Assembly: GCA_902595535.1 (NCBI GenBank)
Contig: CACJQI010000006.1
Coordinates: 16,303-80,302 of the forward strand
Direction: 5' to 3'
DNA from: an uncultured Pelagibacteraceae bacterium
GTDB taxonomy: Bacteria > Pseudomonadota > Alphaproteobacteria > Pelagibacterales > Pelagibacteraceae
Length of the DNA stretch: 64,000 nt
The notes below the pieces were generated by a model, which had not been told where the DNA came from, did no database searches, and saw nothing but the letters and a program-made list of their open reading frames with translations. The translations under genes and the position numbers were made by a program. Positions 1 to 64,000 of this stretch are shown piece by piece. Position 1 is the first letter of the stretch, and each line of letters opens with the position of its first letter.

Positions 1-779
1 CCAAACCACTCTCTATAAAGTTCGTCTGTTCTACCATTCTTCCATTGGTGCCATACAAATAAATTAACCCAATTTAATAGACCATGATGAGATCTGTTAA
101 CCATCAATCCTGTCCAATCTGAAGGTGCTGTTGTAACACTGCAACAAACTTTCATTATACCTTTTCCAGCTCCTTTTGCATATTCACCGAAAATAGCATT
201 TGATTCAATAATAGCATCTACCTTACCTTGCTTAAGAGCTAAAAATTGCTCAGCATTAGAATTATATGAGATAACTTTATTACCCCGGCTTTTTAATTCA
301 TCTAATACTGCTGCTTCTCCAGAAGTACTTCTTACTGTACCTACTTTTTTACTCTTTAGATCTTCGTAAGAACTGATTGAACTATCAGCTGATACTGCAA
401 CTCCTAAGTCCCAAATTTGATATGGGATTGAAAAAGCTACTGACTTTGCTCTTTCAAGACTAGCTGTAGCCGAGGCTACTCCGACATCAACTCTTCCTGA
501 TAGGATTGCAGGAATACGGTCAGGACCAGGGGTTTCAACAAAAACTGGTTCAACTCCTAAAGCTGCTGCCATATCTTTACAAAACTCAACATCATAACCG
601 ATAGGTTCATTGTTATTGTTACGCATTCCAACTGGTGGAACGTCTAACATAACACCACATTTTAATTTACCAGATGCTATTATATCATCTAGTTTATCCG
701 CTTTAGCCCCTACAATTGCAAAAGTAAACAATGCAAAAAATAAGGTCAAAAACTTAGCTGTTAATTTAAATATATGCAT
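1..779 (-). CDS. Polar amino-acid ABC transporter substrate-binding protein (3'-truncated by window edge)
   Basis: Reverse-strand reading from ATG at 779: MHIFKLTAKFLTLFFALFTFAIVGAKADKLDDIIASGKLKCGVMLDVPPVGMRN...; signal peptide and SBP family 3 pattern; runs off the left edge. Confidence 0.85.
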   Translation of the reverse strand, partial: MHIFKLTAKFLTLFFALFTFAIVGAKADKLDDIIASGKLKCGVMLDVPPVGMRNNNNEPIGYDVEFCKDMAAALGVEPVFVETPGPDRIPAILSGRVDVGVASATASLERAKSVAFSIPYQIWDLGVAVSADSSISSYEDLKSKKVGTVRSTSGEAAVLDELKSRGNKVISYNSNAEQFLALKQGKVDAIIESNAIFGEYAKGAGKGIMKVCCSVTTAPSDWTGLMVNRSHHGLLNWVNLFVWHQWKNGRTDELYREWF

Positions 780-929
780 ATTAATTTTCCTTTATTTTAG
801 AGTTTAATATATTTTAGAATATATTAGTTTCTGTATAATAAACATTAAAGTAAATTTTAGATAATTATCTAAATAAAATAATATAGTTTACATATTTTAA
901 ACTTTTGATTAACATATTTAAACATTATT

Positions 930-1661
930 ATGCAAATATTAAAATCACTCACACGAGGTCTGAAAGTAATTGAACTTCTCTCAGAAAGTTCATTACCTGT
1001 ACGTTTGATTGATATTTCCAAAAAGTTAGAAAGTAAAAAGTCTAATACTTCTCATATTCTTAAATCATTAATAGCTGCTGGTTATGTAAATCAAGATTCT
1101 TCAAGACGTTATTATTTAAATAACAAACTTACAAATTATGAACAGAGTTATTCAATTGACAATGTTGTTAGATTAAAAGAAAAATTTCAACCAATATTAA
1201 AAGAGTTAACACTTAAAACAGGTGAGTGTACCTATTTGGCAGTTAAGGCAGATAATAGAGTTTGGTATATTGATAAATTTGCTTCATCTCATCCTCTTAA
1301 AGTAGATCATCCAATTGGCAACTTAGCTCCACTACATTGTACTGCTCTTGGCAAAACTTTTCTTGCATTTGGAAATATTAAAATTGATAATGAACTAACA
1401 AAATATACAGATAAAACTATAACCACTAAAAAAAATCTTTTGAGAGAAATTTCGAGAATAAGATCTGAAGGGTTTGCACGAGATGATGAAGAATATGCTA
1501 AAGGAATTCGCTGTGTAGCTAAACCTATACTTGATAAAAACTTTTTTATAGTTGCTGCCGTTGGTATTTCAGCACCAACTATACGATTTAGTGAGAAACA
1601 ATTTGATAAATATGGAGCATTAATAAAAAAAAACTTAGTATCTCAGTTTAATTGTAGATGA
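930..1661 (+). CDS. IclR-family transcriptional regulator
   Basis: N-terminal winged helix (LTRGLKVIELLSESSLPVRLIDISKKLE...) and C-terminal IclR effector domain (LHCTALGKTFLAF, RSEGFARDDEEYAKGIRCVAKPI). Confidence 0.9.
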   Translation: MQILKSLTRGLKVIELLSESSLPVRLIDISKKLESKKSNTSHILKSLIAAGYVNQDSSRRYYLNNKLTNYEQSYSIDNVVRLKEKFQPILKELTLKTGECTYLAVKADNRVWYIDKFASSHPLKVDHPIGNLAPLHCTALGKTFLAFGNIKIDNELTKYTDKTITTKKNLLREISRIRSEGFARDDEEYAKGIRCVAKPILDKNFFIVAAVGISAPTIRFSEKQFDKYGALIKKNLVSQFNCR

Positions 1662-1829
1662 AGTAATTTTCAATTTTTAAAACCCACTTGGTACCTCTAT
1701 TATTATAAAATCTGTGCTCCACTCATGCTCCAATGCTCCAATAGAAGTTGACTAGAGTCTTGGTTTATGTAAATCTGAGTCTAGAAAGAAAAGAGCAGAG
1801 ACAAAGGAGTTTTGAAGATGTTCTTGCTG

Positions 1830-1906
1830 GATGCGCTGGCTCCAAAGGTCATGGCGCAGGACTCATAAGCCTGAGGTCAGTGGTTCGATCCCACTTCACG
1901 CTACCA
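1830..1906 (+). pseudogene. tRNA-Met(CAT)-like sequence; 3' half canonical, 5' acceptor does not pair
   Basis: Loop CTCATAA in CAGGA/GCCTG stem, 5-nt variable region, AGTGG-TTCGATC-CCACT T-arm, encoded CCA at 1904-1906. Expected 5' acceptor AGCGTGA is absent (GATGCGC found) and the D-stem is poor. Confidence 0.6.
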
Positions 1907-1907
1907 A

Positions 1908-2435
1908 TTAATGTCCTGGAAATTCAATTAAATTTTCAACATTATAATTATTTTTAACTAAATTATCTGAGCCACCTAAATCAAATAAATTTATAACAAA
2001 AATAAATGCCGAAACTTTTCCACCAGATATTTCTATTAATTTAGCACCTGCTTCAGCTGTCCCTCCAGTTGCAATTAAATCATCAATAATTAAAACATTG
2101 TCTGTTTGATCAATAGAGTCTTTGTGAACCTCTATTGTAGCAGTGCCGTACTCTAGCTCAAAATCTACAGAATGCACATCTGCTGGAAGTTTATTTTTTT
2201 TTCTTAAGAGAATAAAAGGTTTTTTTAATATATAAGAAACAGCAGAGGCAAATACAAAACCTCTAGACTCAATTGCTGCAATTTTATTAAAATTAAATTT
2301 TTTTGATCGTTCGACTATCTGATTTATAGTTTCAGAAAATGCATTTTCATTCTTAATTAATGTAGTAATATCTCTAAATAAAATGCCTTTTTTAGGGTAA
2401 TCAGGAATTGATCTAATATAATCTTTTAAATTCAT
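1908..2435 (-). CDS. apt: Adenine phosphoribosyltransferase
   Basis: MNLKDYIRSIPDYPKKGILFRDITTL...; PRPP motif VLIIDDLIATGGTAEA. Confidence 0.95.
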   Translation of the reverse strand: MNLKDYIRSIPDYPKKGILFRDITTLIKNENAFSETINQIVERSKKFNFNKIAAIESRGFVFASAVSYILKKPFILLRKKNKLPADVHSVDFELEYGTATIEVHKDSIDQTDNVLIIDDLIATGGTAEAGAKLIEISGGKVSAFIFVINLFDLGGSDNLVKNNYNVENLIEFPGH

Positions 2436-2476
2436 AATACTTAATTATAAAAGTATGAATAAATATTTTTTTAAAT

Positions 2477-3349
2477 ATGACAACAAATAAATTAGCGATT
2501 ATTGGTGGAAGCGGCCTTTATGATGTTGAGGAATTTAAAGATAGAAAATTGCTTGATTTTGATACACCATGGGGAAAACCTTCAGATCAAATATTAAAAA
2601 CTAATTATAATAATAAGGAAATATATTTTTTACCTAGACATGGAAGAGGGCATTTTGTTTCTCCTTCAAATATAAATTTTAGAGCAAATATTGATGCTCT
2701 TAAACAATTAGGTGTCACAGATATTGTATCTGTTTCAGCTGTAGGTTCTTTAAAAGAAAACTTACCACCAGGTAAATTTGTTATTGTAGACCAATTTATT
2801 GATAGAACATTTTCAAGAACAAAAACTTTTTTTGATGATGAAATAGTCGCACACGTCTCTATGGCTCATCCAACTTCCAATGGTTTGATGAATGCTTGTG
2901 AAGATGCAATTAAGAAATCAAATATTGATTTTCAGAGAAATGGAACTTATGTTGTTATGGAAGGTCCACAATTTTCAACCTTAGCAGAATCAAATTTATA
3001 CAGATCTTGGAAAGCTGACGTAATTGGTATGACTAATATGCCAGAAGCAAAACTAGCAAGAGAAGCTGAAATAAGATATGCCTCAGTTTCAATGGTAACA
3101 GATTTTGACTGTTGGCATCCTGATCATGAAAGTGTTGATGTTCAACAAATAATTAAAGTTTTATTAAGCAATGCTGAAAATGCAAAAGTGATGATTAAAA
3201 ATTTAATTGATAATTTTGAAGAACATATTGATCCAAATGATCCAACAAATAATTGTTTAGATGTTGCAATTATTACAGCTCCAGAAAAAAGAACCAAAAA
3301 AACAATTGATAAACTTAAAACAATAGCAGGTAGAGTTCTATCTAAATGA
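2477..3349 (+). CDS. mtnP: S-methyl-5'-thioadenosine phosphorylase
   Basis: LAIIGGSGLYDVE, LPRHGRGHFVSPSNINFRANI, VVMEGPQFSTLAES, GMTNMPEAKLAREAEI. Confidence 0.95.
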   Translation: MTTNKLAIIGGSGLYDVEEFKDRKLLDFDTPWGKPSDQILKTNYNNKEIYFLPRHGRGHFVSPSNINFRANIDALKQLGVTDIVSVSAVGSLKENLPPGKFVIVDQFIDRTFSRTKTFFDDEIVAHVSMAHPTSNGLMNACEDAIKKSNIDFQRNGTYVVMEGPQFSTLAESNLYRSWKADVIGMTNMPEAKLAREAEIRYASVSMVTDFDCWHPDHESVDVQQIIKVLLSNAENAKVMIKNLIDNFEEHIDPNDPTNNCLDVAIITAPEKRTKKTIDKLKTIAGRVLSK

Positions 3350-4416
3350 AAATTCACAACAAAGAATACAAAACTATTTGGTATGAAGAAAATGTTGTCA
3401 AAATAATTGATCAAACAAAACTTCCACATCAATTTATAATTAAAAACTTAAAAAAAATTAAAGATGCAATTAATGCCATAAAAGTAATGGAAGTAAGGGG
3501 TGCCCCTTTAATTGGAGGAACTGCTGCTTATGGAATAGCTCTTGCTGTTAAGGAAAATAATGATTCTGAATTTATAAATAAAAGTGCAGAAGAACTAATT
3601 CAATCAAGACCTACAGCAATAAATTTGAAATGGGCAGTAGATCGTATGATGAATAGATTATCTGGAATTAATAGTGATCAAATTTTAGAAATTGCTTTAA
3701 AAGAAGCTAAAGAAATATGTGATGAAGATGAAAAATTCTGTGAAAATATTGGTATTAACGGATTAAAAATAATTGAAGAAATTTATAATAAAAAAAAAGA
3801 TACAGTTAATATATTAACACACTGTAATGCTGGTTGGCTTGCAACAATTAATTGGGGTACAGCAACTTCTCCAATATATCATGCTCACAAAAAAGGAATT
3901 CCAGTTCATGTTTGGGTAGATGAAACTAGACCAAGAAATCAAGGTGCAAATTTAACTTCCTTTGAATTAAATGAGGAAGAAATACCTAATACTATAATTA
4001 CTGATAACACAGGTGGAATTTTAATGCAAAGAGGTGAAGTGGATATGTGTATTGTAGGAACAGATAGAACTTTATCAAATGGAGATGTTTGTAATAAAAT
4101 TGGGACTTATCTAAAAGCATTAGCAGCTTATGACAATAACGTGCCTTTTTATGTAGCATTACCAAGCTCAACTATTGATTGGGAAATTAAAAAAGGCAAA
4201 GATATCCCAATTGAAGAGAGAAATTCAGAAGAGTTATCCCATGTATATGGTGTGGATGAAAATAATGAAATTAAAAAGGTTTTAATTTATCCAAAAAATA
4301 GCAAAGTAAAGAATCTTGCTTTTGATGTCACTCCAGCAAAGTATGTAACAGGTTTGATAACAGAAAAAGGTATTTCAGAGGCGTCTGCCGAAGGATTAAA
4401 AAAGTTATTTAAATAA
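3346..4416 (+). CDS. mtnA: S-methyl-5-thioribose-1-phosphate isomerase
   Basis: VMEVRGAPLIGGTAAYGIALA, THCNAGWLAT, VWVDETRPRNQGANLTSFEL, VGTDRTLSNGDVCNKIGTY; 4-nt overlap with mtnP. Confidence 0.95.
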   Translation: MKIHNKEYKTIWYEENVVKIIDQTKLPHQFIIKNLKKIKDAINAIKVMEVRGAPLIGGTAAYGIALAVKENNDSEFINKSAEELIQSRPTAINLKWAVDRMMNRLSGINSDQILEIALKEAKEICDEDEKFCENIGINGLKIIEEIYNKKKDTVNILTHCNAGWLATINWGTATSPIYHAHKKGIPVHVWVDETRPRNQGANLTSFELNEEEIPNTIITDNTGGILMQRGEVDMCIVGTDRTLSNGDVCNKIGTYLKALAAYDNNVPFYVALPSSTIDWEIKKGKDIPIEERNSEELSHVYGVDENNEIKKVLIYPKNSKVKNLAFDVTPAKYVTGLITEKGISEASAEGLKKLFK

Positions 4417-4417
4417 T

Positions 4418-6451
4418 TTATCTAAGCGAAGCAGCAATGTTTCCACCATCAACTGTTAATATTGCTCCAGTAGTTTTTTTTGAAACTGCTAAATGAAAAA
4501 ATGCTTTTGCTACATCTTCTGCTTTTACTTCGTTTAAAAGTAAATTTCCCCTCATATATTCATCTGCAGAAACTTCTCTAGCTTTAGCTCTAGATTTGAT
4601 CATTCCTTCGTTTAACAGACCACTTCTTATTCTGTCTGCATTTACTCCATTTGATCTTATTCCAAGAGAACCATAATCTACCGCGTATTGTTTGCATAAA
4701 TTCAACAATGCTGACTTAGGTAATCCGTAAGGTCCAAAATTTTTTCCAGGATTTACTGATTGTTTTGAAATATTAAATAACAAGCAGCCCTCGATATTTT
4801 GTTTTTTCATTATTTTAATTGCTTCTGAAGCACAATTTTGATGAGAAAAAAAATTATCTTCAAAACTTTGTCTTAAAATTTTATCATCTACTTCTGCTAT
4901 AGATCCACCAATAGCTGTTCCGGCATTAGATATTAGAATATCAATTCCACCATAAGTTTCTGTAATAGTTTTGAAAGCTTTTTTAACACTATTTTTATTC
5001 GTTACATCGCAATACAAACAAAGACCTTTAACTTTTGATTTCATTTCTTTTACTTTTTGAAAATTATAATCAAGCAAAACTATTTCAGCTCCATAATTTT
5101 TGAACAGTTTGTAAGTAGCAGAACCAATCGCTCCAAAACTTCCAGTTATAACAACAACATTACCTTGTAGGTCCTTTTTAGCTTTTTTAATTTTAGCTTG
5201 TTCTAAAGACCAGTATTCAACATCAAATAAATCTTTTTCAGGTATAAACTTATATTTTGTAGTTTCCTCAACAGATGAAATAACTCTAGCATTGGTTTCT
5301 GTTAAATCTCCAGCAATTTTAGCAGCACTCAAACTATCTCCAACACTAAATAGCCCCACATTTTGAACCAATATCACTCTTGGAGAAGTATCTAACATTG
5401 TTTTTTTGCCTTTTACTTTCTTTCTATTTGTATCAAAATATTTGATATATTTTTTTCTATAATCTTTAAAACACTTTTCGGCTAACTTCTTAAAATCTCT
5501 TAAGTTAGTATTTGGTTTTGGTGTGATAACTAATGGAAATGGTTTTACCCTTATAACATGATCAGGTGTGGCAGTACCAAGACCAGTATATCTTCTGACT
5601 TCCTTACCATTAATAAAGTAATCTAAAATTTTATTAGACCTATAATTTACTATATACTTTAGACTTTTAGTTTCAGACAATAATCCTCTTAGTATTGGAG
5701 AGATTTCATGTGGTTTAAATGAGTTATTAAATTTTTTTATCTGTTTTATTTTTTTCCTTTTAATTTTTTTGACTGCTTTTTCGGCAATTGAAACATATTT
5801 GATCATTAAGTCGTAAGATTTTTTAGCATCATTATCAAAAGTAAAAATCCCATGATTTAACAGAATTAAACAATTGATATTGGGATTTTTGGAATAAACC
5901 TCATTAATTTTTTGAGCCAAACCAAAACCAGGCATTACATAAGGCACAATACTAACTTTAGAGCCAAATATTTTTTTACAAAAATCTTTACCATTTGGTC
6001 TATTCGTAACATTCATAATCGCATCTGAATGAGTGTGATCTACAAACTTGAATGGCAAAAAAGCATGTAAAAAAGTTTCTACAGAAGGGTTAGGAGATTT
6101 GATGTCAATCAAATTTCTTTTTTGAAATGCAACCATATCTTCATCACTTAAATATTTTTTATTTTTTAGAGAGAGCAATGGATTTAATTTTACTGCTGGT
6201 AGACCCTCTGGCTCAATTTCAGCCATATCCCATCCACTTCCCTTAACGCATAGAACATCGTAACTTTTACCATCGATATCTTTAACGGATGTTTTTACAG
6301 AAGTATTTCCACCACCATGAAGAACTAATTCACTATTTCTTCCTAATAACCTAGTTGTATAAACTCTTAAAGCCATATCTCTTGAATGACCAAGTTTTTG
6401 ATACTTTTTTATATATTTTTTTGCTTCTAAATTGGACCAATTGTTTTTCAC
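4418..6451 (-). CDS. Fused class II aldolase / short-chain dehydrogenase (RhaD-SDR-like bifunctional protein)
   Basis: Aldolase domain: HGGGNTSVK, PSVETFLHAFLPFKFVDHTHSDA, LLNHGIFTFD. SDR domain: VVVITGSFGAIGSATYKLF, ISNAGTA, YGLPK (YxxxK). Confidence 0.9.
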   Translation of the reverse strand: MKNNWSNLEAKKYIKKYQKLGHSRDMALRVYTTRLLGRNSELVLHGGGNTSVKTSVKDIDGKSYDVLCVKGSGWDMAEIEPEGLPAVKLNPLLSLKNKKYLSDEDMVAFQKRNLIDIKSPNPSVETFLHAFLPFKFVDHTHSDAIMNVTNRPNGKDFCKKIFGSKVSIVPYVMPGFGLAQKINEVYSKNPNINCLILLNHGIFTFDNDAKKSYDLMIKYVSIAEKAVKKIKRKKIKQIKKFNNSFKPHEISPILRGLLSETKSLKYIVNYRSNKILDYFINGKEVRRYTGLGTATPDHVIRVKPFPLVITPKPNTNLRDFKKLAEKCFKDYRKKYIKYFDTNRKKVKGKKTMLDTSPRVILVQNVGLFSVGDSLSAAKIAGDLTETNARVISSVEETTKYKFIPEKDLFDVEYWSLEQAKIKKAKKDLQGNVVVITGSFGAIGSATYKLFKNYGAEIVLLDYNFQKVKEMKSKVKGLCLYCDVTNKNSVKKAFKTITETYGGIDILISNAGTAIGGSIAEVDDKILRQSFEDNFFSHQNCASEAIKIMKKQNIEGCLLFNISKQSVNPGKNFGPYGLPKSALLNLCKQYAVDYGSLGIRSNGVNADRIRSGLLNEGMIKSRAKAREVSADEYMRGNLLLNEVKAEDVAKAFFHLAVSKKTTGAILTVDGGNIAASLR

Positions 6452-6536
6452 AGCTACAACCTCAGCGAAGTATTACAATAGTTTTTTGTTTGAAAGAAGC
6501 AAAAAATTTGATTAGTAAGGTTTATAAAGCTTATTT

Positions 6537-7577
6537 ATGACAAAAGTTGGAGAACATATTACATTAGACATAATTGGTACTACAAAAGACTATGATCCAT
6601 CTATATTTGAAAAAGTAATTTATGAAATTGCAAAAGTTGCAAAAGTAAAAATTCTAAATATATCTAAATATAAATTTGAACCTCAAGGTTTCACAATTCT
6701 TGCTTTATTAGCTGAAAGCCATATCAGTTTTCATACTTTTCCAGAAAAAGGAATTATTAGTTTTGATTTTTTTACTTGTGGTAAGGTCAATCCATCAATC
6801 GCAATTGAAATTATTAAAAAAGAATTTGAACACAAAAGAATTGTTAAAAAAGAATTCAATAGGGACACCAAATCTCTTTATCATGATATTTACAGTTCAT
6901 CGGGATTACAAAAATCTTATGTTGTAAACGATGTCCTAGAGGATTTTAAGTCAAAAGCGGGTCAACACATTGAAATTTTAGATCTAGAACAATTTGGAAA
7001 ATCTTTATTTATTGATGGAGAAATTCAAGTAGCTACTACTGACGAACACTTGTATAGTTCAACTTTTGTAGGCGCGGGATTAAATTTAAATCAACAAATT
7101 GAAAGAGCTGCTATTATTGGTGGTGGAGACGGTGGTGTTGCAAGAGAATGTATATCAAAAAATTTTAGTTTTATAGATTGGTATGAACTAGATCCTGAAG
7201 TTGTTAATGTTTGCAACAAACATCTTGGAGATATAGGAAAAAAAGCTACTGAAAAAAATTCTGTTAAATGTGTATGGGGTGATGCATTTGAAAGTATTAA
7301 ATCAACAAAAGATGATACTTATGATCATATATTTGTTGATCTTAATGACGATCAATTTTGTATTGATCTTGCAGCAAAAAATATGGATTCAATGATTAGA
7401 ATTTTAAAACCGAAAGGTGTGATTACAGCACAAGTAGGAAGTCAGGATAAAAAACCTAGACAGGTTGATAATTGGCTAAATGTATTTAATCACTTTTTTG
7501 GAAACACAAAATTATCCAGAGTTTATATCCCTAGTTTTGATTGTTCTTGGAACTTTTCTTCATCAATTAATCATTAA
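6537..7577 (+). CDS. Fused S-adenosylmethionine decarboxylase (SpeD) / spermidine synthase-like (SpeE) protein
   Basis: N-term AESHISFHTFPE (pyruvoyl-serine site) and TCGKVNPS; C-term AAIIGGGDGGVARECI, FIDGEIQVATTDEHLY. Confidence 0.9.
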   Translation: MTKVGEHITLDIIGTTKDYDPSIFEKVIYEIAKVAKVKILNISKYKFEPQGFTILALLAESHISFHTFPEKGIISFDFFTCGKVNPSIAIEIIKKEFEHKRIVKKEFNRDTKSLYHDIYSSSGLQKSYVVNDVLEDFKSKAGQHIEILDLEQFGKSLFIDGEIQVATTDEHLYSSTFVGAGLNLNQQIERAAIIGGGDGGVARECISKNFSFIDWYELDPEVVNVCNKHLGDIGKKATEKNSVKCVWGDAFESIKSTKDDTYDHIFVDLNDDQFCIDLAAKNMDSMIRILKPKGVITAQVGSQDKKPRQVDNWLNVFNHFFGNTKLSRVYIPSFDCSWNFSSSINH

Positions 7578-7636
7578 TTTTTCTTTTTAAATTAATAAAT
7601 CTGTGAAATAATTGCTTAAAATTAAAGGAGAAAATA

Positions 7637-8488
7637 ATGAATATATTCAAAAAAACTATTTTAACAGTTCTTGCTTCTTTATTGATTATCGGAAATGTTT
7701 ACGCTGATAAAATAAGAATCGGAACTGAAGGCGCTTATCCACCATGGAACTCTAAAGATGCATCTGGAAATCTTATCGGTTTTGAAGTGGAACTAGCTCA
7801 AGAGCTTTGTAAAATCATGAAACATGAATGTACAATAGTTGAACAAGATTGGGATGGGATGATTCCAGCTTTATTGATGAGAAAATTTGATGCGATTATG
7901 GCAGGTATGTCAATTACTGCGGAAAGACAAAAAACAATTACTTTTTCTCAAGGTTATGCGACAGAGCCTGCTACCCTTGCTGTAATGAAAGGATCAAGTC
8001 TTGAAGGTATGGACACACCTGCAGCAATAAATTTAGACAGAAGTTCTTCAGATGTTAAAAAAGCACTAAAAACAATCACCGCTTCTTTATCTGGTAAAAC
8101 TGTTTGTACGCAAACTGGAACAATTCACCAAAACTTTTTAGAGTCTGGTGATGTGGGAAGTGTAAATGTTAGAACTTACAAGACTCAAGATGAAGTTAAC
8201 TTAGATCTAACATCTGGAAGATGTGATGTGGCTTTAGCTGCAAAAGCTTCATTTATAGAATATGCTGAAGCATCTGGAAAAGCAGTTGTTACTGTTGGAC
8301 CTAATTTATCTGGTGGTGCTTTTGGAGGCGGTGTTGGTGTCGGTATCAGACAAGGTGGAGATGATGCGATTGGTAAAAGAGACGCTAAACTTCTAAAAGA
8401 CTTTAACAAGGCAATTGATAAAGCTAGAAAAAAAGGAATTATTAGTAAACTAGCTATCAAATGGTTTAATGACGACGTTTCTATGTAA
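7637..8488 (+). CDS. Amino-acid ABC transporter substrate-binding protein (Lys/Arg/Orn-like)
   Basis: Signal peptide then KIRIGTEGAYPPWNSKDASGNLIGFEVELAQELCKIM..., WDGMIPALLMRKFDAIMAGMSIT. Confidence 0.9.
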   Translation: MNIFKKTILTVLASLLIIGNVYADKIRIGTEGAYPPWNSKDASGNLIGFEVELAQELCKIMKHECTIVEQDWDGMIPALLMRKFDAIMAGMSITAERQKTITFSQGYATEPATLAVMKGSSLEGMDTPAAINLDRSSSDVKKALKTITASLSGKTVCTQTGTIHQNFLESGDVGSVNVRTYKTQDEVNLDLTSGRCDVALAAKASFIEYAEASGKAVVTVGPNLSGGAFGGGVGVGIRQGGDDAIGKRDAKLLKDFNKAIDKARKKGIISKLAIKWFNDDVSM

Positions 8489-8501
8489 TTAATTTCAGAT
8501 T

Positions 8502-8526
8502 TGGCGACTATAATATATAGTCGCCA
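8502..8526 (+). promoter_or_regulatory. Perfect intercistronic hairpin between SBP and permease genes
   Basis: TGGCGACTAT-aatat-ATAGTCGCCA, 10-bp stem, 5-nt loop, no T tract. Confidence 0.75.
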
Positions 8527-8532
8527 GTCTAT

Positions 8533-9225
8533 ATGGAACTTCTAGCATTTGGCAAAACAGGTTGGGGAGATGAATTATTTTATGCAACCCTCATGACTAT
8601 AGCTGTATCAATTGCAGCGATGTTAGTTGGTTTTTTATTTGCTCTTATTTTTACTCCACTCAAATTATCAAAATATAAATCTTTAAATTTAATTGGAAAT
8701 TTTTACACAACAGTTATCCGTGGTGTCCCTGAGCTTTTAGTAATTTACCTTTTATTTTTTGGCGGAAGTGGTGCAATAATGTATGTGGCATCAATATTTG
8801 GATATTTTGAGTATATCGAGATAAATGCATTTATTACAGGTGCAATGGCAATTGGAATAATTTCGGGAGCTTATTCAACAGAAGTTTTTCGTGGGGCTAT
8901 TCAATCCATAGACAAAGGACAGTTTGAAGCTGCTAAGGTTTTAGGAGTAAGTAAATTTGCACAATTTTATAAGATAATTTTACCTCAAATGTTAAGACTT
9001 GCTATTCCAAACTTGAGTAATGTTTGGCAAATAACTTTAAAAGATACATCATTAATTTCAGTTACTGGATTGGTTGAAATTATGAGACAATCTTATATTG
9101 CAGCAGGCTCTACAAGAGATCCATTATTCTTTTACTCATTTGCTGCCGTTTTATATTTATTGCTAACGTATTTAAGCATGAAATTAATTAATAGATTAGA
9201 AGCTAGATATAGTAGGGGTTATTAA
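8533..9225 (+). CDS. Amino-acid ABC transporter permease (HisM/QM family)
   Basis: EAA-loop region (FEAAKVLGVSKFAQFYKIILPQMLRLAIP) and hydrophobic segments. Confidence 0.9.
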   Translation: MELLAFGKTGWGDELFYATLMTIAVSIAAMLVGFLFALIFTPLKLSKYKSLNLIGNFYTTVIRGVPELLVIYLLFFGGSGAIMYVASIFGYFEYIEINAFITGAMAIGIISGAYSTEVFRGAIQSIDKGQFEAAKVLGVSKFAQFYKIILPQMLRLAIPNLSNVWQITLKDTSLISVTGLVEIMRQSYIAAGSTRDPLFFYSFAAVLYLLLTYLSMKLINRLEARYSRGY

Positions 9226-9899
9226 TGGATTTTGAATTAATGTTCTCTAGCTTCCCCAAATTGTTGGGCGCAACTGTCGTTACTTTAAAACTTTTATCAG
9301 CCTCACTATTTTTTGGTTTATTTATTGGATTATTGTTTGCAATTTTAAGATTAAATAAAAATATATTTATTAATAAATTTGCTTATGTTTATTCTTATGT
9401 GTTTAGAGGAACACCTTTACTAGTTCAGATATTTATTATTTATTTTGGTTTAGGGCAAATTGAATACTTAAGATCAACATTTTTGTGGGTTATTTTAAAA
9501 GAACCTTATTGGTGTGCAATTATAGCTTTCACTTTAAATACAGGTGCCTACACATCAGAGATACTTCGATCAGCATTTCAAACAATCAAACCAGGTATTA
9601 TAGAAGCTGGTAAAAGTTTAGGAATTTCAAACAAAATTATCTTTTACAAAATCCAAATTCCAATAGCTATTAGACAATCTCTTCCTGCTTATGGAAATGA
9701 AATAATATTAATGATGAAGGGAACTTCATTGGCAAGTACAGTTACCCTAATGGATTTAACTGGTGTCGCTAAATATATTATTTCAACAACCTTTAAACCA
9801 ATAGAAGTATTTATTGTTGCTGGTGGAATTTATCTTTTTATGACTTTTGTCATTCATAACGTTATTAAATACTTGGAGAAAAAATATAGTTTTCAATAA
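9225..9899 (+). CDS. Amino-acid ABC transporter permease
   Basis: FRGTPLLVQIFIIYFGL; IIEAGKSLGISNKIIFYKIQIPIAIRQSLP; overlaps previous stop. Confidence 0.9.
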   Translation: MDFELMFSSFPKLLGATVVTLKLLSASLFFGLFIGLLFAILRLNKNIFINKFAYVYSYVFRGTPLLVQIFIIYFGLGQIEYLRSTFLWVILKEPYWCAIIAFTLNTGAYTSEILRSAFQTIKPGIIEAGKSLGISNKIIFYKIQIPIAIRQSLPAYGNEIILMMKGTSLASTVTLMDLTGVAKYIISTTFKPIEVFIVAGGIYLFMTFVIHNVIKYLEKKYSFQ

Positions 9900-9904
9900 T
9901 AAAA

Positions 9905-10693
9905 ATGTTTTTATCTCAGAAACAAATCAAAGATTATCAAAATAATGGTGTAATAATTATTAAAGATGTTTTTAAAGATTGGATTGAACCATTAAGAAAT
10001 GGGTTTCAAAAAGTTCTAGATAACCCAAGCAAACATGGAAGAGAAAATGTTAATGATAATCAAGGTAGATTTTTTGAAGATTATTGTAATTGGCAGAGAA
10101 TAGAGGAATTTAAAGATTGTATTTTTAATTCACCTGGAGCTCAGATAATTGCTGAAGCAACAAATTCTAAATCATCTCAAATTTTTCATGAACATATTTT
10201 TATTAAAGAGCCAGGAACAAATAAAGAAACTCCTTGGCACCAAGACATGCCTTATTACTGTGTAGATGGTAATGATACAGGAAGTTTTTGGATACCATTG
10301 GATGAAGTTAATAAAGAAAATAATCTTCAATTAATTTTAGGCTCTCATAAATGGCAAAAGTTAATTAGACCTACCAAATGGTCTAATAATCAATCTTGGT
10401 ACCAAGATGATAGTTCTTTTATGGATTTACCTTCATTAGAAGAATTTAAAAAAAATATTTTAATCCCAAAACTTAATTTAGGAGATGCAGTATTGTTTAA
10501 TTTTAAAACAGTACATGGCTCAAATGGCAATAATACTTCTAAATCTCGAAGAGCATTTTCAATGAGATTTATTGGTGATGATGTTAAGTATATTGATAGA
10601 GGAGGGCCCACATCTCCACCATTTGATGGAGTTAATTTAAAAACTGGTGATTTAATGAGAGAGGATTGGTTTCCTAGAGTTTTTAATAATTAG
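9905..10693 (+). CDS. Phytanoyl-CoA dioxygenase (PhyH) family protein
   Basis: TPWHQDMPYYCVDG (HxD) and distal VHGSNGNNTSKSRRAFSMRF. Confidence 0.85.
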   Translation: MFLSQKQIKDYQNNGVIIIKDVFKDWIEPLRNGFQKVLDNPSKHGRENVNDNQGRFFEDYCNWQRIEEFKDCIFNSPGAQIIAEATNSKSSQIFHEHIFIKEPGTNKETPWHQDMPYYCVDGNDTGSFWIPLDEVNKENNLQLILGSHKWQKLIRPTKWSNNQSWYQDDSSFMDLPSLEEFKKNILIPKLNLGDAVLFNFKTVHGSNGNNTSKSRRAFSMRFIGDDVKYIDRGGPTSPPFDGVNLKTGDLMREDWFPRVFNN

Positions 10694-11072
10694 TATATTC
10701 TTTTATCTCTTTAATCTTAGAGCCTGTATGATTATTAATTTCTAATTTAATCTTAGCTCTGTCGTCATTCAAGAAATGAACATCCCTTGAAAGTTTAATA
10801 AAAGAGTCTGTAAAATCTTTTTCTTTTTCACACTTCCTTTTATCATCTTCAATTACCCATAGTTTTATATTTATTTGTTTTAAAGATTCAAAAAGTTCAA
10901 ATAGCTTTTGATCAGATTTAACATTGCTATTTAATTGATCCTTTAGAATTGAGTGTTCTTCGTTAATAAATTTTAATTTGGCTGGATCTTTGATTTTTTC
11001 TTGTTTAATTTCAAGTATAGAAATTTTATCTAATAATTCTCCAACCGATACTTCAACTAGAATTTTATTCAT
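10683..11072 (-). CDS. Small coiled-coil protein, DUF6165-like
   Basis: MNKILVEVSVGELLDKISILEIKQEKI... resembles DUF6165; family name from memory. Confidence 0.6.
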   Translation of the reverse strand: MNKILVEVSVGELLDKISILEIKQEKIKDPAKLKFINEEHSILKDQLNSNVKSDQKLFELFESLKQINIKLWVIEDDKRKCEKEKDFTDSFIKLSRDVHFLNDDRAKIKLEINNHTGSKIKEIKEYTNY

Positions 11073-11104
11073 TAAAAAATATACTATGTTAAGTTGTTAA
11101 AAAT

Positions 11105-12046
11105 ATGTCTAATATTTTAATTATTAAACATGGATCTTTGGGTGATATATCTCAAGCATGTGGCGCAATTCAAGATATTTCTGAACATCATAAAGATGAT
11201 GAAGTTCATTTGTTAACAACTAAACCATATTTTGACCTATTTAAAAAAAATCCAAATATTTCTAATGTTATTTTGGATAAGAGATTGCCAAGATATAATC
11301 TCATCTATTTATATTCATTGATGAAAAATATTAAGAAATATAAATTCATCAAAGTTTATGATCTACAAAACTCAAAAAGAACAGCTTTTTATAAAAGAAT
11401 TTTATTTCCTAATGCGAGTAAAGAAATTTGGTCATCAACAGAAACAACTCTACCTGAGGGAACTACAAAAAAAGATTTTGATAAAGACTCAGTATTGTGC
11501 AGATTTGATCACCAATTAAAAAGTTCAGGAATCAATACATTTCATACCTTGAAACCAGACTTTTCTTGGAGTTCAACAGACATATCTCAAATAAAAAGTT
11601 ATCATCAATTAGATAAGTATATTGTTATTTTTCCTTTTTGCTCACCTCATTTGACCTCAAAAAAATGGCCATACTATAATGACTTGATAAATTTAATAAA
11701 TGAGAAATATGACAACAATTACAAAATTGTGATTGCACCAGGCCCTAGTGAGATTAACGAAGCAAAAAATATTAATGCGCTTTGTATATTAGATAATGGT
11801 AAAGCTTTAGACATATCACAGTTAGCAGCATTAATTAAAGAAAGTTCATTTGTGATTGCTAATGATACTGGCCCAGCACATATGACAGCTCATTTAGGAT
11901 CAAAAGGATTAGCTTTATTTGGATCTCACACAAGCCCTTTTAAAGTTAGTATTGAAAGGGAATATTTTAAAGCAATACAAGCACCAGAATTATCAAAACT
12001 TTCAGCTGAAAAAGTTTTTGAAAGATTATCTAGTTCAATTTCTTAA
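11105..12046 (+). CDS. Glycosyltransferase family 9 (heptosyltransferase-like)
   Basis: ILIIKHGSLGDISQACGAI and FVIANDTGPAHMTAHLGSKGLALFG. Confidence 0.85.
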   Translation: MSNILIIKHGSLGDISQACGAIQDISEHHKDDEVHLLTTKPYFDLFKKNPNISNVILDKRLPRYNLIYLYSLMKNIKKYKFIKVYDLQNSKRTAFYKRILFPNASKEIWSSTETTLPEGTTKKDFDKDSVLCRFDHQLKSSGINTFHTLKPDFSWSSTDISQIKSYHQLDKYIVIFPFCSPHLTSKKWPYYNDLINLINEKYDNNYKIVIAPGPSEINEAKNINALCILDNGKALDISQLAALIKESSFVIANDTGPAHMTAHLGSKGLALFGSHTSPFKVSIEREYFKAIQAPELSKLSAEKVFERLSSSIS

Positions 12047-13113
12047 ATTTACTTAATATTCTTAAAATTATTGGAACAGTAAAAAGTATAAAAAGTAATC
12101 TTATTATATGATGAAATGCAACAAAGTCTGGATCTAAATCAAATGCTATTGCAATCACTGCTACTTCATAAATTCCACCAGGACTAAAAGATAAAATTAA
12201 AGTTAAAATATTTGTATCAACAAAGAATGTTGCAACATAAGCTGCAACCAAACCTAGTAGAACTAATATAGTTGTAGCAACTATGCTATGTAATGAATTA
12301 TTGGCAATTTCTTTAACAGTTTTTTCAGCAAATCTGCATCCGACAGAAGCACCAAGTATTAAAAGACAAAAGTTAATAGATGCATCAGGTAATTTATATG
12401 AAGCAATATCTGTAATTTGTAATAATCCACTAGCAAATAGCGTTCCTGATAATAAAGCTGCTGGAACCCTAATCTTATCAAAAAATATAAATAAAAAATA
12501 ATGATGAAATAATAAGCAAAATTAGATTTAGATGATTTTGACCTATGTAATCAAAGTTATCTAATAGTAATACTTCTGAACCAGTATTATTAACAATGAT
12601 AAAAGGAATAACTGTTATGATTATAATTAATCTTATTAAGTGTGATGTTGCTACTTGAGATAAATCAGTCTTCTCATTTTCTGCCAAAATCATTAATGGA
12701 CCTAAAGCGCCTGGTGCTGCAGAAAATATTGAGGCTTTTTCACCATAACCTGAGAATTTTTGAAGATATTTTGATACAATTAAAATACAGACAATTATAT
12801 AGATAAGCATTATTACTGAAGTCCAGATCCAGTTGATCATCTGATTGAATAGGTTTTGATCTATATAGTTACCTATATGAAGTCCAAGGATAATTAAAAT
12901 TGAACTTAGAGCTATTTTAGGCATTATAATTTTTAAGCCAGCTAATGCAGCAATAGATGTCACAATCATTGGACCCAACATCCATGCTAAAGGAATTTTC
13001 AAATAATCAGCAACTATTGCACTAGGAATTGAAATTAAGATCACTGAAATAAACTTTTTTGATAGAAGCTGTTTAAAGCTTGAGTAATAAAAAGTAACAT
13101 TAGACTTATTCAT
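12030..13113 (-). pseudogene. AbrB-family membrane protein (COG3180-like), single-nucleotide frameshift
   Basis: First half MNKSNVTFYYS...GLHIGNY...FFIYIF* (to 12478); second half continues in another frame DKIRVPAALLSGTLFASGLLQ...SPGGIYEVAVIAIAFDLDPDFVAFHHIIRL. Removing one T from a T6 tract restores the frame. Confidence 0.75.
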
Positions 13114-13329
13114 AGTCAGTTCTTCTATCACCACTTTGAAAAAAAATAACAGAAAAGAAATTAACCAATAAAGTGAATCTTAATTCTTTAATTAAAATTT
13201 TTTAATAATTAATATTTAGTTTTTAAACCAAAAATCATAATCAACTATAAGTTGAATTATAATAATATTTCTTGCATTAACCTTTTGTGTGTAATTTACT
13301 CGATTTTTTTAATTAGAGAGGGAAATATA

Positions 13330-14310
13330 ATGAAAAACTTACAAAGAATAATTTCAGTATTATTTTCAGCAATCCTATTATTCTCGGCAACAACAACTAG
13401 TTCAATTGCAATTGATAAATTGCATTTTGTAATTGGTGGTGGCGCTGGTGGTGGTTGGGATGGAACTGCTAGAGGTACTGGAGAAGCTTTAACAAAAGCT
13501 GGTATGTTAAAAAGTGCATCATTTGAAAATATGTCAGGTGGTGGTGGTGGAAAAGCATTAGCTTTTATGATTAATACTAAGCCTGCAAATACAGTTTTAG
13601 TTCAATCTACTCCATTAGTTTTAAGATCAATTACTAGACACAAAGGTTACGTAAGTGGAAGTGGCACTTTATCTTATAAAGATGTTGTGCCTATCGCTGG
13701 TGTAATTGGTGACTATGGTGCAATTGCTGTTGCAAAAAACTCACCTTACAAAAACTTTAAAGATGTAGTTGATGCATATAAAAAGAATCCAAGTTCTATT
13801 AAAATGGCAGGTGGATCAGTAAGAGGAAGTATGGATCATTTAATTGGTGCTTTAGCTTTCCAAGCTGCTGGTGCTAATCCAAATGATGTAGCTTATATTC
13901 CATATGATGCAGGTGGAAAAGCATTAGCAGGACTTTTATCTGGAGAGACTCAAATTATCTCTACAGGTTTAGGTGAATTGATGGGTGCAAGAGACCAAGT
14001 AACAATTATTGGTATTACTGCTCCTTCAAGAGTTTCTGATGCTCCAGATGCACCGACTCTTAAAGAACAAGGTTATGATGTACAATTCGTTAACTGGAGA
14101 GGATTTTTTGGTCCTCCAGGTATGAGCAGTGCAGATAAAGATGCAATTGCTAAAATGCTAGGTGATGTACAAAAAACTTCTGAATGGGAAACTGTTAGAG
14201 CGAGAAATGCTTGGGTAAATATATACAATCCAGGTGATAAGTTTGTTTCTTTCTTAGAAAAACAAACAGAAGAAATGACAGCTCTTATGAAGAAATTAGG
14301 AGTTATTTAA
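13330..14310 (+). CDS. Tripartite tricarboxylate transporter substrate-binding protein (TctC/Bug family)
   Basis: Signal peptide then DKLHFVIGGGAGGGWDGTARGTGEAL...; internal ATG at 13330 preceded by gagagg is preferred to 13252. Confidence 0.9.
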   Translation: MKNLQRIISVLFSAILLFSATTTSSIAIDKLHFVIGGGAGGGWDGTARGTGEALTKAGMLKSASFENMSGGGGGKALAFMINTKPANTVLVQSTPLVLRSITRHKGYVSGSGTLSYKDVVPIAGVIGDYGAIAVAKNSPYKNFKDVVDAYKKNPSSIKMAGGSVRGSMDHLIGALAFQAAGANPNDVAYIPYDAGGKALAGLLSGETQIISTGLGELMGARDQVTIIGITAPSRVSDAPDAPTLKEQGYDVQFVNWRGFFGPPGMSSADKDAIAKMLGDVQKTSEWETVRARNAWVNIYNPGDKFVSFLEKQTEEMTALMKKLGVI

Positions 14311-14337
14311 TCCTAAGGATTATAAAAAATTAGAGCA

Positions 14338-14808
14338 GTGAATATAAATACTACAAAAATTATATCACTGCTCTTTTTTATATTTTCAGCGTTTTATTTA
14401 TATACTGCATACCAAATTCAAGTTTTTGCATTTGATGAAAATGCACCTTTTAATGCTAGAACATTTCCGATCTACTTAGGTTACGCTGGATTATTTTTTT
14501 CTGGATTAAAACTTATTTTACCAGATCAAAATACTATTAAAGTTGAGCACAAAAATTTAGAGTATAAAAAAACTGGAATACTTATACTTATTGCAATTAT
14601 TTATGGAGCTACAATTTTAAAAGTTGGTTATTTTTTAACTACTTCTTTATTTTTATTTGCTTCTTATTATTTCCTTGGAGAAAGAAGATGGATATTAATG
14701 TTTATTCTTTCTTTTCCTTTTGTAGCAGTATTTATGTATCTACTTCACGGAGTTCTTAATATTTATTTGAGAGATCCGTTTTTACAATCAATTGGAGTTA
14801 TGGGATGA
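14338..14808 (+). CDS. Tripartite tricarboxylate transporter TctB-family protein
   Basis: Small 4-TM protein between TctC and TctA; GTG start. Confidence 0.8.
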   Translation: MNINTTKIISLLFFIFSAFYLYTAYQIQVFAFDENAPFNARTFPIYLGYAGLFFSGLKLILPDQNTIKVEHKNLEYKKTGILILIAIIYGATILKVGYFLTTSLFLFASYYFLGERRWILMFILSFPFVAVFMYLLHGVLNIYLRDPFLQSIGVMG

Positions 14809-16304
14809 TTGAGGGAATATTAATTGGTTTAACAACAGCTCTTACATTTCAAAACATATTAATGGTTATGGTTGGTTGTTTTTTTGGAACAATCATTGGG
14901 ATGTTACCAGGTCTTGGACCAATGACGGCAATTGCTTTAATGATACCAATTACTTACGGCTTTGAGCCTGCAACAGGATTAATTTTAATGGCTGGTGTTT
15001 ATTATGGAGCAGTGTTTGGTGGATCTACTTCGTCAATATTATTAAATGCACCAGGTGTACCAGGTACTGTTGCAACTTCATTTGATGGTTATCCAATGGC
15101 ACAACAAGGTAAAGCTGGAAAAGCTCTAGCTATTGCTGCATGGAGTTCATTTGCAGGAGGAACGCTATCTGCGATTTATTTATTATTTATGGCACCAAGT
15201 TTATCTAAAGTAAGTTTATCTTTTAGATCACCAGATTATTTTGCTTTGATGATTTTAGGCTTAACAGCAATAGCTGCATTTTCATCTAAAGGTCAATTTT
15301 TAAAAGCAATGATGATGGTGGTATTAGGTTTAATGTTAGCCTCTGTTGGCCAAGATAGTTTGTCTGATATTACCAGATTTACATTCAACAATATGAACTT
15401 AACTGATGGCATAAGTTTTGTTCTTGTAGTTATGGCAACATTTGCAATGAGTGAAGCATTAACAATTATTTTAAAAAGAAATGATCCAACTAGTGCTACT
15501 AAACAGGTTTCTTTAACTGAATTAGGTTCTATTAAGATTAACAAAGAGGAAAGAGCCAAAATGTACAAAACAATTCCAAGATCATCAGTAATTGGTTTTT
15601 TGATTGGTGTACTTCCAGGTGCGGGTGCAACAATCGCATCTTTTTTGGCTTATGGAATGGAACGGAACGTTGTTAATGATGAAGAGAAAGAAAAATTTGG
15701 CAAGGGAAGTGTTAATGGTTTATCAGCGCCAGAAACTGCTAATAATGCAGCCTGCTCTGGTTCATTTGTACCAATGCTTACTTTAGGAATTCCAGGAAGT
15801 GGAACTACAGCTGTTATGTTAGGCGCTCTTTTAGGGTTTGGTGTCCAACCTGGACCAAGACTTTATATGACAAACCCAGAAATTTTCTGGTCAATAATTA
15901 TGTCTATGTATATTGGTATGGTAATCTTACTGATATTAAACTTACCGTTAATTCCTTATATAGCTAGAATTCTTGCTGTTCCTAAAAATTATCTAATACC
16001 ATTAATTTTGTTTTTCTCAGTTACAGGCATATACGTTATGTCATTCAATAACTTTGACATTTATTTAATGATTGGCATAGCTGTAGTTGCAACTTATTTA
16101 AGATTATATGATTTTCCAATGCCGCCACTTATACTAGCTTTTGTACTTGGTGGTTTAATGGAAGAAAATTTAAGAAGATCTCTATTATTAAGCGATGGTT
16201 CTTGGACTTTTTTATGGGATAGAGCTCTTACGGCTTGTATATTAACAACAACTATTCTTATTGTTGCGTGGCAAATTTATAAAACCATGTTTCAAAAGAA
16301 ATAA
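14805..16304 (+). CDS. Tripartite tricarboxylate transporter TctA-family permease
   Basis: GCFFGTIIGMLPGLGPMTAIALMIPITYGFEPATGLILMAGVYYGAVFGGSTSSILLNAPG. Confidence 0.95.
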   Translation: MIEGILIGLTTALTFQNILMVMVGCFFGTIIGMLPGLGPMTAIALMIPITYGFEPATGLILMAGVYYGAVFGGSTSSILLNAPGVPGTVATSFDGYPMAQQGKAGKALAIAAWSSFAGGTLSAIYLLFMAPSLSKVSLSFRSPDYFALMILGLTAIAAFSSKGQFLKAMMMVVLGLMLASVGQDSLSDITRFTFNNMNLTDGISFVLVVMATFAMSEALTIILKRNDPTSATKQVSLTELGSIKINKEERAKMYKTIPRSSVIGFLIGVLPGAGATIASFLAYGMERNVVNDEEKEKFGKGSVNGLSAPETANNAACSGSFVPMLTLGIPGSGTTAVMLGALLGFGVQPGPRLYMTNPEIFWSIIMSMYIGMVILLILNLPLIPYIARILAVPKNYLIPLILFFSVTGIYVMSFNNFDIYLMIGIAVVATYLRLYDFPMPPLILAFVLGGLMEENLRRSLLLSDGSWTFLWDRALTACILTTTILIVAWQIYKTMFQKK

Positions 16305-16341
16305 CTTTACTATTTTTCTTTATTCCTGGTATTATTTACTC

Positions 16342-17346
16342 ATGAACAAAATTTTAATAGCTCTTTTTTGTATTTTTTTTACAAATTCTGTATTAGCTGG
16401 AACCTCAGCATTATTTACTTTAGGACCGTATTTTAAAGATGGCAAAATGGTTAGAATAAAGTCATATAATTCAGGACCATTTCCAAATGAATTCATGAGC
16501 TTAAAAGATGGTTCTTATAAAAATTCACCAGTAAATATTGATGCATTGATTGTATATCCAGAAAAAGGAAAAGGCCCATATCCAATATTAGTATTTAATC
16601 ACGCAAGTGGGGGAGCTAGTTTGTATAGCAATAAATGGTTTAAATTTAATAGACAGCAGGCAAAGATGTTATTGAAAAAAGGAATTGCGGTTATGTTTGT
16701 GGACAATTTTAATGGAAGAAATGTGATTAGTGCAGGGGCAGACCAAGCTCAAGTATCAACTTATTCGTTTTATATTGATGCATTCATGACCTTAGAATAT
16801 TTGTCTAAAAATCCAAAAATTAATATAAAAAAAGTTGGTATTACCGGTTGGTCAAGAGGTGGAATGAACTCTCTTGCAATAGCAGAAAAAAGAATAAGAG
16901 ATATTTTAATAAGTAAAGATTTATATTTTAAAGCTTCATTACCAAGATCTGTAGAGTGTCGTCAGTCAGGTTTTTTTAGAAATCCACAACCTATAAAAGA
17001 AACTAAAATTTGGATGGTAAATGGTAAAAATGATGACGCTTCACATGCAAGTGTATGTGAAGAATATGGAGAAAAAATGAAAACAAACGGTGCTGATATA
17101 AAAGTGACTACTAAAGCAGGATGGGGTCATGGTTTTACTGCAAATTATGAGGCTGAATATGAAAAACACTTAGAGGCATGGCATGATTGTCCAGATTATT
17201 ATACTGAGGAAAATGGAATGCCAAACAAGGATGTAAAAATAGATAAATCTTGTATTACTTATGGTTATACTGTTGGTGGATCAAATAACAGTTGGAAACA
17301 ATTTAGTAGGCCATTCAAAAAATTTTTTATAAAAAACTTACTTTAA
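16342..17346 (+). CDS. Secreted dienelactone hydrolase-like alpha/beta hydrolase
   Basis: Signal peptide MNKILIALFCIFFTNSVLAG; GITGWSRGGMNSLAIAE nucleophile elbow; start at 16342 preferred over 16261. Confidence 0.75.
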   Translation: MNKILIALFCIFFTNSVLAGTSALFTLGPYFKDGKMVRIKSYNSGPFPNEFMSLKDGSYKNSPVNIDALIVYPEKGKGPYPILVFNHASGGASLYSNKWFKFNRQQAKMLLKKGIAVMFVDNFNGRNVISAGADQAQVSTYSFYIDAFMTLEYLSKNPKINIKKVGITGWSRGGMNSLAIAEKRIRDILISKDLYFKASLPRSVECRQSGFFRNPQPIKETKIWMVNGKNDDASHASVCEEYGEKMKTNGADIKVTTKAGWGHGFTANYEAEYEKHLEAWHDCPDYYTEENGMPNKDVKIDKSCITYGYTVGGSNNSWKQFSRPFKKFFIKNLL

Positions 17347-17350
17347 AAAA

Positions 17351-18238
17351 TTAAGATTTAATATCAACTCTTTTTCTAATTATTTCTTTATCTAGTTTTA
17401 TCTCTCTATAAGAAATTATAAGCACACCTGTAAATATTATAAGAGCACCAATCCAGGTATAAAGATCTGGAATTTCACCAAACACAAAATATCCAATAAT
17501 TGATGCAAAAACTAAATTTAAAAAAGAGTAGGGTTGAGTCATGCTAACATCTACTAATTTAAAAGCATGGTTAAGTGTCAAATGTAATACAGTCCCACAA
17601 ATAGCTGCTAAAATTAAGTAAATAAAAGTTTTTAAACTAGGCATTTCCCAAAAAAATAAAACAATTATAAAACTTAATAAGCTCATAAATATAGATTGAT
17701 GTGCTAAAATTGTAATAGCACTATCATCTTTTGAGATTTTTTTAGTTATGATTATATTGATTGACCATAATAATGCTGAAAATAAAATCATATAGACCCC
17801 GATTGATATATCTACATAACCAGGTCTAATAATAACTAGCATCCCACCAAAACCAAGAACTAGAGCTAAAGTTCTATAAATATAAATCTTCTCTCCTAAA
17901 AAAAATACCGCAAGTATTGTTACCATCAAAGGTACAACAAATGATATTGCAGTAACTTTTTCGATAGGTAGTAATACTAATGAAGAAAAGTATAAAAGCA
18001 TTGCAGGCAAACCAAGTACCGCTCTCAACAAATGTTTTTTTAGATGATTTGTTTTTAGTACAACAAAATTTGTTTTGATTATGTAAGGCATAATAATTAT
18101 CAAACCTAAAAAAAATCTAAAAAAACCTGCAACATAAACATTTACATCTTCTTGAGCTATTCTTAAAAAAGAGAGCATTGCAGTTCCAAAAAAAACAGAG
18201 ATAATTATTAAAAAAATGGCTAATTTATTATTGGACAT
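17351..18238 (-). CDS. EamA/DMT-family transporter
   Basis: Ten-TM duplicated EamA pattern (FFRFFLGLIIIMPYI; FLGEKIYIYRTLALVLGFGGMLVIIRPG). Confidence 0.85.
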   Translation of the reverse strand: MSNNKLAIFLIIISVFFGTAMLSFLRIAQEDVNVYVAGFFRFFLGLIIIMPYIIKTNFVVLKTNHLKKHLLRAVLGLPAMLLYFSSLVLLPIEKVTAISFVVPLMVTILAVFFLGEKIYIYRTLALVLGFGGMLVIIRPGYVDISIGVYMILFSALLWSINIIITKKISKDDSAITILAHQSIFMSLLSFIIVLFFWEMPSLKTFIYLILAAICGTVLHLTLNHAFKLVDVSMTQPYSFLNLVFASIIGYFVFGEIPDLYTWIGALIIFTGVLIISYREIKLDKEIIRKRVDIKS

Positions 18239-18277
18239 TAATAAATTACTATAAGTATAACTGGAGTATAAACAATC

Positions 18278-19360
18278 TTAGTTTAGGATATCTTTATATT
18301 TTTCAACAATATTTGACCAATAGAACTTTGTAACAAACTCTTTTGCATTTTTTCCATATTCTAAATATTTTTTGTTTTCTAAAATTGAATTCATTGAAAA
18401 ATAAATTGCATCTAGATTATTTCCATCACAAATTAAACCTGTCTTTTCATGCTCTATGGCATCTGATGCACCACCATCTTTTCCACCAATTGATGGAACA
18501 CTATATTGAGCTGCTTCTGTATAAGCTATTCCAAAACCTTCAACTGAGGATTTGTGAACAACTGATGGCATTACAAATACATCTGATTTTGCTACTAAAG
18601 CATTTTTTAAATCATCAGTAATATCTTTAAAAAACATTACCTGCGCTTCTAAGTCTAATTCTTTAACAAGGTTTTTAATATTTTCCTCTTCATCACCATA
18701 GCCGATACAAACATATACTATATCTGGATAAATCTGTTTAAGATTTCTTAAAGCCATTATTACTTTTTCATGATTTTTTCTCTTATCAAATCTTGAAACA
18801 GTTATTAATCTAGGTGTTTTAACTTTTAGTAAACTTTCAACTTTATCTAATGTTTTTTGATCTAAATTTTTAATTGGGTTAATTCCAGGGTTGATCACAA
18901 TAATCTTATCTTCATTTACCCCAACTTTTATTGCTAGATTTTTTGTGTATTCTGAATTTGCTACTACTTTTTCAACTTTATCTAACACTTCTAATAAACG
19001 ATTATTAATTCTAGATCCTTTTTCATGATTAATTTCTTTTCCATGAATTAAACAAATTTTTTTTTTATTTGTTTTTAAATGTTCTAAACTTTTCCAGTGA
19101 TCTGCAATTATTGCGTTAACTTTACTCTCTTTAACAAACTCATCAATTAAATGAGCTTTTCTATATTTTCTAAGAAATTTAGGTCCACCAACTCTTTCAA
19201 TAGAAAAAGATGCTTGTTCATCAAAATTTTTATGATTTTCAATATAATCTGCAAAAACTTTAATCATAAAGTTTTTAGATAGTTCTTTTGAAAGTCCCCA
19301 CATTAAACTTTGCATGCCTCCAAGTTCTGGAGGAAAAGATCTAGTAACAATTAAAAACAT
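18278..19360 (-). CDS. Glycosyltransferase family 4
   Basis: TRSFPPELGGMQSLMWGLS, TVSRFDKRKNHEKVI, EGFGIAYTEAAQYSVPSIGGKDGGASDAI. Confidence 0.9.
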   Translation of the reverse strand: MFLIVTRSFPPELGGMQSLMWGLSKELSKNFMIKVFADYIENHKNFDEQASFSIERVGGPKFLRKYRKAHLIDEFVKESKVNAIIADHWKSLEHLKTNKKKICLIHGKEINHEKGSRINNRLLEVLDKVEKVVANSEYTKNLAIKVGVNEDKIIVINPGINPIKNLDQKTLDKVESLLKVKTPRLITVSRFDKRKNHEKVIMALRNLKQIYPDIVYVCIGYGDEEENIKNLVKELDLEAQVMFFKDITDDLKNALVAKSDVFVMPSVVHKSSVEGFGIAYTEAAQYSVPSIGGKDGGASDAIEHEKTGLICDGNNLDAIYFSMNSILENKKYLEYGKNAKEFVTKFYWSNIVEKYKDILN

Positions 19361-19914
19361 TAATCAAACTTCCATTTAATACCGCATCCTGCGCTTGGAA
19401 TTTGATTTTCTGGTCCTTTACCAGTTTCTGCTATTTGTCTCATAGCTTTTAATAGATCACTTTCACCATCATTGACTGGTATAAATTTTTTTAATTCTCT
19501 TAATCTACCTCTATATTGAAGTTCTAAATTTTTATTATAACCAAAAAAATCAGGTGTACATACAGCGTCATAAGATTTTGCAATTTTCTGAGTATCATCA
19601 TGTAGATATGGAAAACTAAATTGATTATTGTTTGCAAATTTAATCATTTTATCAAATGAATCATCTGGATAATTCACAAAGTCATTTGAACATATTGCTA
19701 CTGAATTAATTCCTATTTTTTTTAATTCATTACAATCTTCAACAATTTCCTTAGTAACTGCTTTTACATAAGGACAATGATTACAAATAAACATTATCAA
19801 GGTACCATTTTCACCTTTAATGTTATCTAAAGTAACAATTTTATTTTCTGTAGATTTTAATTCAAATGGTAAAGCTTTTTTACCAAAATCACATATTGGA
19901 GTTTGTATCGGCAT
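19360..19914 (-). CDS. Thioredoxin-fold / AhpC-TSA-like protein
   Basis: GTLIMFICNHCPYVKAVTKEI (CxxC). Confidence 0.85.
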   Translation of the reverse strand: MPIQTPICDFGKKALPFELKSTENKIVTLDNIKGENGTLIMFICNHCPYVKAVTKEIVEDCNELKKIGINSVAICSNDFVNYPDDSFDKMIKFANNNQFSFPYLHDDTQKIAKSYDAVCTPDFFGYNKNLELQYRGRLRELKKFIPVNDGESDLLKAMRQIAETGKGPENQIPSAGCGIKWKFD

Positions 19915-19934
19915 ACTGTAATAATATATAAATT

Positions 19935-20447
19935 ATGTTTTATGATTTAAAAGATAAAAAACCAAAAAACTCTGGTGAAAATTGGGTAGCACCTAACGCA
20001 ACTATAATTGGCGATGTAACTTTGGAAAAAAATACCAGTATTTGGTTTAATGCTGTTTTACGTGGAGACCTTGAAAATATTCACATTGGTGAGGGTTCTA
20101 ACATTCAAGATGGCAGTGTATTGCATACAGATCCAGGATATCCTTTAAAAGTTGGAAAAAATGTAACTGTGGGTCATTTAGTTATGCTTCATGGATGTAC
20201 TATAGGAGAAAATAGTTTGATTGGTATTGGAGCTGTTATACTTAATAACGCTAAAATTGGTAAGAATTGTATTATTGGTGCAAAAACTTTAATTGCTGAA
20301 AATAAAGAGATACCAGATGATTCTTTAGTAGTCGGTTCTCCGGGTAGAATTATTAGAAAAGTAACTGAACAAGAGAAAGAAGCTGTTTTAAAAAATACAA
20401 AACATTATCAAGATAATTGGAAAAGATATTCACAATCAATTTTTTAA
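19935..20447 (+). CDS. Gamma-carbonic anhydrase family protein
   Basis: Left-handed beta-helix hexapeptides; NIQDGSVLHTDPGYPLKVGKNVTVGHLVMLHGC. Confidence 0.9.
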   Translation: MFYDLKDKKPKNSGENWVAPNATIIGDVTLEKNTSIWFNAVLRGDLENIHIGEGSNIQDGSVLHTDPGYPLKVGKNVTVGHLVMLHGCTIGENSLIGIGAVILNNAKIGKNCIIGAKTLIAENKEIPDDSLVVGSPGRIIRKVTEQEKEAVLKNTKHYQDNWKRYSQSIF

Positions 20448-20459
20448 AGGAAGTATTTA

Positions 20460-20750
20460 ATGTCAGCAGGTTATGTAATTGCACAATTAAAGGTAACAAA
20501 TCCAGAAAACTATAAAGAGTATGTCACTAAAGTTAGTGAAGTAGTTAAGAAATTTGGAGGCGAATATCTTGTTAGAAATGGTGAGTATCAAGTTGTTGAA
20601 GGAAAAGATAATTTTCCAAGATTAGTAATTATTAAATTCCCAACTTACGAAAAAGCTCTCGAATGGTATCATTCAGATGAATATAAACCAGTAAAAGATA
20701 TACGATTACAAAATTCTGAAGGAAGTAATATAATTGTTAAGGGTGTATAA
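20460..20750 (+). CDS. DUF1330 family protein
   Basis: GYVIAQLKVTNPENYKEYVTKV...ALEWYHSDEYKPVKDIRLQ. Confidence 0.85.
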   Translation: MSAGYVIAQLKVTNPENYKEYVTKVSEVVKKFGGEYLVRNGEYQVVEGKDNFPRLVIIKFPTYEKALEWYHSDEYKPVKDIRLQNSEGSNIIVKGV

Positions 20751-20758
20751 AAAAAATT

Positions 20759-21358
20759 TTAAGGAACTAACCAATATTCTTTATTATTTTTAATATCAAA
20801 TTTAGCTCTACGATGACCTTTCGCTGCAAGATATAGCCATTCTATTGATTTGATATAACATTTAATCACAGTAAAGTTTTTATAACCATCTTCACTTTGT
20901 TCCATTGTATAATCAAAATCTTCCAATTTAGAAATCATACCAGAAGTAGGGTTTTCAGATATGGTTCCAGGAGGACTATCGGTTAAATAACATCTTCTAC
21001 TAATGTGTTGAGTTTTTTTCCACGATGCTTCTGTTACAGAGTTTTGATTATTTATTTCACATTCAACCTTAACTCTTAATTGTATTTTTTCCTCTTTGTC
21101 ATAGAAAAGTAATGAGGCATTATTATTATTTTTTAAAATATTTACTTTTGGCGATCTTAGATCTGTATGAAATTGTAATAAATTATTTTCTCTAACTGAT
21201 TTCCTTAAAACAACAATTCTTCCATCAATTTCATCGTTATTTGAGCACATAAATACTGGTATTCTAAAAGGGGAACTTCTATTGGTTACTGCATCTTCAA
21301 GCATAGACCAATATTTATTTTGTATTTCTGCTAAATCTTCATAGTATGCTGGTTGCAT
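20759..21358 (-). CDS. Pyridoxamine 5'-phosphate oxidase-like (Alr4036-type) protein
   Basis: RIVVLRKSVRENNLLQFHTDLRSPKVNILKNN and WLYLAAKGHRRAKFDI. Confidence 0.75.
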   Translation of the reverse strand: MQPAYYEDLAEIQNKYWSMLEDAVTNRSSPFRIPVFMCSNNDEIDGRIVVLRKSVRENNLLQFHTDLRSPKVNILKNNNNASLLFYDKEEKIQLRVKVECEINNQNSVTEASWKKTQHISRRCYLTDSPPGTISENPTSGMISKLEDFDYTMEQSEDGYKNFTVIKCYIKSIEWLYLAAKGHRRAKFDIKNNKEYWLVP

Positions 21359-21361
21359 ACT

Positions 21362-22231
21362 TTATTTTCTAAATCTTTTTATTAAGCTAGAAGTGTCCCA
21401 TCGATTACCACCCATTTCCTGAACATCACCATAATATTTATCTACTAACTCTGTAACAGGCAACAAAGAACCATTATTTTTGGCTTCTTCCATAGCAATT
21501 TTTAAATCTTTTCTCATCCAATCCACAGCAAAACCAAAATCAAATTTATCATCAATCATAGTTTTATATCTATTTTCCATTTGCCAAGACTGTGCAGCAC
21601 CTTTAGATATAACTTCAATTACATCTTCCATATTTAAACCAGCTTTCATCCCAAAATTTATTCCTTCAGATAAACCTTGAACTAATCCTGCTATACAAAT
21701 TTGATTAACCATTTTTGCCAATTGTCCATTTCCAGCTCCACCTAACAACTTCATCTTTTTGCTATAACAATCTATTTTATCTTTTGCTTTCTCAAAATCA
21801 GCTTGATCTCCACCAATCATAACTGTTAAGGCACCATTTTCAGCACCAGCTTGACCACCAGATACAGGAGCATCTAATGCACCAAAATCATTTTTTTTTG
21901 CATATTCATAAATCTCACGAGCAATAGTTGCAGAAGCAGTTGTATTGTCTATATAGATTGCACTTTTTTTAATTGTTTTAAAAATTCCATTTTCACCAAA
22001 AGTTACCTCTCTTAAATCATTATCATTTCCAACGCAGGTAAATATATAATCAGCTCCTTCAGCAGCTTTAGCAGGAGTATCTGCTTTAGTTCCTTTATAT
22101 TCACTTATCCATTTATCAGCTTTTGCACCCGTTCTATTATAAACAGTTACATTATGACCAGCTTTTGATATATAACCAGCCATTGGATAACCCATGACAC
22201 CAAGACCTATGAAAGCAACATTACAAGACAT
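21362..22231 (-). CDS. 3-hydroxyisobutyrate dehydrogenase-family NAD(P)-dependent oxidoreductase
   Basis: VAFIGLGVMGYPMAGYISKAGHNVTVYNRT; DAPVSGGQAGAENGALTVMIGG. Confidence 0.9.
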   Translation of the reverse strand: MSCNVAFIGLGVMGYPMAGYISKAGHNVTVYNRTGAKADKWISEYKGTKADTPAKAAEGADYIFTCVGNDNDLREVTFGENGIFKTIKKSAIYIDNTTASATIAREIYEYAKKNDFGALDAPVSGGQAGAENGALTVMIGGDQADFEKAKDKIDCYSKKMKLLGGAGNGQLAKMVNQICIAGLVQGLSEGINFGMKAGLNMEDVIEVISKGAAQSWQMENRYKTMIDDKFDFGFAVDWMRKDLKIAMEEAKNNGSLLPVTELVDKYYGDVQEMGGNRWDTSSLIKRFRK

Positions 22232-22245
22232 AATTTTTATTTCCT

Positions 22246-23451
22246 ATGTTTAACAATTTGAAGTTTAAAGTAATTTTATTTGGATTTATTTTTACATTTT
22301 TTTCTAGTTTTGGACAGAGTTATTTTTTAGGATTATTTAATTCTAGCATACGAGAGACATTATCTATTACTCATGGACAATTTGGTACAATTTATGCATC
22401 TGCAACTTTATGTAGTAGCTTATTATTAATTTGGGTTGGAAAAAAAATTGATGATGTAAATATTTTTAAATTTGCTTTTTTTGTAATTATACTTTTATCA
22501 TTTGCTTGTTTTTTCTTTTCAAAAATTTCATCAGTTTTACTTCTTTTTATTGCAATATTTTTGATGAGATTTTCTGGCCAAGGATTAATGTCTCACACAG
22601 CATCAACAACAATTTCAAGATATTTTACTAAAACTAGAGGAAAAGCTTTAAGCATAAGTTGGTTTGGATTGTCCTCAGCGGAATTCATTATGCCAGTATT
22701 AATGGTATACTTATTAACAATTATTAGTTGGCAAAATCTATGGGTAATATTTTCAATTACAGTTTTAATTTTCCTACCAATAGTTTCTTTTTTATTAATA
22801 AAAAATCTAAATTTAGATTCTAGAGAGTCTAAAGATGAAAATATTAAAGATGAAGAAATTAAACAATGGAAGAGAATAGAGGTTATTAAAGATTATAGAT
22901 TTTATATAATTAGTCTTAATATGCTTGCTATGCCATGGATCTTTACTGGCTTTGCTGTATTTCAATCATTTGTACAAACATCAAAAGGTTGGGGGCCTTA
23001 CACAATCGCTCAATCATTTATGTCTTACTCAATTTTTTCTGTTTTGACTTTATTCTTGTCTGGATATTTAATTGATAAATTCACAAGTAGAAAATTATTA
23101 ATATTTATGAACATCCCGCTTTTACTCTCAGCAATTGTATTATTCTTTTTTGATACGCCAATTATCGCTTTTGTATTTTTAGGTCTAGTTGGAATTTCTA
23201 ATGGTTTTGCAAATATTTTAGGCTCTTCTACTTGGGCTGAGCTTTATGGAGTAAAACATATTGGATCAATAAAAGCTTTAACGACTGCATTAATGGTATT
23301 TGCTACAGCATTTGGCACAGCTTTATATGGATTTTTGATTGATATTGGTTTTACTATAGAAGAAATTATAGCTGTTTCAGGCACTTATATTTCTATCTCT
23401 TTAATCCTTCTTTTTTTAATAAGAAAAAAGCTCAATCCAGTTATTATTTAA
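22246..23451 (+). CDS. MFS transporter
   Basis: 12-TM protein; WFGLSSAEFIMPVL, FMRFSGQGLMSHTASTTISRYF. Confidence 0.85.
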   Translation: MFNNLKFKVILFGFIFTFFSSFGQSYFLGLFNSSIRETLSITHGQFGTIYASATLCSSLLLIWVGKKIDDVNIFKFAFFVIILLSFACFFFSKISSVLLLFIAIFLMRFSGQGLMSHTASTTISRYFTKTRGKALSISWFGLSSAEFIMPVLMVYLLTIISWQNLWVIFSITVLIFLPIVSFLLIKNLNLDSRESKDENIKDEEIKQWKRIEVIKDYRFYIISLNMLAMPWIFTGFAVFQSFVQTSKGWGPYTIAQSFMSYSIFSVLTLFLSGYLIDKFTSRKLLIFMNIPLLLSAIVLFFFDTPIIAFVFLGLVGISNGFANILGSSTWAELYGVKHIGSIKALTTALMVFATAFGTALYGFLIDIGFTIEEIIAVSGTYISISLILLFLIRKKLNPVII

Positions 23452-23494
23452 AAAGAACTTGCATTTTAGAGGTCTCAGGTATAAATAATCGCCC

Positions 23495-24013
23495 ATGGCA
23501 AGAGTAACAGTTGAAGACTGCATAGATAAAGTAGAAAGTCCTTACGAATTAGTTCTTGTTGCTAAAGAAAGAGCAACTCAATTAAACTCAGGTATCGAAC
23601 CATTACTGGATAGAGATAATGATAAAAATACAGTTATCTCTTTGAGAGAAATAGCAGAAGAAAAAATTAAAGTTTCAGATTTAACTGAGAGTGCTGTTTA
23701 CAAACTTAGAAAACACGTTGAACAAGTTGATGATGGCTCTGAGGACGATGAAGAAATAGGTGATGATTTTGAAAACATGTATAAGGGTGAAATTTCAAAA
23801 AGTGGTACACCAATTTTACCATCTAAAAGAGCAAGAAAAACTCCAGAAAAAATTCAAGTATCTCAAGAAGACTTAGCTGAAATACAAAATTCTACTGAAA
23901 CAAGTTCTGCTGATCCTTTAGAAGCAAATGCTGAAGAGGGTGATGCATCTATCGAAGAGATGCAAGCTGAAGAAATTCAATCTAACGAAGAAGATACTAA
24001 TAGCGAAGATTAA
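23495..24013 (+). CDS. rpoZ: RNA polymerase omega subunit with long acidic C-terminal extension
   Basis: MARVTVEDCIDKVESPYELVLVAKERATQLNSG, NTVISLREIAE; about 100-aa Glu/Asp-rich tail. Confidence 0.92.
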   Translation: MARVTVEDCIDKVESPYELVLVAKERATQLNSGIEPLLDRDNDKNTVISLREIAEEKIKVSDLTESAVYKLRKHVEQVDDGSEDDEEIGDDFENMYKGEISKSGTPILPSKRARKTPEKIQVSQEDLAEIQNSTETSSADPLEANAEEGDASIEEMQAEEIQSNEEDTNSED

Positions 24014-24026
24014 TATCCCCAAAAAA

Positions 24027-24053
24027 AAAGGGCTCTGAAAATCAAAGCCCTTT
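24027..24053 (+). terminator. Intrinsic terminator-like hairpin downstream of rpoZ, probably bidirectional
   Basis: AAAGGGCT ... AGCCCTTT with flanking A/T tracts. Confidence 0.8.
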
Positions 24054-24073
24054 AAATTTTATTTAAATAATAA

Positions 24074-25078
24074 TTAATTTGGAATCCAGCTTCTCCATTT
24101 GTCAGGATTAGCATCTTTCCATTCTTTAACTACTTCTTTAAGATCTCTGTTTTTTTGTTTAACTTCAACTAGCATTACAGCTTGATCTGCATTATCAAAC
24201 TTCATTTTTTTGAAGAATGCTCTAGCTTTAGCGTGTTCAGCTTTAGCAAAAGTTTCTGGATTACCATAGTTGAAAGTGTAATCTTTTGCCCAACCTGTAG
24301 CAGGCCATGCAGCAGTTCCACAATCTTTCCAGTTATTTGCTTCTGTGAAGCTATCACAAACTTTATGAGCAGGTAGATTTACACCAACCATGTCATAAGC
24401 ACCAAAGAACCAATGAGGCTCCCATAGGTATAACAAGAATGGTTCTTTTCTTTCATATGCAGCTACTGCTTCAGCAATTGCTGCTGCTTCTGTTCCTAGT
24501 TCGTCAGCTTGGAAATCAATCCCTAAAAGATCTAATCTTTTTTGGTCATGACAGTTCCAACCAGCTACTGGACAAGCAATCAATCTTCCTTTGCTTCCAG
24601 ATTCAATTGATGCAAACTTATCTTTATGTTTATTTAGATCTTTCCATGATTTAATACCTAAACTTTCAGCAGCATATCTAGGAATGTAATAATCTGAAAG
24701 TCCAATTATTCCAGTAGTACCTAGAAGCTCAATACTTCCATCACCTTCATAATTAAACATAGTTTTACCGTCGTAAACTAGTGGACCTTTCATCATTACA
24801 GTATCCGCTTCAGCATAACTTGGCCAACTTTCACAAGCGAAATCAATTTCACCTGCAGCTATTGCTTCCCATAGACCTGTTCCTGATGGAAACACAACTC
24901 TTTTTACTTTGTAACCTAATTCTTCCTCCAACATACTGACTGCTACTTGACAAGTAATTTCTCCACCTGTCCAGTCTGCTACAGCTGCTGTTAATCTCTT
25001 AGCATTTGCTTGAGAAAAAGTTCCTAATATAAGTACAAAAGATAATATCAGAGTTGATATTTTTTTTGATAACTTCAT
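24074..25078 (-). CDS. proX: Glycine betaine/proline ABC transporter substrate-binding protein
   Basis: OpuAC-type SBP: AVADWTGGEITCQVAVSMLEEELGYKVKRVVFPSGTGLWEAIAAGEIDFACESWPS. Confidence 0.88.
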   Translation of the reverse strand: MKLSKKISTLILSFVLILGTFSQANAKRLTAAVADWTGGEITCQVAVSMLEEELGYKVKRVVFPSGTGLWEAIAAGEIDFACESWPSYAEADTVMMKGPLVYDGKTMFNYEGDGSIELLGTTGIIGLSDYYIPRYAAESLGIKSWKDLNKHKDKFASIESGSKGRLIACPVAGWNCHDQKRLDLLGIDFQADELGTEAAAIAEAVAAYERKEPFLLYLWEPHWFFGAYDMVGVNLPAHKVCDSFTEANNWKDCGTAAWPATGWAKDYTFNYGNPETFAKAEHAKARAFFKKMKFDNADQAVMLVEVKQKNRDLKEVVKEWKDANPDKWRSWIPN

Positions 25079-25171
25079 TATTTCTCCTCTAAATTAATTT
25101 AAAAAAGTATACTAATTCAAAAATTACACGCATGTAAACTGTATAAATTAAGTAATTATGATTAATTTATT

Positions 25172-25204
25172 AAAAAAAGGTGTGGTTTATTGTCAATAAC
25201 CCAC
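25172..25204 (-). terminator. Imperfect hairpin with T7 tract between proW and proX on the minus strand
   Basis: Minus strand GTGGGTTAT-TGAC-AATAAACCAC-ACC-TTTTTTT. Confidence 0.5.
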
Positions 25205-25246
25205 AATAGGTTTCTGTATATTTAATTTTTTATATCTCAGCTGAAT

Positions 25247-27370
25247 TTAGTTTTTTTCTAAACCTAGAGCTATTCTTTGTTTTTTAGTCCAAGCTAAACT
25301 TATTCTGTCAATTATTATTGCCATTAAAACAATTCCAATTCCTGCCGCTAATCCTCTACCAGTATCTGATCTTGCCAATCCATTAAACACTTCAAGCCCG
25401 AGACCTTTTCCTCCAATTAAAGGAGTAACAATCTGCATTGCAAACGCCATTATCACTGTTTGATTGAATCCAATTACCAAACTTGGGATGGCTAGAGGAA
25501 ATTTGACTTTATTAAGTGTTTGTATCAATGTTCCACCAAATGATCTTGATACCTCAGAATAACTACCAGAAACTTGAGTAAGACCTAAAGATGTAAGTCT
25601 TATAATGGGAGGGATTGAGTAAATCACTGTCGCTAGTACAGCAGAAACTGTACCTCCTCCAAAAAACATAAGTACGGGTATTAGATAACAAAAATAAGGA
25701 AGCGTCTGCATTGCATCTAAAATAACATTTAAGATATCTCTAAATCTTTGATTGTATGAGGCTATAATTCCCAAAGGCACACCAACAGCAAAGCATAAAG
25801 TTACAGAGACTAAAACAGATGACAAAGTAATCATGGACTGAGTCCAAATTCCACATGCTCCAATAAATAATAGCAGTAATATTGTAACAAATGCAAATCT
25901 TAGTCCTACAGCAAAATATCCAATAGCTGTAAATATTCCCATGGTGTACCACCATGGTATATGAGTCAAGAAAGTATCAAGGGGTCTGAGTAAATTTAAA
26001 TATACGAATGCTCTTAATCCTTTTGTAAATGCAATGAATGATGGATTAACAGTTAAAGATTTAACTGTGTCGGCTATAGGTTGTCTTATAGAAAGTTTCC
26101 ATTCAGATGGAAACGATCCAATATTCACAACAAAAGCATCAATTAAAACAATAATAAAAAAAACTATAAAGGATGGAATTAAATAATATCTTTTACTAAT
26201 AAATTCACCAATTTCTTCAGCTGTGTCTTTATTAAATAAAGAAATTAAATATTTAAATACATATCCAACTAAGTTTGTAGTTTTTTCACAAATATATTTA
26301 ATAATATAATGAGCAAAACTAAGTGGTTTTTCTAAAATTCTTGCTATTTGAAATTTTTCCCATGACTGCGGAAGTAAATAGAATTTTTGAACATCAGAAG
26401 GAATAGTTTCCTTATCTTTACTAAAAGACATACTAAATCTGTCAAATAATATTGCCATAAAAAGTATACATAGCCCTCCTTCCATAGCCCAACCCACATC
26501 AAGGTTTCGAATTGCTAACCAAACTTGACCACCAATTCCTTCAGCTCCAATAAAACATGCCAAAACAACAAGTGCTAAAGCCATCATTATTACTTGGTTA
26601 ATGCCCATCATGATACTTGGTAAAGAAAGTGGAATTTTTATTTTAAAGAGAAGTTGAAGTTTACTTGAACCAAATGATGTAGCTGACTCAATAGTTTCTT
26701 TTGAAACTTGTCTTATTCCTGAATTAGTTAATCTTATTATTGGAGGCATAGCATAAATCATTGTAGCTAATATTGCTGGCGCACCTCCAATTCCAAAAAA
26801 GAATAAAGCAGGAAATAGATATACAAATGCAGGCATTACTTGCATAGTATCTAAAATAGGCTTCATGAAATTTTCAAACCTATCACTTTGTGAACATAAA
26901 ACTCCAAGTGAGACTCCAAAAAAAACACATAATAAAACTGATAATCCCATCAGAGCAAGTGTTTGCATGGACTCGTCCCACATTCCAACAGCTCCCCAAA
27001 AATAAACTACGAATAAGGAATACAAACCTAACCTTAATCCACCTGCAATTAAACAAGGTAAAAAGAGAATTGCGGTTATTAATAACCAAGGTGAATCTAT
27101 TAAAAAATCTTCAAGAAAATAGTATCCCTCTTTAATATAGCTTGCGATTATTTTTGTTATCCATCTATAATTTTTTTTTAGATAATCCTCACCATCATTT
27201 ACCCAAGCGGTAAAAGTAAATCCATCAGTTATCTCTTTTGGAAACTTAGATGGACTTTCATTTTGAAATGACAACCACAAAGCTCCTAAAAATACAGCTA
27301 ATACTATAAAATATTTGATTAAATTTTTTGAAGAATTTGGCTTTTCTAACACATTGCTCTGAGCAGTCAT
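25247..27370 (-). CDS. proW: Glycine betaine ABC permease, tandem fusion of two ProW-type domains
   Basis: Two copies of the permease signature: FFGIGGAPAILATMIYAMPPIIRLTNSGIRQVSKETIESATSFG and FFGGGTVSAVLATVIYSIPPIIRLTSLGLTQVSGSYSEVSRSFG. Confidence 0.9.
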   Translation of the reverse strand: MTAQSNVLEKPNSSKNLIKYFIVLAVFLGALWLSFQNESPSKFPKEITDGFTFTAWVNDGEDYLKKNYRWITKIIASYIKEGYYFLEDFLIDSPWLLITAILFLPCLIAGGLRLGLYSLFVVYFWGAVGMWDESMQTLALMGLSVLLCVFFGVSLGVLCSQSDRFENFMKPILDTMQVMPAFVYLFPALFFFGIGGAPAILATMIYAMPPIIRLTNSGIRQVSKETIESATSFGSSKLQLLFKIKIPLSLPSIMMGINQVIMMALALVVLACFIGAEGIGGQVWLAIRNLDVGWAMEGGLCILFMAILFDRFSMSFSKDKETIPSDVQKFYLLPQSWEKFQIARILEKPLSFAHYIIKYICEKTTNLVGYVFKYLISLFNKDTAEEIGEFISKRYYLIPSFIVFFIIVLIDAFVVNIGSFPSEWKLSIRQPIADTVKSLTVNPSFIAFTKGLRAFVYLNLLRPLDTFLTHIPWWYTMGIFTAIGYFAVGLRFAFVTILLLLFIGACGIWTQSMITLSSVLVSVTLCFAVGVPLGIIASYNQRFRDILNVILDAMQTLPYFCYLIPVLMFFGGGTVSAVLATVIYSIPPIIRLTSLGLTQVSGSYSEVSRSFGGTLIQTLNKVKFPLAIPSLVIGFNQTVIMAFAMQIVTPLIGGKGLGLEVFNGLARSDTGRGLAAGIGIVLMAIIIDRISLAWTKKQRIALGLEKN

Positions 27371-27448
27371 AAATATACCAATTTAAATAAACTATTTTAC
27401 TTTTAAAGTAAAATATTGTCTTATTCCTGCTTAGGTTTTTTGATTAAT

Positions 27449-28492
27449 ATGAATGATACTAAAATTGTTTGCTCTAATATTTGGAAATTATTTGGTCCAG
27501 ATGAAAAAAGAATTAAAGACAATTTAGATCCAAATCTCTCAACAAAAGAAGTTCAAGAAAAAACAGGCCATGTTGTGGCTGTAAAAAATGTGAGTTTTTC
27601 AATACAAAAAGGTGAAACGTTTGTTGTTATGGGTTTGTCAGGAAGTGGAAAATCAACTTTAGTAAGATGTATATCTAGATTAATTGAACCAACTTCTGGT
27701 TCAGTAAAAATGGATGATGTTGATGTTACTAAAATGAGTGGAAGTGAATTGTTAGACTTAAGAAGAAATAAAATGAGTATGGTCTTTCAGCATTTTGGTT
27801 TATTTCCTCACAGAACAGTTGTAGAGAATATTGCATACGGTCTTGAAATTAGAGGTAGCAAAAGGCAAGAACGTACAGATAAAGCTATGGAAGTTTTGAA
27901 AATGGTTGGACTTGAAGGTTGGCATAATAATTATCCAAGAGAATTATCTGGAGGTATGCAACAAAGAGTAGGTTTAGCTAGGGCATTAGCTGTAGATCCA
28001 GAAATATTAATATTTGATGAACCTTTTTCAGCATTAGATCCTTTAATAAGAAGAGAGATGCAAGATGAATTATTAAAATTACAAGAGAAATTACAAAAAA
28101 CTATGGTCTTTATTACTCATGATTTTTTAGAAGCAATTAAGATGGGAGACCATATTGCAATTATGAAAGATGGCGAAGTTTCTCAGGTTGGGACGCCTGA
28201 AGAAATAGTTGCAAACCCAAAAGATCAGTATGTAAAAGATTTCTGTGAAGATGTTCCAAAATACAAAGTTTTAAGTGCAGGAAAAGTTATGCGAGAGGAA
28301 TGTTGTGAAGAAACAAAAAAATTATATGAAGAGAAATCATCTTGCATACCTGATAATTCAAAAATTGAAACTTTAATAGATAAGCTTGTTGACTCTGATA
28401 AATCATTTCCAGTTGTATGCGCTAATACTGGTGATTTATTAGGTGAGATAGATCGTTCAATTGTTATGAAATCTATGAAGTCAGCTAGTTAA
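27449..28492 (+). CDS. proV: Glycine betaine/proline ABC transporter ATP-binding protein
   Basis: Walker A GLSGSGKST, LSGGMQQRVGLARAL, Walker B EILIFDEPFSALD; ATG 27449 preferred over TTG 27416. Confidence 0.92.
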   Translation: MNDTKIVCSNIWKLFGPDEKRIKDNLDPNLSTKEVQEKTGHVVAVKNVSFSIQKGETFVVMGLSGSGKSTLVRCISRLIEPTSGSVKMDDVDVTKMSGSELLDLRRNKMSMVFQHFGLFPHRTVVENIAYGLEIRGSKRQERTDKAMEVLKMVGLEGWHNNYPRELSGGMQQRVGLARALAVDPEILIFDEPFSALDPLIRREMQDELLKLQEKLQKTMVFITHDFLEAIKMGDHIAIMKDGEVSQVGTPEEIVANPKDQYVKDFCEDVPKYKVLSAGKVMREECCEETKKLYEEKSSCIPDNSKIETLIDKLVDSDKSFPVVCANTGDLLGEIDRSIVMKSMKSAS

Positions 28493-29417
28493 ACTGGTTA
28501 TTACCCTTAATACTTTTTTCTTTAACTTTATCTCTCCAAATAATTATCATACCGGCCAAAACAATTGCTATCACACCTGGAAAAAGTTGTTGCCATGGAG
28601 CTTCTTTGAAAAAAATCCATCCAAGAACAAAGGAAGATGGTATTCCTAAATATTCAAATGATGCCATCTTACTAGCAGAGATTAATCTATAAGAATAAAT
28701 AAATAATATTGCTGCTGTTCCACCAAGAATACCAGTTAGAGTCATTAAAAAGAAATCTTGAATATTTTTAATTTCTACATGTCCGCTAGTAATAAAAAAT
28801 AAAATTAAAGCACCCAAGACATTAAAAATTAATGTAAATAATTGTATTTTTGCAGTTGAGTGACCCTCAGGAATAAATTTCAAAATTATAACAGTCATAG
28901 CCCAAGCTATAGCTGTAAGAATTGGAAAAATTGAATAAAAGTTAAATATATCACTTGTAGGCTTCATAATTAATACTACGCCTAAAAAACCTAAAAATAT
29001 TGCAGACCATCTATAAATTCCAATCCTGTCTTTTAAAAAAAAAATTGAAAAAATTACTATAAAAAAAGGAGATGAAAAAGTAAGTGTCATTGCAGTTGCA
29101 AATTCAAGGTTTATTACAGAAATAAAGACAAAAATATTCATAGCCAAAAAACCTAAGCCTCTTAAAAAACTAAGTGCTACAAATTTGTTGTTCAGATTTT
29201 TAAAGATTGTTAAATGCTCTTTGGTAAATAAAATTAATAAAATTAATGGTATTACTCCAGCAATATTTCTAAAAACAGCAAGTTGAACTACAGAATATTC
29301 ATCTCCAAGAAATTTAATTACAACCATATACAAATCTACGCATAAAATTGCCATTAGCATCGTAGCGACTGCTAAATAAGTTTTTTTAATATCAATTTTC
29401 TCAGATGATATTTTCAT
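28485..29417 (-). CDS. EamA/DMT-family transporter
   Basis: Ten-TM EamA pattern; overlaps the 3' end of proV convergently. Confidence 0.85.
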   Translation of the reverse strand: MKISSEKIDIKKTYLAVATMLMAILCVDLYMVVIKFLGDEYSVVQLAVFRNIAGVIPLILLILFTKEHLTIFKNLNNKFVALSFLRGLGFLAMNIFVFISVINLEFATAMTLTFSSPFFIVIFSIFFLKDRIGIYRWSAIFLGFLGVVLIMKPTSDIFNFYSIFPILTAIAWAMTVIILKFIPEGHSTAKIQLFTLIFNVLGALILFFITSGHVEIKNIQDFFLMTLTGILGGTAAILFIYSYRLISASKMASFEYLGIPSSFVLGWIFFKEAPWQQLFPGVIAIVLAGMIIIWRDKVKEKSIKGNNQFN

Positions 29418-29459
29418 GTGTAAATTTTTTTTAAAAATTGTATAAACCTTACAAATAAA

Positions 29460-30650
29460 ATGAATAACTTTAAACTAAATGAATCTGACATCTTATCCAA
29501 CCAAGATTGGACATTCCCAACTAATATCGCATATGGACCTGGTCGGCTAAAAGAAATAGGTACAATTTGTAATAATTTAGATATCAAAAATCCATTAATC
29601 GTTACTGATAAAGGAAGTCCAAAATTACCATTTGTTATAAATTTACAAAGCTATCTAGCTAGCTCAAATGTTAAATCAGATTTATTTTTTGATATATCTC
29701 CTAATCCTAGAGAAGACGAGGTATCAGTAGGTTGTCAAAAATATAAAGATGGAAATCATGACTCAATAATTGCTATCGGTGGTGGAAGTGCCATGGATGG
29801 AGGAAAATTGATATGTCTTACGGCAAATAATGATGTTCCACTGAGAGATTTTGAATTTGAACTAACTCCACCCATAATTAGTAAAGATAATCCATTTCCA
29901 AAAATTATAACTATTCCTACAACAGCAGGCACTGGAGCTGAAACAGAAATTACTGCTATGGTTACATACTTGAAAGAAGGTATGAAATTTTGCATGTGGC
30001 ACCCAGATGTCAGACCTTCAATGGCATTAATTGATCCTGAATTAACAATTGGACTTCCATCAAATCTAACAGCTTGGACAGGAGCAGATGCTTTAATACA
30101 TGGTATAGAGGGATATTGTGTTCCAGGTTTTAATCCAATGTGTGATGGGGCAGCTTTAGAAGGATTATCTTTAATATCAAAGTCATTAATCACAGCAGTA
30201 GAGGAACCAAGCAACTTAGTTGCAAGAGGTGGTATGCATGTTGGATCTTGTCTAGCTGGAATTTCTTTTTTAAAAGGCTTAGGTTTAGTTCATGCAATCG
30301 CTCATATGATCGGAGCTGAATACAATACACATCATGGTTTAACAAATGCGATAATACTTCCAGTTGTCTTAAGATATAATTTACCAGGTATGGAAGAAAA
30401 AGTTATGAGAATGTCACAAGCGATGCAGTTTAAAGATCATTCTGTTGATGCTTTCATTTCAAATATTGAAAATATTTTAGATAGAATAAAAATTCCTAAA
30501 AGTTTGAGTGAAATAGGAGTACCAGAAGATTGTGTAGACAGAATTGCAGAAAAAGCTATGAAAGATCAAGCATTTGCAACTAATCCAAAAATAGCGACTT
30601 TAGAAGAAGTTAAAGAAATGACACTGGCATCGATTAAAAAAGGTCGATAA
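29460..30650 (+). CDS. Iron-containing alcohol dehydrogenase
   Basis: SIIAIGGGSAMDGGKLI, IPTTAGTGAETEITAMVTY, GLVHAIAHMIGAEYNTHHGLTNAIILP. Confidence 0.92.
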   Translation: MNNFKLNESDILSNQDWTFPTNIAYGPGRLKEIGTICNNLDIKNPLIVTDKGSPKLPFVINLQSYLASSNVKSDLFFDISPNPREDEVSVGCQKYKDGNHDSIIAIGGGSAMDGGKLICLTANNDVPLRDFEFELTPPIISKDNPFPKIITIPTTAGTGAETEITAMVTYLKEGMKFCMWHPDVRPSMALIDPELTIGLPSNLTAWTGADALIHGIEGYCVPGFNPMCDGAALEGLSLISKSLITAVEEPSNLVARGGMHVGSCLAGISFLKGLGLVHAIAHMIGAEYNTHHGLTNAIILPVVLRYNLPGMEEKVMRMSQAMQFKDHSVDAFISNIENILDRIKIPKSLSEIGVPEDCVDRIAEKAMKDQAFATNPKIATLEEVKEMTLASIKKGR

Positions 30651-30662
30651 AAGTTTCATTGA

Positions 30663-32087
30663 ATGTTTGAAAATAAATCTATTTCAGAAATAATTTCATT
30701 AATACAATCTAAAGAAGTTTTAGCTAAAGAAGTAGTCGAGTTTTATCTTCAAAGAATTAAAAAATATAATCCCACATTAAACGCAATTGTTTTACTAAAA
30801 GAGGAAGAAAAAATATTAATTGAGGCAAATTTAAAAGATAAAGAGAATAATAAATCTAAATCTTTATTTGGTTTACCACTTGCTTGCAAAGATCTTTTTG
30901 ATATTGAGGGAATGCCATCGACATATGGTTTTCCAAATTTTAAAAATAACATAGCAAAAAAAAATTCATTAATTGTTGATCGTTTAAAAAATAATGGTGC
31001 AATTATAATTGGCAAAACAAATACCGCAGAATTAGGAGTGGGGGGACAAACTACTAATAGACTTTTTGGAGCAACATCAAATCCTTATGATGTTAGTAAA
31101 TCAGCAGCAGGATCAAGCGGTGGTGCTGGTTCAGCTGTTGCTGCAGATCTTTTACCTTTTGCTGATGGCACTGATATGATGGGATCATGTAGAGCGCCTG
31201 CGGCTTATGCAAATATATATGGATATAGACCTACGACAGGATTAATTCCAACTGATAGATCTAATGAGAAAAATATTAATAATTTTCCAATTTTGACTTC
31301 ACCTGGATGTTTTGCAAAAAATCCAAATGAAATGGCTATATTATTAGACTGTATAGTAGGAAGCGATCCTCTAGATCCATTATCTATTGATGTTAATGGT
31401 TCATTCAAAGAGAGTGAAATAACAGACAAACAATTTTCAAATATTAAAATTGGTTGGTTAAAAGATATGAATAATAATTATATGTTTGAAAATGGAATAA
31501 TTGGTATGTGTGAAAAAAGGCTAAAAGAATTGGAAAATCAAAATATTTTTATTGAAACTATACAACCAAAAATTAACTCCTCAGAAATGTGGGATAGCTG
31601 GACTACACTCAGAGCCAAAAGTATTTTTGATGATACCGAAAGCATGCAAATAAGAAATATAGAGGAGATGACTTTTCAAGCTATTTGGGAATATAAAAAA
31701 GGTGAAAATATTAAAAATAATGAAATTGAGAAAGCACTGAAGCAAAAAAATAATTGCTCAAAAGAAGTGGATGATATTTTCAAAGAGTATGATTTTTTAG
31801 TTTTACCTTCTGCTCAAGTTTTTCCATTTGATAAAAATTTACAATTTCCTAAAAAGATAAATAATTATGAGTTAGATACGTATCATAGATGGATAGAAGT
31901 TTTTATAATGTCTAGTTTATTAGACTTACCAACTATAACAGTACCAGTTGGTTTTAATAAAAATGGAATGCCAATGGGTATGCAAATTATAGCTAAAAAA
32001 TACGATGATTTAAGGTTATTTGCATTTACAAAAAAATACGAGGATATATTTAATTGTAGTAAAATTAAACCAAAATTCATTAATTAA
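30663..32087 (+). CDS. Amidase family protein
   Basis: LPLACKDLFDIEGMPSTYG and SKSAAGSSGGAGSAVAADLLPFADGTDMMGSCRAPAAY. Confidence 0.9.
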   Translation: MFENKSISEIISLIQSKEVLAKEVVEFYLQRIKKYNPTLNAIVLLKEEEKILIEANLKDKENNKSKSLFGLPLACKDLFDIEGMPSTYGFPNFKNNIAKKNSLIVDRLKNNGAIIIGKTNTAELGVGGQTTNRLFGATSNPYDVSKSAAGSSGGAGSAVAADLLPFADGTDMMGSCRAPAAYANIYGYRPTTGLIPTDRSNEKNINNFPILTSPGCFAKNPNEMAILLDCIVGSDPLDPLSIDVNGSFKESEITDKQFSNIKIGWLKDMNNNYMFENGIIGMCEKRLKELENQNIFIETIQPKINSSEMWDSWTTLRAKSIFDDTESMQIRNIEEMTFQAIWEYKKGENIKNNEIEKALKQKNNCSKEVDDIFKEYDFLVLPSAQVFPFDKNLQFPKKINNYELDTYHRWIEVFIMSSLLDLPTITVPVGFNKNGMPMGMQIIAKKYDDLRLFAFTKKYEDIFNCSKIKPKFIN

Positions 32088-32089
32088 TT

Positions 32090-32977
32090 ATGAGACACCC
32101 ACATCATTTCAAAATAGCATTTGCATTAGCTGTTTCAGCAGGTGCTTGGGGAATTTATTGGTTGCCTCAAAGAATTTTAGAAGAGGGCGGTCTTACAGGA
32201 GGTTGGGGCACAATTGCTCAAATGATAATTGGTGTATTAATTTTATCACCCATTTCAATTTGGAGAAAATTTAAAGGAAGATCATCAGGTCTTGAATTGC
32301 CATTAACAGGACTTTTAATTGGGGGTGGATTTATATGTTATGCATTAAGTTTTCTTTTAACTGATGTTGTACGAGCATTAATACTTTTTTATATGACGCC
32401 AATTTGGACTACAATTTTTGAAATTTTATTTTTGAAAAAAAGACCTGGCATTGAAAGAGTAATAACTTTACTTTTAGCCTTAGGAGGTTTGTGGATAGTT
32501 TTTAGCAAACAAACAGTTTTTCCGTTACCAGAAAACTCTGGAGATTGGCTGGCATTAGCTGGAGGGGCTATATTTGCTGGTGGATTGATAAGACTTGAAC
32601 TAATTAAAACTGATGGTGTTTTTCCTTTAATTTTTTCATTCTTTTTTTATGGAGCTATATTTAATATTTTTGCAGGTTTTGCTTTAACTGAATACCTTGG
32701 TCCAATGCCATCAATACAATCATTTATTTCAATGGCATATTTTTTATTAATTATTTCTATTTTTTATTTTATTCCAACAGGAATAGTTATTCTATGGTCA
32801 CCAAGCCAACTTGGAGCTGGTTTATGTTCTATACTTTTTCTATCTGAGATAATTGTAGGTGTTATAAGTTCAAGTATTCTTACAAATGAACCTTTTGGTT
32901 GGAGAGAAATAGTTGGTAGCTCCATGATAGTTGTTGGAGGAATTTTAGCTGTTGTGTTAGCTCCAAAAAAAAATTGA
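32090..32977 (+). CDS. EamA/DMT-family transporter
   Basis: Ten-TM EamA-like hydrophobic protein. Confidence 0.8.
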   Translation: MRHPHHFKIAFALAVSAGAWGIYWLPQRILEEGGLTGGWGTIAQMIIGVLILSPISIWRKFKGRSSGLELPLTGLLIGGGFICYALSFLLTDVVRALILFYMTPIWTTIFEILFLKKRPGIERVITLLLALGGLWIVFSKQTVFPLPENSGDWLALAGGAIFAGGLIRLELIKTDGVFPLIFSFFFYGAIFNIFAGFALTEYLGPMPSIQSFISMAYFLLIISIFYFIPTGIVILWSPSQLGAGLCSILFLSEIIVGVISSSILTNEPFGWREIVGSSMIVVGGILAVVLAPKKN

Positions 32978-33009
32978 TTACTTAGAATAATTTAGGATAT
33001 AACAATAAA

Positions 33010-33870
33010 ATGAATGCAGATAAAATAAGTGTTAGACGTAGTTTTATTTTCACACCAGGACTTAATCCAGATATGTTTCCAAAAGCAATTGCTTCAGGTG
33101 CAGATATGGTTTGCATTGAATTAGAGGACGGAATAGCAATTAAAGATAAAGATGAAGCTCGAAAAAATACAATTGAAGCTCTTAAAAGTCTTGAAGTGAA
33201 AAGTGGTGTGGAGTTAGTTGTTAGAGTTAATTGTCAACGAACTAAGTTTGGTTTATTAGATTTAGAAGCTTTCATCTCAAGTAAATTAAAAGTTAAGGCG
33301 ATAATGCTTCCTAAAGTTAAAACTCCAGATGAGATAAAATTTATAGACGATATTCTTACTGACTGTAATTTAGATACTGATCTTCATGTTATAATGGAAA
33401 CAAATGAAGCGCTTCAAAATATATATGAAATTGCTCATTCTAGTAAAAGAATAGTTGCTCTTTATTTTGGTGGAGTTGATATGGCTGCAGAACTAAGGGT
33501 TCCAAATAGCTATGAGAATTTGCTATATGCAAGATCTAAATTAGTTCATGCAGGAGCTAGTGTTGGAATTGATGTTATAGATGTACCTTATTTAGATTTA
33601 GAAGATATGGATGGAATGAAAAAAGAAGCTGAACTTGTTAGAGATTTAGGATTTACTGGAAAAGGATCTATACACCCTAAACAAATAGATGTTTTAAATG
33701 AAATTTTTACTCCTTCTAAAGAAGAAATTAGTAAGGCTAAAAAAATTGTAGATCAATTTAATGAGTCTGACACAGGTTTGGTTGTTATAGATGGTAAACT
33801 TATTGAAAAACCAGTGCTACGTGAGATGCAAAGAAAAATATTAATAGCTGATAAAATTAATCAAAGTTAA
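33010..33870 (+). CDS. HpcH/HpaI aldolase / citrate lyase beta-like (CitE) protein
   Basis: RRSFIFTPGLNPDMFPKAIASGADMVCIELEDGIA; GFTGKGSIHPKQI. Confidence 0.92.
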   Translation: MNADKISVRRSFIFTPGLNPDMFPKAIASGADMVCIELEDGIAIKDKDEARKNTIEALKSLEVKSGVELVVRVNCQRTKFGLLDLEAFISSKLKVKAIMLPKVKTPDEIKFIDDILTDCNLDTDLHVIMETNEALQNIYEIAHSSKRIVALYFGGVDMAAELRVPNSYENLLYARSKLVHAGASVGIDVIDVPYLDLEDMDGMKKEAELVRDLGFTGKGSIHPKQIDVLNEIFTPSKEEISKAKKIVDQFNESDTGLVVIDGKLIEKPVLREMQRKILIADKINQS

Positions 33871-33873
33871 TTT

Positions 33874-35037
33874 TTAAATATTACTATTAACTATTTCATC
33901 CAACATATTAATCATATCTCTTTTATAATTTTCATCTGTTCCGGAGTCTGTTTCAATTACAGAAAAGTATGAGGCTACAACTCCATTTTTTAGATTAATT
34001 GCTAAAAATTGACCTCCAAGTCCAGAATGTCCAATCCAATCTCCACATTTCATTGTAGAGTTGGAATAGTATAAAAATTTATTTGGAGATAGCTCCATAT
34101 ATTTAGTTCCTTTATTTTTTAGTGTTTTATTAAAAAAATCTTCCGATCCAACTTTTCTTTTTCCAACACCATAACCTTTTCTTGAAAATAAAAGTCCATA
34201 TCTTAAAAAGTCTCTAGAAATTAAACATCCACCACCAGAAATCCATGGCATACTAAATCTATCAGTACCTATATAAAGAGCATCTTCCAATCCAGCTGCT
34301 TCAACTGCCTCTAAAACCCACTGACTTAATTTTTTTCCACTTACTTTTTCTATTAAAACACCAATTACATCCGTATTAGCAGATTTATAATGAGATAGAT
34401 CTGAAGTGTTTTTTAAATCTTTATCTTCATTAGACTCAATTGTATTTAAAAATTCCTCTTGCCCCATTTTTTCTTCTAAATTAGAAGGTAATCTCCATCC
34501 ACAAACCGGTTCATGTAAAAATGATGAAGTGTATGGGTCGGTATAATCCTCACTATATGAGTTTTCTAAATTCATATCTAACACCTCTTGAATTGTAGCT
34601 GAAGCATAACCAGTTCCGATATCTGGAAGGTAATCAGAGATTTTTTTATCTAATTGTATTAACTTTTTTTCAACAAGTTCACCAACAAATAAATTAACAA
34701 ACATTTTAGTAATAGACATTATCGTTTGAGGAGTTTTTTCAGTAAAATCATCTGCATATTTTTCAAGAAGTATATCCTGGTCTTTTCCTACCAATAATGA
34801 ACAAAAATATTTATGATTAAGCATTTTTTGCACTGATGGAATTTTTTCAATTTTATTATTGTAATTATTTTTTAATGTTAAGACCAAGTCTGATCTATAT
34901 AATAAACCGTACCTGTTTATTTTATGTAAATTTCTATAACCATCTCTTCGTGTTTCTGGTAAATACCATTTTGGTTTGTTATCTCTAATGATTGTAAGAG
35001 TTGGATTAAGTTCTTCTTTTAAATCTTTATAAGACAT
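33874..35037 (-). CDS. Serine hydrolase, class C beta-lactamase-like
   Basis: SITKMF (SxxK) and following penicillin-binding-fold sequence. Confidence 0.85.
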   Translation of the reverse strand: MSYKDLKEELNPTLTIIRDNKPKWYLPETRRDGYRNLHKINRYGLLYRSDLVLTLKNNYNNKIEKIPSVQKMLNHKYFCSLLVGKDQDILLEKYADDFTEKTPQTIMSITKMFVNLFVGELVEKKLIQLDKKISDYLPDIGTGYASATIQEVLDMNLENSYSEDYTDPYTSSFLHEPVCGWRLPSNLEEKMGQEEFLNTIESNEDKDLKNTSDLSHYKSANTDVIGVLIEKVSGKKLSQWVLEAVEAAGLEDALYIGTDRFSMPWISGGGCLISRDFLRYGLLFSRKGYGVGKRKVGSEDFFNKTLKNKGTKYMELSPNKFLYYSNSTMKCGDWIGHSGLGGQFLAINLKNGVVASYFSVIETDSGTDENYKRDMINMLDEIVNSNI

Positions 35038-35038
35038 T

Positions 35039-35641
35039 TTACAGTTCTTTAGGATCTACTATTTTTGATACATTTTCAAATTTATTTTTCCAAATTACAA
35101 AAGACAAAATTTTTTTATCATTGGTGGTAATTCTATGTGGTTGGTTACTTTTATGAAAACAAGTATCTTCAGGCTTTAAAATTACAGGAGCCTCATTTTT
35201 CTTTTCAAATTTTGCTTCACCTGAAACTATAAAATAAAGTTCCTCAGCCTCATGATTGTGCCAAGGATAATGAGAATTTATATCTAAAAAATTTACATAT
35301 AAGGCCATATTGGTTGTTTCAAAATGACCTGTGGGTCCAATGAGTTCAAAAAAACCATATCTATTTAAAAATTCTTTACCTACTTCATTTTCATTATATC
35401 CGTTATCCCAACTTACAAATGGTGATAAATTTGAAATTAAATTATGTATTTTTTCAAATTTGTGGTCACTTTCTGATTTCCAATCTAAGAGCTTATTTGT
35501 AACATTTATCTTATTAATATTCTTTTCCTTTAAAACTAAATCTTGTGGAAAACTTACAAATTCAGTTAATTTTTTATTAGTAGACCAAATCTTTTCAATT
35601 TCATTTTTAGTCTGATTGAATAAATCTATTTTATTATGCAT
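35039..35641 (-). CDS. Cupin, DMSP-lyase-family-like (DddQ-like)
   Basis: HYPWHNHEAEELYFIVSGEAKF...DTCFHKSNQPHRI: metal-binding HxHxxxE(x)Y and distal PH, resembling the DMSP lyase cupin signature. Confidence 0.6.
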   Translation of the reverse strand: MHNKIDLFNQTKNEIEKIWSTNKKLTEFVSFPQDLVLKEKNINKINVTNKLLDWKSESDHKFEKIHNLISNLSPFVSWDNGYNENEVGKEFLNRYGFFELIGPTGHFETTNMALYVNFLDINSHYPWHNHEAEELYFIVSGEAKFEKKNEAPVILKPEDTCFHKSNQPHRITTNDKKILSFVIWKNKFENVSKIVDPKEL

Positions 35642-36563
35642 TTTGATTTTTTTTCAAAACAGAAATTGCTTTAATTTCTTCTACCCCAACACCACAACAA
35701 CCACCAATAATATTTACACCATCATTGACCCATGATCTTGCATTTTCTAAATATTCACCTGGAGTAATATTGTCGACAAATTTCCAATTAGGTTTTTCAT
35801 AGTGGCCTCTATTAGGATAAGCGCCTAATACACCATTAAAATTTTTTCTAGCTACTTTTATTGCTTCGCCTGTTACTTTAATATCAGAATGAGCTATTAA
35901 AATAGGCCCATTATGCATTTGACTGAAATTATTTATAGATGTTTTAAAATTTTCATAAATATTTGTATCAGTATCTAATGTATCACTATATCCAAGCATC
36001 ACCTCATTTGTTTTATCATCAATCACACAAGATATAGATAGCCATATTGGTAATTTTGTTTCTTTTGTACTTTCGATAATCGTTTCAACTATGTCAGCTT
36101 GAGATGACATAGCTTCCAATATAATTAAATCGACTCCTTCACCAGATAAAATATTTAATTGTTCCTTAAAACCTGGTGTCATTGCTTCAAGTCCATATTT
36201 ATATAAACTTCCAAAAGTTGAAACACTTCCTGCTACTGCAATATTTTTATTTGTGTTTTTGACCGCTTCTTTAGCTAGTTGGACACTTTTTTTATTAAAT
36301 TGAGCTATTTGATCACTAAAACCATAATTTTTCATTGCGATAGGAGTAGTAGCGTAAGTATTTGTGGTAACTATATCAGCACCAGCTAGGATATACTCTT
36401 CATGCACGCTTCTAACTAGATCTGGATTTTCTATAGAGCATGTCCCGCACCATAAATCTTTATGCATTTCTGCTCCTTTTTTTTCAAGTTCAGCACCAAT
36501 TGCTCCATCTAAAATTATAGTATCGTTGTTTTCTAATCTCTGTTTAATTAAATTATATGTCAT
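35634..36563 (-). CDS. Homocysteine S-methyltransferase family protein
   Basis: ILDGAIGAELEKKGAEM, GADIVTTNTYATTPIAM, IIGGCCGVGVEEI (GGCC zinc motif); start at 36563 (or 36593). Confidence 0.85.
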   Translation of the reverse strand: MTYNLIKQRLENNDTIILDGAIGAELEKKGAEMHKDLWCGTCSIENPDLVRSVHEEYILAGADIVTTNTYATTPIAMKNYGFSDQIAQFNKKSVQLAKEAVKNTNKNIAVAGSVSTFGSLYKYGLEAMTPGFKEQLNILSGEGVDLIILEAMSSQADIVETIIESTKETKLPIWLSISCVIDDKTNEVMLGYSDTLDTDTNIYENFKTSINNFSQMHNGPILIAHSDIKVTGEAIKVARKNFNGVLGAYPNRGHYEKPNWKFVDNITPGEYLENARSWVNDGVNIIGGCCGVGVEEIKAISVLKKNQNA

Positions 36564-36571
36564 TATTTTGA

Positions 36572-36952
36572 TTAAATATTTGCAAAAACACAAATTTTAT
36601 TTCCATCTAAATCCCTAACATAAGAATAATAAACTTTAGAACCCTCAGGTCTTTCACCTGGTGCTCCTTCACTTTTGCCACCTAATTCAATTCCTAACTT
36701 ATGAAATTTTTCAACCACATCTTTATGTTCTGTAATAAAAGATATTTGTGTACCATTTCCAAAATTTGCTTTTTCTCCATTAACTGGCTTTGTAATATAA
36801 AACTCTATATTTTCAGGATTATTCTTAGAGGCATACCCAGCATAATCCTCTGTGGTATCAACTCTTTTTAAACTTAACAAGTCAAGCAAAGCGTCATAGA
36901 AAGTAATTGATTTAGAAAGGTTGTTTGTTCCAACCATTACATAACCAATCAT
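36572..36952 (-). CDS. VOC/glyoxalase-family protein
   Basis: GYVMVGTNNLSKSITFYDALLDLL...YYSYVRDLDGNKICVF. Confidence 0.85.
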   Translation of the reverse strand: MIGYVMVGTNNLSKSITFYDALLDLLSLKRVDTTEDYAGYASKNNPENIEFYITKPVNGEKANFGNGTQISFITEHKDVVEKFHKLGIELGGKSEGAPGERPEGSKVYYSYVRDLDGNKICVFANI

Positions 36953-36953
36953 T

Positions 36954-38387
36954 TTATTCTTTCCAATCAGTTACCGTTTTAACTTCTAAATATTCTTCTA
37001 AACCCCAAACACCACCCTCACGACCATTTCCAGATTGTTTAAATCCTCCAAAAGGTGTACCTGCATCAGGCCCAATTCCATTGACATAAATAATTCCCGC
37101 ATTTAATTTTCTTGATACTCTTTTTGCTTTTTCTTTATCTTCTGTTTGAAGATAATTTCCAAGACCATACTCTGTATCATTAACAATTTTTATAGCTTCA
37201 TCCTCAGTTTCAAATGGAATAATTGATAAGACAGGTCCAAATATTTCCTCTTTAGCAATTCTCATATCATTAGTTACATTTGTAAAAATAGTTGGCTTAA
37301 TGAAATACCCCTTATTCATTCCATTTGGCAATTCTGGGCCTCCAGCAGCTAAAGTAGCACCTTCATCAATTCCACTTTGAATTAAATTTACAATTTTATC
37401 ATATTGTGTTTTTGAAATTACCGGACCAATATGATCTCCTTTTTTAGATGCATGATCTACTTTAATTAAATTTGCTTCATCTGCTGCCTCTTTAATAGCA
37501 CGTTCATAAATTGATTTTTCAACTAACATTCTTGTTGGAGCGTCACAAGATTGTCCTGAGTTACTCATCACATTTCTTATGCCATCTCTAACCGCATTAG
37601 GGTAAGAATCTGCAAATACAATATTTCCACCTTTGCCACCTAGCTCTAAACAAACTCTTTTAATAGTCTCTGCTGCATTCTTTGAGATTAGTCTACCAGC
37701 ACGTGTTGAACCAGTGAAAGAAACTAAATTAATATCTGGGTGACCAGAAATATCTGTTCCAACACCAGCTCCATCACCATTTACTAAATTAAACACTCCT
37801 GGAGGAAATCCTGCTTCATCGATCATTTCAGCAAATAACATTGCTGACAAAGGTGCTAATTCAGATGGCTTGAGTATCATTGTGCAACCAGTTGCAAATG
37901 CAGGCACAACTTTCAAAGCTATTTGATTTATTGGCCAATTCCATGGAGTAATTAAACCACAAACACCTATTGGCTCATAACAAATACGATTATTAGATTC
38001 TGAGCTAAATTTTTTATCGAATTTAAATTCTTTTAATCTTAAAATAAAATCTTCTAAATGAGATTGACCACTTGCAGTTTGAACATCATTTGACCAATCA
38101 GTTGGTGCTCCCATTTCAAGTGAAATTGCATCAACCATTTCATTATATCTTTTTTTATAAATAGTTAATAATTTTTCTAATAAAGCAACCCTTTCTTCTT
38201 TTGAGCTTTCTTTCCAACTTTCAAAAGCTGTTTTTGCTGCACTAACAGCTGCATTAGTGTCTTCTTTTGAACCTAAAGAAATTGTTGCTACTGGCTCTTC
38301 CGTACAAGGATCAATTACATCTAAATCATTGGCTTTGCTTGGTGCAACCCACTTTCCATTAATATAAAATTTTTTTTTATCTAACAT
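36954..38387 (-). CDS. Aldehyde dehydrogenase family protein
   Basis: LITPWNWPINQIALKVVPAFATGCTMILKPSE, ELGGKGGNIVFAD, NSGQSCDAPTRM catalytic Cys. Confidence 0.92.
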   Translation of the reverse strand: MLDKKKFYINGKWVAPSKANDLDVIDPCTEEPVATISLGSKEDTNAAVSAAKTAFESWKESSKEERVALLEKLLTIYKKRYNEMVDAISLEMGAPTDWSNDVQTASGQSHLEDFILRLKEFKFDKKFSSESNNRICYEPIGVCGLITPWNWPINQIALKVVPAFATGCTMILKPSELAPLSAMLFAEMIDEAGFPPGVFNLVNGDGAGVGTDISGHPDINLVSFTGSTRAGRLISKNAAETIKRVCLELGGKGGNIVFADSYPNAVRDGIRNVMSNSGQSCDAPTRMLVEKSIYERAIKEAADEANLIKVDHASKKGDHIGPVISKTQYDKIVNLIQSGIDEGATLAAGGPELPNGMNKGYFIKPTIFTNVTNDMRIAKEEIFGPVLSIIPFETEDEAIKIVNDTEYGLGNYLQTEDKEKAKRVSRKLNAGIIYVNGIGPDAGTPFGGFKQSGNGREGGVWGLEEYLEVKTVTDWKE

Positions 38388-38411
38388 ATTTAACTCCTAA
38401 CATTTTTTAAT

Positions 38412-39554
38412 TTAACAAAATTCCTTAATAATTTTTTCTCTGTGTTCATCAAGATCTGGAATATCTCCTCTAGTTTTTTCATCTTTATATGTAGACAATT
38501 TTATTGGATTTCCAGCTGATTTGAATTCACCAATTTTTTTATGAAATGAGCTTATAATCATATTTCTCTCTTGAACCTGAGGATTTTCAACAGCTTGTTT
38601 TATATTGAAAATTGGCCCACAAGGAATTTTTAATTCTTCCATTTCTTTAATCCATTCGTCAGTTTTTTTTAATGATAATTTTTCTTCTATTATCTTTTTA
38701 AGTTGATCAACATTTTCACTTCTCAATGAATTAGTTGAAAATCTTTCATCAGTTGAAATTTCTTGAATTTGCAAAACATTACATAAATTTTTAAATAATT
38801 TATCATTGCCTGCTGCTATAATTATATAATTGTCTTTTGTTTTAAATGCCTCAAACGGAGTAATGGAGGGATGTCTTGATCCCATTGGCTCTGGTATTTC
38901 GTTTTTTGCCAAGTATCTAGCTATTGCATTTTCTAATATAGCAATTTGACAATCAAGCATTGAAACATCAATGAACGTTCCTTTGCCTGTTTTTTGTCTA
39001 TCATATAATGCTGCGTTAATACCAATCGCTGTAAATAATCCTGCAGTTATATCTCCTATTGATGTACCAACTCTCGTTGGCTCAGTATTAGGGTGCCCAG
39101 TAACACTCATCAATCCTCCCATGCCTTGTACAACCATATCATATGCTGGTAATCCTTTAAGTGGTCCAGTTTGACCAAAACCTGATGCCGATGCATAAAT
39201 TAATTTTGGATATTTTTTACTAACCTCATTCCAGCTGTATCCCCATTTTTCTAATGTGCCAGGTTTAAAATTTTCAACTAAAATATCTGCTTTTGATAAA
39301 ATCTTTTCAAATATTTTCTTATCATCATTATTTTTTAAATTTAGAGCTATACTTTCTTTGCCTCTGTTTAATGACATAAAGTAAGCAGAATAATTTTCTA
39401 TAAATGGTCCAAACTTTCTTGAGTCATCACCAATTTCAGGTGCCTCAACTTTAATTACTCTTGCACCAAGATCAGATAGTATCATTGTACAGTAGGGACC
39501 AACTAATACTCTTGTTAAATCAACTACTAGTAGGTTTTTTAAAGGACCGTCCAT
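38412..39554 (-). CDS. CaiB/BaiF class III CoA-transferase
   Basis: LLVVDLTRVLVGPYCTMILSDLGARVIKVEAPEIGDDSRKFGP; ADILVENFKPGTLEKWG. Confidence 0.92.
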   Translation of the reverse strand: MDGPLKNLLVVDLTRVLVGPYCTMILSDLGARVIKVEAPEIGDDSRKFGPFIENYSAYFMSLNRGKESIALNLKNNDDKKIFEKILSKADILVENFKPGTLEKWGYSWNEVSKKYPKLIYASASGFGQTGPLKGLPAYDMVVQGMGGLMSVTGHPNTEPTRVGTSIGDITAGLFTAIGINAALYDRQKTGKGTFIDVSMLDCQIAILENAIARYLAKNEIPEPMGSRHPSITPFEAFKTKDNYIIIAAGNDKLFKNLCNVLQIQEISTDERFSTNSLRSENVDQLKKIIEEKLSLKKTDEWIKEMEELKIPCGPIFNIKQAVENPQVQERNMIISSFHKKIGEFKSAGNPIKLSTYKDEKTRGDIPDLDEHREKIIKEFC

Positions 39555-39641
39555 AAAATTTAATGTTATTATGCAGGCTTGACTCTTATCAACATCTTCA
39601 TTTTAATGCACCAATTAAATAACAATTGAGAGGAAAAAATA

Positions 39642-40652
39642 ATGTTTAAAAAATTATCTTTATATTTTACTTCATTAGTTTTGGCGTTCACAATGATTGG
39701 TTCTGCTTATGCAGTTACTTTAAAAGCAAGTCACCAATGGCCAGGAACTCAAAGAGCTGATGGATCGTATGACCCAAGACACGAAATGGTTCAAATTATT
39801 GCTGATGAAGTTAAAAAAGCTAATGTCGATATAGATATTAGAATTTATCCAGCAAAATCTTTATACAAACCAAAAGAACAATGGAAACCAATGACAACAG
39901 GTCAATTGGATATATCTGCATTCCCTTTAGCGTATGCATCTAAATTTCATCCAGAATTTGATGCAACTCTAATGCCAGGAACTGTAAAAAACCATGATCA
40001 TGCATTAAGATTTAATAAAGGTCCAATGATGACTGAAATTAAAAAAATTATTAATGATGCTGGTGTGGTAGTTTTATCTGATGCTTGGTTAGGTGGAGGA
40101 TTTGCTTCAAAATCGAAATGTATAAAAAATCCTAGTGATGCTAAAGGACAAGTAATGAGAGCTGCTGGAAAAGCGTTTAACCAAATGTTAGAAGCTGCTG
40201 GAGCAGGTATACAAAGTATGCCGTCTTCAGAAATCTATACTGGTTTACAAACAGGTGTTTTAACTGGTGCAAATACTAGCTCTGGAAGTTTCGTAAGTTA
40301 CAAAATTTATGAACAAGTATCATGTGCAACACCTCCAGGAAAATTTGGTTTATGGTTTATGTATGAACCAATTCTAATGTCTAAAAAATCTTTTGATGCT
40401 TTAAATTCAAAACAACAAAAGGCACTTATGGATGCTGGAAAAGTAGCGGAAAAATATATGACTGCACAGGTAGAAAACTTAGATAAAAAGTTTGAAGATG
40501 CATATAAAGCTGCAGGTGTAAAACTTGTTTATATGGATGCGAATGATCATGCTGCATGGGTAGAGATAGCAAAAAAATCTTCTCATAAAGCATTTGCTGA
40601 AAAAGTTCCAGGTGGCGATAAGCTAATGGAAATGGCTTTGGCAGTTAAATAA
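39642..40652 (+). CDS. TRAP transporter substrate-binding protein (DctP)
   Basis: Signal peptide then VTLKASHQWPGTQRADG...IRIYPAKSLYKPKEQWKPMTTGQLDISAFPL. Confidence 0.92.
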   Translation: MFKKLSLYFTSLVLAFTMIGSAYAVTLKASHQWPGTQRADGSYDPRHEMVQIIADEVKKANVDIDIRIYPAKSLYKPKEQWKPMTTGQLDISAFPLAYASKFHPEFDATLMPGTVKNHDHALRFNKGPMMTEIKKIINDAGVVVLSDAWLGGGFASKSKCIKNPSDAKGQVMRAAGKAFNQMLEAAGAGIQSMPSSEIYTGLQTGVLTGANTSSGSFVSYKIYEQVSCATPPGKFGLWFMYEPILMSKKSFDALNSKQQKALMDAGKVAEKYMTAQVENLDKKFEDAYKAAGVKLVYMDANDHAAWVEIAKKSSHKAFAEKVPGGDKLMEMALAVK

Positions 40653-40667
40653 AAATAATATATAAAG

Positions 40668-40703
40668 AACCCCTATTTATTTTTTTAAATAGGGGTTTTT
40701 TTT
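40668..40703 (+). terminator. Strong intrinsic terminator between dctP and dctQ
   Basis: AACCCCTATTTA-tttttt-TAAATAGGGGTT plus T-run ending at the dctQ ATG (40704). Confidence 0.9.
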
Positions 40704-41198
40704 ATGAAAAATAAATATTTAAAATTTTGTGATTTAACAGCAAGAGCTTGTGGAGCATTTGCTGTTTTGGCTTTACTTTTGTCTATATTAGTAATTGTAG
40801 AGCTGGTATTTGAAAGATATTTTTTCCAAAGAGCAATTACTTGGCAAACAGAGTTGGTGACAATGTTACTTGTTGCATCTACATTTATAGGAAGTGCATA
40901 TGTTTTGAGTGAAAAAGCTCACGTAAGCATGGAGTGGATTTATGATTTTATGTCCAAAAAAAATATTCTTCGTTTGAAAATATTTACATCTTTTTTAAGT
41001 TTAATATTTTTTCTAATTCTTTTCTATTTTGGTTTTTTAATGGTTGAAGAAGCCTTTACAAAAAACTATTCAACTGGAACAGTTTGGGACCCTCCACTAT
41101 GGATACCATATTCTTCAATGATGATAGGGGCTATATTAATGATACTTCAATACATTGCTGAAATAATAAAATTAACAGATCAATTTGAGGAAAATTAA
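40704..41198 (+). CDS. TRAP transporter small permease (DctQ)
   Basis: 4-TM protein; RAITWQTELVTMLLVASTFIGSAYVLSEKAHVSMEWIYDF. Confidence 0.9.
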   Translation: MKNKYLKFCDLTARACGAFAVLALLLSILVIVELVFERYFFQRAITWQTELVTMLLVASTFIGSAYVLSEKAHVSMEWIYDFMSKKNILRLKIFTSFLSLIFFLILFYFGFLMVEEAFTKNYSTGTVWDPPLWIPYSSMMIGAILMILQYIAEIIKLTDQFEEN

Positions 41199-42529
41199 TG
41201 GACCCTTTAATAATAGCCATCATTGTTGCAGTTTTCACATTAATTGTTCTTTTCTCAGGAATCCCAATTGCTTTTGGGCTTAGCTTTGTATCAATAGTTC
41301 TTCTAGTTTCATTTGAGGGTTTCCAAATGTTAGATGTTTTTGCAGAAACTTTCTATGCAGGGCTAAATTCTTTTGTTCTTCTCTCAATTCCAATGTTTAT
41401 CTTAATGGGAATGGCTGTAGCCAATTCCCCTGCAGGAAAAGATCTATATACAGGATTAGATAGATGGTTATGGAGAGTTCCTGGAGGTTTAGTTATCTCA
41501 AATATAGGAGCATGTTCAATTTTTGCAGCACTTAGTGGATCTAGTCCAGCAACATGTGCAGCGATTGGAACGATGGGTATCCCAGAGATGAGGAAGAGAG
41601 GTTACTCTGATCAGATTGCAACTGGCACAATTGCTGCTGGAGGTACATTGGGAGTGTTAATTCCACCTAGTATTGTTTTAATTGTTTATGGTATTGCAAC
41701 TGGTACTTCAATTGGAAGATTATTTTTATGTGGTCTAGTCCCAGGTTTTATGTTGGCTGGAATGTTTGCTATTTGGGCATTAATTCATAGTTACTTTATT
41801 GATAAAGATGCAGCTAAAGCTTTAAGAAATCGTACTAAACCAACATTAAAAGAAAAGTTAGAGGTATTACCAAGAATACTACCATTTTTAGCAATTATTG
41901 CTGGTGTCTTATATGTACTGTATGGAGGAGTAGCAACACCATCAGAGGCATCAGGTGTTGGAGCATTTTTAGTTTTTGTATTGATTGCAGTTGTCTACAA
42001 AATTTATCAACCAAAAAAAATATGGAATATTGTTAAAGTTTCAATGAAAGAAAGTGTAATGATCATGTTTATCATTGCAGCCTCTTATCTGTTTGCATTT
42101 ACATTATCACAGCTTTATGTAACTCAGTCTTTAGCTCAGAGCATGGTAGAGTTAAGCTCAAATAAATGGGTTGTATTTATTTTAATAAATATATTTCTTT
42201 TGATTGCTGGTTTCTTTTTACCACCAGTTGCTGTTATTGTGATGACATCAGCAATATTATTACCAGTTATAACAACTCTTGGATTTGACCCTTATTGGTT
42301 CGCAATTGTATTTACTATCAATATGGAAATAGGATTAATAACACCACCAGTTGGATTAAATCTTTACATCATTAAAGGAATTACCCCAGACGTAAGTCTT
42401 TCAGAAATTTTAAAAGGTTCCATACCATTTATGATTATAATGGCTTTGGCTATTTTAATATTATGTATTTTTCCAGAAATAGTAACTTGGCTACCTGATA
42501 AAATAATGGGTAAACCTCTTGGATATTAA
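41198..42529 (+). CDS. TRAP transporter large permease (DctM)
   Basis: SIPMFILMGMAVANSPAGKDLYTGLDRWLWRVPGGL, ATGTIAAGGTLGVLIPPSIVLIVYGI. Confidence 0.95.
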   Translation: MDPLIIAIIVAVFTLIVLFSGIPIAFGLSFVSIVLLVSFEGFQMLDVFAETFYAGLNSFVLLSIPMFILMGMAVANSPAGKDLYTGLDRWLWRVPGGLVISNIGACSIFAALSGSSPATCAAIGTMGIPEMRKRGYSDQIATGTIAAGGTLGVLIPPSIVLIVYGIATGTSIGRLFLCGLVPGFMLAGMFAIWALIHSYFIDKDAAKALRNRTKPTLKEKLEVLPRILPFLAIIAGVLYVLYGGVATPSEASGVGAFLVFVLIAVVYKIYQPKKIWNIVKVSMKESVMIMFIIAASYLFAFTLSQLYVTQSLAQSMVELSSNKWVVFILINIFLLIAGFFLPPVAVIVMTSAILLPVITTLGFDPYWFAIVFTINMEIGLITPPVGLNLYIIKGITPDVSLSEILKGSIPFMIIMALAILILCIFPEIVTWLPDKIMGKPLGY

Positions 42530-43523
42530 TAGTAAAATAAATAGAAAAGTTTCAGTTGCACCAATGATGGATTGTACTGATAGGCATGACCGTTTTTTCT
42601 TAAGATTGATGAGTAAAAATGTTTTGCTTTACACTGAGATGGTTGCAACAAAATCAGCAATACATGGTGATAGAAAAAAGATTTTGTCTTATAGCCCAGA
42701 GGAGAAACCTTTAGCATTGCAAGTAGGAGGTTCTGATAAAGATGAATTATCTGAAGTCGCAAAAATAGCTGAAGATATGGGTTATGATGAAATTAATATT
42801 AATTTAGGTTGTCCAAGTAAAAAAGTTCAAAAAAATAAGTTTGGTGCTTGCTTAATGAAAGAACCAGATTTAGTTGCAGAATGTATTAATGCAATGACCA
42901 ATTCTTGCAAAATACCAGTGACTGCTAAAACACGAATTGGTTTTGATGATACAGAAGAATTTGATTATTTAAATAACTTTATTCATAAAATGCGAGATGC
43001 TGGAGCAAAGACTTTTATTCTACATGCTAGAAAAGCTATGCTTACAGGATTATCTCCTAAACAAAATTTGAATATTCCAAAATTAAATTACGATATGGTT
43101 TATGAAGTTAAAAAGAATAATCCAGAACTAGAAATTATAATTAATGGTGGGATTTCAAAAATTGATGAAATAAACAATCATCTAAAAAATTGTGATGGTG
43201 TTATGATAGGTAGATCAATTTATCAAAATCCATATTCTTTAGTAGAAATTGAAAAAGAAATTTTTAAAACAAAAAATAATCCATCTAGAGAACAAGTTGC
43301 TGAACAACTATTAGAGTATTTAGATAGAGAAGTTAAATTAGGTACAAAAGTGAATCACATTATGAGACATACAGTTGGTTTGTATCATGGACAAGTTGGG
43401 TCAAAAGATTGGAAGAGATATTTAAGCGATAACATGATGGCTAGAGACTCAGATTTTCAAAAAGCAAAACATATAATGACGATTGTCCAAAACAACGAAA
43501 AGGCCAATCAAGTAAATTCATAA
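42519..43523 (+). CDS. dusA: tRNA-dihydrouridine synthase, DusA-like
   Basis: KVSVAPMMDCTDRHDRFFLRLM, EININLGCPSKKVQKNKFGACLM, RKAMLTGLSPKQN. Confidence 0.93.
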   Translation: MDINSKINRKVSVAPMMDCTDRHDRFFLRLMSKNVLLYTEMVATKSAIHGDRKKILSYSPEEKPLALQVGGSDKDELSEVAKIAEDMGYDEININLGCPSKKVQKNKFGACLMKEPDLVAECINAMTNSCKIPVTAKTRIGFDDTEEFDYLNNFIHKMRDAGAKTFILHARKAMLTGLSPKQNLNIPKLNYDMVYEVKKNNPELEIIINGGISKIDEINNHLKNCDGVMIGRSIYQNPYSLVEIEKEIFKTKNNPSREQVAEQLLEYLDREVKLGTKVNHIMRHTVGLYHGQVGSKDWKRYLSDNMMARDSDFQKAKHIMTIVQNNEKANQVNS

Positions 43524-44359
43524 TGGATAGTATCAGCATTAATGAAATAATTTATTTATTAACAGTTTTAGCTGCCGCAGCTGCAGTTGCTGGTTTTATG
43601 GCAGGACTTCTTGGAGTTGGAGGCGGCATTATCATGGTACCTGCTTTATATTATGCTTTTACTGTCTTAGGTTTTGATATTGTAACCAGAATGCATTTGT
43701 CTGTTGGTACTTCACTAGCAATAATTATACCTACTTCAATTATTTCTACAAAAACTCATATGGAACACAATGCGGTAGATTTTAAAATGGTAAAATCATT
43801 TGGTATTTTTATTGTTTTAGGTGTGATTGCTGGAACGTTCTTAGTAGTAAATTTAAACACACCTACTTTAATTTTATTTTTTTCAATTTTTGCATTTATA
43901 ACAGGTTTATTTTTTATTTTTTTAAGAGAAAAACTTGTTGAAAATCCAAAAAGAATTTCTGATGCAGTTAAAAATATTTCTGGAATTTTAATTGGCTTTA
44001 TTTCAGTTCCACTTGGTATCGGGGGCGGATCATTAATGGTACCTTTTATGAGAACAATTGGATACGATATAAGAAAATCGATTGGTACAGCTGCGGCAAC
44101 AGGTTTTTTAATTGCTGTAAGTGGAACTATCACAATGGTATTAGGAGGTAAAATTATCGATAATATTAATACTCCTTATAGCCTTGGATATATAAATTTA
44201 TTAGGATTTATTGTTTTTGTTCCTGTGACAATGATTATGGCTAGAATTGGAGCAAAAGCAGTATATAAAATTAGCAAAAAGATATTAAGTAAAATTTTTG
44301 GAACATTTTTAATTATTGTTTCTATAAGATCGTTTATTGAATATTTAAATTTAAATTAG
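43523..44359 (+). CDS. TauE/SafE-family sulfite exporter
   Basis: GFMAGLLGVGGGIIMVPALYY and second repeat GFISVPLGIGGGSLMVPFM. Confidence 0.9.
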   Translation: MDSISINEIIYLLTVLAAAAAVAGFMAGLLGVGGGIIMVPALYYAFTVLGFDIVTRMHLSVGTSLAIIIPTSIISTKTHMEHNAVDFKMVKSFGIFIVLGVIAGTFLVVNLNTPTLILFFSIFAFITGLFFIFLREKLVENPKRISDAVKNISGILIGFISVPLGIGGGSLMVPFMRTIGYDIRKSIGTAAATGFLIAVSGTITMVLGGKIIDNINTPYSLGYINLLGFIVFVPVTMIMARIGAKAVYKISKKILSKIFGTFLIIVSIRSFIEYLNLN

Positions 44360-44382
44360 AAAAAAATTTTGAAATATTAATC

Positions 44383-45687
44383 ATGTTTAATTTAAAAGAA
44401 ATAATTTCATCTATTGCTGATGTAGGTCAAAAACTATTTAAAAAAAAAGAACTTAAAAAAGATGATTTAGAGACAATAATTTCACTATGTGATGATTTAA
44501 TTTCAAATAAAGGAGCAGCTTTTGGAATTACTGTTGCAAGAGATATAACTGATCTATATCAAACACTCTCACCTGAAAATAAAATTTTTTTTTTTAAAAA
44601 GATAAACGAAAAATACAAGCCTAGCCACACAAAGGTAACCGAAGCAATTGAAAATTACCAAAAAACTCAAAATGATAAAAATTTGTATAAATTATTTGTT
44701 ACGTCTGAAGGTAAGAGAAGAGAACTTTTTAAAAGAATGAATATGGCACCAAATGGAATATCTACAATAGTTTCATTAAGAGAGGATTTGTTAAAAATAC
44801 TGGATGAAAATAAAGATCTTGTACCTTTAGATGATGATTTAAGAGAATTATTCAAATCTTGGTTTAATCCAGGGTTCTTAAAATTAGCAAAAATTACTTG
44901 GGAAACCAAAGCAGCAGTTTTAGAAAAAATTATGAAATACGAAAGAGTTCATGAAATTAAAGACATGGATGAGCTAAAAAGAAGGCTTGGAGAAGACAGA
45001 AGATTTTTTTCTTATTTCCATCCAGCGCTTGAGGATGAGCCAATAATTTTCGTACAAGTTGCTCTAACTAATGGTTTAGGTAAATCTATTCAAGAAATTA
45101 CAAAACCAAGGTCAGATGGAGATCAAAAATATGACACAGCAACCTTTTATTCAATTAGCAACTGTCAGGAAGGGTTGTCTAGAGTTACTTTAGGAAATTT
45201 TTTAATTAAAAGAGTTGTGTTTGAAATTCAAGAAGAACTACCAAATATTAAACATTTTGGAACACTTTCACCTGTACCCGGTTTTAGAGATTGGTTTTCA
45301 TATTTAGAGGATGTAAAAATAAAAAATATTTTAGGGGATGTGCCAATTGAAAATATTTTATTTTTAAAATCATCAGATTTAAAAGTTGGTGATCCAAGGA
45401 TTGTTGCAAACAAAGTAGCTATTACAAAATTAGTCGCACATTATTTAATGAGTGAAAAAAACCATAAACAATTACCAATAAATGATGTTTGTAGATTTCA
45501 TTTAGGTAATGGAGCTATAATTGATGATATTATTATAAATGCTAATATATCCGAAGTAGGTTTAAACAGATCATTTGGTGTAATGGTAAATTATTTATAT
45601 GAGCTTAAGAATATTGAGAAAAATCACGAAGAATATATCAACAACAAGACCATAATAATCTCTGATAAACTTAAAAAAATTATTTAA
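44383..45687 (+). CDS. Malonyl-CoA decarboxylase
   Basis: FMNMAPNGI-type region, YFHPALEDEPIIFVQVALTNGLGKSIQEI, FYSISNCQEGLSRVTLGNFLIKRV, FGTLSPVPGFRDWF. Confidence 0.92.
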   Translation: MFNLKEIISSIADVGQKLFKKKELKKDDLETIISLCDDLISNKGAAFGITVARDITDLYQTLSPENKIFFFKKINEKYKPSHTKVTEAIENYQKTQNDKNLYKLFVTSEGKRRELFKRMNMAPNGISTIVSLREDLLKILDENKDLVPLDDDLRELFKSWFNPGFLKLAKITWETKAAVLEKIMKYERVHEIKDMDELKRRLGEDRRFFSYFHPALEDEPIIFVQVALTNGLGKSIQEITKPRSDGDQKYDTATFYSISNCQEGLSRVTLGNFLIKRVVFEIQEELPNIKHFGTLSPVPGFRDWFSYLEDVKIKNILGDVPIENILFLKSSDLKVGDPRIVANKVAITKLVAHYLMSEKNHKQLPINDVCRFHLGNGAIIDDIIINANISEVGLNRSFGVMVNYLYELKNIEKNHEEYINNKTIIISDKLKKII

Positions 45688-45695
45688 AGAATAAT

Positions 45696-45896
45696 TTAAT
45701 TAATTCCCCACTTAACTTTACTCCAAATTCTTTCATGGAAGTAGTAGAAAAAGAGAGGAATAATTGACCCAACACCTAATATGCCTGCACCTGTAAATGT
45801 GCCAGTATAAATATAGCCAAAAATCATCCAATAATTAAAAATAAAAAATCTCCAGGAAAATGTTTTTGCAATAGATCTAATTTTTTTATCTGCCAT
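45696..45896 (-). CDS. DUF2061-like small membrane protein
   Basis: KIRSIAKTFSWRFF...FYYFHERIWSKVKWG. Confidence 0.75.
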   Translation of the reverse strand: MADKKIRSIAKTFSWRFFIFNYWMIFGYIYTGTFTGAGILGVGSIIPLFFYYFHERIWSKVKWGIN

Positions 45897-45957
45897 TATT
45901 TAATTATATAAGAAATAATTATTGTAACAAATCTTTAAATAGTTAACTTGAGATTTA

Positions 45958-46356
45958 ATGAATAAAATAAACAAAAATTTTTTAAAATCATCTTATCTTG
46001 TAACAAATCTTAAGTTATGTACGATTAGGTTGAATGATAATTCAAAGTTTCCGTGGTTGATATTAATTCCTAAAAGAAAAAATATTAAAGACATGACTGA
46101 ACTTAATTCCAAAGATCAAATATTGCTAATGAAGGAAATTATTTATGTAAGTAAAATTGTTAAAAAATTATTCAAAACTTCAAAACTTAATGTTGAAAAA
46201 ATAGGAAATATAGTTTCACAATTGCATATTCATATTATTGCTAGAAAAAAAACTGATAGTTCGTGGCCATTATCTGTATGGGTTGTTAAAGGAAAACCTT
46301 ACTCTGCTAAAGTTTTAAATGAATTAATAAATAAAATTAGATTAGCCTTTAAATAG
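45958..46356 (+). CDS. HIT-domain protein
   Basis: NIVSQLHIHIIARKKTDSSWP. Confidence 0.85.
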   Translation: MNKINKNFLKSSYLVTNLKLCTIRLNDNSKFPWLILIPKRKNIKDMTELNSKDQILLMKEIIYVSKIVKKLFKTSKLNVEKIGNIVSQLHIHIIARKKTDSSWPLSVWVVKGKPYSAKVLNELINKIRLAFK

Positions 46357-46359
46357 AAA

Positions 46360-46389
46360 GAGGTGATTTCAGTCTCCCTCCATCACCTC
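46360..46389. other. Perfect 8-bp inverted repeat in convergent intergenic gap
   Basis: GAGGTGAT-ttcagtctccctcc-ATCACCTC. Confidence 0.6.
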
Positions 46390-46462
46390 ATATATTAGAC
46401 TAAACGATTCTCTTTTAATAACTAAGCACGTTTTGATTGAATCTTAAATAAATTGTATAACT

Positions 46463-46750
46463 TTATTCTGCGATTTCTTTTTCACAAAATTTAGAGGCAA
46501 ATTCAGTATCTTTAATTATTTTTTCAGGTTTTTGTTTAAAAACCTCTTTTAATTCCTCATCATTAAACTTTTCACCTAACTTTTGAATAGTACAAAGACA
46601 ATAAATTTTTGCTTTATTTGAACCTAAATACTGCTTAGAATTTTGATAACATCCAATATAGATTTGCTGTTGATTTATTTCACTAAATGCTTGGTTTTTG
46701 AACGGGATTAGTAAAAATAAAAATAAAATTAAGCTATATTTTTTGATCAT
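46463..46750 (-). CDS. Small secreted hypothetical protein
   Basis: MIKKYSLILFLFLLIPFKNQAFS signal peptide; overlaps downstream end of the sugar mutase gene. Confidence 0.6.
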   Translation of the reverse strand: MIKKYSLILFLFLLIPFKNQAFSEINQQQIYIGCYQNSKQYLGSNKAKIYCLCTIQKLGEKFNDEELKEVFKQKPEKIIKDTEFASKFCEKEIAE

Positions 46751-48188
46751 ATTCGCCAATTTTTCCAGTTTTTTGAAGTAAGTCATCAATAAAATCAAAG
46801 ATTTTTTTCTTTCTTATATCTGATGTCGGGCTTTCAGTAACAATAACCAAAGATGGTTTGTTAGATGAGGCTCTTATTAAGCCCCATGATCCATCCTCGA
46901 ATGAAAATCTTACACCATTAACTGTTAACACATCATTAATCTCTTGATCATCAATTATAGTTTTATTTTCTTTAATTTCTTTAATTTGTTTTACTAAGTT
47001 ATCTACTACTTTATATTTTTCTTCGTCTTTACAAAAAGGAGCCATAGTTGGTGTTTGAAAAGTATTTGGTAATTCACTTATTATTTCACTCATTTTTTTA
47101 TTCTGATCACTTAGCAAATGACAAACATGGATTGCTGAATTGATACCATCATCATATCCATAACCTAGTGGTTGATTAAAAAAGAAATGACCACTTTTTT
47201 CAAATCCAGCTAATGCTTTTTCAACATTAACTTTTCTTTTAATATGAGAATGACCTGTTTTCCAATATATAGTTTCACAATTATTATTTAATAAAATTTT
47301 ATCTTTTGAATATAGTCCAGTCGATTTTACATCGACTATAAATTTAGAATTTTTATATTTAGTAGATAAGTTTCTTGCAATTATTAAACCTATCTTATCT
47401 GAAAATATTTCATTACCATTATTATCAATTACCCCAACTCTATCACCATCACCATCAAACCCAAATCCAATATCAGCATTATTGTCTTTTACAGCCTTAG
47501 CTATCGCATGAAGCATCTTTAAGTCTTCAGGATTAGGATTGTATTTTGGAAAAGTCCAATCTAATTCACAGTCAAGTTCTATAACCTCACATCCTATACC
47601 CCTTAAAATATCTGGAGCAAATACTCCTGCTGTACCATTTCCACAAGCAACTACAGCTTTAATTTTTTTATTAATCTTGTTATTATTTACCAAATCATTT
47701 TTGTAAATTTCATTGAAGTTTTCAATTTGTTTTTCAGTTCCTTTGCCTTCTATAAACTTTTCATTTAAAGTTATATCTTTTAATTCTTTCATTTCTTCTG
47801 GAGCATGAGTTAAACCTTTTTTGATACCCATTTTAACACCAGTCCAACCATTCTCATTATGACTAGCTGTAACCATTGCAACTGCATCTGCATCTAAGTT
47901 AAATTGTGCGAAATAAACCATAGGCGATAAAGATAAACCTACATCCTCTACATTACATCCAGTTGATAATAAACCTTTTTTAAGTGCAGTTTTTATCTCC
48001 TCACTATAAGATCTGTAATCGTGCCCAACTATAACTCTGGGGCTATTTTTTTTTGTATGATTTATAATTTGCGTTCCAAGACCCTTGCCAAGATTCGTGA
48101 TACCTTGATTATTTATATCTTTTTCATACAACCAACGAGCGTCATATTCTCTAAAACCATAGGGATCTATTTTTATATTTTGATTCAT
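46734..48188 (-). CDS. Phosphomannomutase/phosphoglucomutase
   Basis: YGFREYDARWLY, VTASHNENGWTGVKMG, GFGFDGDGDRVGVID. Confidence 0.93.
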   Translation of the reverse strand: MNQNIKIDPYGFREYDARWLYEKDINNQGITNLGKGLGTQIINHTKKNSPRVIVGHDYRSYSEEIKTALKKGLLSTGCNVEDVGLSLSPMVYFAQFNLDADAVAMVTASHNENGWTGVKMGIKKGLTHAPEEMKELKDITLNEKFIEGKGTEKQIENFNEIYKNDLVNNNKINKKIKAVVACGNGTAGVFAPDILRGIGCEVIELDCELDWTFPKYNPNPEDLKMLHAIAKAVKDNNADIGFGFDGDGDRVGVIDNNGNEIFSDKIGLIIARNLSTKYKNSKFIVDVKSTGLYSKDKILLNNNCETIYWKTGHSHIKRKVNVEKALAGFEKSGHFFFNQPLGYGYDDGINSAIHVCHLLSDQNKKMSEIISELPNTFQTPTMAPFCKDEEKYKVVDNLVKQIKEIKENKTIIDDQEINDVLTVNGVRFSFEDGSWGLIRASSNKPSLVIVTESPTSDIRKKKIFDFIDDLLQKTGKIGEYDQKI

Positions 48189-48241
48189 CTGTTAATTACT
48201 TACTCTTTTTTAGATTTTTTTATTGATTAATTTTTTGTCGC

Positions 48242-48256
48242 GTTCTATAAATGTTC
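48242..48256 (+). promoter_or_regulatory. GTTCN7GTTC box (alphaproteobacterial LexA-type) in nrdA upstream region
   Basis: GTTC-TATAAAT-GTTC, exact match to the known alphaproteobacterial SOS box form. Confidence 0.45.
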
Positions 48257-48346
48257 TGTTGAATATTTGTTTATATTGTATATTGATACTAAGCGCATAC
48301 AACATGTAGTTGTTTTCGTCAAAATAACAAAATATAATACTAAATT

Positions 48347-50284
48347 ATGAATAAAATTTTATCTCAGGCCCTAAAGAAAGCTGTCTCCGAATATAGTCCT
48401 AAAGTTAATGAAGTTCAAAACGATAAAAGACCAGATCTTTTTTCATTGAACAATGAAACTGAATTATTTCAAAATGATAAAGGAATTATTATTAAAATTG
48501 ATCGTTCTAAAGATGCAAACCTAACAGATTTTGGTAAAGCAACTTTGAAGGATAGATATTTAGGTCATAACGAATCTTTCCAAGATTTATTTGCTCGTGT
48601 TGCAAGTTCATATGCTGATGACAATTTACATGCACAAAGAATTTATAATTATATTAGTAACCTTTGGTTCATGCCAGCAACACCAGTTCTATCTAATGGT
48701 GGAACAAAAAGAGGTTTACCTATTTCATGTTTTTTAAACGAGGCATCAGATAGTTTAGGCGGTATTCTTGATCTTTGGAGTGAAAATGTTTGGCTTGCTG
48801 CTAAAGGTGGTGGTATAGGAAGTTATTGGGGTAACCTAAGATCAATTGGAGAAAAAATTGGTAAAGTTGGAAAAACTTCTGGAATAATTCCTTTTATTAA
48901 AGTTATGGACTCATTAACTATGGCGATTAGCCAAGGTTCATTGAGAAGAGGATCAGCCGCATGTTATTTACCAATTGATCATCCTGAAATTGAAGAATTT
49001 ATTGAAATGAGAAGACCAACAGGTGGAGATCCTAATAGAAAAGCATTAAATTTACACCATGGTGTATTAGTTTCAGATGCATTCATGAGAGCTGTTGAAA
49101 CCGATGAACAATGGGCATTAAAAAGTCCAGCTGACGGCACAATTCAGCAAACTATTTCTGCTAGAAATTTATGGATAAGATTATTAACTGCAAGAATTGA
49201 AACTGGTGAACCATATATTATTTACATCGATACAGTTAATAGATTAATCCCACAACATCATAAGCTTGCTAATCTAACTGTTAAAACTTCAAATCTTTGT
49301 AGTGAAATAACTTTACCTACAGGAATTGATAAAGACGGTCATGATAGAACGGCTGTATGTTGCTTATCATCACTTAACTTAGAAAAATATGATGAATGGA
49401 AAGATGATCCTGACATGATTGGTGATGTAATGAGATTTTTAGACAATGTCTTATCTGATTTTATAAATAAAGCTCCCGATCAATTTAAGGATGCAAAATA
49501 TTCAGCAGATAGAGAAAGAAGTGTTGGTTTGGGCGTGATGGGTTTCCATTCTTTTTTACAAAAAAATAGAATCCCTCTAGAGTCAGTGATGGCAAAATCT
49601 TGGAATAAAAAAATATTCAAACAAATTGATGCACAAGTAAATCAAGCATCAAAAGATCTAGCTGAAGAAAGAGGAGCTTGTCCTGATGCTGCAGAGTATG
49701 GATATCAAGAAAGATTTTCAAATAAAACTGCAATAGCTCCAACAGCGTCTATTTCAATTATTTGTGGTGGTGCCTCACCAGGAGTAGAACCAATTGCTGC
49801 AAATAGTTATACGCACAAGACTTTGTCAGGGTCTTTTAATGTTAGAAACAGATATTTAGAGGAAATATTAGAAAGTCATGGAAAAAATGATGATGAAACT
49901 TGGTCTACAATCACGACAAATCAAGGTTCAGTCTCACATCTAGATTTTTTAACTGATTTAGAAAAAGATGTTTTTAAAACTGCTTTCGAACTTAATCAAA
50001 ATTGGATTATAGAACTAAGTGGTGACAGAACACCATTTATTTCACAAGCTCAGTCAGTTAATTTATTTTTACCAGCAGATGTTCATAAAAAAGAATTACA
50101 TAAAATTCATTTTGATGCTTGGAAGAAAGGCTTAAAGAGTCTTTATTACTGTAGATCAAAATCAATTCAAAGAGCTGAAAATATCAATGATGCAAAATCA
50201 ACAGATATTATGGCTAACGTTTATAAAAATAAAGTAACCAAAACTGAAGAACCAGAGTACGAGGAGTGTCTATCATGTCAGTAG
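48347..50284 (+). CDS. nrdA: Ribonucleoside-diphosphate reductase, alpha subunit
   Basis: FMPATPVLSNGG, GGGIGSYWGNLRSIG, GSLRRGSAACYLPIDHPEIEEF, C-terminal CLSCQ. Confidence 0.92.
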   Translation: MNKILSQALKKAVSEYSPKVNEVQNDKRPDLFSLNNETELFQNDKGIIIKIDRSKDANLTDFGKATLKDRYLGHNESFQDLFARVASSYADDNLHAQRIYNYISNLWFMPATPVLSNGGTKRGLPISCFLNEASDSLGGILDLWSENVWLAAKGGGIGSYWGNLRSIGEKIGKVGKTSGIIPFIKVMDSLTMAISQGSLRRGSAACYLPIDHPEIEEFIEMRRPTGGDPNRKALNLHHGVLVSDAFMRAVETDEQWALKSPADGTIQQTISARNLWIRLLTARIETGEPYIIYIDTVNRLIPQHHKLANLTVKTSNLCSEITLPTGIDKDGHDRTAVCCLSSLNLEKYDEWKDDPDMIGDVMRFLDNVLSDFINKAPDQFKDAKYSADRERSVGLGVMGFHSFLQKNRIPLESVMAKSWNKKIFKQIDAQVNQASKDLAEERGACPDAAEYGYQERFSNKTAIAPTASISIICGGASPGVEPIAANSYTHKTLSGSFNVRNRYLEEILESHGKNDDETWSTITTNQGSVSHLDFLTDLEKDVFKTAFELNQNWIIELSGDRTPFISQAQSVNLFLPADVHKKELHKIHFDAWKKGLKSLYYCRSKSIQRAENINDAKSTDIMANVYKNKVTKTEEPEYEECLSCQ

Positions 50285-51306
50285 TAGAAAAAGTAAATTC
50301 AGAAATTATTCAATCTGAAAAAAAAGAAATTATTCAACCAAAAAAAATGGGATTACTAGTTGAAAATCCTGTTTACAAACCCTTTAGATATCCATGGTGT
50401 TATGATGCATGGTTAACTCAACAAAGAATTCATTGGTTACCAGAGGAAGTTCCATTAGGAGATGATGTAAGAGATTGGCAAAAAAATTTATCTCAGTCCG
50501 AAAAAAATTTATTAACGCAGATTTTTAGATTCTTTACTCAAGCAGATGTTGAAGTTAATAATTGCTATTTAAGACACTACACTACTGTTTTTAAACCAAC
50601 TGAAGTATTAATGATGATGACAGCTTTTGCTGCAATGGAAACTGTTCACGTAGCAGCTTACTCACATCTATTAGATACTATTGGTATGCCAGAGTCAGAA
50701 TATTCTGCTTTCATGAAATATAAAGAAATGAAAGATAAGTATGATTATATGCAAGATTTTAATGTAAACTCAAAAGAAGACATTGCAAAAACAGTTGCAG
50801 TGTTTAGTGCTTTTACTGAAGGACTACAATTGTTTGCAAGTTTTGCAATTCTTTTGAATTTTCCCAGACATAATAAGATGAAAGGAATGGGTCAAATTGT
50901 TACTTGGTCTGTTAGAGATGAAACTCTTCATTGCAATTCTATGATAAGAATATTTAAAGAATTTATTAGTGAAAACCCTGAAATTTGGACTCCTAAATTA
51001 AAGAAAGAACTTTATGAGGCATGCAGAACTATTATTGCTCATGAAGATGCTTTTATTGATCTAGCTTTTGAAATGGGTCCTATGGAAGGTTTAACTGCTC
51101 AAGAAGTTAAAGATTACATAAGATTCATTGGTAATAGAAGACTCACTCAATTAGGTTTAGAGCCAATTTATGACATCGATAAAAATCCACTTGGCTGGCT
51201 AGATACAATGTTAAATGCTGTAGAGCACATGAACTTCTTTGAAGGTAGAGCTACAGAATATTCTAAAGCATCAACTCAAGGTACCTGGGCTGAAGCTTTT
51301 AATTAA
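50266..51306 (+). CDS. nrdB: Ribonucleoside-diphosphate reductase, beta subunit
   Basis: Metal-ligand pattern QADVEVNN, AAMETVHVAAYSH (E..H...Y), TEGLQLFASF, RDETLHCNSM. Confidence 0.93.
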   Translation: MSIMSVVEKVNSEIIQSEKKEIIQPKKMGLLVENPVYKPFRYPWCYDAWLTQQRIHWLPEEVPLGDDVRDWQKNLSQSEKNLLTQIFRFFTQADVEVNNCYLRHYTTVFKPTEVLMMMTAFAAMETVHVAAYSHLLDTIGMPESEYSAFMKYKEMKDKYDYMQDFNVNSKEDIAKTVAVFSAFTEGLQLFASFAILLNFPRHNKMKGMGQIVTWSVRDETLHCNSMIRIFKEFISENPEIWTPKLKKELYEACRTIIAHEDAFIDLAFEMGPMEGLTAQEVKDYIRFIGNRRLTQLGLEPIYDIDKNPLGWLDTMLNAVEHMNFFEGRATEYSKASTQGTWAEAFN

Positions 51307-51308
51307 TT

Positions 51309-51965
51309 TTGGAATACAAAAAATACTATCGAAAAACTAGTTTAAAACAAGAAGGTGTTGGCTCTTTCTTTTTAAAAGAAATATCTAAAAAAAGACCTAA
51401 ATATTTTTTAGAAATTGGTGTATTTCACGGTGTGACAGCTAGAAATGTTTGTGAGCTTTTATTTAAAATCCACGGTAATAACTTTCAATATATTGGTTTA
51501 GACTTATTCGAAGAGAATGAGGAAAATAAAAACGAAGTTATACCAAATACCTCTTTTACTTCTAACCCTGTAAAACAATTTTATTATAAATATATAAAAA
51601 GACAAAATCCTTACAGTTTAGATGCAGTAAAAGATCTATTAAAAAAATTTAAAGATAACATTCATTTAATTAAAGGAAACTCTAATAAGGTACTAAAAAA
51701 AATAGATATGTCTAAAATTGATTATGTTTTTTTAGACGGTGGTCATGAATATAATACAGTACTTAATGATCTTAATTGTTGTTTTGAAGTAATAAATAAT
51801 AATGGAACAGTTTTGTGTGACGATTATGATTTACAACAAGCTCCAGGTGTTAAAAAAGCAATTGATGACTTTATAAAAAAAAATACTTTTAATTGTTCAA
51901 TTATATGTGATGGTAGATTTGCAAAAATAGAAAAATTTCATATACATAATGAAAATCATAAATGA
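51309..51965 (+). CDS. Class I SAM-dependent methyltransferase
   Basis: YFLEIGVFHGVTARNVCELL, IDYVFLDGGHEYNTVLNDL; TTG start. Confidence 0.75.
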   Translation: MEYKKYYRKTSLKQEGVGSFFLKEISKKRPKYFLEIGVFHGVTARNVCELLFKIHGNNFQYIGLDLFEENEENKNEVIPNTSFTSNPVKQFYYKYIKRQNPYSLDAVKDLLKKFKDNIHLIKGNSNKVLKKIDMSKIDYVFLDGGHEYNTVLNDLNCCFEVINNNGTVLCDDYDLQQAPGVKKAIDDFIKKNTFNCSIICDGRFAKIEKFHIHNENHK

Positions 51966-52530
51966 TATGAGTGATAATTTTTATTTGAAAAGAAGATCTG
52001 TTTTAGCTAGAAAGATGTCATCTGAACCAATTAAAGATAAAGATCTTAAAATAATATTAGATGCTGGAATAAGAGTGCCAGATCATGGCGCCTTAAATCC
52101 CTGGAAAGTTATAGTAATTAAAGGAGAAAAACTAAAATTAATTGATAATGAAATAATTTTAAGCGAATTTAAAAAAGAAAATCCAAATGCAAATCAAGAA
52201 CAGTTAGACATTGAGTCTAAAAGATTTCAAAGAGCATCAGTAATTTTAGCAGTTTTATCAACTCCTATAGAGCACCCCAAAATACCTGAGTGGGAAATGA
52301 GATTATCTTCAGGCGCAGTATGTATGAATTTACTGTCCTGCGCACAATCATTTGGTTATGCAGCTCAATGGCTTACTGAATGGTATGCGTATAACGAAAA
52401 AATGTTAACTTTTTTAGGTGGTAGAAAAGAAAAAGATAAGATTTCAGGTTTTATCTATATTGGTCACAAAATAGAAGAACCTAGTGAAAGAAGAAGACCA
52501 GATCGTTCAAAAGTTATAAATTATCTATGA
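51949..52530 (+). CDS. Nitroreductase family protein
   Basis: RRSVLARKMSSEPIKDKDLKIILDAGIRVPDHGALNPWKVIVI. Confidence 0.9.
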   Translation: MKIINDMSDNFYLKRRSVLARKMSSEPIKDKDLKIILDAGIRVPDHGALNPWKVIVIKGEKLKLIDNEIILSEFKKENPNANQEQLDIESKRFQRASVILAVLSTPIEHPKIPEWEMRLSSGAVCMNLLSCAQSFGYAAQWLTEWYAYNEKMLTFLGGRKEKDKISGFIYIGHKIEEPSERRRPDRSKVINYL

Positions 52531-53645
52531 TTTAACTGCATCACTTTTCTGTGTTTGCTACCTTTGTAACTCGCTAGTGGCCGTATAAGTTTATTTGCAG
52601 CATGTTGTTCCATAATATGAGCTGACCAGCCTGTAATTCTTGAAATCACAAATATTGGTGTAAAAAAATCAGTATCAAATCCCATTAAATGATAAGTAGG
52701 ACCAGTAGGGTAGTCTACATTCGGATGAATATTTTTTTTCTTAATCATAACTTTTTCGACAATATCATAAATCTTTTCGAAAGTTTTATCTTTTTTAATT
52801 TTAGCAACTTTTCCAAAGTATTCTCTCATTGTTGGAACTCTAGAATCTCCTGATTTATAAACTCTATGACCAAAACCCATGACAACATCTTTATTTTTTA
52901 AAGCATTGTTAATCCATTTTAATGCATTTGTAGGTTTTTTAATTTTTTTCATCATATGCATCACTTCTTCATTAGCTCCACCATGTAACGGCCCTTTTAA
53001 ACTAGCTATAGCTCCGGTAATTGCCCCATGAATATCTGATAAGCTACTTGTAATAGTTCTTGCAGTAAATGTTGAAACGTTAAAGCTATGTTCAGCATAT
53101 AATATTAAAGATACATCAAATGCTTTAACAATTTCTTTTTGAGGTACTTTTCCAAAACACATATAAAAAAAGTTTTCAGAAAACGATAAAGATTTTTTTG
53201 GTTTTATAATTTTTTTACCACTTCTAATTCTATAAAAAGCAGCTAATGCTGTTGGAGTTTTTGAAAAAATTCTTAGAGCTTTTCTCATATTTGCCTCTGG
53301 AGATGAGTCTGAGGTCTCTTTATCTTCTAATCCCATTACACTAACAGCCGTTCTAGCTACATCCATGGGATGAGATTTTTTTGGCATATGTTTAATTATC
53401 TCATATAAATTTTTTGATAATTCTCTGTTATTTTTTTCTTCTTTTTCAAACTTTCTAAGTTGAATTGAATTTGGAAGATCTTTGTTTAAAATTAAATAAG
53501 CGACTTCTTCAAATCTACAATATTCACATAAATCTTGAGCAGCATAACCTCTATAAGTAAGAGAATTTATTTCAGGCATTACCTTTGAAACTTCAGTTTC
53601 ATCAACAACTATACCTAGTAAACCTTTTTTAATTTCATCACTCAT
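52521..53645 (-). CDS. prpC: Citrate/2-methylcitrate synthase
   Basis: GLLGIVVDETEVSKV...LTYRGYAAQDL, GPLHGGANEEVMHMM, VMGFGHRVYKSGDSR. Confidence 0.88.
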   Translation of the reverse strand: MSDEIKKGLLGIVVDETEVSKVMPEINSLTYRGYAAQDLCEYCRFEEVAYLILNKDLPNSIQLRKFEKEEKNNRELSKNLYEIIKHMPKKSHPMDVARTAVSVMGLEDKETSDSSPEANMRKALRIFSKTPTALAAFYRIRSGKKIIKPKKSLSFSENFFYMCFGKVPQKEIVKAFDVSLILYAEHSFNVSTFTARTITSSLSDIHGAITGAIASLKGPLHGGANEEVMHMMKKIKKPTNALKWINNALKNKDVVMGFGHRVYKSGDSRVPTMREYFGKVAKIKKDKTFEKIYDIVEKVMIKKKNIHPNVDYPTGPTYHLMGFDTDFFTPIFVISRITGWSAHIMEQHAANKLIRPLASYKGSKHRKVMQLNHR

Positions 53646-54541
53646 TATTCATGTCCTTCCGTACTAAAATTATAAATTTTTTCATCTAGTGAGTTATACT
53701 TTTCATACTCAACTAATTCATAAAGTCTTTTTCTTGTTTGCATCTTATCAATAACGTTATTTTGGTGTCCATTCGCATAAATGTCTCTTAAGCCATCTTC
53801 AACATTTTTCATAGCCAATCTTTGAGTTGTAATGGGATAAATTACAATATTATAACCAAAGTTCTCTAACTCTTTATAATTAAAGAGTTTTGATTTTCCG
53901 AATTCAGTCATATTAGCTAGCAAGTAACAAGAAAGTTCTTTTCTTACTTTTTCAAAATCTTTTTCATCATATAAAGCTTCAGGAAATATTATTTCAGCAC
54001 CAGCATCTATATACGCTTTACATCTATCAATCATTTTATCAATACCCTCAACACCCTTAGCATCAGATCGTGCAATGATTTTAAAATTAGAATCTTTTTT
54101 CGCAGCAACACATTCCTTGATTTTATTGACCATTGCTTCTGTTGAAATTAACTCCTTATTATCCAGATGACCGCATCTTTTTCTTTCAATTTGATCTTCT
54201 AAATGGACAGCTGTAATTCCAAATTCTTCAAAAGTTTCTATAGTTTCTTTGCATGATTTAAATCCTGTATCTATATCTACAATTGTAGGTAAGTTTGTAA
54301 CTCTTGAAATTAAATATGATCTAGTGCTTACGTCTTGTAGGGTAGTTAAACCAATATCAGGAAAACCGAGATCGTTTGCCATTACACCACCCGAAATATA
54401 GACGGCATCATAGCCAATCTCTTCAATTAGTTTTGCGGTTAAAGGATTATAAGCTCCAGGGACTCTTAAAATTTTTTTTGAATTTAATTTATCAACAAAA
54501 TCTATTCGTTTTTGGCTTGGTTCTTTGTTGACAAAATGCAC
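53645..54541 (-). CDS. prpB: Methylisocitrate lyase-like (ICL/PEP mutase superfamily)
   Basis: RVPGAYNPLTAKLIEEIGYDAVYISGGVMANDLGFPDIGLTT, HLEDQIERKRCGHLDNKEL. Confidence 0.9.
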   Translation of the reverse strand: MHFVNKEPSQKRIDFVDKLNSKKILRVPGAYNPLTAKLIEEIGYDAVYISGGVMANDLGFPDIGLTTLQDVSTRSYLISRVTNLPTIVDIDTGFKSCKETIETFEEFGITAVHLEDQIERKRCGHLDNKELISTEAMVNKIKECVAAKKDSNFKIIARSDAKGVEGIDKMIDRCKAYIDAGAEIIFPEALYDEKDFEKVRKELSCYLLANMTEFGKSKLFNYKELENFGYNIVIYPITTQRLAMKNVEDGLRDIYANGHQNNVIDKMQTRKRLYELVEYEKYNSLDEKIYNFSTEGHE

Positions 54542-56043
54542 TAAAATATTCCTTTTTTTAAATTTCTTTTTAATTTATTTTTTTTAATTTCTATATTGAG
54601 TTTATCTAATTGACCTGGTTTTAAATTTTTTAAATTTTGTACTACTTTTAAAAAACGATCACTTTCTTTTTTTTCTAAAATACTATCTGTTAATGTTTTG
54701 AATTTATTAATATAGTTTTTTCTTTTAAATGGTCTTGCTCCATAAGGATGTGCATCTGCTCGATCAAGTTGCTCTGATATTTTTCTTCCATTATTTAAAG
54801 TAATGACAACTTTTGCTCCAAAAGATTTTTTCATAGGATTAGGATCGTGATATTTTCTTGTCCACTTTTTATCTTCATAAGTTGAAATTGATTTCCAAAT
54901 CTTTATTGTACTTTTTTTATTTGCTCTCGCTTTCGTATAAGATTTTACATGATGCCAATCTCCATCTTCTAATGCTACTGCAAAAATATACATTATAGAG
55001 TGATCTAGTGTTTCTCTGCTTGCATTGGGATCCATTTTTTGGGGATCATTAGCACCAGTTCCAATTACATAGTGTGTATGATGACTTGTGAATATATCAA
55101 TCTTTTTGATCTGACTTAAATTAGGAACTTTTGTTTTTAATTTTTTGGCTAAATCTATTAATGCCTGTGATTGATATTCCGCAGAATATTCTTTTGTATA
55201 TGTTTCAAGTATTGCTTTTTTACTCTCGTTTTTTTTAGGCAGTGGGACTTTGTAATTTGCTTTTTTCCCGTCCAATATTCTAGCAATTACGCTATCTTCA
55301 CCCTCATAAATTGGACTTGGTGCACCTTCACCACGCATAACTCGGTCTACAGCTTCAATAGCAAGTTTGCCAGCATGTGCCGGTGCATAAGCTTTCCAGC
55401 TTGAAATTTCACCTTTTCTTGATTGTCTTGTAGAGACCGTAGTATGTAAAGCTTGTTGAACAGCTTGATAGATAGTTTCAGTATTAAGTTTGAGCATAGA
55501 ACCTAATCCAGCAGCAACACTTGGGCCTAAATGTGCAATATGATCTACTTTGTGTTTATGAAGACAAATACCTTTAACAAGATTTACTTGCACTTCATAA
55601 GCAGTAATAATTCCTCTTAGTAAATCAAGTCCACTTCTTTTATTTTGTTGAGCAACACTTATCAAGGGTGGAATATTATCTCCTGGGTGACTGTAGTCTG
55701 CTGCTAAGAAAGTATCATGAAAATCTAATTCTCTAACGGCAGTTCCATTTGACCAAGCAGCCCATTCACAATCAAATTTTAATTTTGAATTTACTCCAAA
55801 TAAAGTAGCACCATTTTTTTTAGAATGCTTTAAAGCCATTTCCCTAGAAGAAATTACAGGTTTTCTATTTAAAGAGGCTATAGCAACTGATGCATTATCG
55901 ATAATTCTATTGATTACCATTTCTATCGCATCTTTATTAAGTTTTGCATTATCACTTGCTATCTCAGCTATTTTCCAAGCAAGCTGTTTTTTTTTAGGAA
56001 GATGTATTTTAGATGGATAAACTTTAACTGAATGTATTAACAA
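54541..56043 (-). CDS. prpD: MmgE/PrpD family 2-methylcitrate dehydratase
   Basis: [38 protein letters not shown]; 1-nt overlap with prpB. Confidence 0.9.
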
Positions 56044-56096
56044 AAAAACTCCTTAATAAAGTTTTTGTTTTAATAGTTAAAAAAAAATAATCAATA

Positions 56097-56780
56097 TTAA
56101 AGATATTCTGATATTATTTTTTCAATTCCCATAAAGTCTTTTATCAAATGATTATGATAAATTTCGGTTGTATTTTTTTCAGTATAACCGTTTTCAAGCA
56201 AAATAACTGGTATCCCTGCAGCTTTTGCTGCATTTGCATCTGTCTCACTGTCTCCAATCATGATAGTTTTATTTACATCACCATCTAATATTTCAACTAC
56301 TGACGTAAGATGTCTAGGATCAGGTTTACAATAATCAAAAGTATCTGAACCAGCCACATATTCAAAAAAATCATAAATTCCAATTTTCTTTAAAAGATCA
56401 TTTGATAAATGTTCTTGTTTATTCGTACATACAGCCATTGATATGTTTTGATCTTTACACCATAACAAAAATTCTTTTATACCTTTAATTAGTGTACTTT
56501 CGTTAATAATATTTTTTCCGTAATAATTTACAAACTCTTTAGACATTTCATCTTTTATTTTTAAATCAATTACGCTATGAAATTCTTTTTTTGCTTGTCC
56601 CCAAATAGATCTTCCAATTAAAGCTCCAGCGCCTTTACCAACTAAATTTCTAATTTCTTCTTTAGATTTTGTAGGATATCCAAATTTTTTCATTACATGA
56701 TTATGAGCACGCATAAGATCTGGTGCCGTATCAACAAGTGTGCCATCTAAGTCAAATAAAACTGTAAATTTTTGCTTCAT
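56097..56780 (-). CDS. HAD-family phosphatase, Gph-like
   Basis: VLFDLDGTLVDTAPDLMRAHN, CKPDPRHLTSVVEIL, MIGDSETDANAAKAAG. Confidence 0.92.
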   Translation of the reverse strand: MKQKFTVLFDLDGTLVDTAPDLMRAHNHVMKKFGYPTKSKEEIRNLVGKGAGALIGRSIWGQAKKEFHSVIDLKIKDEMSKEFVNYYGKNIINESTLIKGIKEFLLWCKDQNISMAVCTNKQEHLSNDLLKKIGIYDFFEYVAGSDTFDYCKPDPRHLTSVVEILDGDVNKTIMIGDSETDANAAKAAGIPVILLENGYTEKNTTEIYHNHLIKDFMGIEKIISEYL

Positions 56781-56849
56781 TTTAAAAGTATTTTAAAGAA
56801 ATATTATGTGAATTAATTAAGAACTATACTTAATGTAAAGAATTTTAAA

Positions 56850-57467
56850 ATGAAAGAATTAAATTTATATAAAATTCAAAATAAACTTAGAAATAAATTT
56901 TTAAAAATAGGTGTTAAAATGATAGGACCTGAAACAATATTTTTTTCTACTGATACTAAAATTGGAAAAAATGTTACAATTGAACCTTATGTTGTAATTG
57001 GAAAAAAAGTTAACATAGGAAACAATGTTATTATTAAATCCTTTTCACACCTAGAATCTTGCAAAGTTGAAAATAAAGTAGAAGTTGGTCCTTATGCAAG
57101 AATAAGACCTGACACAATTTTAAAAGAAGGTTCAAAGATTGGTAATTTCGTAGAAGTAAAAAAAAGTATTGTTGGAAAAAAATCTAAAGTAAATCACTTA
57201 TCTTATATTGGCGATACTACTATTGGAAAATCTTCTAATATTGGTGCTGGAACAATTACATGTAATTATGATGGAGTTAAAAAAAATAAAACAAAAATTA
57301 AAGATAATGTTTTTATAGGCTCTAATTCTGCCTTAGTAGCACCAGTTACTATTGAAGAGAAAAGTATAGTTGGAGCAGGCTCAGTAATTACCAAAAGTGT
57401 TAAAAAGAAATCTTTAGCGCTAACAAGATCGTTACAAGCTGAAATTAAAAACTATAAAAGAAAATAA
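56850..57467 (+). CDS. GlmU C-terminal acetyltransferase domain alone, no uridylyltransferase domain
   Basis: GVKMIGPETIFFS linker, VGPYARIRPDTIL, YIGDTTIGKSSNIGAGTITCNYDGVKKNKT, FIGSNSALVAPV. Confidence 0.9.
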   Translation: MKELNLYKIQNKLRNKFLKIGVKMIGPETIFFSTDTKIGKNVTIEPYVVIGKKVNIGNNVIIKSFSHLESCKVENKVEVGPYARIRPDTILKEGSKIGNFVEVKKSIVGKKSKVNHLSYIGDTTIGKSSNIGAGTITCNYDGVKKNKTKIKDNVFIGSNSALVAPVTIEEKSIVGAGSVITKSVKKKSLALTRSLQAEIKNYKRK

Positions 57468-57469
57468 TT

Positions 57470-59290
57470 ATGTGTGGAATAATTGGAATTTCTAGCAATA
57501 AACCTGTCTCAGCCAATATAATTAATTCTTTAAAAAAATTAGAGTACAGAGGTTATGACTCAGCTGGTATTGCAACTCTGTCTGATGGACATATTAACGT
57601 AGTAAAATCTGAAGGTAGAGTTGAAAATTTAGAGAAAAATTTTGATTTAAAGGTTTTATCTGGAAATATTGGAATAGGTCATGTTAGATGGGCAACACAT
57701 GGTGTACCCAATAGTGTAAATGCTCACCCACATTCATCAGATTATGTTTCTGTTGTACATAATGGTATAATTGAAAATTCAACATTATTAAAAAAACATT
57801 TAATAAATCAAGGTCATAAATTTAAATCACAAACTGATACCGAGGTAATTGTTCATTTGATTACAGAAAATCTAAAATCTTATGAATTACAGGAAGCTAC
57901 AACAAAAACACTCAAACAACTTCATGGTAGTTTTGCTTTAGGTATTATTTTTAAAGATAAACCAGATTTAATTATTGGAGCTAGGCGTGGTTCACCCCTT
58001 GCTGTTGGATATGGTCCAAACGAAAATTATCTTGGATCAGACTCATATGCATTAAAATCAATGACAAATAAAATAACTTATTTGGATGATGGAGAGTTTT
58101 GTATAATCAAAAAAGATGAAGTTAATTTCTTTAATAATGAGGGAAAAAAAATTAACAAAAAAATTTTAGAACTCTCATCACAGGAAGAAAGTTACGACAA
58201 AGGTGAGTTTAAACACTTTATGGCTAAAGAGATTGAAGAGCAACCAGTAACTTTAAAAACATGTATTAAAGAATACATAGATAATATAAATAATGATATT
58301 AATATTTACAATTTTCCCTGGAAAATTAATGAAATTAATTCAATTACTTTAATAGGTTGTGGTACTGCATATCATTCATGTTTGATGGCAAAATATTGGT
58401 TTGAAGAATTAACTTCTTTAGACGTTAATATCGATATTGCATCAGAATTTAGATATCGAAAAAATAGATTTAAGAATGATAATCTATACATATTTGTTTC
58501 ACAATCAGGTGAAACTGCTGATACTTATGCCGCTTTAGACATATGTAATAAAAATAATATGAAAACATGTGCTGTAGTAAATGTAATTGAAAGCTCAATT
58601 CCAAGAGATTCTAATTTTGTATTACCAATTCATTGTGGACCTGAAATAGGTGTTGCTTCTACAAAAGCATTTCTAGGTCAAATACTTGTTCTTTATATAC
58701 TTGCTATTAAATTAGGATCTTTAAGGAATGAGATTGAAAATAAAGTATACCAAGACAAAATTAAAGATTTAAAAAATTTACCAACCTTAATTGAAAAGAC
58801 TTTATTAATTGATAACGATATTCAATCTATTGCTTCTACATTTAATGAAGCAAAAGGTTCTATGTTTTTAGGAAGAGGTTTTTCCTACCCAATAGCTCTA
58901 GAAGGTGCTTTGAAACTTAAGGAATTATCTTATGTGCATGCTGAAGGGTATCCAGCAGGAGAAATGAAACATGGACCTTTAGCATTAATAGAGGAGGGTA
59001 TGCCCGTTGTAGTATTAGCTCCAAGAGATAGTTATTATAAAAAGACTATTTCAAATATGCAGGAAGTAGTTGCAAGAGGTGCGAAAGTTTTATTAATAAC
59101 AAATAAAAGTACAGATGAAGTTTTATCTGAAAATATTTGGGAAACTATTGAAGTAGAAAGTGCAAATGATGATTTATTACCTTTCCTTTTAACAATTCCT
59201 CTTCAAAAATTAGCTTATTATTCAGCCCTTAAAAAAGGTTATGATATAGATAAACCAAGGAATTTGGCAAAATCAGTTACAGTAGAGTAG
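57470..59290 (+). CDS. glmS: Glutamine-fructose-6-phosphate aminotransferase (isomerizing)
   Basis: MCGIIGISSNKPVSANIINSLKKLEYRGYDSAGIA...; C-terminus DKPRNLAKSVTVE. Confidence 0.98.
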   Translation: MCGIIGISSNKPVSANIINSLKKLEYRGYDSAGIATLSDGHINVVKSEGRVENLEKNFDLKVLSGNIGIGHVRWATHGVPNSVNAHPHSSDYVSVVHNGIIENSTLLKKHLINQGHKFKSQTDTEVIVHLITENLKSYELQEATTKTLKQLHGSFALGIIFKDKPDLIIGARRGSPLAVGYGPNENYLGSDSYALKSMTNKITYLDDGEFCIIKKDEVNFFNNEGKKINKKILELSSQEESYDKGEFKHFMAKEIEEQPVTLKTCIKEYIDNINNDINIYNFPWKINEINSITLIGCGTAYHSCLMAKYWFEELTSLDVNIDIASEFRYRKNRFKNDNLYIFVSQSGETADTYAALDICNKNNMKTCAVVNVIESSIPRDSNFVLPIHCGPEIGVASTKAFLGQILVLYILAIKLGSLRNEIENKVYQDKIKDLKNLPTLIEKTLLIDNDIQSIASTFNEAKGSMFLGRGFSYPIALEGALKLKELSYVHAEGYPAGEMKHGPLALIEEGMPVVVLAPRDSYYKKTISNMQEVVARGAKVLLITNKSTDEVLSENIWETIEVESANDDLLPFLLTIPLQKLAYYSALKKGYDIDKPRNLAKSVTVE

Positions 59291-59311
59291 ATATTTAACT
59301 GGTAATTAAAA

Positions 59312-59755
59312 ATGGTTCATAAACGAGAAATTATAAATCAACAGAAATATAACTTTATGTTTTTAAGTTGTATTGAATTTATTTTGTTGATTTTAGGAGT
59401 GATTTTACCAATAGCAAAAATCGATGAATTTTGGTTTTTTACGTCTGAATTTTCTATTTTAAGCATTGCTAAAGATCTAATGATAAATAACGAATTTCTT
59501 CTTGGTATTGTTGTTATTAGTTTTGGATTGGTATTTCCAATAATTAAAATTATTTGTCGTCATACTAATATTCAATTTATTAACCGTTATAATCTACATA
59601 AATTTAGTATGGTTGATATTTTTTTAATTAGTTTTTTAGTTTTTTCAAGTAAAGCATCGAACTTTTTTGATATGGAAATACTTTCAGGTTTTTACTTTTT
59701 ATTAGCATCTATTTTATTAGGTTATTTTCAAATCATTTTGAAAAAAAATTTTTAA
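59312..59755 (+). CDS. PqiA-like membrane protein
   Basis: Four TM segments, FGLVFPIIKIICR ... FSMVDIFLISFLV, resembling paraquat-inducible protein A. Confidence 0.65.
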   Translation: MVHKREIINQQKYNFMFLSCIEFILLILGVILPIAKIDEFWFFTSEFSILSIAKDLMINNEFLLGIVVISFGLVFPIIKIICRHTNIQFINRYNLHKFSMVDIFLISFLVFSSKASNFFDMEILSGFYFLLASILLGYFQIILKKNF

Positions 59756-59838
59756 ATAAACTATATCAAACAACTAAATATAATTAATTTTATGAAATAA
59801 TTTAAATCAAGATATAATTTAGTATAATTATAACTTAG

Positions 59839-60299
59839 GTGAAAAAAATCTTAATAATATTAATTTTTTTTTGTCTTCTGCACCATACACCAATCTAGAT
59901 CTAATGAATATTATTAAGCTGTAATAAGTTATATTATTCAAACTATTATTTCTGAAGATTGTAATTCAAAATGTGTAAATTTAAATTTAAACTGTAATTT
60001 TAAGTATGCAATTTATACAGAGACAATTTTTGCATTAGATGAAGTTAAATAATTACCTATATTTTTAAAAGTATTAAAAAAAAATTCTTTATTCGGATTG
60101 AGGAAAAGATAAAAAGTCAGTCTTGGGATGATCGATGAAACCTTATCAAAAGTCTAATTTATCAATGATTTAAGTATTTTTTTCACAGAATTATTCTAAT
60201 AAGTTTAAAAAATCAATTTAGATAGGTTGGAAAAAAGATAATAACCATGTTAAGATATTTAAAAATTTAGATTACTCTAAAAAAAAATAATAGTAATAG
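59839..60299 (+). pseudogene. Degenerate secreted-protein remnant
   Basis: GTG-KKILIILIFFCLLHHTPI* signal-like start, then frame-scattered protein-like segment IISEDCNSKCVNLNLNCNFKYAIYTETIFALDEVK*. Confidence 0.4.
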
Positions 60300-60310
60300 G
60301 AGAAAATATC

Positions 60311-60706
60311 ATGGCTGTGGACAAAGAAGTAGTAGAAAAACAACTTAAAAAATTAAATGCGGCAAAAAGACTAGGGGTTGGAAAAGAGTTAAAACATTTG
60401 CATGAGGTAATTAATAAAGGAGAAAATATACTTGGTCACACTAGAGGTTTTTATAATGGGAACACATGGCTAGTATGTATCACCGATAGAAGAGTTCTAT
60501 TTCTTGATAAAGGTATGATATATGGAATGAAACAAGCAGAAATTCCACTTAAAAATGTTTCATCTGTTAACTATGAAACAGGAATATTAGGTGGAAACCT
60601 TACTATAACTGCTGGTGGATCAGAAAAAAAAATTGGAAAGATGAGAAAACAAGATGTTAAGGATATTTGTAATTTAATTTCTGAGGCTGCAGAAAAAGCA
60701 AAATAA
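60311..60706 (+). CDS. Bacterial PH-domain protein (YokE-like)
   Basis: WLVCITDRRVLFLDKGMIYGMKQAEIPLKNVSSVNYETGILGGNLTI. Confidence 0.75.
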   Translation: MAVDKEVVEKQLKKLNAAKRLGVGKELKHLHEVINKGENILGHTRGFYNGNTWLVCITDRRVLFLDKGMIYGMKQAEIPLKNVSSVNYETGILGGNLTITAGGSEKKIGKMRKQDVKDICNLISEAAEKAK

Positions 60707-60839
60707 CATTATTCAGAAAAAAAAGATCGTTGAAATGAGTAAAAAATTAATGAATTAAAAATTTTTAATTCTGAAAGACTTAATTATTATGTAAATAATA
60801 ATTATAAAATTTTTATTAGTTGTTATTAAATTTTTTTTA

Positions 60840-62150
60840 ATGAAGTTGTATTCAAAACATAAATCTCTAGTTTTTATAATTCTTTTTATATTCATTATAT
60901 CTTTCAAAAGTGTTTTTGCACAAGTCACCACTGACAAATTAAAAAATCTGTGGGGTAAAGTTACTGAACATAGTAGTGATATTCTTGATTTGTCTTTAGA
61001 CTCTCTTTCAAAATTTACCAAAGATGTCGGTAAAGTAGTAGACGCAGAATTAGAATCTTTAAAAAATAAAAAAACTAATGACGAGCCATTGGAATTACAG
61101 GATAAGGTTGATAATCTTAGAATTTATGTAGAAAAAATTACCAACCTAAAAAAAAAAGAGAAGGACGCATCATCATTTACAATTATTTCAAAATCTAAAA
61201 AAGATTACAGAATAAAAATAGATAAAGTGTTAAGTGAAATTGAAATAATATTATTTGATGGCCAGGTAGTAAATTATTCAGAAAAAATTAGAAAAGTAAG
61301 AGAAAAAATAGTCTCATTAGAAACACAAAAAGTAATCTTGAATGAGGATTTAGTATTTGCTTCAGACAAAAAGAAATTTTTAGGATCTTCAAAAAATGAA
61401 ATTAAAAATGAAATAAAAGAAATTGATCGAGTTATAAAAAACTCTTATATTTTAATTGATGAATTAGAATTTGATTTAAAGAAAAAATTAAGTCTTCTCG
61501 GTATCAACGTTACAAGACAACAAATTCGTGTAATGACAACTCGTGTTGATGGAGATGAATTGGCAAAATCATTTGCAATTTTTGATGTTACTAGACAAAT
61601 TTCAACAACTCTTGGGGAGTTAGTTAAAAAAAACTCATTCAGTGCTTCAAATACTGTTAAATATTATGGAACTTACGTTATTTTAACTGAAATTCTTGCA
61701 TTCTCTCAAAGAGAATATATTAGAAAAATTGAAGAAGTTTACAGACCAGCAATTAAAAAAATTGAAGATGATGTAGATAGTTCTATTAATTTTGCAAAAG
61801 AGTCGATCAAATCTGCAAAGTCTGACAGTAACAAGAATATTCTTCGAGAAAATATAAAATCCAATAAATTCACCTTAAAAGTATTAAAGCAATATGATAC
61901 GATTTTAGAAAAACAAAAAGAATCTTTAGAAAGAGCATCTGAGGTTACAAAAGAACAAATTACAGTTGCTTATTCTACTTATGATACCGCAGCTAACTCT
62001 GCTAATCTAGTTTCACTTATTAATGAAACGGAGGACTCATTTAGCAAAATATTAGATATGCAATTACCTGAGATAATACCATTTGAAAATACTGAATTAG
62101 AAATGAAATTTCAGGAGATTTCAGGGCAAATTATATCAGAAATTCAATAG
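60840..62150 (+). CDS. Exported coiled-coil hypothetical protein
   Basis: N-terminal signal SLVFIILFIFIISFKSVFAQ and long Lys/Glu-rich helices. Confidence 0.65.
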   Translation: MKLYSKHKSLVFIILFIFIISFKSVFAQVTTDKLKNLWGKVTEHSSDILDLSLDSLSKFTKDVGKVVDAELESLKNKKTNDEPLELQDKVDNLRIYVEKITNLKKKEKDASSFTIISKSKKDYRIKIDKVLSEIEIILFDGQVVNYSEKIRKVREKIVSLETQKVILNEDLVFASDKKKFLGSSKNEIKNEIKEIDRVIKNSYILIDELEFDLKKKLSLLGINVTRQQIRVMTTRVDGDELAKSFAIFDVTRQISTTLGELVKKNSFSASNTVKYYGTYVILTEILAFSQREYIRKIEEVYRPAIKKIEDDVDSSINFAKESIKSAKSDSNKNILRENIKSNKFTLKVLKQYDTILEKQKESLERASEVTKEQITVAYSTYDTAANSANLVSLINETEDSFSKILDMQLPEIIPFENTELEMKFQEISGQIISEIQ

Positions 62151-62170
62151 AGAAAACGGCACTATATTAC

Positions 62171-62210
62171 TAAACTAAGGAACTTAGCAAAATCTGTTAC
62201 TGCAGAATAG
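62171..62210 (+). repeat. Second copy of glmS 3' terminus (33/40 nt identical to 59251-59290)
   Basis: taaactaaggaacttagcaaaatctgttactgcagaatag encodes KLRNLAKSVTAE*, versus glmS KPRNLAKSVTVE*. Confidence 0.85.
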
Positions 62211-62329
62211 ATTTACTATAAAGTAAATCATAAAATTACATAATTGTTTGTTATAAAAATTAGATATAAAACTAAATTCTACTTTAATAAATTTATATGA
62301 TATGGTGATATAATATTTGTTTTTAATTT

Positions 62330-62686
62330 ATGTAAAATAATTTTATAAAATTTTTCAAATTTCTAGTTTTTATCATTACAACGATACTTTTATTGTCTTG
62401 TGAAGATTCATCGCAAACACAAAAAAAATCTGGTGATACAAAATTTACTGAAGTTGACCAAGAATTTGTTAATTATGTGAAAGAAGAAATAGCAAACCCA
62501 CAGCAATATATTAGTAATTTCATGGCAAAATGTATGTTAAAAAATGCTAGTGAAGTATCTGCTTGTTTTGAAAATTATGTTAAAGATAAAAAGGGGTTTG
62601 GAAAAGAAGGTTTTGAAAGTGATGATAAAGTTCCTCCAACTATCTTGAAGGATTATAAAAAATTTGTAAAAAATTATTGTATGTAG
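62330..62686 (+). pseudogene. Small lipoprotein with in-frame stop at codon 2
   Basis: ATG TAA AAT AAT TTT ATA AAA... reads M*NNFIKFFKFLVFIITTILLLSCEDSSQ; lipobox LLSC intact. Confidence 0.6.
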
Positions 62687-62902
62687 TGCGTTATTCTATT
62701 TCAAAGTTGAAGGTTAGGTCAGTTGGTGAAAATACTCACCTAAACCGTACTTTTGCTACAGTAGAATAATATCCAACAATTGTGATTTAAATTTCAGTTT
62801 ATCATTAAAACAACTTCTAATTGTAATGTTTTTTTGTTTTACTTTAGAATCAATTTAAATTTAAATACTCATAATTTAATTTATTAAAAGGAGAACAAAA
62901 AA

Positions 62903-63943
62903 ATGTTTATTAAAAAATTTTGTAGAACATTACTCAAAGTTTTTGCAATTACTTTATTTGCGCAAGCCGCATATGCAGAAGTAACTCTTAAACTTGGAAC
63001 TACTGGTAGATTAGGTATGCCAATTGGTGATGCGATAGATCAAGCATTAATACCAGCCTTGGCAAAAGCTTCTGGCGGTAAGATGAAAATCGAACCACAT
63101 TATCAAAAAAGTTTATGTGCTGAACAGAAATGTGGTGAACAAGCCAATCAAGGGCTTATAGCTCTATGGACTAGTTCTACAGCAAACTATGGTAATTTTG
63201 GACCAGAATTAGCTATTTTCGATTTGCCGTTTATTTTTAAATCACTAGAAGATGCGAAAAGAATATCTGATGAATGGTTAGCTGAAAGACAGTGTAAACT
63301 CGCCCTTGAAAACGCTGGTCATATTTGCCTTTCTGTATATTCAAGTGGTGGATTTAGACAGCTTGGAAATGCAACTAAACCAGTTCATGTTCCAGATGAT
63401 ATGAAGGGATTGAAATGGCGTACTACAAAGAGTCCAGTTGAGTTCATGCTAGTTAAAAATTGGGGCGCAACTCCAACTCCTTATGACTGGAGCCAGTTAT
63501 ACTCAGGCCTACAGTCAGGTGTAGTTGAAGGTCAGTATGTTGCTAGTCCATGGCAGCACGTGGCAAAACTTCATGAAGTAGCAAAATATTTCACTGAAAT
63601 TGGTGGTATGTGGTCAGGAAACATTTTAGCGATGGATGCAAAACAGTACAATGCATTGTCTGATCAGCAGAGAAAATGGTTGCACGAGGCAGCTGATGCT
63701 TATGGTGAAAAAGTTAACGAGTTAGATAACGCTTGGATTAAGAATGGTGAAGATGCAATTAAAGCATCTGCTAAAGAGTGGTATGTACCAACTGAAGCGG
63801 AAATGTCTAAGTGGAGAGCAGGTGCAATTGGTGCTTGGTTAGATGCGAAAGGTACTTTTGAGCCAGAGATAGCAAAAAGAGTCCTTCTAGAACAAGGTAT
63901 GGATGGATTTGTAGCTCAGCTAGAAAAAGCTGGCGCGCTGTAA
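62903..63943 (+). CDS. TRAP transporter substrate-binding protein (DctP family)
   Basis: Signal peptide then VTLKLGTTGRLGMPIGDAIDQALIPALAKASGGKMKIEPHYQKSLCAEQ... Confidence 0.9.
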   Translation: MFIKKFCRTLLKVFAITLFAQAAYAEVTLKLGTTGRLGMPIGDAIDQALIPALAKASGGKMKIEPHYQKSLCAEQKCGEQANQGLIALWTSSTANYGNFGPELAIFDLPFIFKSLEDAKRISDEWLAERQCKLALENAGHICLSVYSSGGFRQLGNATKPVHVPDDMKGLKWRTTKSPVEFMLVKNWGATPTPYDWSQLYSGLQSGVVEGQYVASPWQHVAKLHEVAKYFTEIGGMWSGNILAMDAKQYNALSDQQRKWLHEAADAYGEKVNELDNAWIKNGEDAIKASAKEWYVPTEAEMSKWRAGAIGAWLDAKGTFEPEIAKRVLLEQGMDGFVAQLEKAGAL

Positions 63944-64000
63944 ATCATTCAAAGAAAAACTGTGTAAAGGTCATTTAGTTAAATTTAAAAGCTAGATGAT

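Follow-up and report, generated by a model that had tools for sequence, protein, structure and literature searches.

The locus described here raises the question of how a bacterium of the Pelagibacteraceae (SAR11) disposes of methylthioadenosine (MTA), the toxic by-product of polyamine synthesis, when the genes that initiate MTA degradation lie beside a gene coding a class II aldolase fused to a short-chain dehydrogenase (SDR). The window, i.e., the whole stretch of DNA that was analysed, has 64,000 nucleotides and belongs to a genome of 1.40 Mb that is 95.7% complete in 32 contigs.

Organization of the locus

The features of the locus, with their positions in the window, are:

1908..2435, minus strand: apt, adenine phosphoribosyltransferase (TIGR01090, 199.7 bits, cut-off 185.85)
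2477..3349, plus strand: mtnP, S-methyl-5'-thioadenosine phosphorylase (above cut-off for TIGR01694, 306 bits, and for NF006492, 443 bits)
3346..4416, plus strand: mtnA, 5-methylthioribose-1-phosphate isomerase (TIGR00512, 425 bits, cut-off 279)
4418..6451, minus strand: class II aldolase::SDR fusion of 677 aa, hereafter FUS (NF006192, 886 bits, cut-off 639)
5780..6364, minus strand: FUS aldolase domain, residues 30-224 (PF00596)
4442..5161, minus strand: FUS SDR domain, residues 431-670 (PF00106/PF13561)
6537..7577, plus strand: speD::speE fusion (PF02675 and PF01564)

The mtnP and mtnA genes overlap by 4 bp on the same strand and apt is divergent from this pair. FUS is convergent with mtnA (gap of 1 bp) and divergent from speD::speE (gap of 85 bp). 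Rather than forming a single operon, the locus comprises several transcription units packed closely together. SpeD::SpeE combines AdoMet decarboxylase and aminopropyltransferase and is the source of MTA. MtnP converts MTA and phosphate to adenine and 5-methylthioribose-1-phosphate (MTR-1-P), or 5'-deoxyadenosine to adenine and 5-deoxyribose-1-phosphate, and Apt recovers the adenine. The window MtnA is 57% identical to MtnA of E. coli S88, which is encoded in an mtnK-mtnA-ald2 operon. The closest homologs of FUS, with at most 93% identity, are found in single-cell genomes labelled Pelagibacteraceae (SAR11).

The sequence-only reading had proposed this five-gene locus, with adenine salvage by Apt; its coordinates and families were confirmed, including apt, which adjoins mtnP in nearly all SAR11 relatives examined and in many other Alphaproteobacteria. 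The speD::speE gene adjoins FUS, or a stand-alone aldolase gene, in nearly all SAR11 loci examined. Since the association is conserved across many genera, the grouping is not due to chance.

A lysine/arginine/ornithine-type ABC transporter, with a binding protein and two permeases (window 7637-9899), is positioned 3' of speD::speE in nearly all SAR11 loci examined and may take up a polyamine precursor. The presence of a conserved regulatory RNA in the window was rejected, as the Rfam search of the window yielded zero matches.

Family, residues and fold of the fusion protein

FUS matches NF006192 (PRK08324.1-6) along its full length (residues 1-677), above the family cut-off. The family is named 'bifunctional aldolase/short-chain dehydrogenase' and NCBI assigns it no substrate. 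Its domain order is identical to that of RhaEW (YuxG; TIGR02632/NF006189), the L-rhamnulose-1-phosphate aldolase/L-lactaldehyde dehydrogenase, to which FUS is 31-32% identical across the full length. FUS scores 441 bits against TIGR02632, below the cut-off of 567.75 that is passed by two lower-scoring relatives, L144 and L145 (853 and 1027 bits). A tree of 125 sequences separates the window-type clade from three RhaEW sequences by a long, fully supported branch.

Residues Glu125, His139, His141 and His200 of the aldolase domain and Asp461, Asn533, Ser562, Tyr575 and Lys579 of the SDR domain are invariant in all 122 members of the clade. By alignment with FucA, we take Glu125 to be the catalytic Glu of that enzyme and the three histidines its metal ligands. 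The position of Asp461 at the end of beta2 points to NAD over NADP, an inference from sequence alone. Among 11 lower-scoring relatives, nine carry Asp at position 125 and Leu at 533 and the remaining two carry Glu and Asn. The residue tally gave counts only; the latter two are inferred to be probably L238 and L239, a separate type.

The AlphaFold model of FUS (pLDDT 88, pTM 0.86) has an aldolase domain matching the class II aldolase 3m4r with a TM-score of 0.92; the nearest folds to its SDR domain are NAD-dependent SDRs, e.g., 8y46. BLAST of FUS against Ald2 gave no significant match. The FUS aldolase is a class II branch other than Ald2/DrdA, fused to an SDR. No assay of any enzyme of the FUS clade was found in the literature searched.

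L238 (3674-6917) and L239 (5177-7132) code a third type of aldolase::SDR fusion of ~651 aa, with a low score. It adjoins kinase-like and HAD-like genes (named by eye), and the genomes also carry FUS.

Exchange at one slot among SAR11 relatives

The relatives set comprised 101 genomes, including that of the window, mostly SAGs and MAGs. Of these, 45 code MtnA and 9 code FUS; a stand-alone class II aldolase, 210-221 aa long, is present in 36. FUS and the stand-alone aldolase were found together in none of the 101 genomes. All genomes of the set that have FUS also have mtnA, and only two mtnA genomes, both incomplete, have neither FUS nor the aldolase. Most FUS-less genomes examined have the order mtnP-mtnA-aldolase-speDE in one direction; in the genomes with FUS, the place adjoining speDE is taken by FUS instead of the stand-alone aldolase. 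The slot is split from mtnA by an island in five genomes (G004, G023, G031, G047 and G054). G004 and G054 have the same island, with the same BKACE-like gene bordering a slot next to speDE that holds the aldolase in one genome and FUS in the other. The mtnA tree implies six changes between the two states, at least four of them forced by well-supported branches, and the speDE tree implies four, two of them forced. The slot has been swapped repeatedly within SAR11. Such repeated exchange at one position is expected if FUS and the stand-alone aldolase are functionally equivalent. The latter is 43% identical to FucA and 38% to Ald2 of E. coli, so the case for calling it Ald2 comes from its position behind mtnP-mtnA. 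Note that the Ald2 sequence compared was from E. coli S88 and that those of R. rubrum and R. palustris were left out.

In SAR11, the junction between mtnA and the aldolase gene is a hotspot for insertions (L012, L013, L015, L016, L063, L070). In some genomes, inserts located precisely at this point are ~2-3 kb long, with a TrpB-like gene and another conserved gene, or 7-14 kb long, with sulfatase-, TRAP-, FAH-, VOC-, monooxygenase- and BKACE-like genes (named by eye).

Distribution and gene context in Alphaproteobacteria

Co-occurrence was assessed in 289 genomes spread across the class Alphaproteobacteria, mostly SAGs and MAGs, in which members of the FUS clade were called by scores well above those of the RhaEW group. 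The mtnA gene is present in 47 of the 50 genomes with a FUS-clade protein versus 82 of the 239 others (Fisher p 7e-16). The 129 genomes with mtnA include 47 with FUS and 52 with a stand-alone aldolase adjacent to mtnA, and none with both (p 6e-15). Both tests ignore phylogeny. The sequence-only reading had suggested a survey of this kind, covering co-occurrence with mtnP/mtnA and anti-correlation with mtnBCD. The latter is not strict: of the 289 genomes, just a dozen or so have acireductone dioxygenase (ARD) with a convincing score, and six of them (G133, G178, G199, G212, G262 and G360) also carry FUS, which is thus not strictly exclusive of full methionine salvage.

The gene context outside SAR11 was read in 93 FUS-clade loci, a few of which are present in two collections and were counted twice. 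In 34 loci, FUS follows mtnA or mtnP immediately and in the same orientation, and in 18 more these genes are found elsewhere in the locus, adding up to 52 of 93. Eight loci are too short to judge. In the remaining 33, from Reyranella/Enhydrobacter, Gemmatimonadota, Nitrospinaceae and others, neither mtnA nor mtnP was found in the locus DNA examined. None of the 11 lower-scoring relatives has mtnA within 6 kb. In G065, from another family of the same order, the genes form an overlapping apt-mtnP-mtnA-FUS operon. An agmatine-deiminase-like gene lies directly 3' of FUS in this genome (L019:11244-12383), which is another tie to polyamines.

The FUS gene of Mesorhizobium, Nitratireductor and Chelativorans is grouped with a regulator, an rbs-type ABC transporter, a kinase and mtnA. 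The Phyllobacteriaceae kinase belongs to the APH family and shares 44% identity with MtnK of E. coli; the regulator, which has a sugar-binding domain, is 30% identical to E. coli YjhU/MtnR, the repressor of the E. coli DHAP shunt (PMC12632272). Judged by gene content, this cluster appears to be a complete set for uptake and use of methylthioribose or 5-deoxyribose. The arrangement of regulator, FUS, ABC transporter, MtnK-like kinase and mtnA is seen at L219:6921-17358 and also in L213, L216, L217, L222, L223 and L228.

The FUS clade is probably not confined to MTA, because G130, a genome of 1.4 Mb that is 99% complete and has no mtnA, codes a member (L128:7690-14605) whose neighbours are an FGGY gene of the xylulokinase type and, identified by eye, genes resembling gpsA and that of an ABC transporter ATPase. 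This protein likely acts on a different substrate, and at least some members of the clade may use other ketose-1-phosphates.

A conserved position of the FUS-clade gene beside a gene for a TauD-family dioxygenase, away from mtnA, is observed in Reyranella/Enhydrobacter (L124, L183, L191-L201).

Other routes in the window's genome

The absence of mtnBCD-type genes from the window, put forward by the sequence-only reading, held and extends to the genome for ARD and an mtnB-type aldolase; MtnC was not covered. None of the 101 genomes in the relatives set has ARD (PF03079), none of the 18 genomes searched has the RuBisCO-like protein (PF00016), and no mtnB-type aldolase was detected by the PF00596 search of the window's genome. 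Methionine salvage through MtnBCD or through a RuBisCO-like protein was rejected on the lack of ARD and RuBisCO-like genes. The PF00596 search found only two proteins, FUS and C1:91376. The latter is of the PRK07490 type, with genes for BKACE, a thioesterase, TauD and choline dehydrogenase around it; it was rejected as an alternative aldolase for its lack of the catalytic Glu and its unrelated catabolic neighbours.

The SAR11 genomes tested have one FGGY kinase or none. The window's genome has one, whose homolog read in G027 is the glycerol kinase GlpK, and this sole copy is likely a glycerol kinase too. In G065, FUS is present without any FGGY kinase. No source of rhamnulose-1-P or fuculose-1-P is evident because the only FGGY kinase looks like a glycerol kinase; rhamnose isomerase was outside the search. 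Radical SAM proteins were found in 18 of 18 genomes tested, with six matches in the window's genome.

Proposed pathway and comparison with known systems

In Rhodospirillum rubrum and Rhodopseudomonas palustris, MtnP, MtnA and Ald2 turn MTA into DHAP and 2-(methylthio)acetaldehyde, from which a 'putative alcohol dehydrogenase' yields 2-(methylthio)ethanol (PMC5893883). The same shunt processes 5'-deoxyadenosine in E. coli (PMC10986504), and the DrdA and Ald2 routes accept substrates of both the MTRu-1-P and the 5-deoxyribulose-1-P type (PMC6079011, PMC10986504).

FUS is very likely a fused DHAP-shunt enzyme that carries out the last two steps of MTA disposal in one protein. Gene content, slot replacement, co-occurrence, operons and conserved catalytic residues are shown; substrates, redox direction and channelling are inferred, without biochemistry. 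This role is favoured because of the conserved neighbourhood, the replacement at the slot, the co-occurrence with mtnA and the lack of mtnD, of RuBisCO-like genes and of any FGGY kinase other than one resembling glycerol kinase. In the proposed pathway, MTA released by SpeD::SpeE would be phosphorolysed by MtnP to MTR-1-P and adenine, the latter salvaged by Apt, and MtnA would isomerise MTR-1-P to MTRu-1-P. The FUS aldolase domain would cleave MTRu-1-P to DHAP and 2-(methylthio)acetaldehyde, and the SDR domain would remove the aldehyde with NAD(H), giving (methylthio)acetate in preference to 2-(methylthio)ethanol by RhaEW precedent. The same enzymes would handle 5'-deoxyadenosine, with DHAP and acetate or ethanol as products. 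The physiological substrate may thus include 5-deoxyribulose-1-P besides MTRu-1-P.

If the aldolase assignment is correct, oxidation of the aldehyde to (methylthio)acetate is somewhat the better supported outcome, because RhaEW is the one fusion with this architecture to have been characterised, and the purified C. aurantiacus enzyme depends on NAD+, produces lactate and is inactive with NADH (PMC3870299). A bolder reading, which we hold to be slightly less likely than not, is that throughout the class NF006192 proteins complete an oxidative DHAP shunt as a single fused enzyme, converting MTRu-1-P (and 5-deoxyribulose-1-P) to DHAP and (methylthio)acetate (or acetate) and trading places repeatedly with Ald2-type aldolases in SAR11 and other Alphaproteobacteria.

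The proposal of the sequence-only reading that the fusion performs both last steps of the shunt is supported by the slot, co-occurrence and operon evidence. Its single substrate, MTRu-1-P, is amended to admit 5-deoxyribulose-1-P, and reduction by an alcohol dehydrogenase-type activity is not established. Among the refutations it had named, those checkable by sequence were not met: the neighbourhood is conserved and no full mtnBCD pathway was seen. Its remark that no fused enzyme was known in MTA recycling also held, no paper linking the fusion to MTA having been found in the literature searched.

The locus shares with the DHAP shunt of R. rubrum, R. palustris and E. coli ATCC 25922 (MtnP or MtnN/MtnK, MtnA, Ald2) the upstream enzymes, a class II aldolase step directly after MtnA, the dispensability of mtnBCD and, as inferred, DHAP as carbon product. 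It meets the presence of MtnP (or a nucleosidase plus MtnK) with MtnA, an mtnA-linked class II aldolase with the catalytic Glu and His ligands, and the absence of downstream salvage enzymes as far as ARD, the RuBisCO-like protein and the mtnB-type aldolase are concerned. It does not meet homology to single-domain Ald2/DrdA, a distant aldolase::SDR standing in place of the stand-alone Ald2, and its last product may be an acid instead of an alcohol. The locus is described as a variant working like the DHAP shunt, not a canonical one, because the FUS aldolase is no Ald2 homolog. The 5-deoxyribose salvage cluster of Bacillus thuringiensis (DrdK, DrdI, DrdA) likewise combines a kinase or phosphorylase, an isomerase and a class II aldolase to give DHAP and an aldehyde, but DrdA is a single-domain FucA-type protein without a fused dehydrogenase. 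Membership of FUS in NF006192 is met, and the assignment to MTA/5'-deoxyadenosine is newly proposed.

If true, the assignment would explain what a widespread family of proteins, named without substrate in databases, does, and would provide the dehydrogenase that is merely 'putative' in the published shunt. SAR11, among the most abundant bacteria of the ocean, would then discard the methylthio group of MTA as a small organic sulfur compound, without recycling methionine. Should the SDR domain oxidise, (methylthio)acetate is a predicted excreted sulfur metabolite.

Alternative explanations

The strongest alternative concerns only the second step, namely that the fate of (methylthio)acetaldehyde in the SDR domain is reduction to 2-(methylthio)ethanol, the direction given in the sequence-only reading. 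Granted the aldolase assignment, we rate it somewhat behind oxidation. This alcohol is the product observed in R. palustris and E. coli, where the alcohol dehydrogenase is unidentified (PMC5893883, PMC10986504), and FUS keeps the Asn-Ser-Tyr-Lys set of ordinary SDRs. Reduction cannot be excluded because that Asn is absent from most RhaEW. Against it stand the NAD+-dependent, lactate-forming C. aurantiacus RhaEW, inactive with NADH (PMC3870299), and Asp461, which suggests NAD and not NADP.

It is also possible that 5-deoxyribulose-1-P derived from the 5'-deoxyadenosine of radical SAM enzymes is the main substrate and MTA a secondary one. The use of both substrates by the DrdA/Ald2 routes (PMC6079011, PMC10986504) and the radical SAM proteins of all 18 genomes tested speak in its favour. 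However, the cluster adjoins the MTA-making speD::speE in SAR11 and the agmatine-deiminase-like gene in G065, and the MtnP sequence belongs with MTA phosphorylases.

Use of another ketose-1-phosphate, e.g., supplied by an FGGY kinase, with the mtn linkage reflecting general clustering of sugar-phosphate genes, is unlikely. It is supported by the G130 context without mtnA and by the mtn-unlinked members of Reyranella, Gemmatimonadota and Nitrospinaceae, but leaves unexplained both the mutual exclusion of FUS and the mtnA-adjacent aldolase and the presence of mtnA in 47 of 50 genomes.

That FUS is a RhaEW-type enzyme only incidentally adjacent to mtnA, as its architecture, His ligands, Ser-Tyr-Lys, ~31% identity and RhaEW's standing as sole characterised fusion of this architecture (PMC3870299) might suggest, is very unlikely, and this identity was rejected on model cut-offs (not met by FUS, exceeded by genuine RhaEW loci), tree (separate clades), residues (Glu125/Asn533 in 122/122 members, Asp/Leu in 9/11 lower-scoring relatives) and context (mtnA/mtnP and not rhamnose genes as neighbours, 0/11 of those relatives near mtnA, and at most one FGGY kinase in SAR11, read as glycerol kinase, with none in G065, rhamnose isomerase lying outside the search).

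As a separate observation, L144:6100-10726, from a genome of 1.4 Mb, carries a fusion of the RhaEW type beside an FMN L-lactate dehydrogenase-like gene, consistent with a lactate product.
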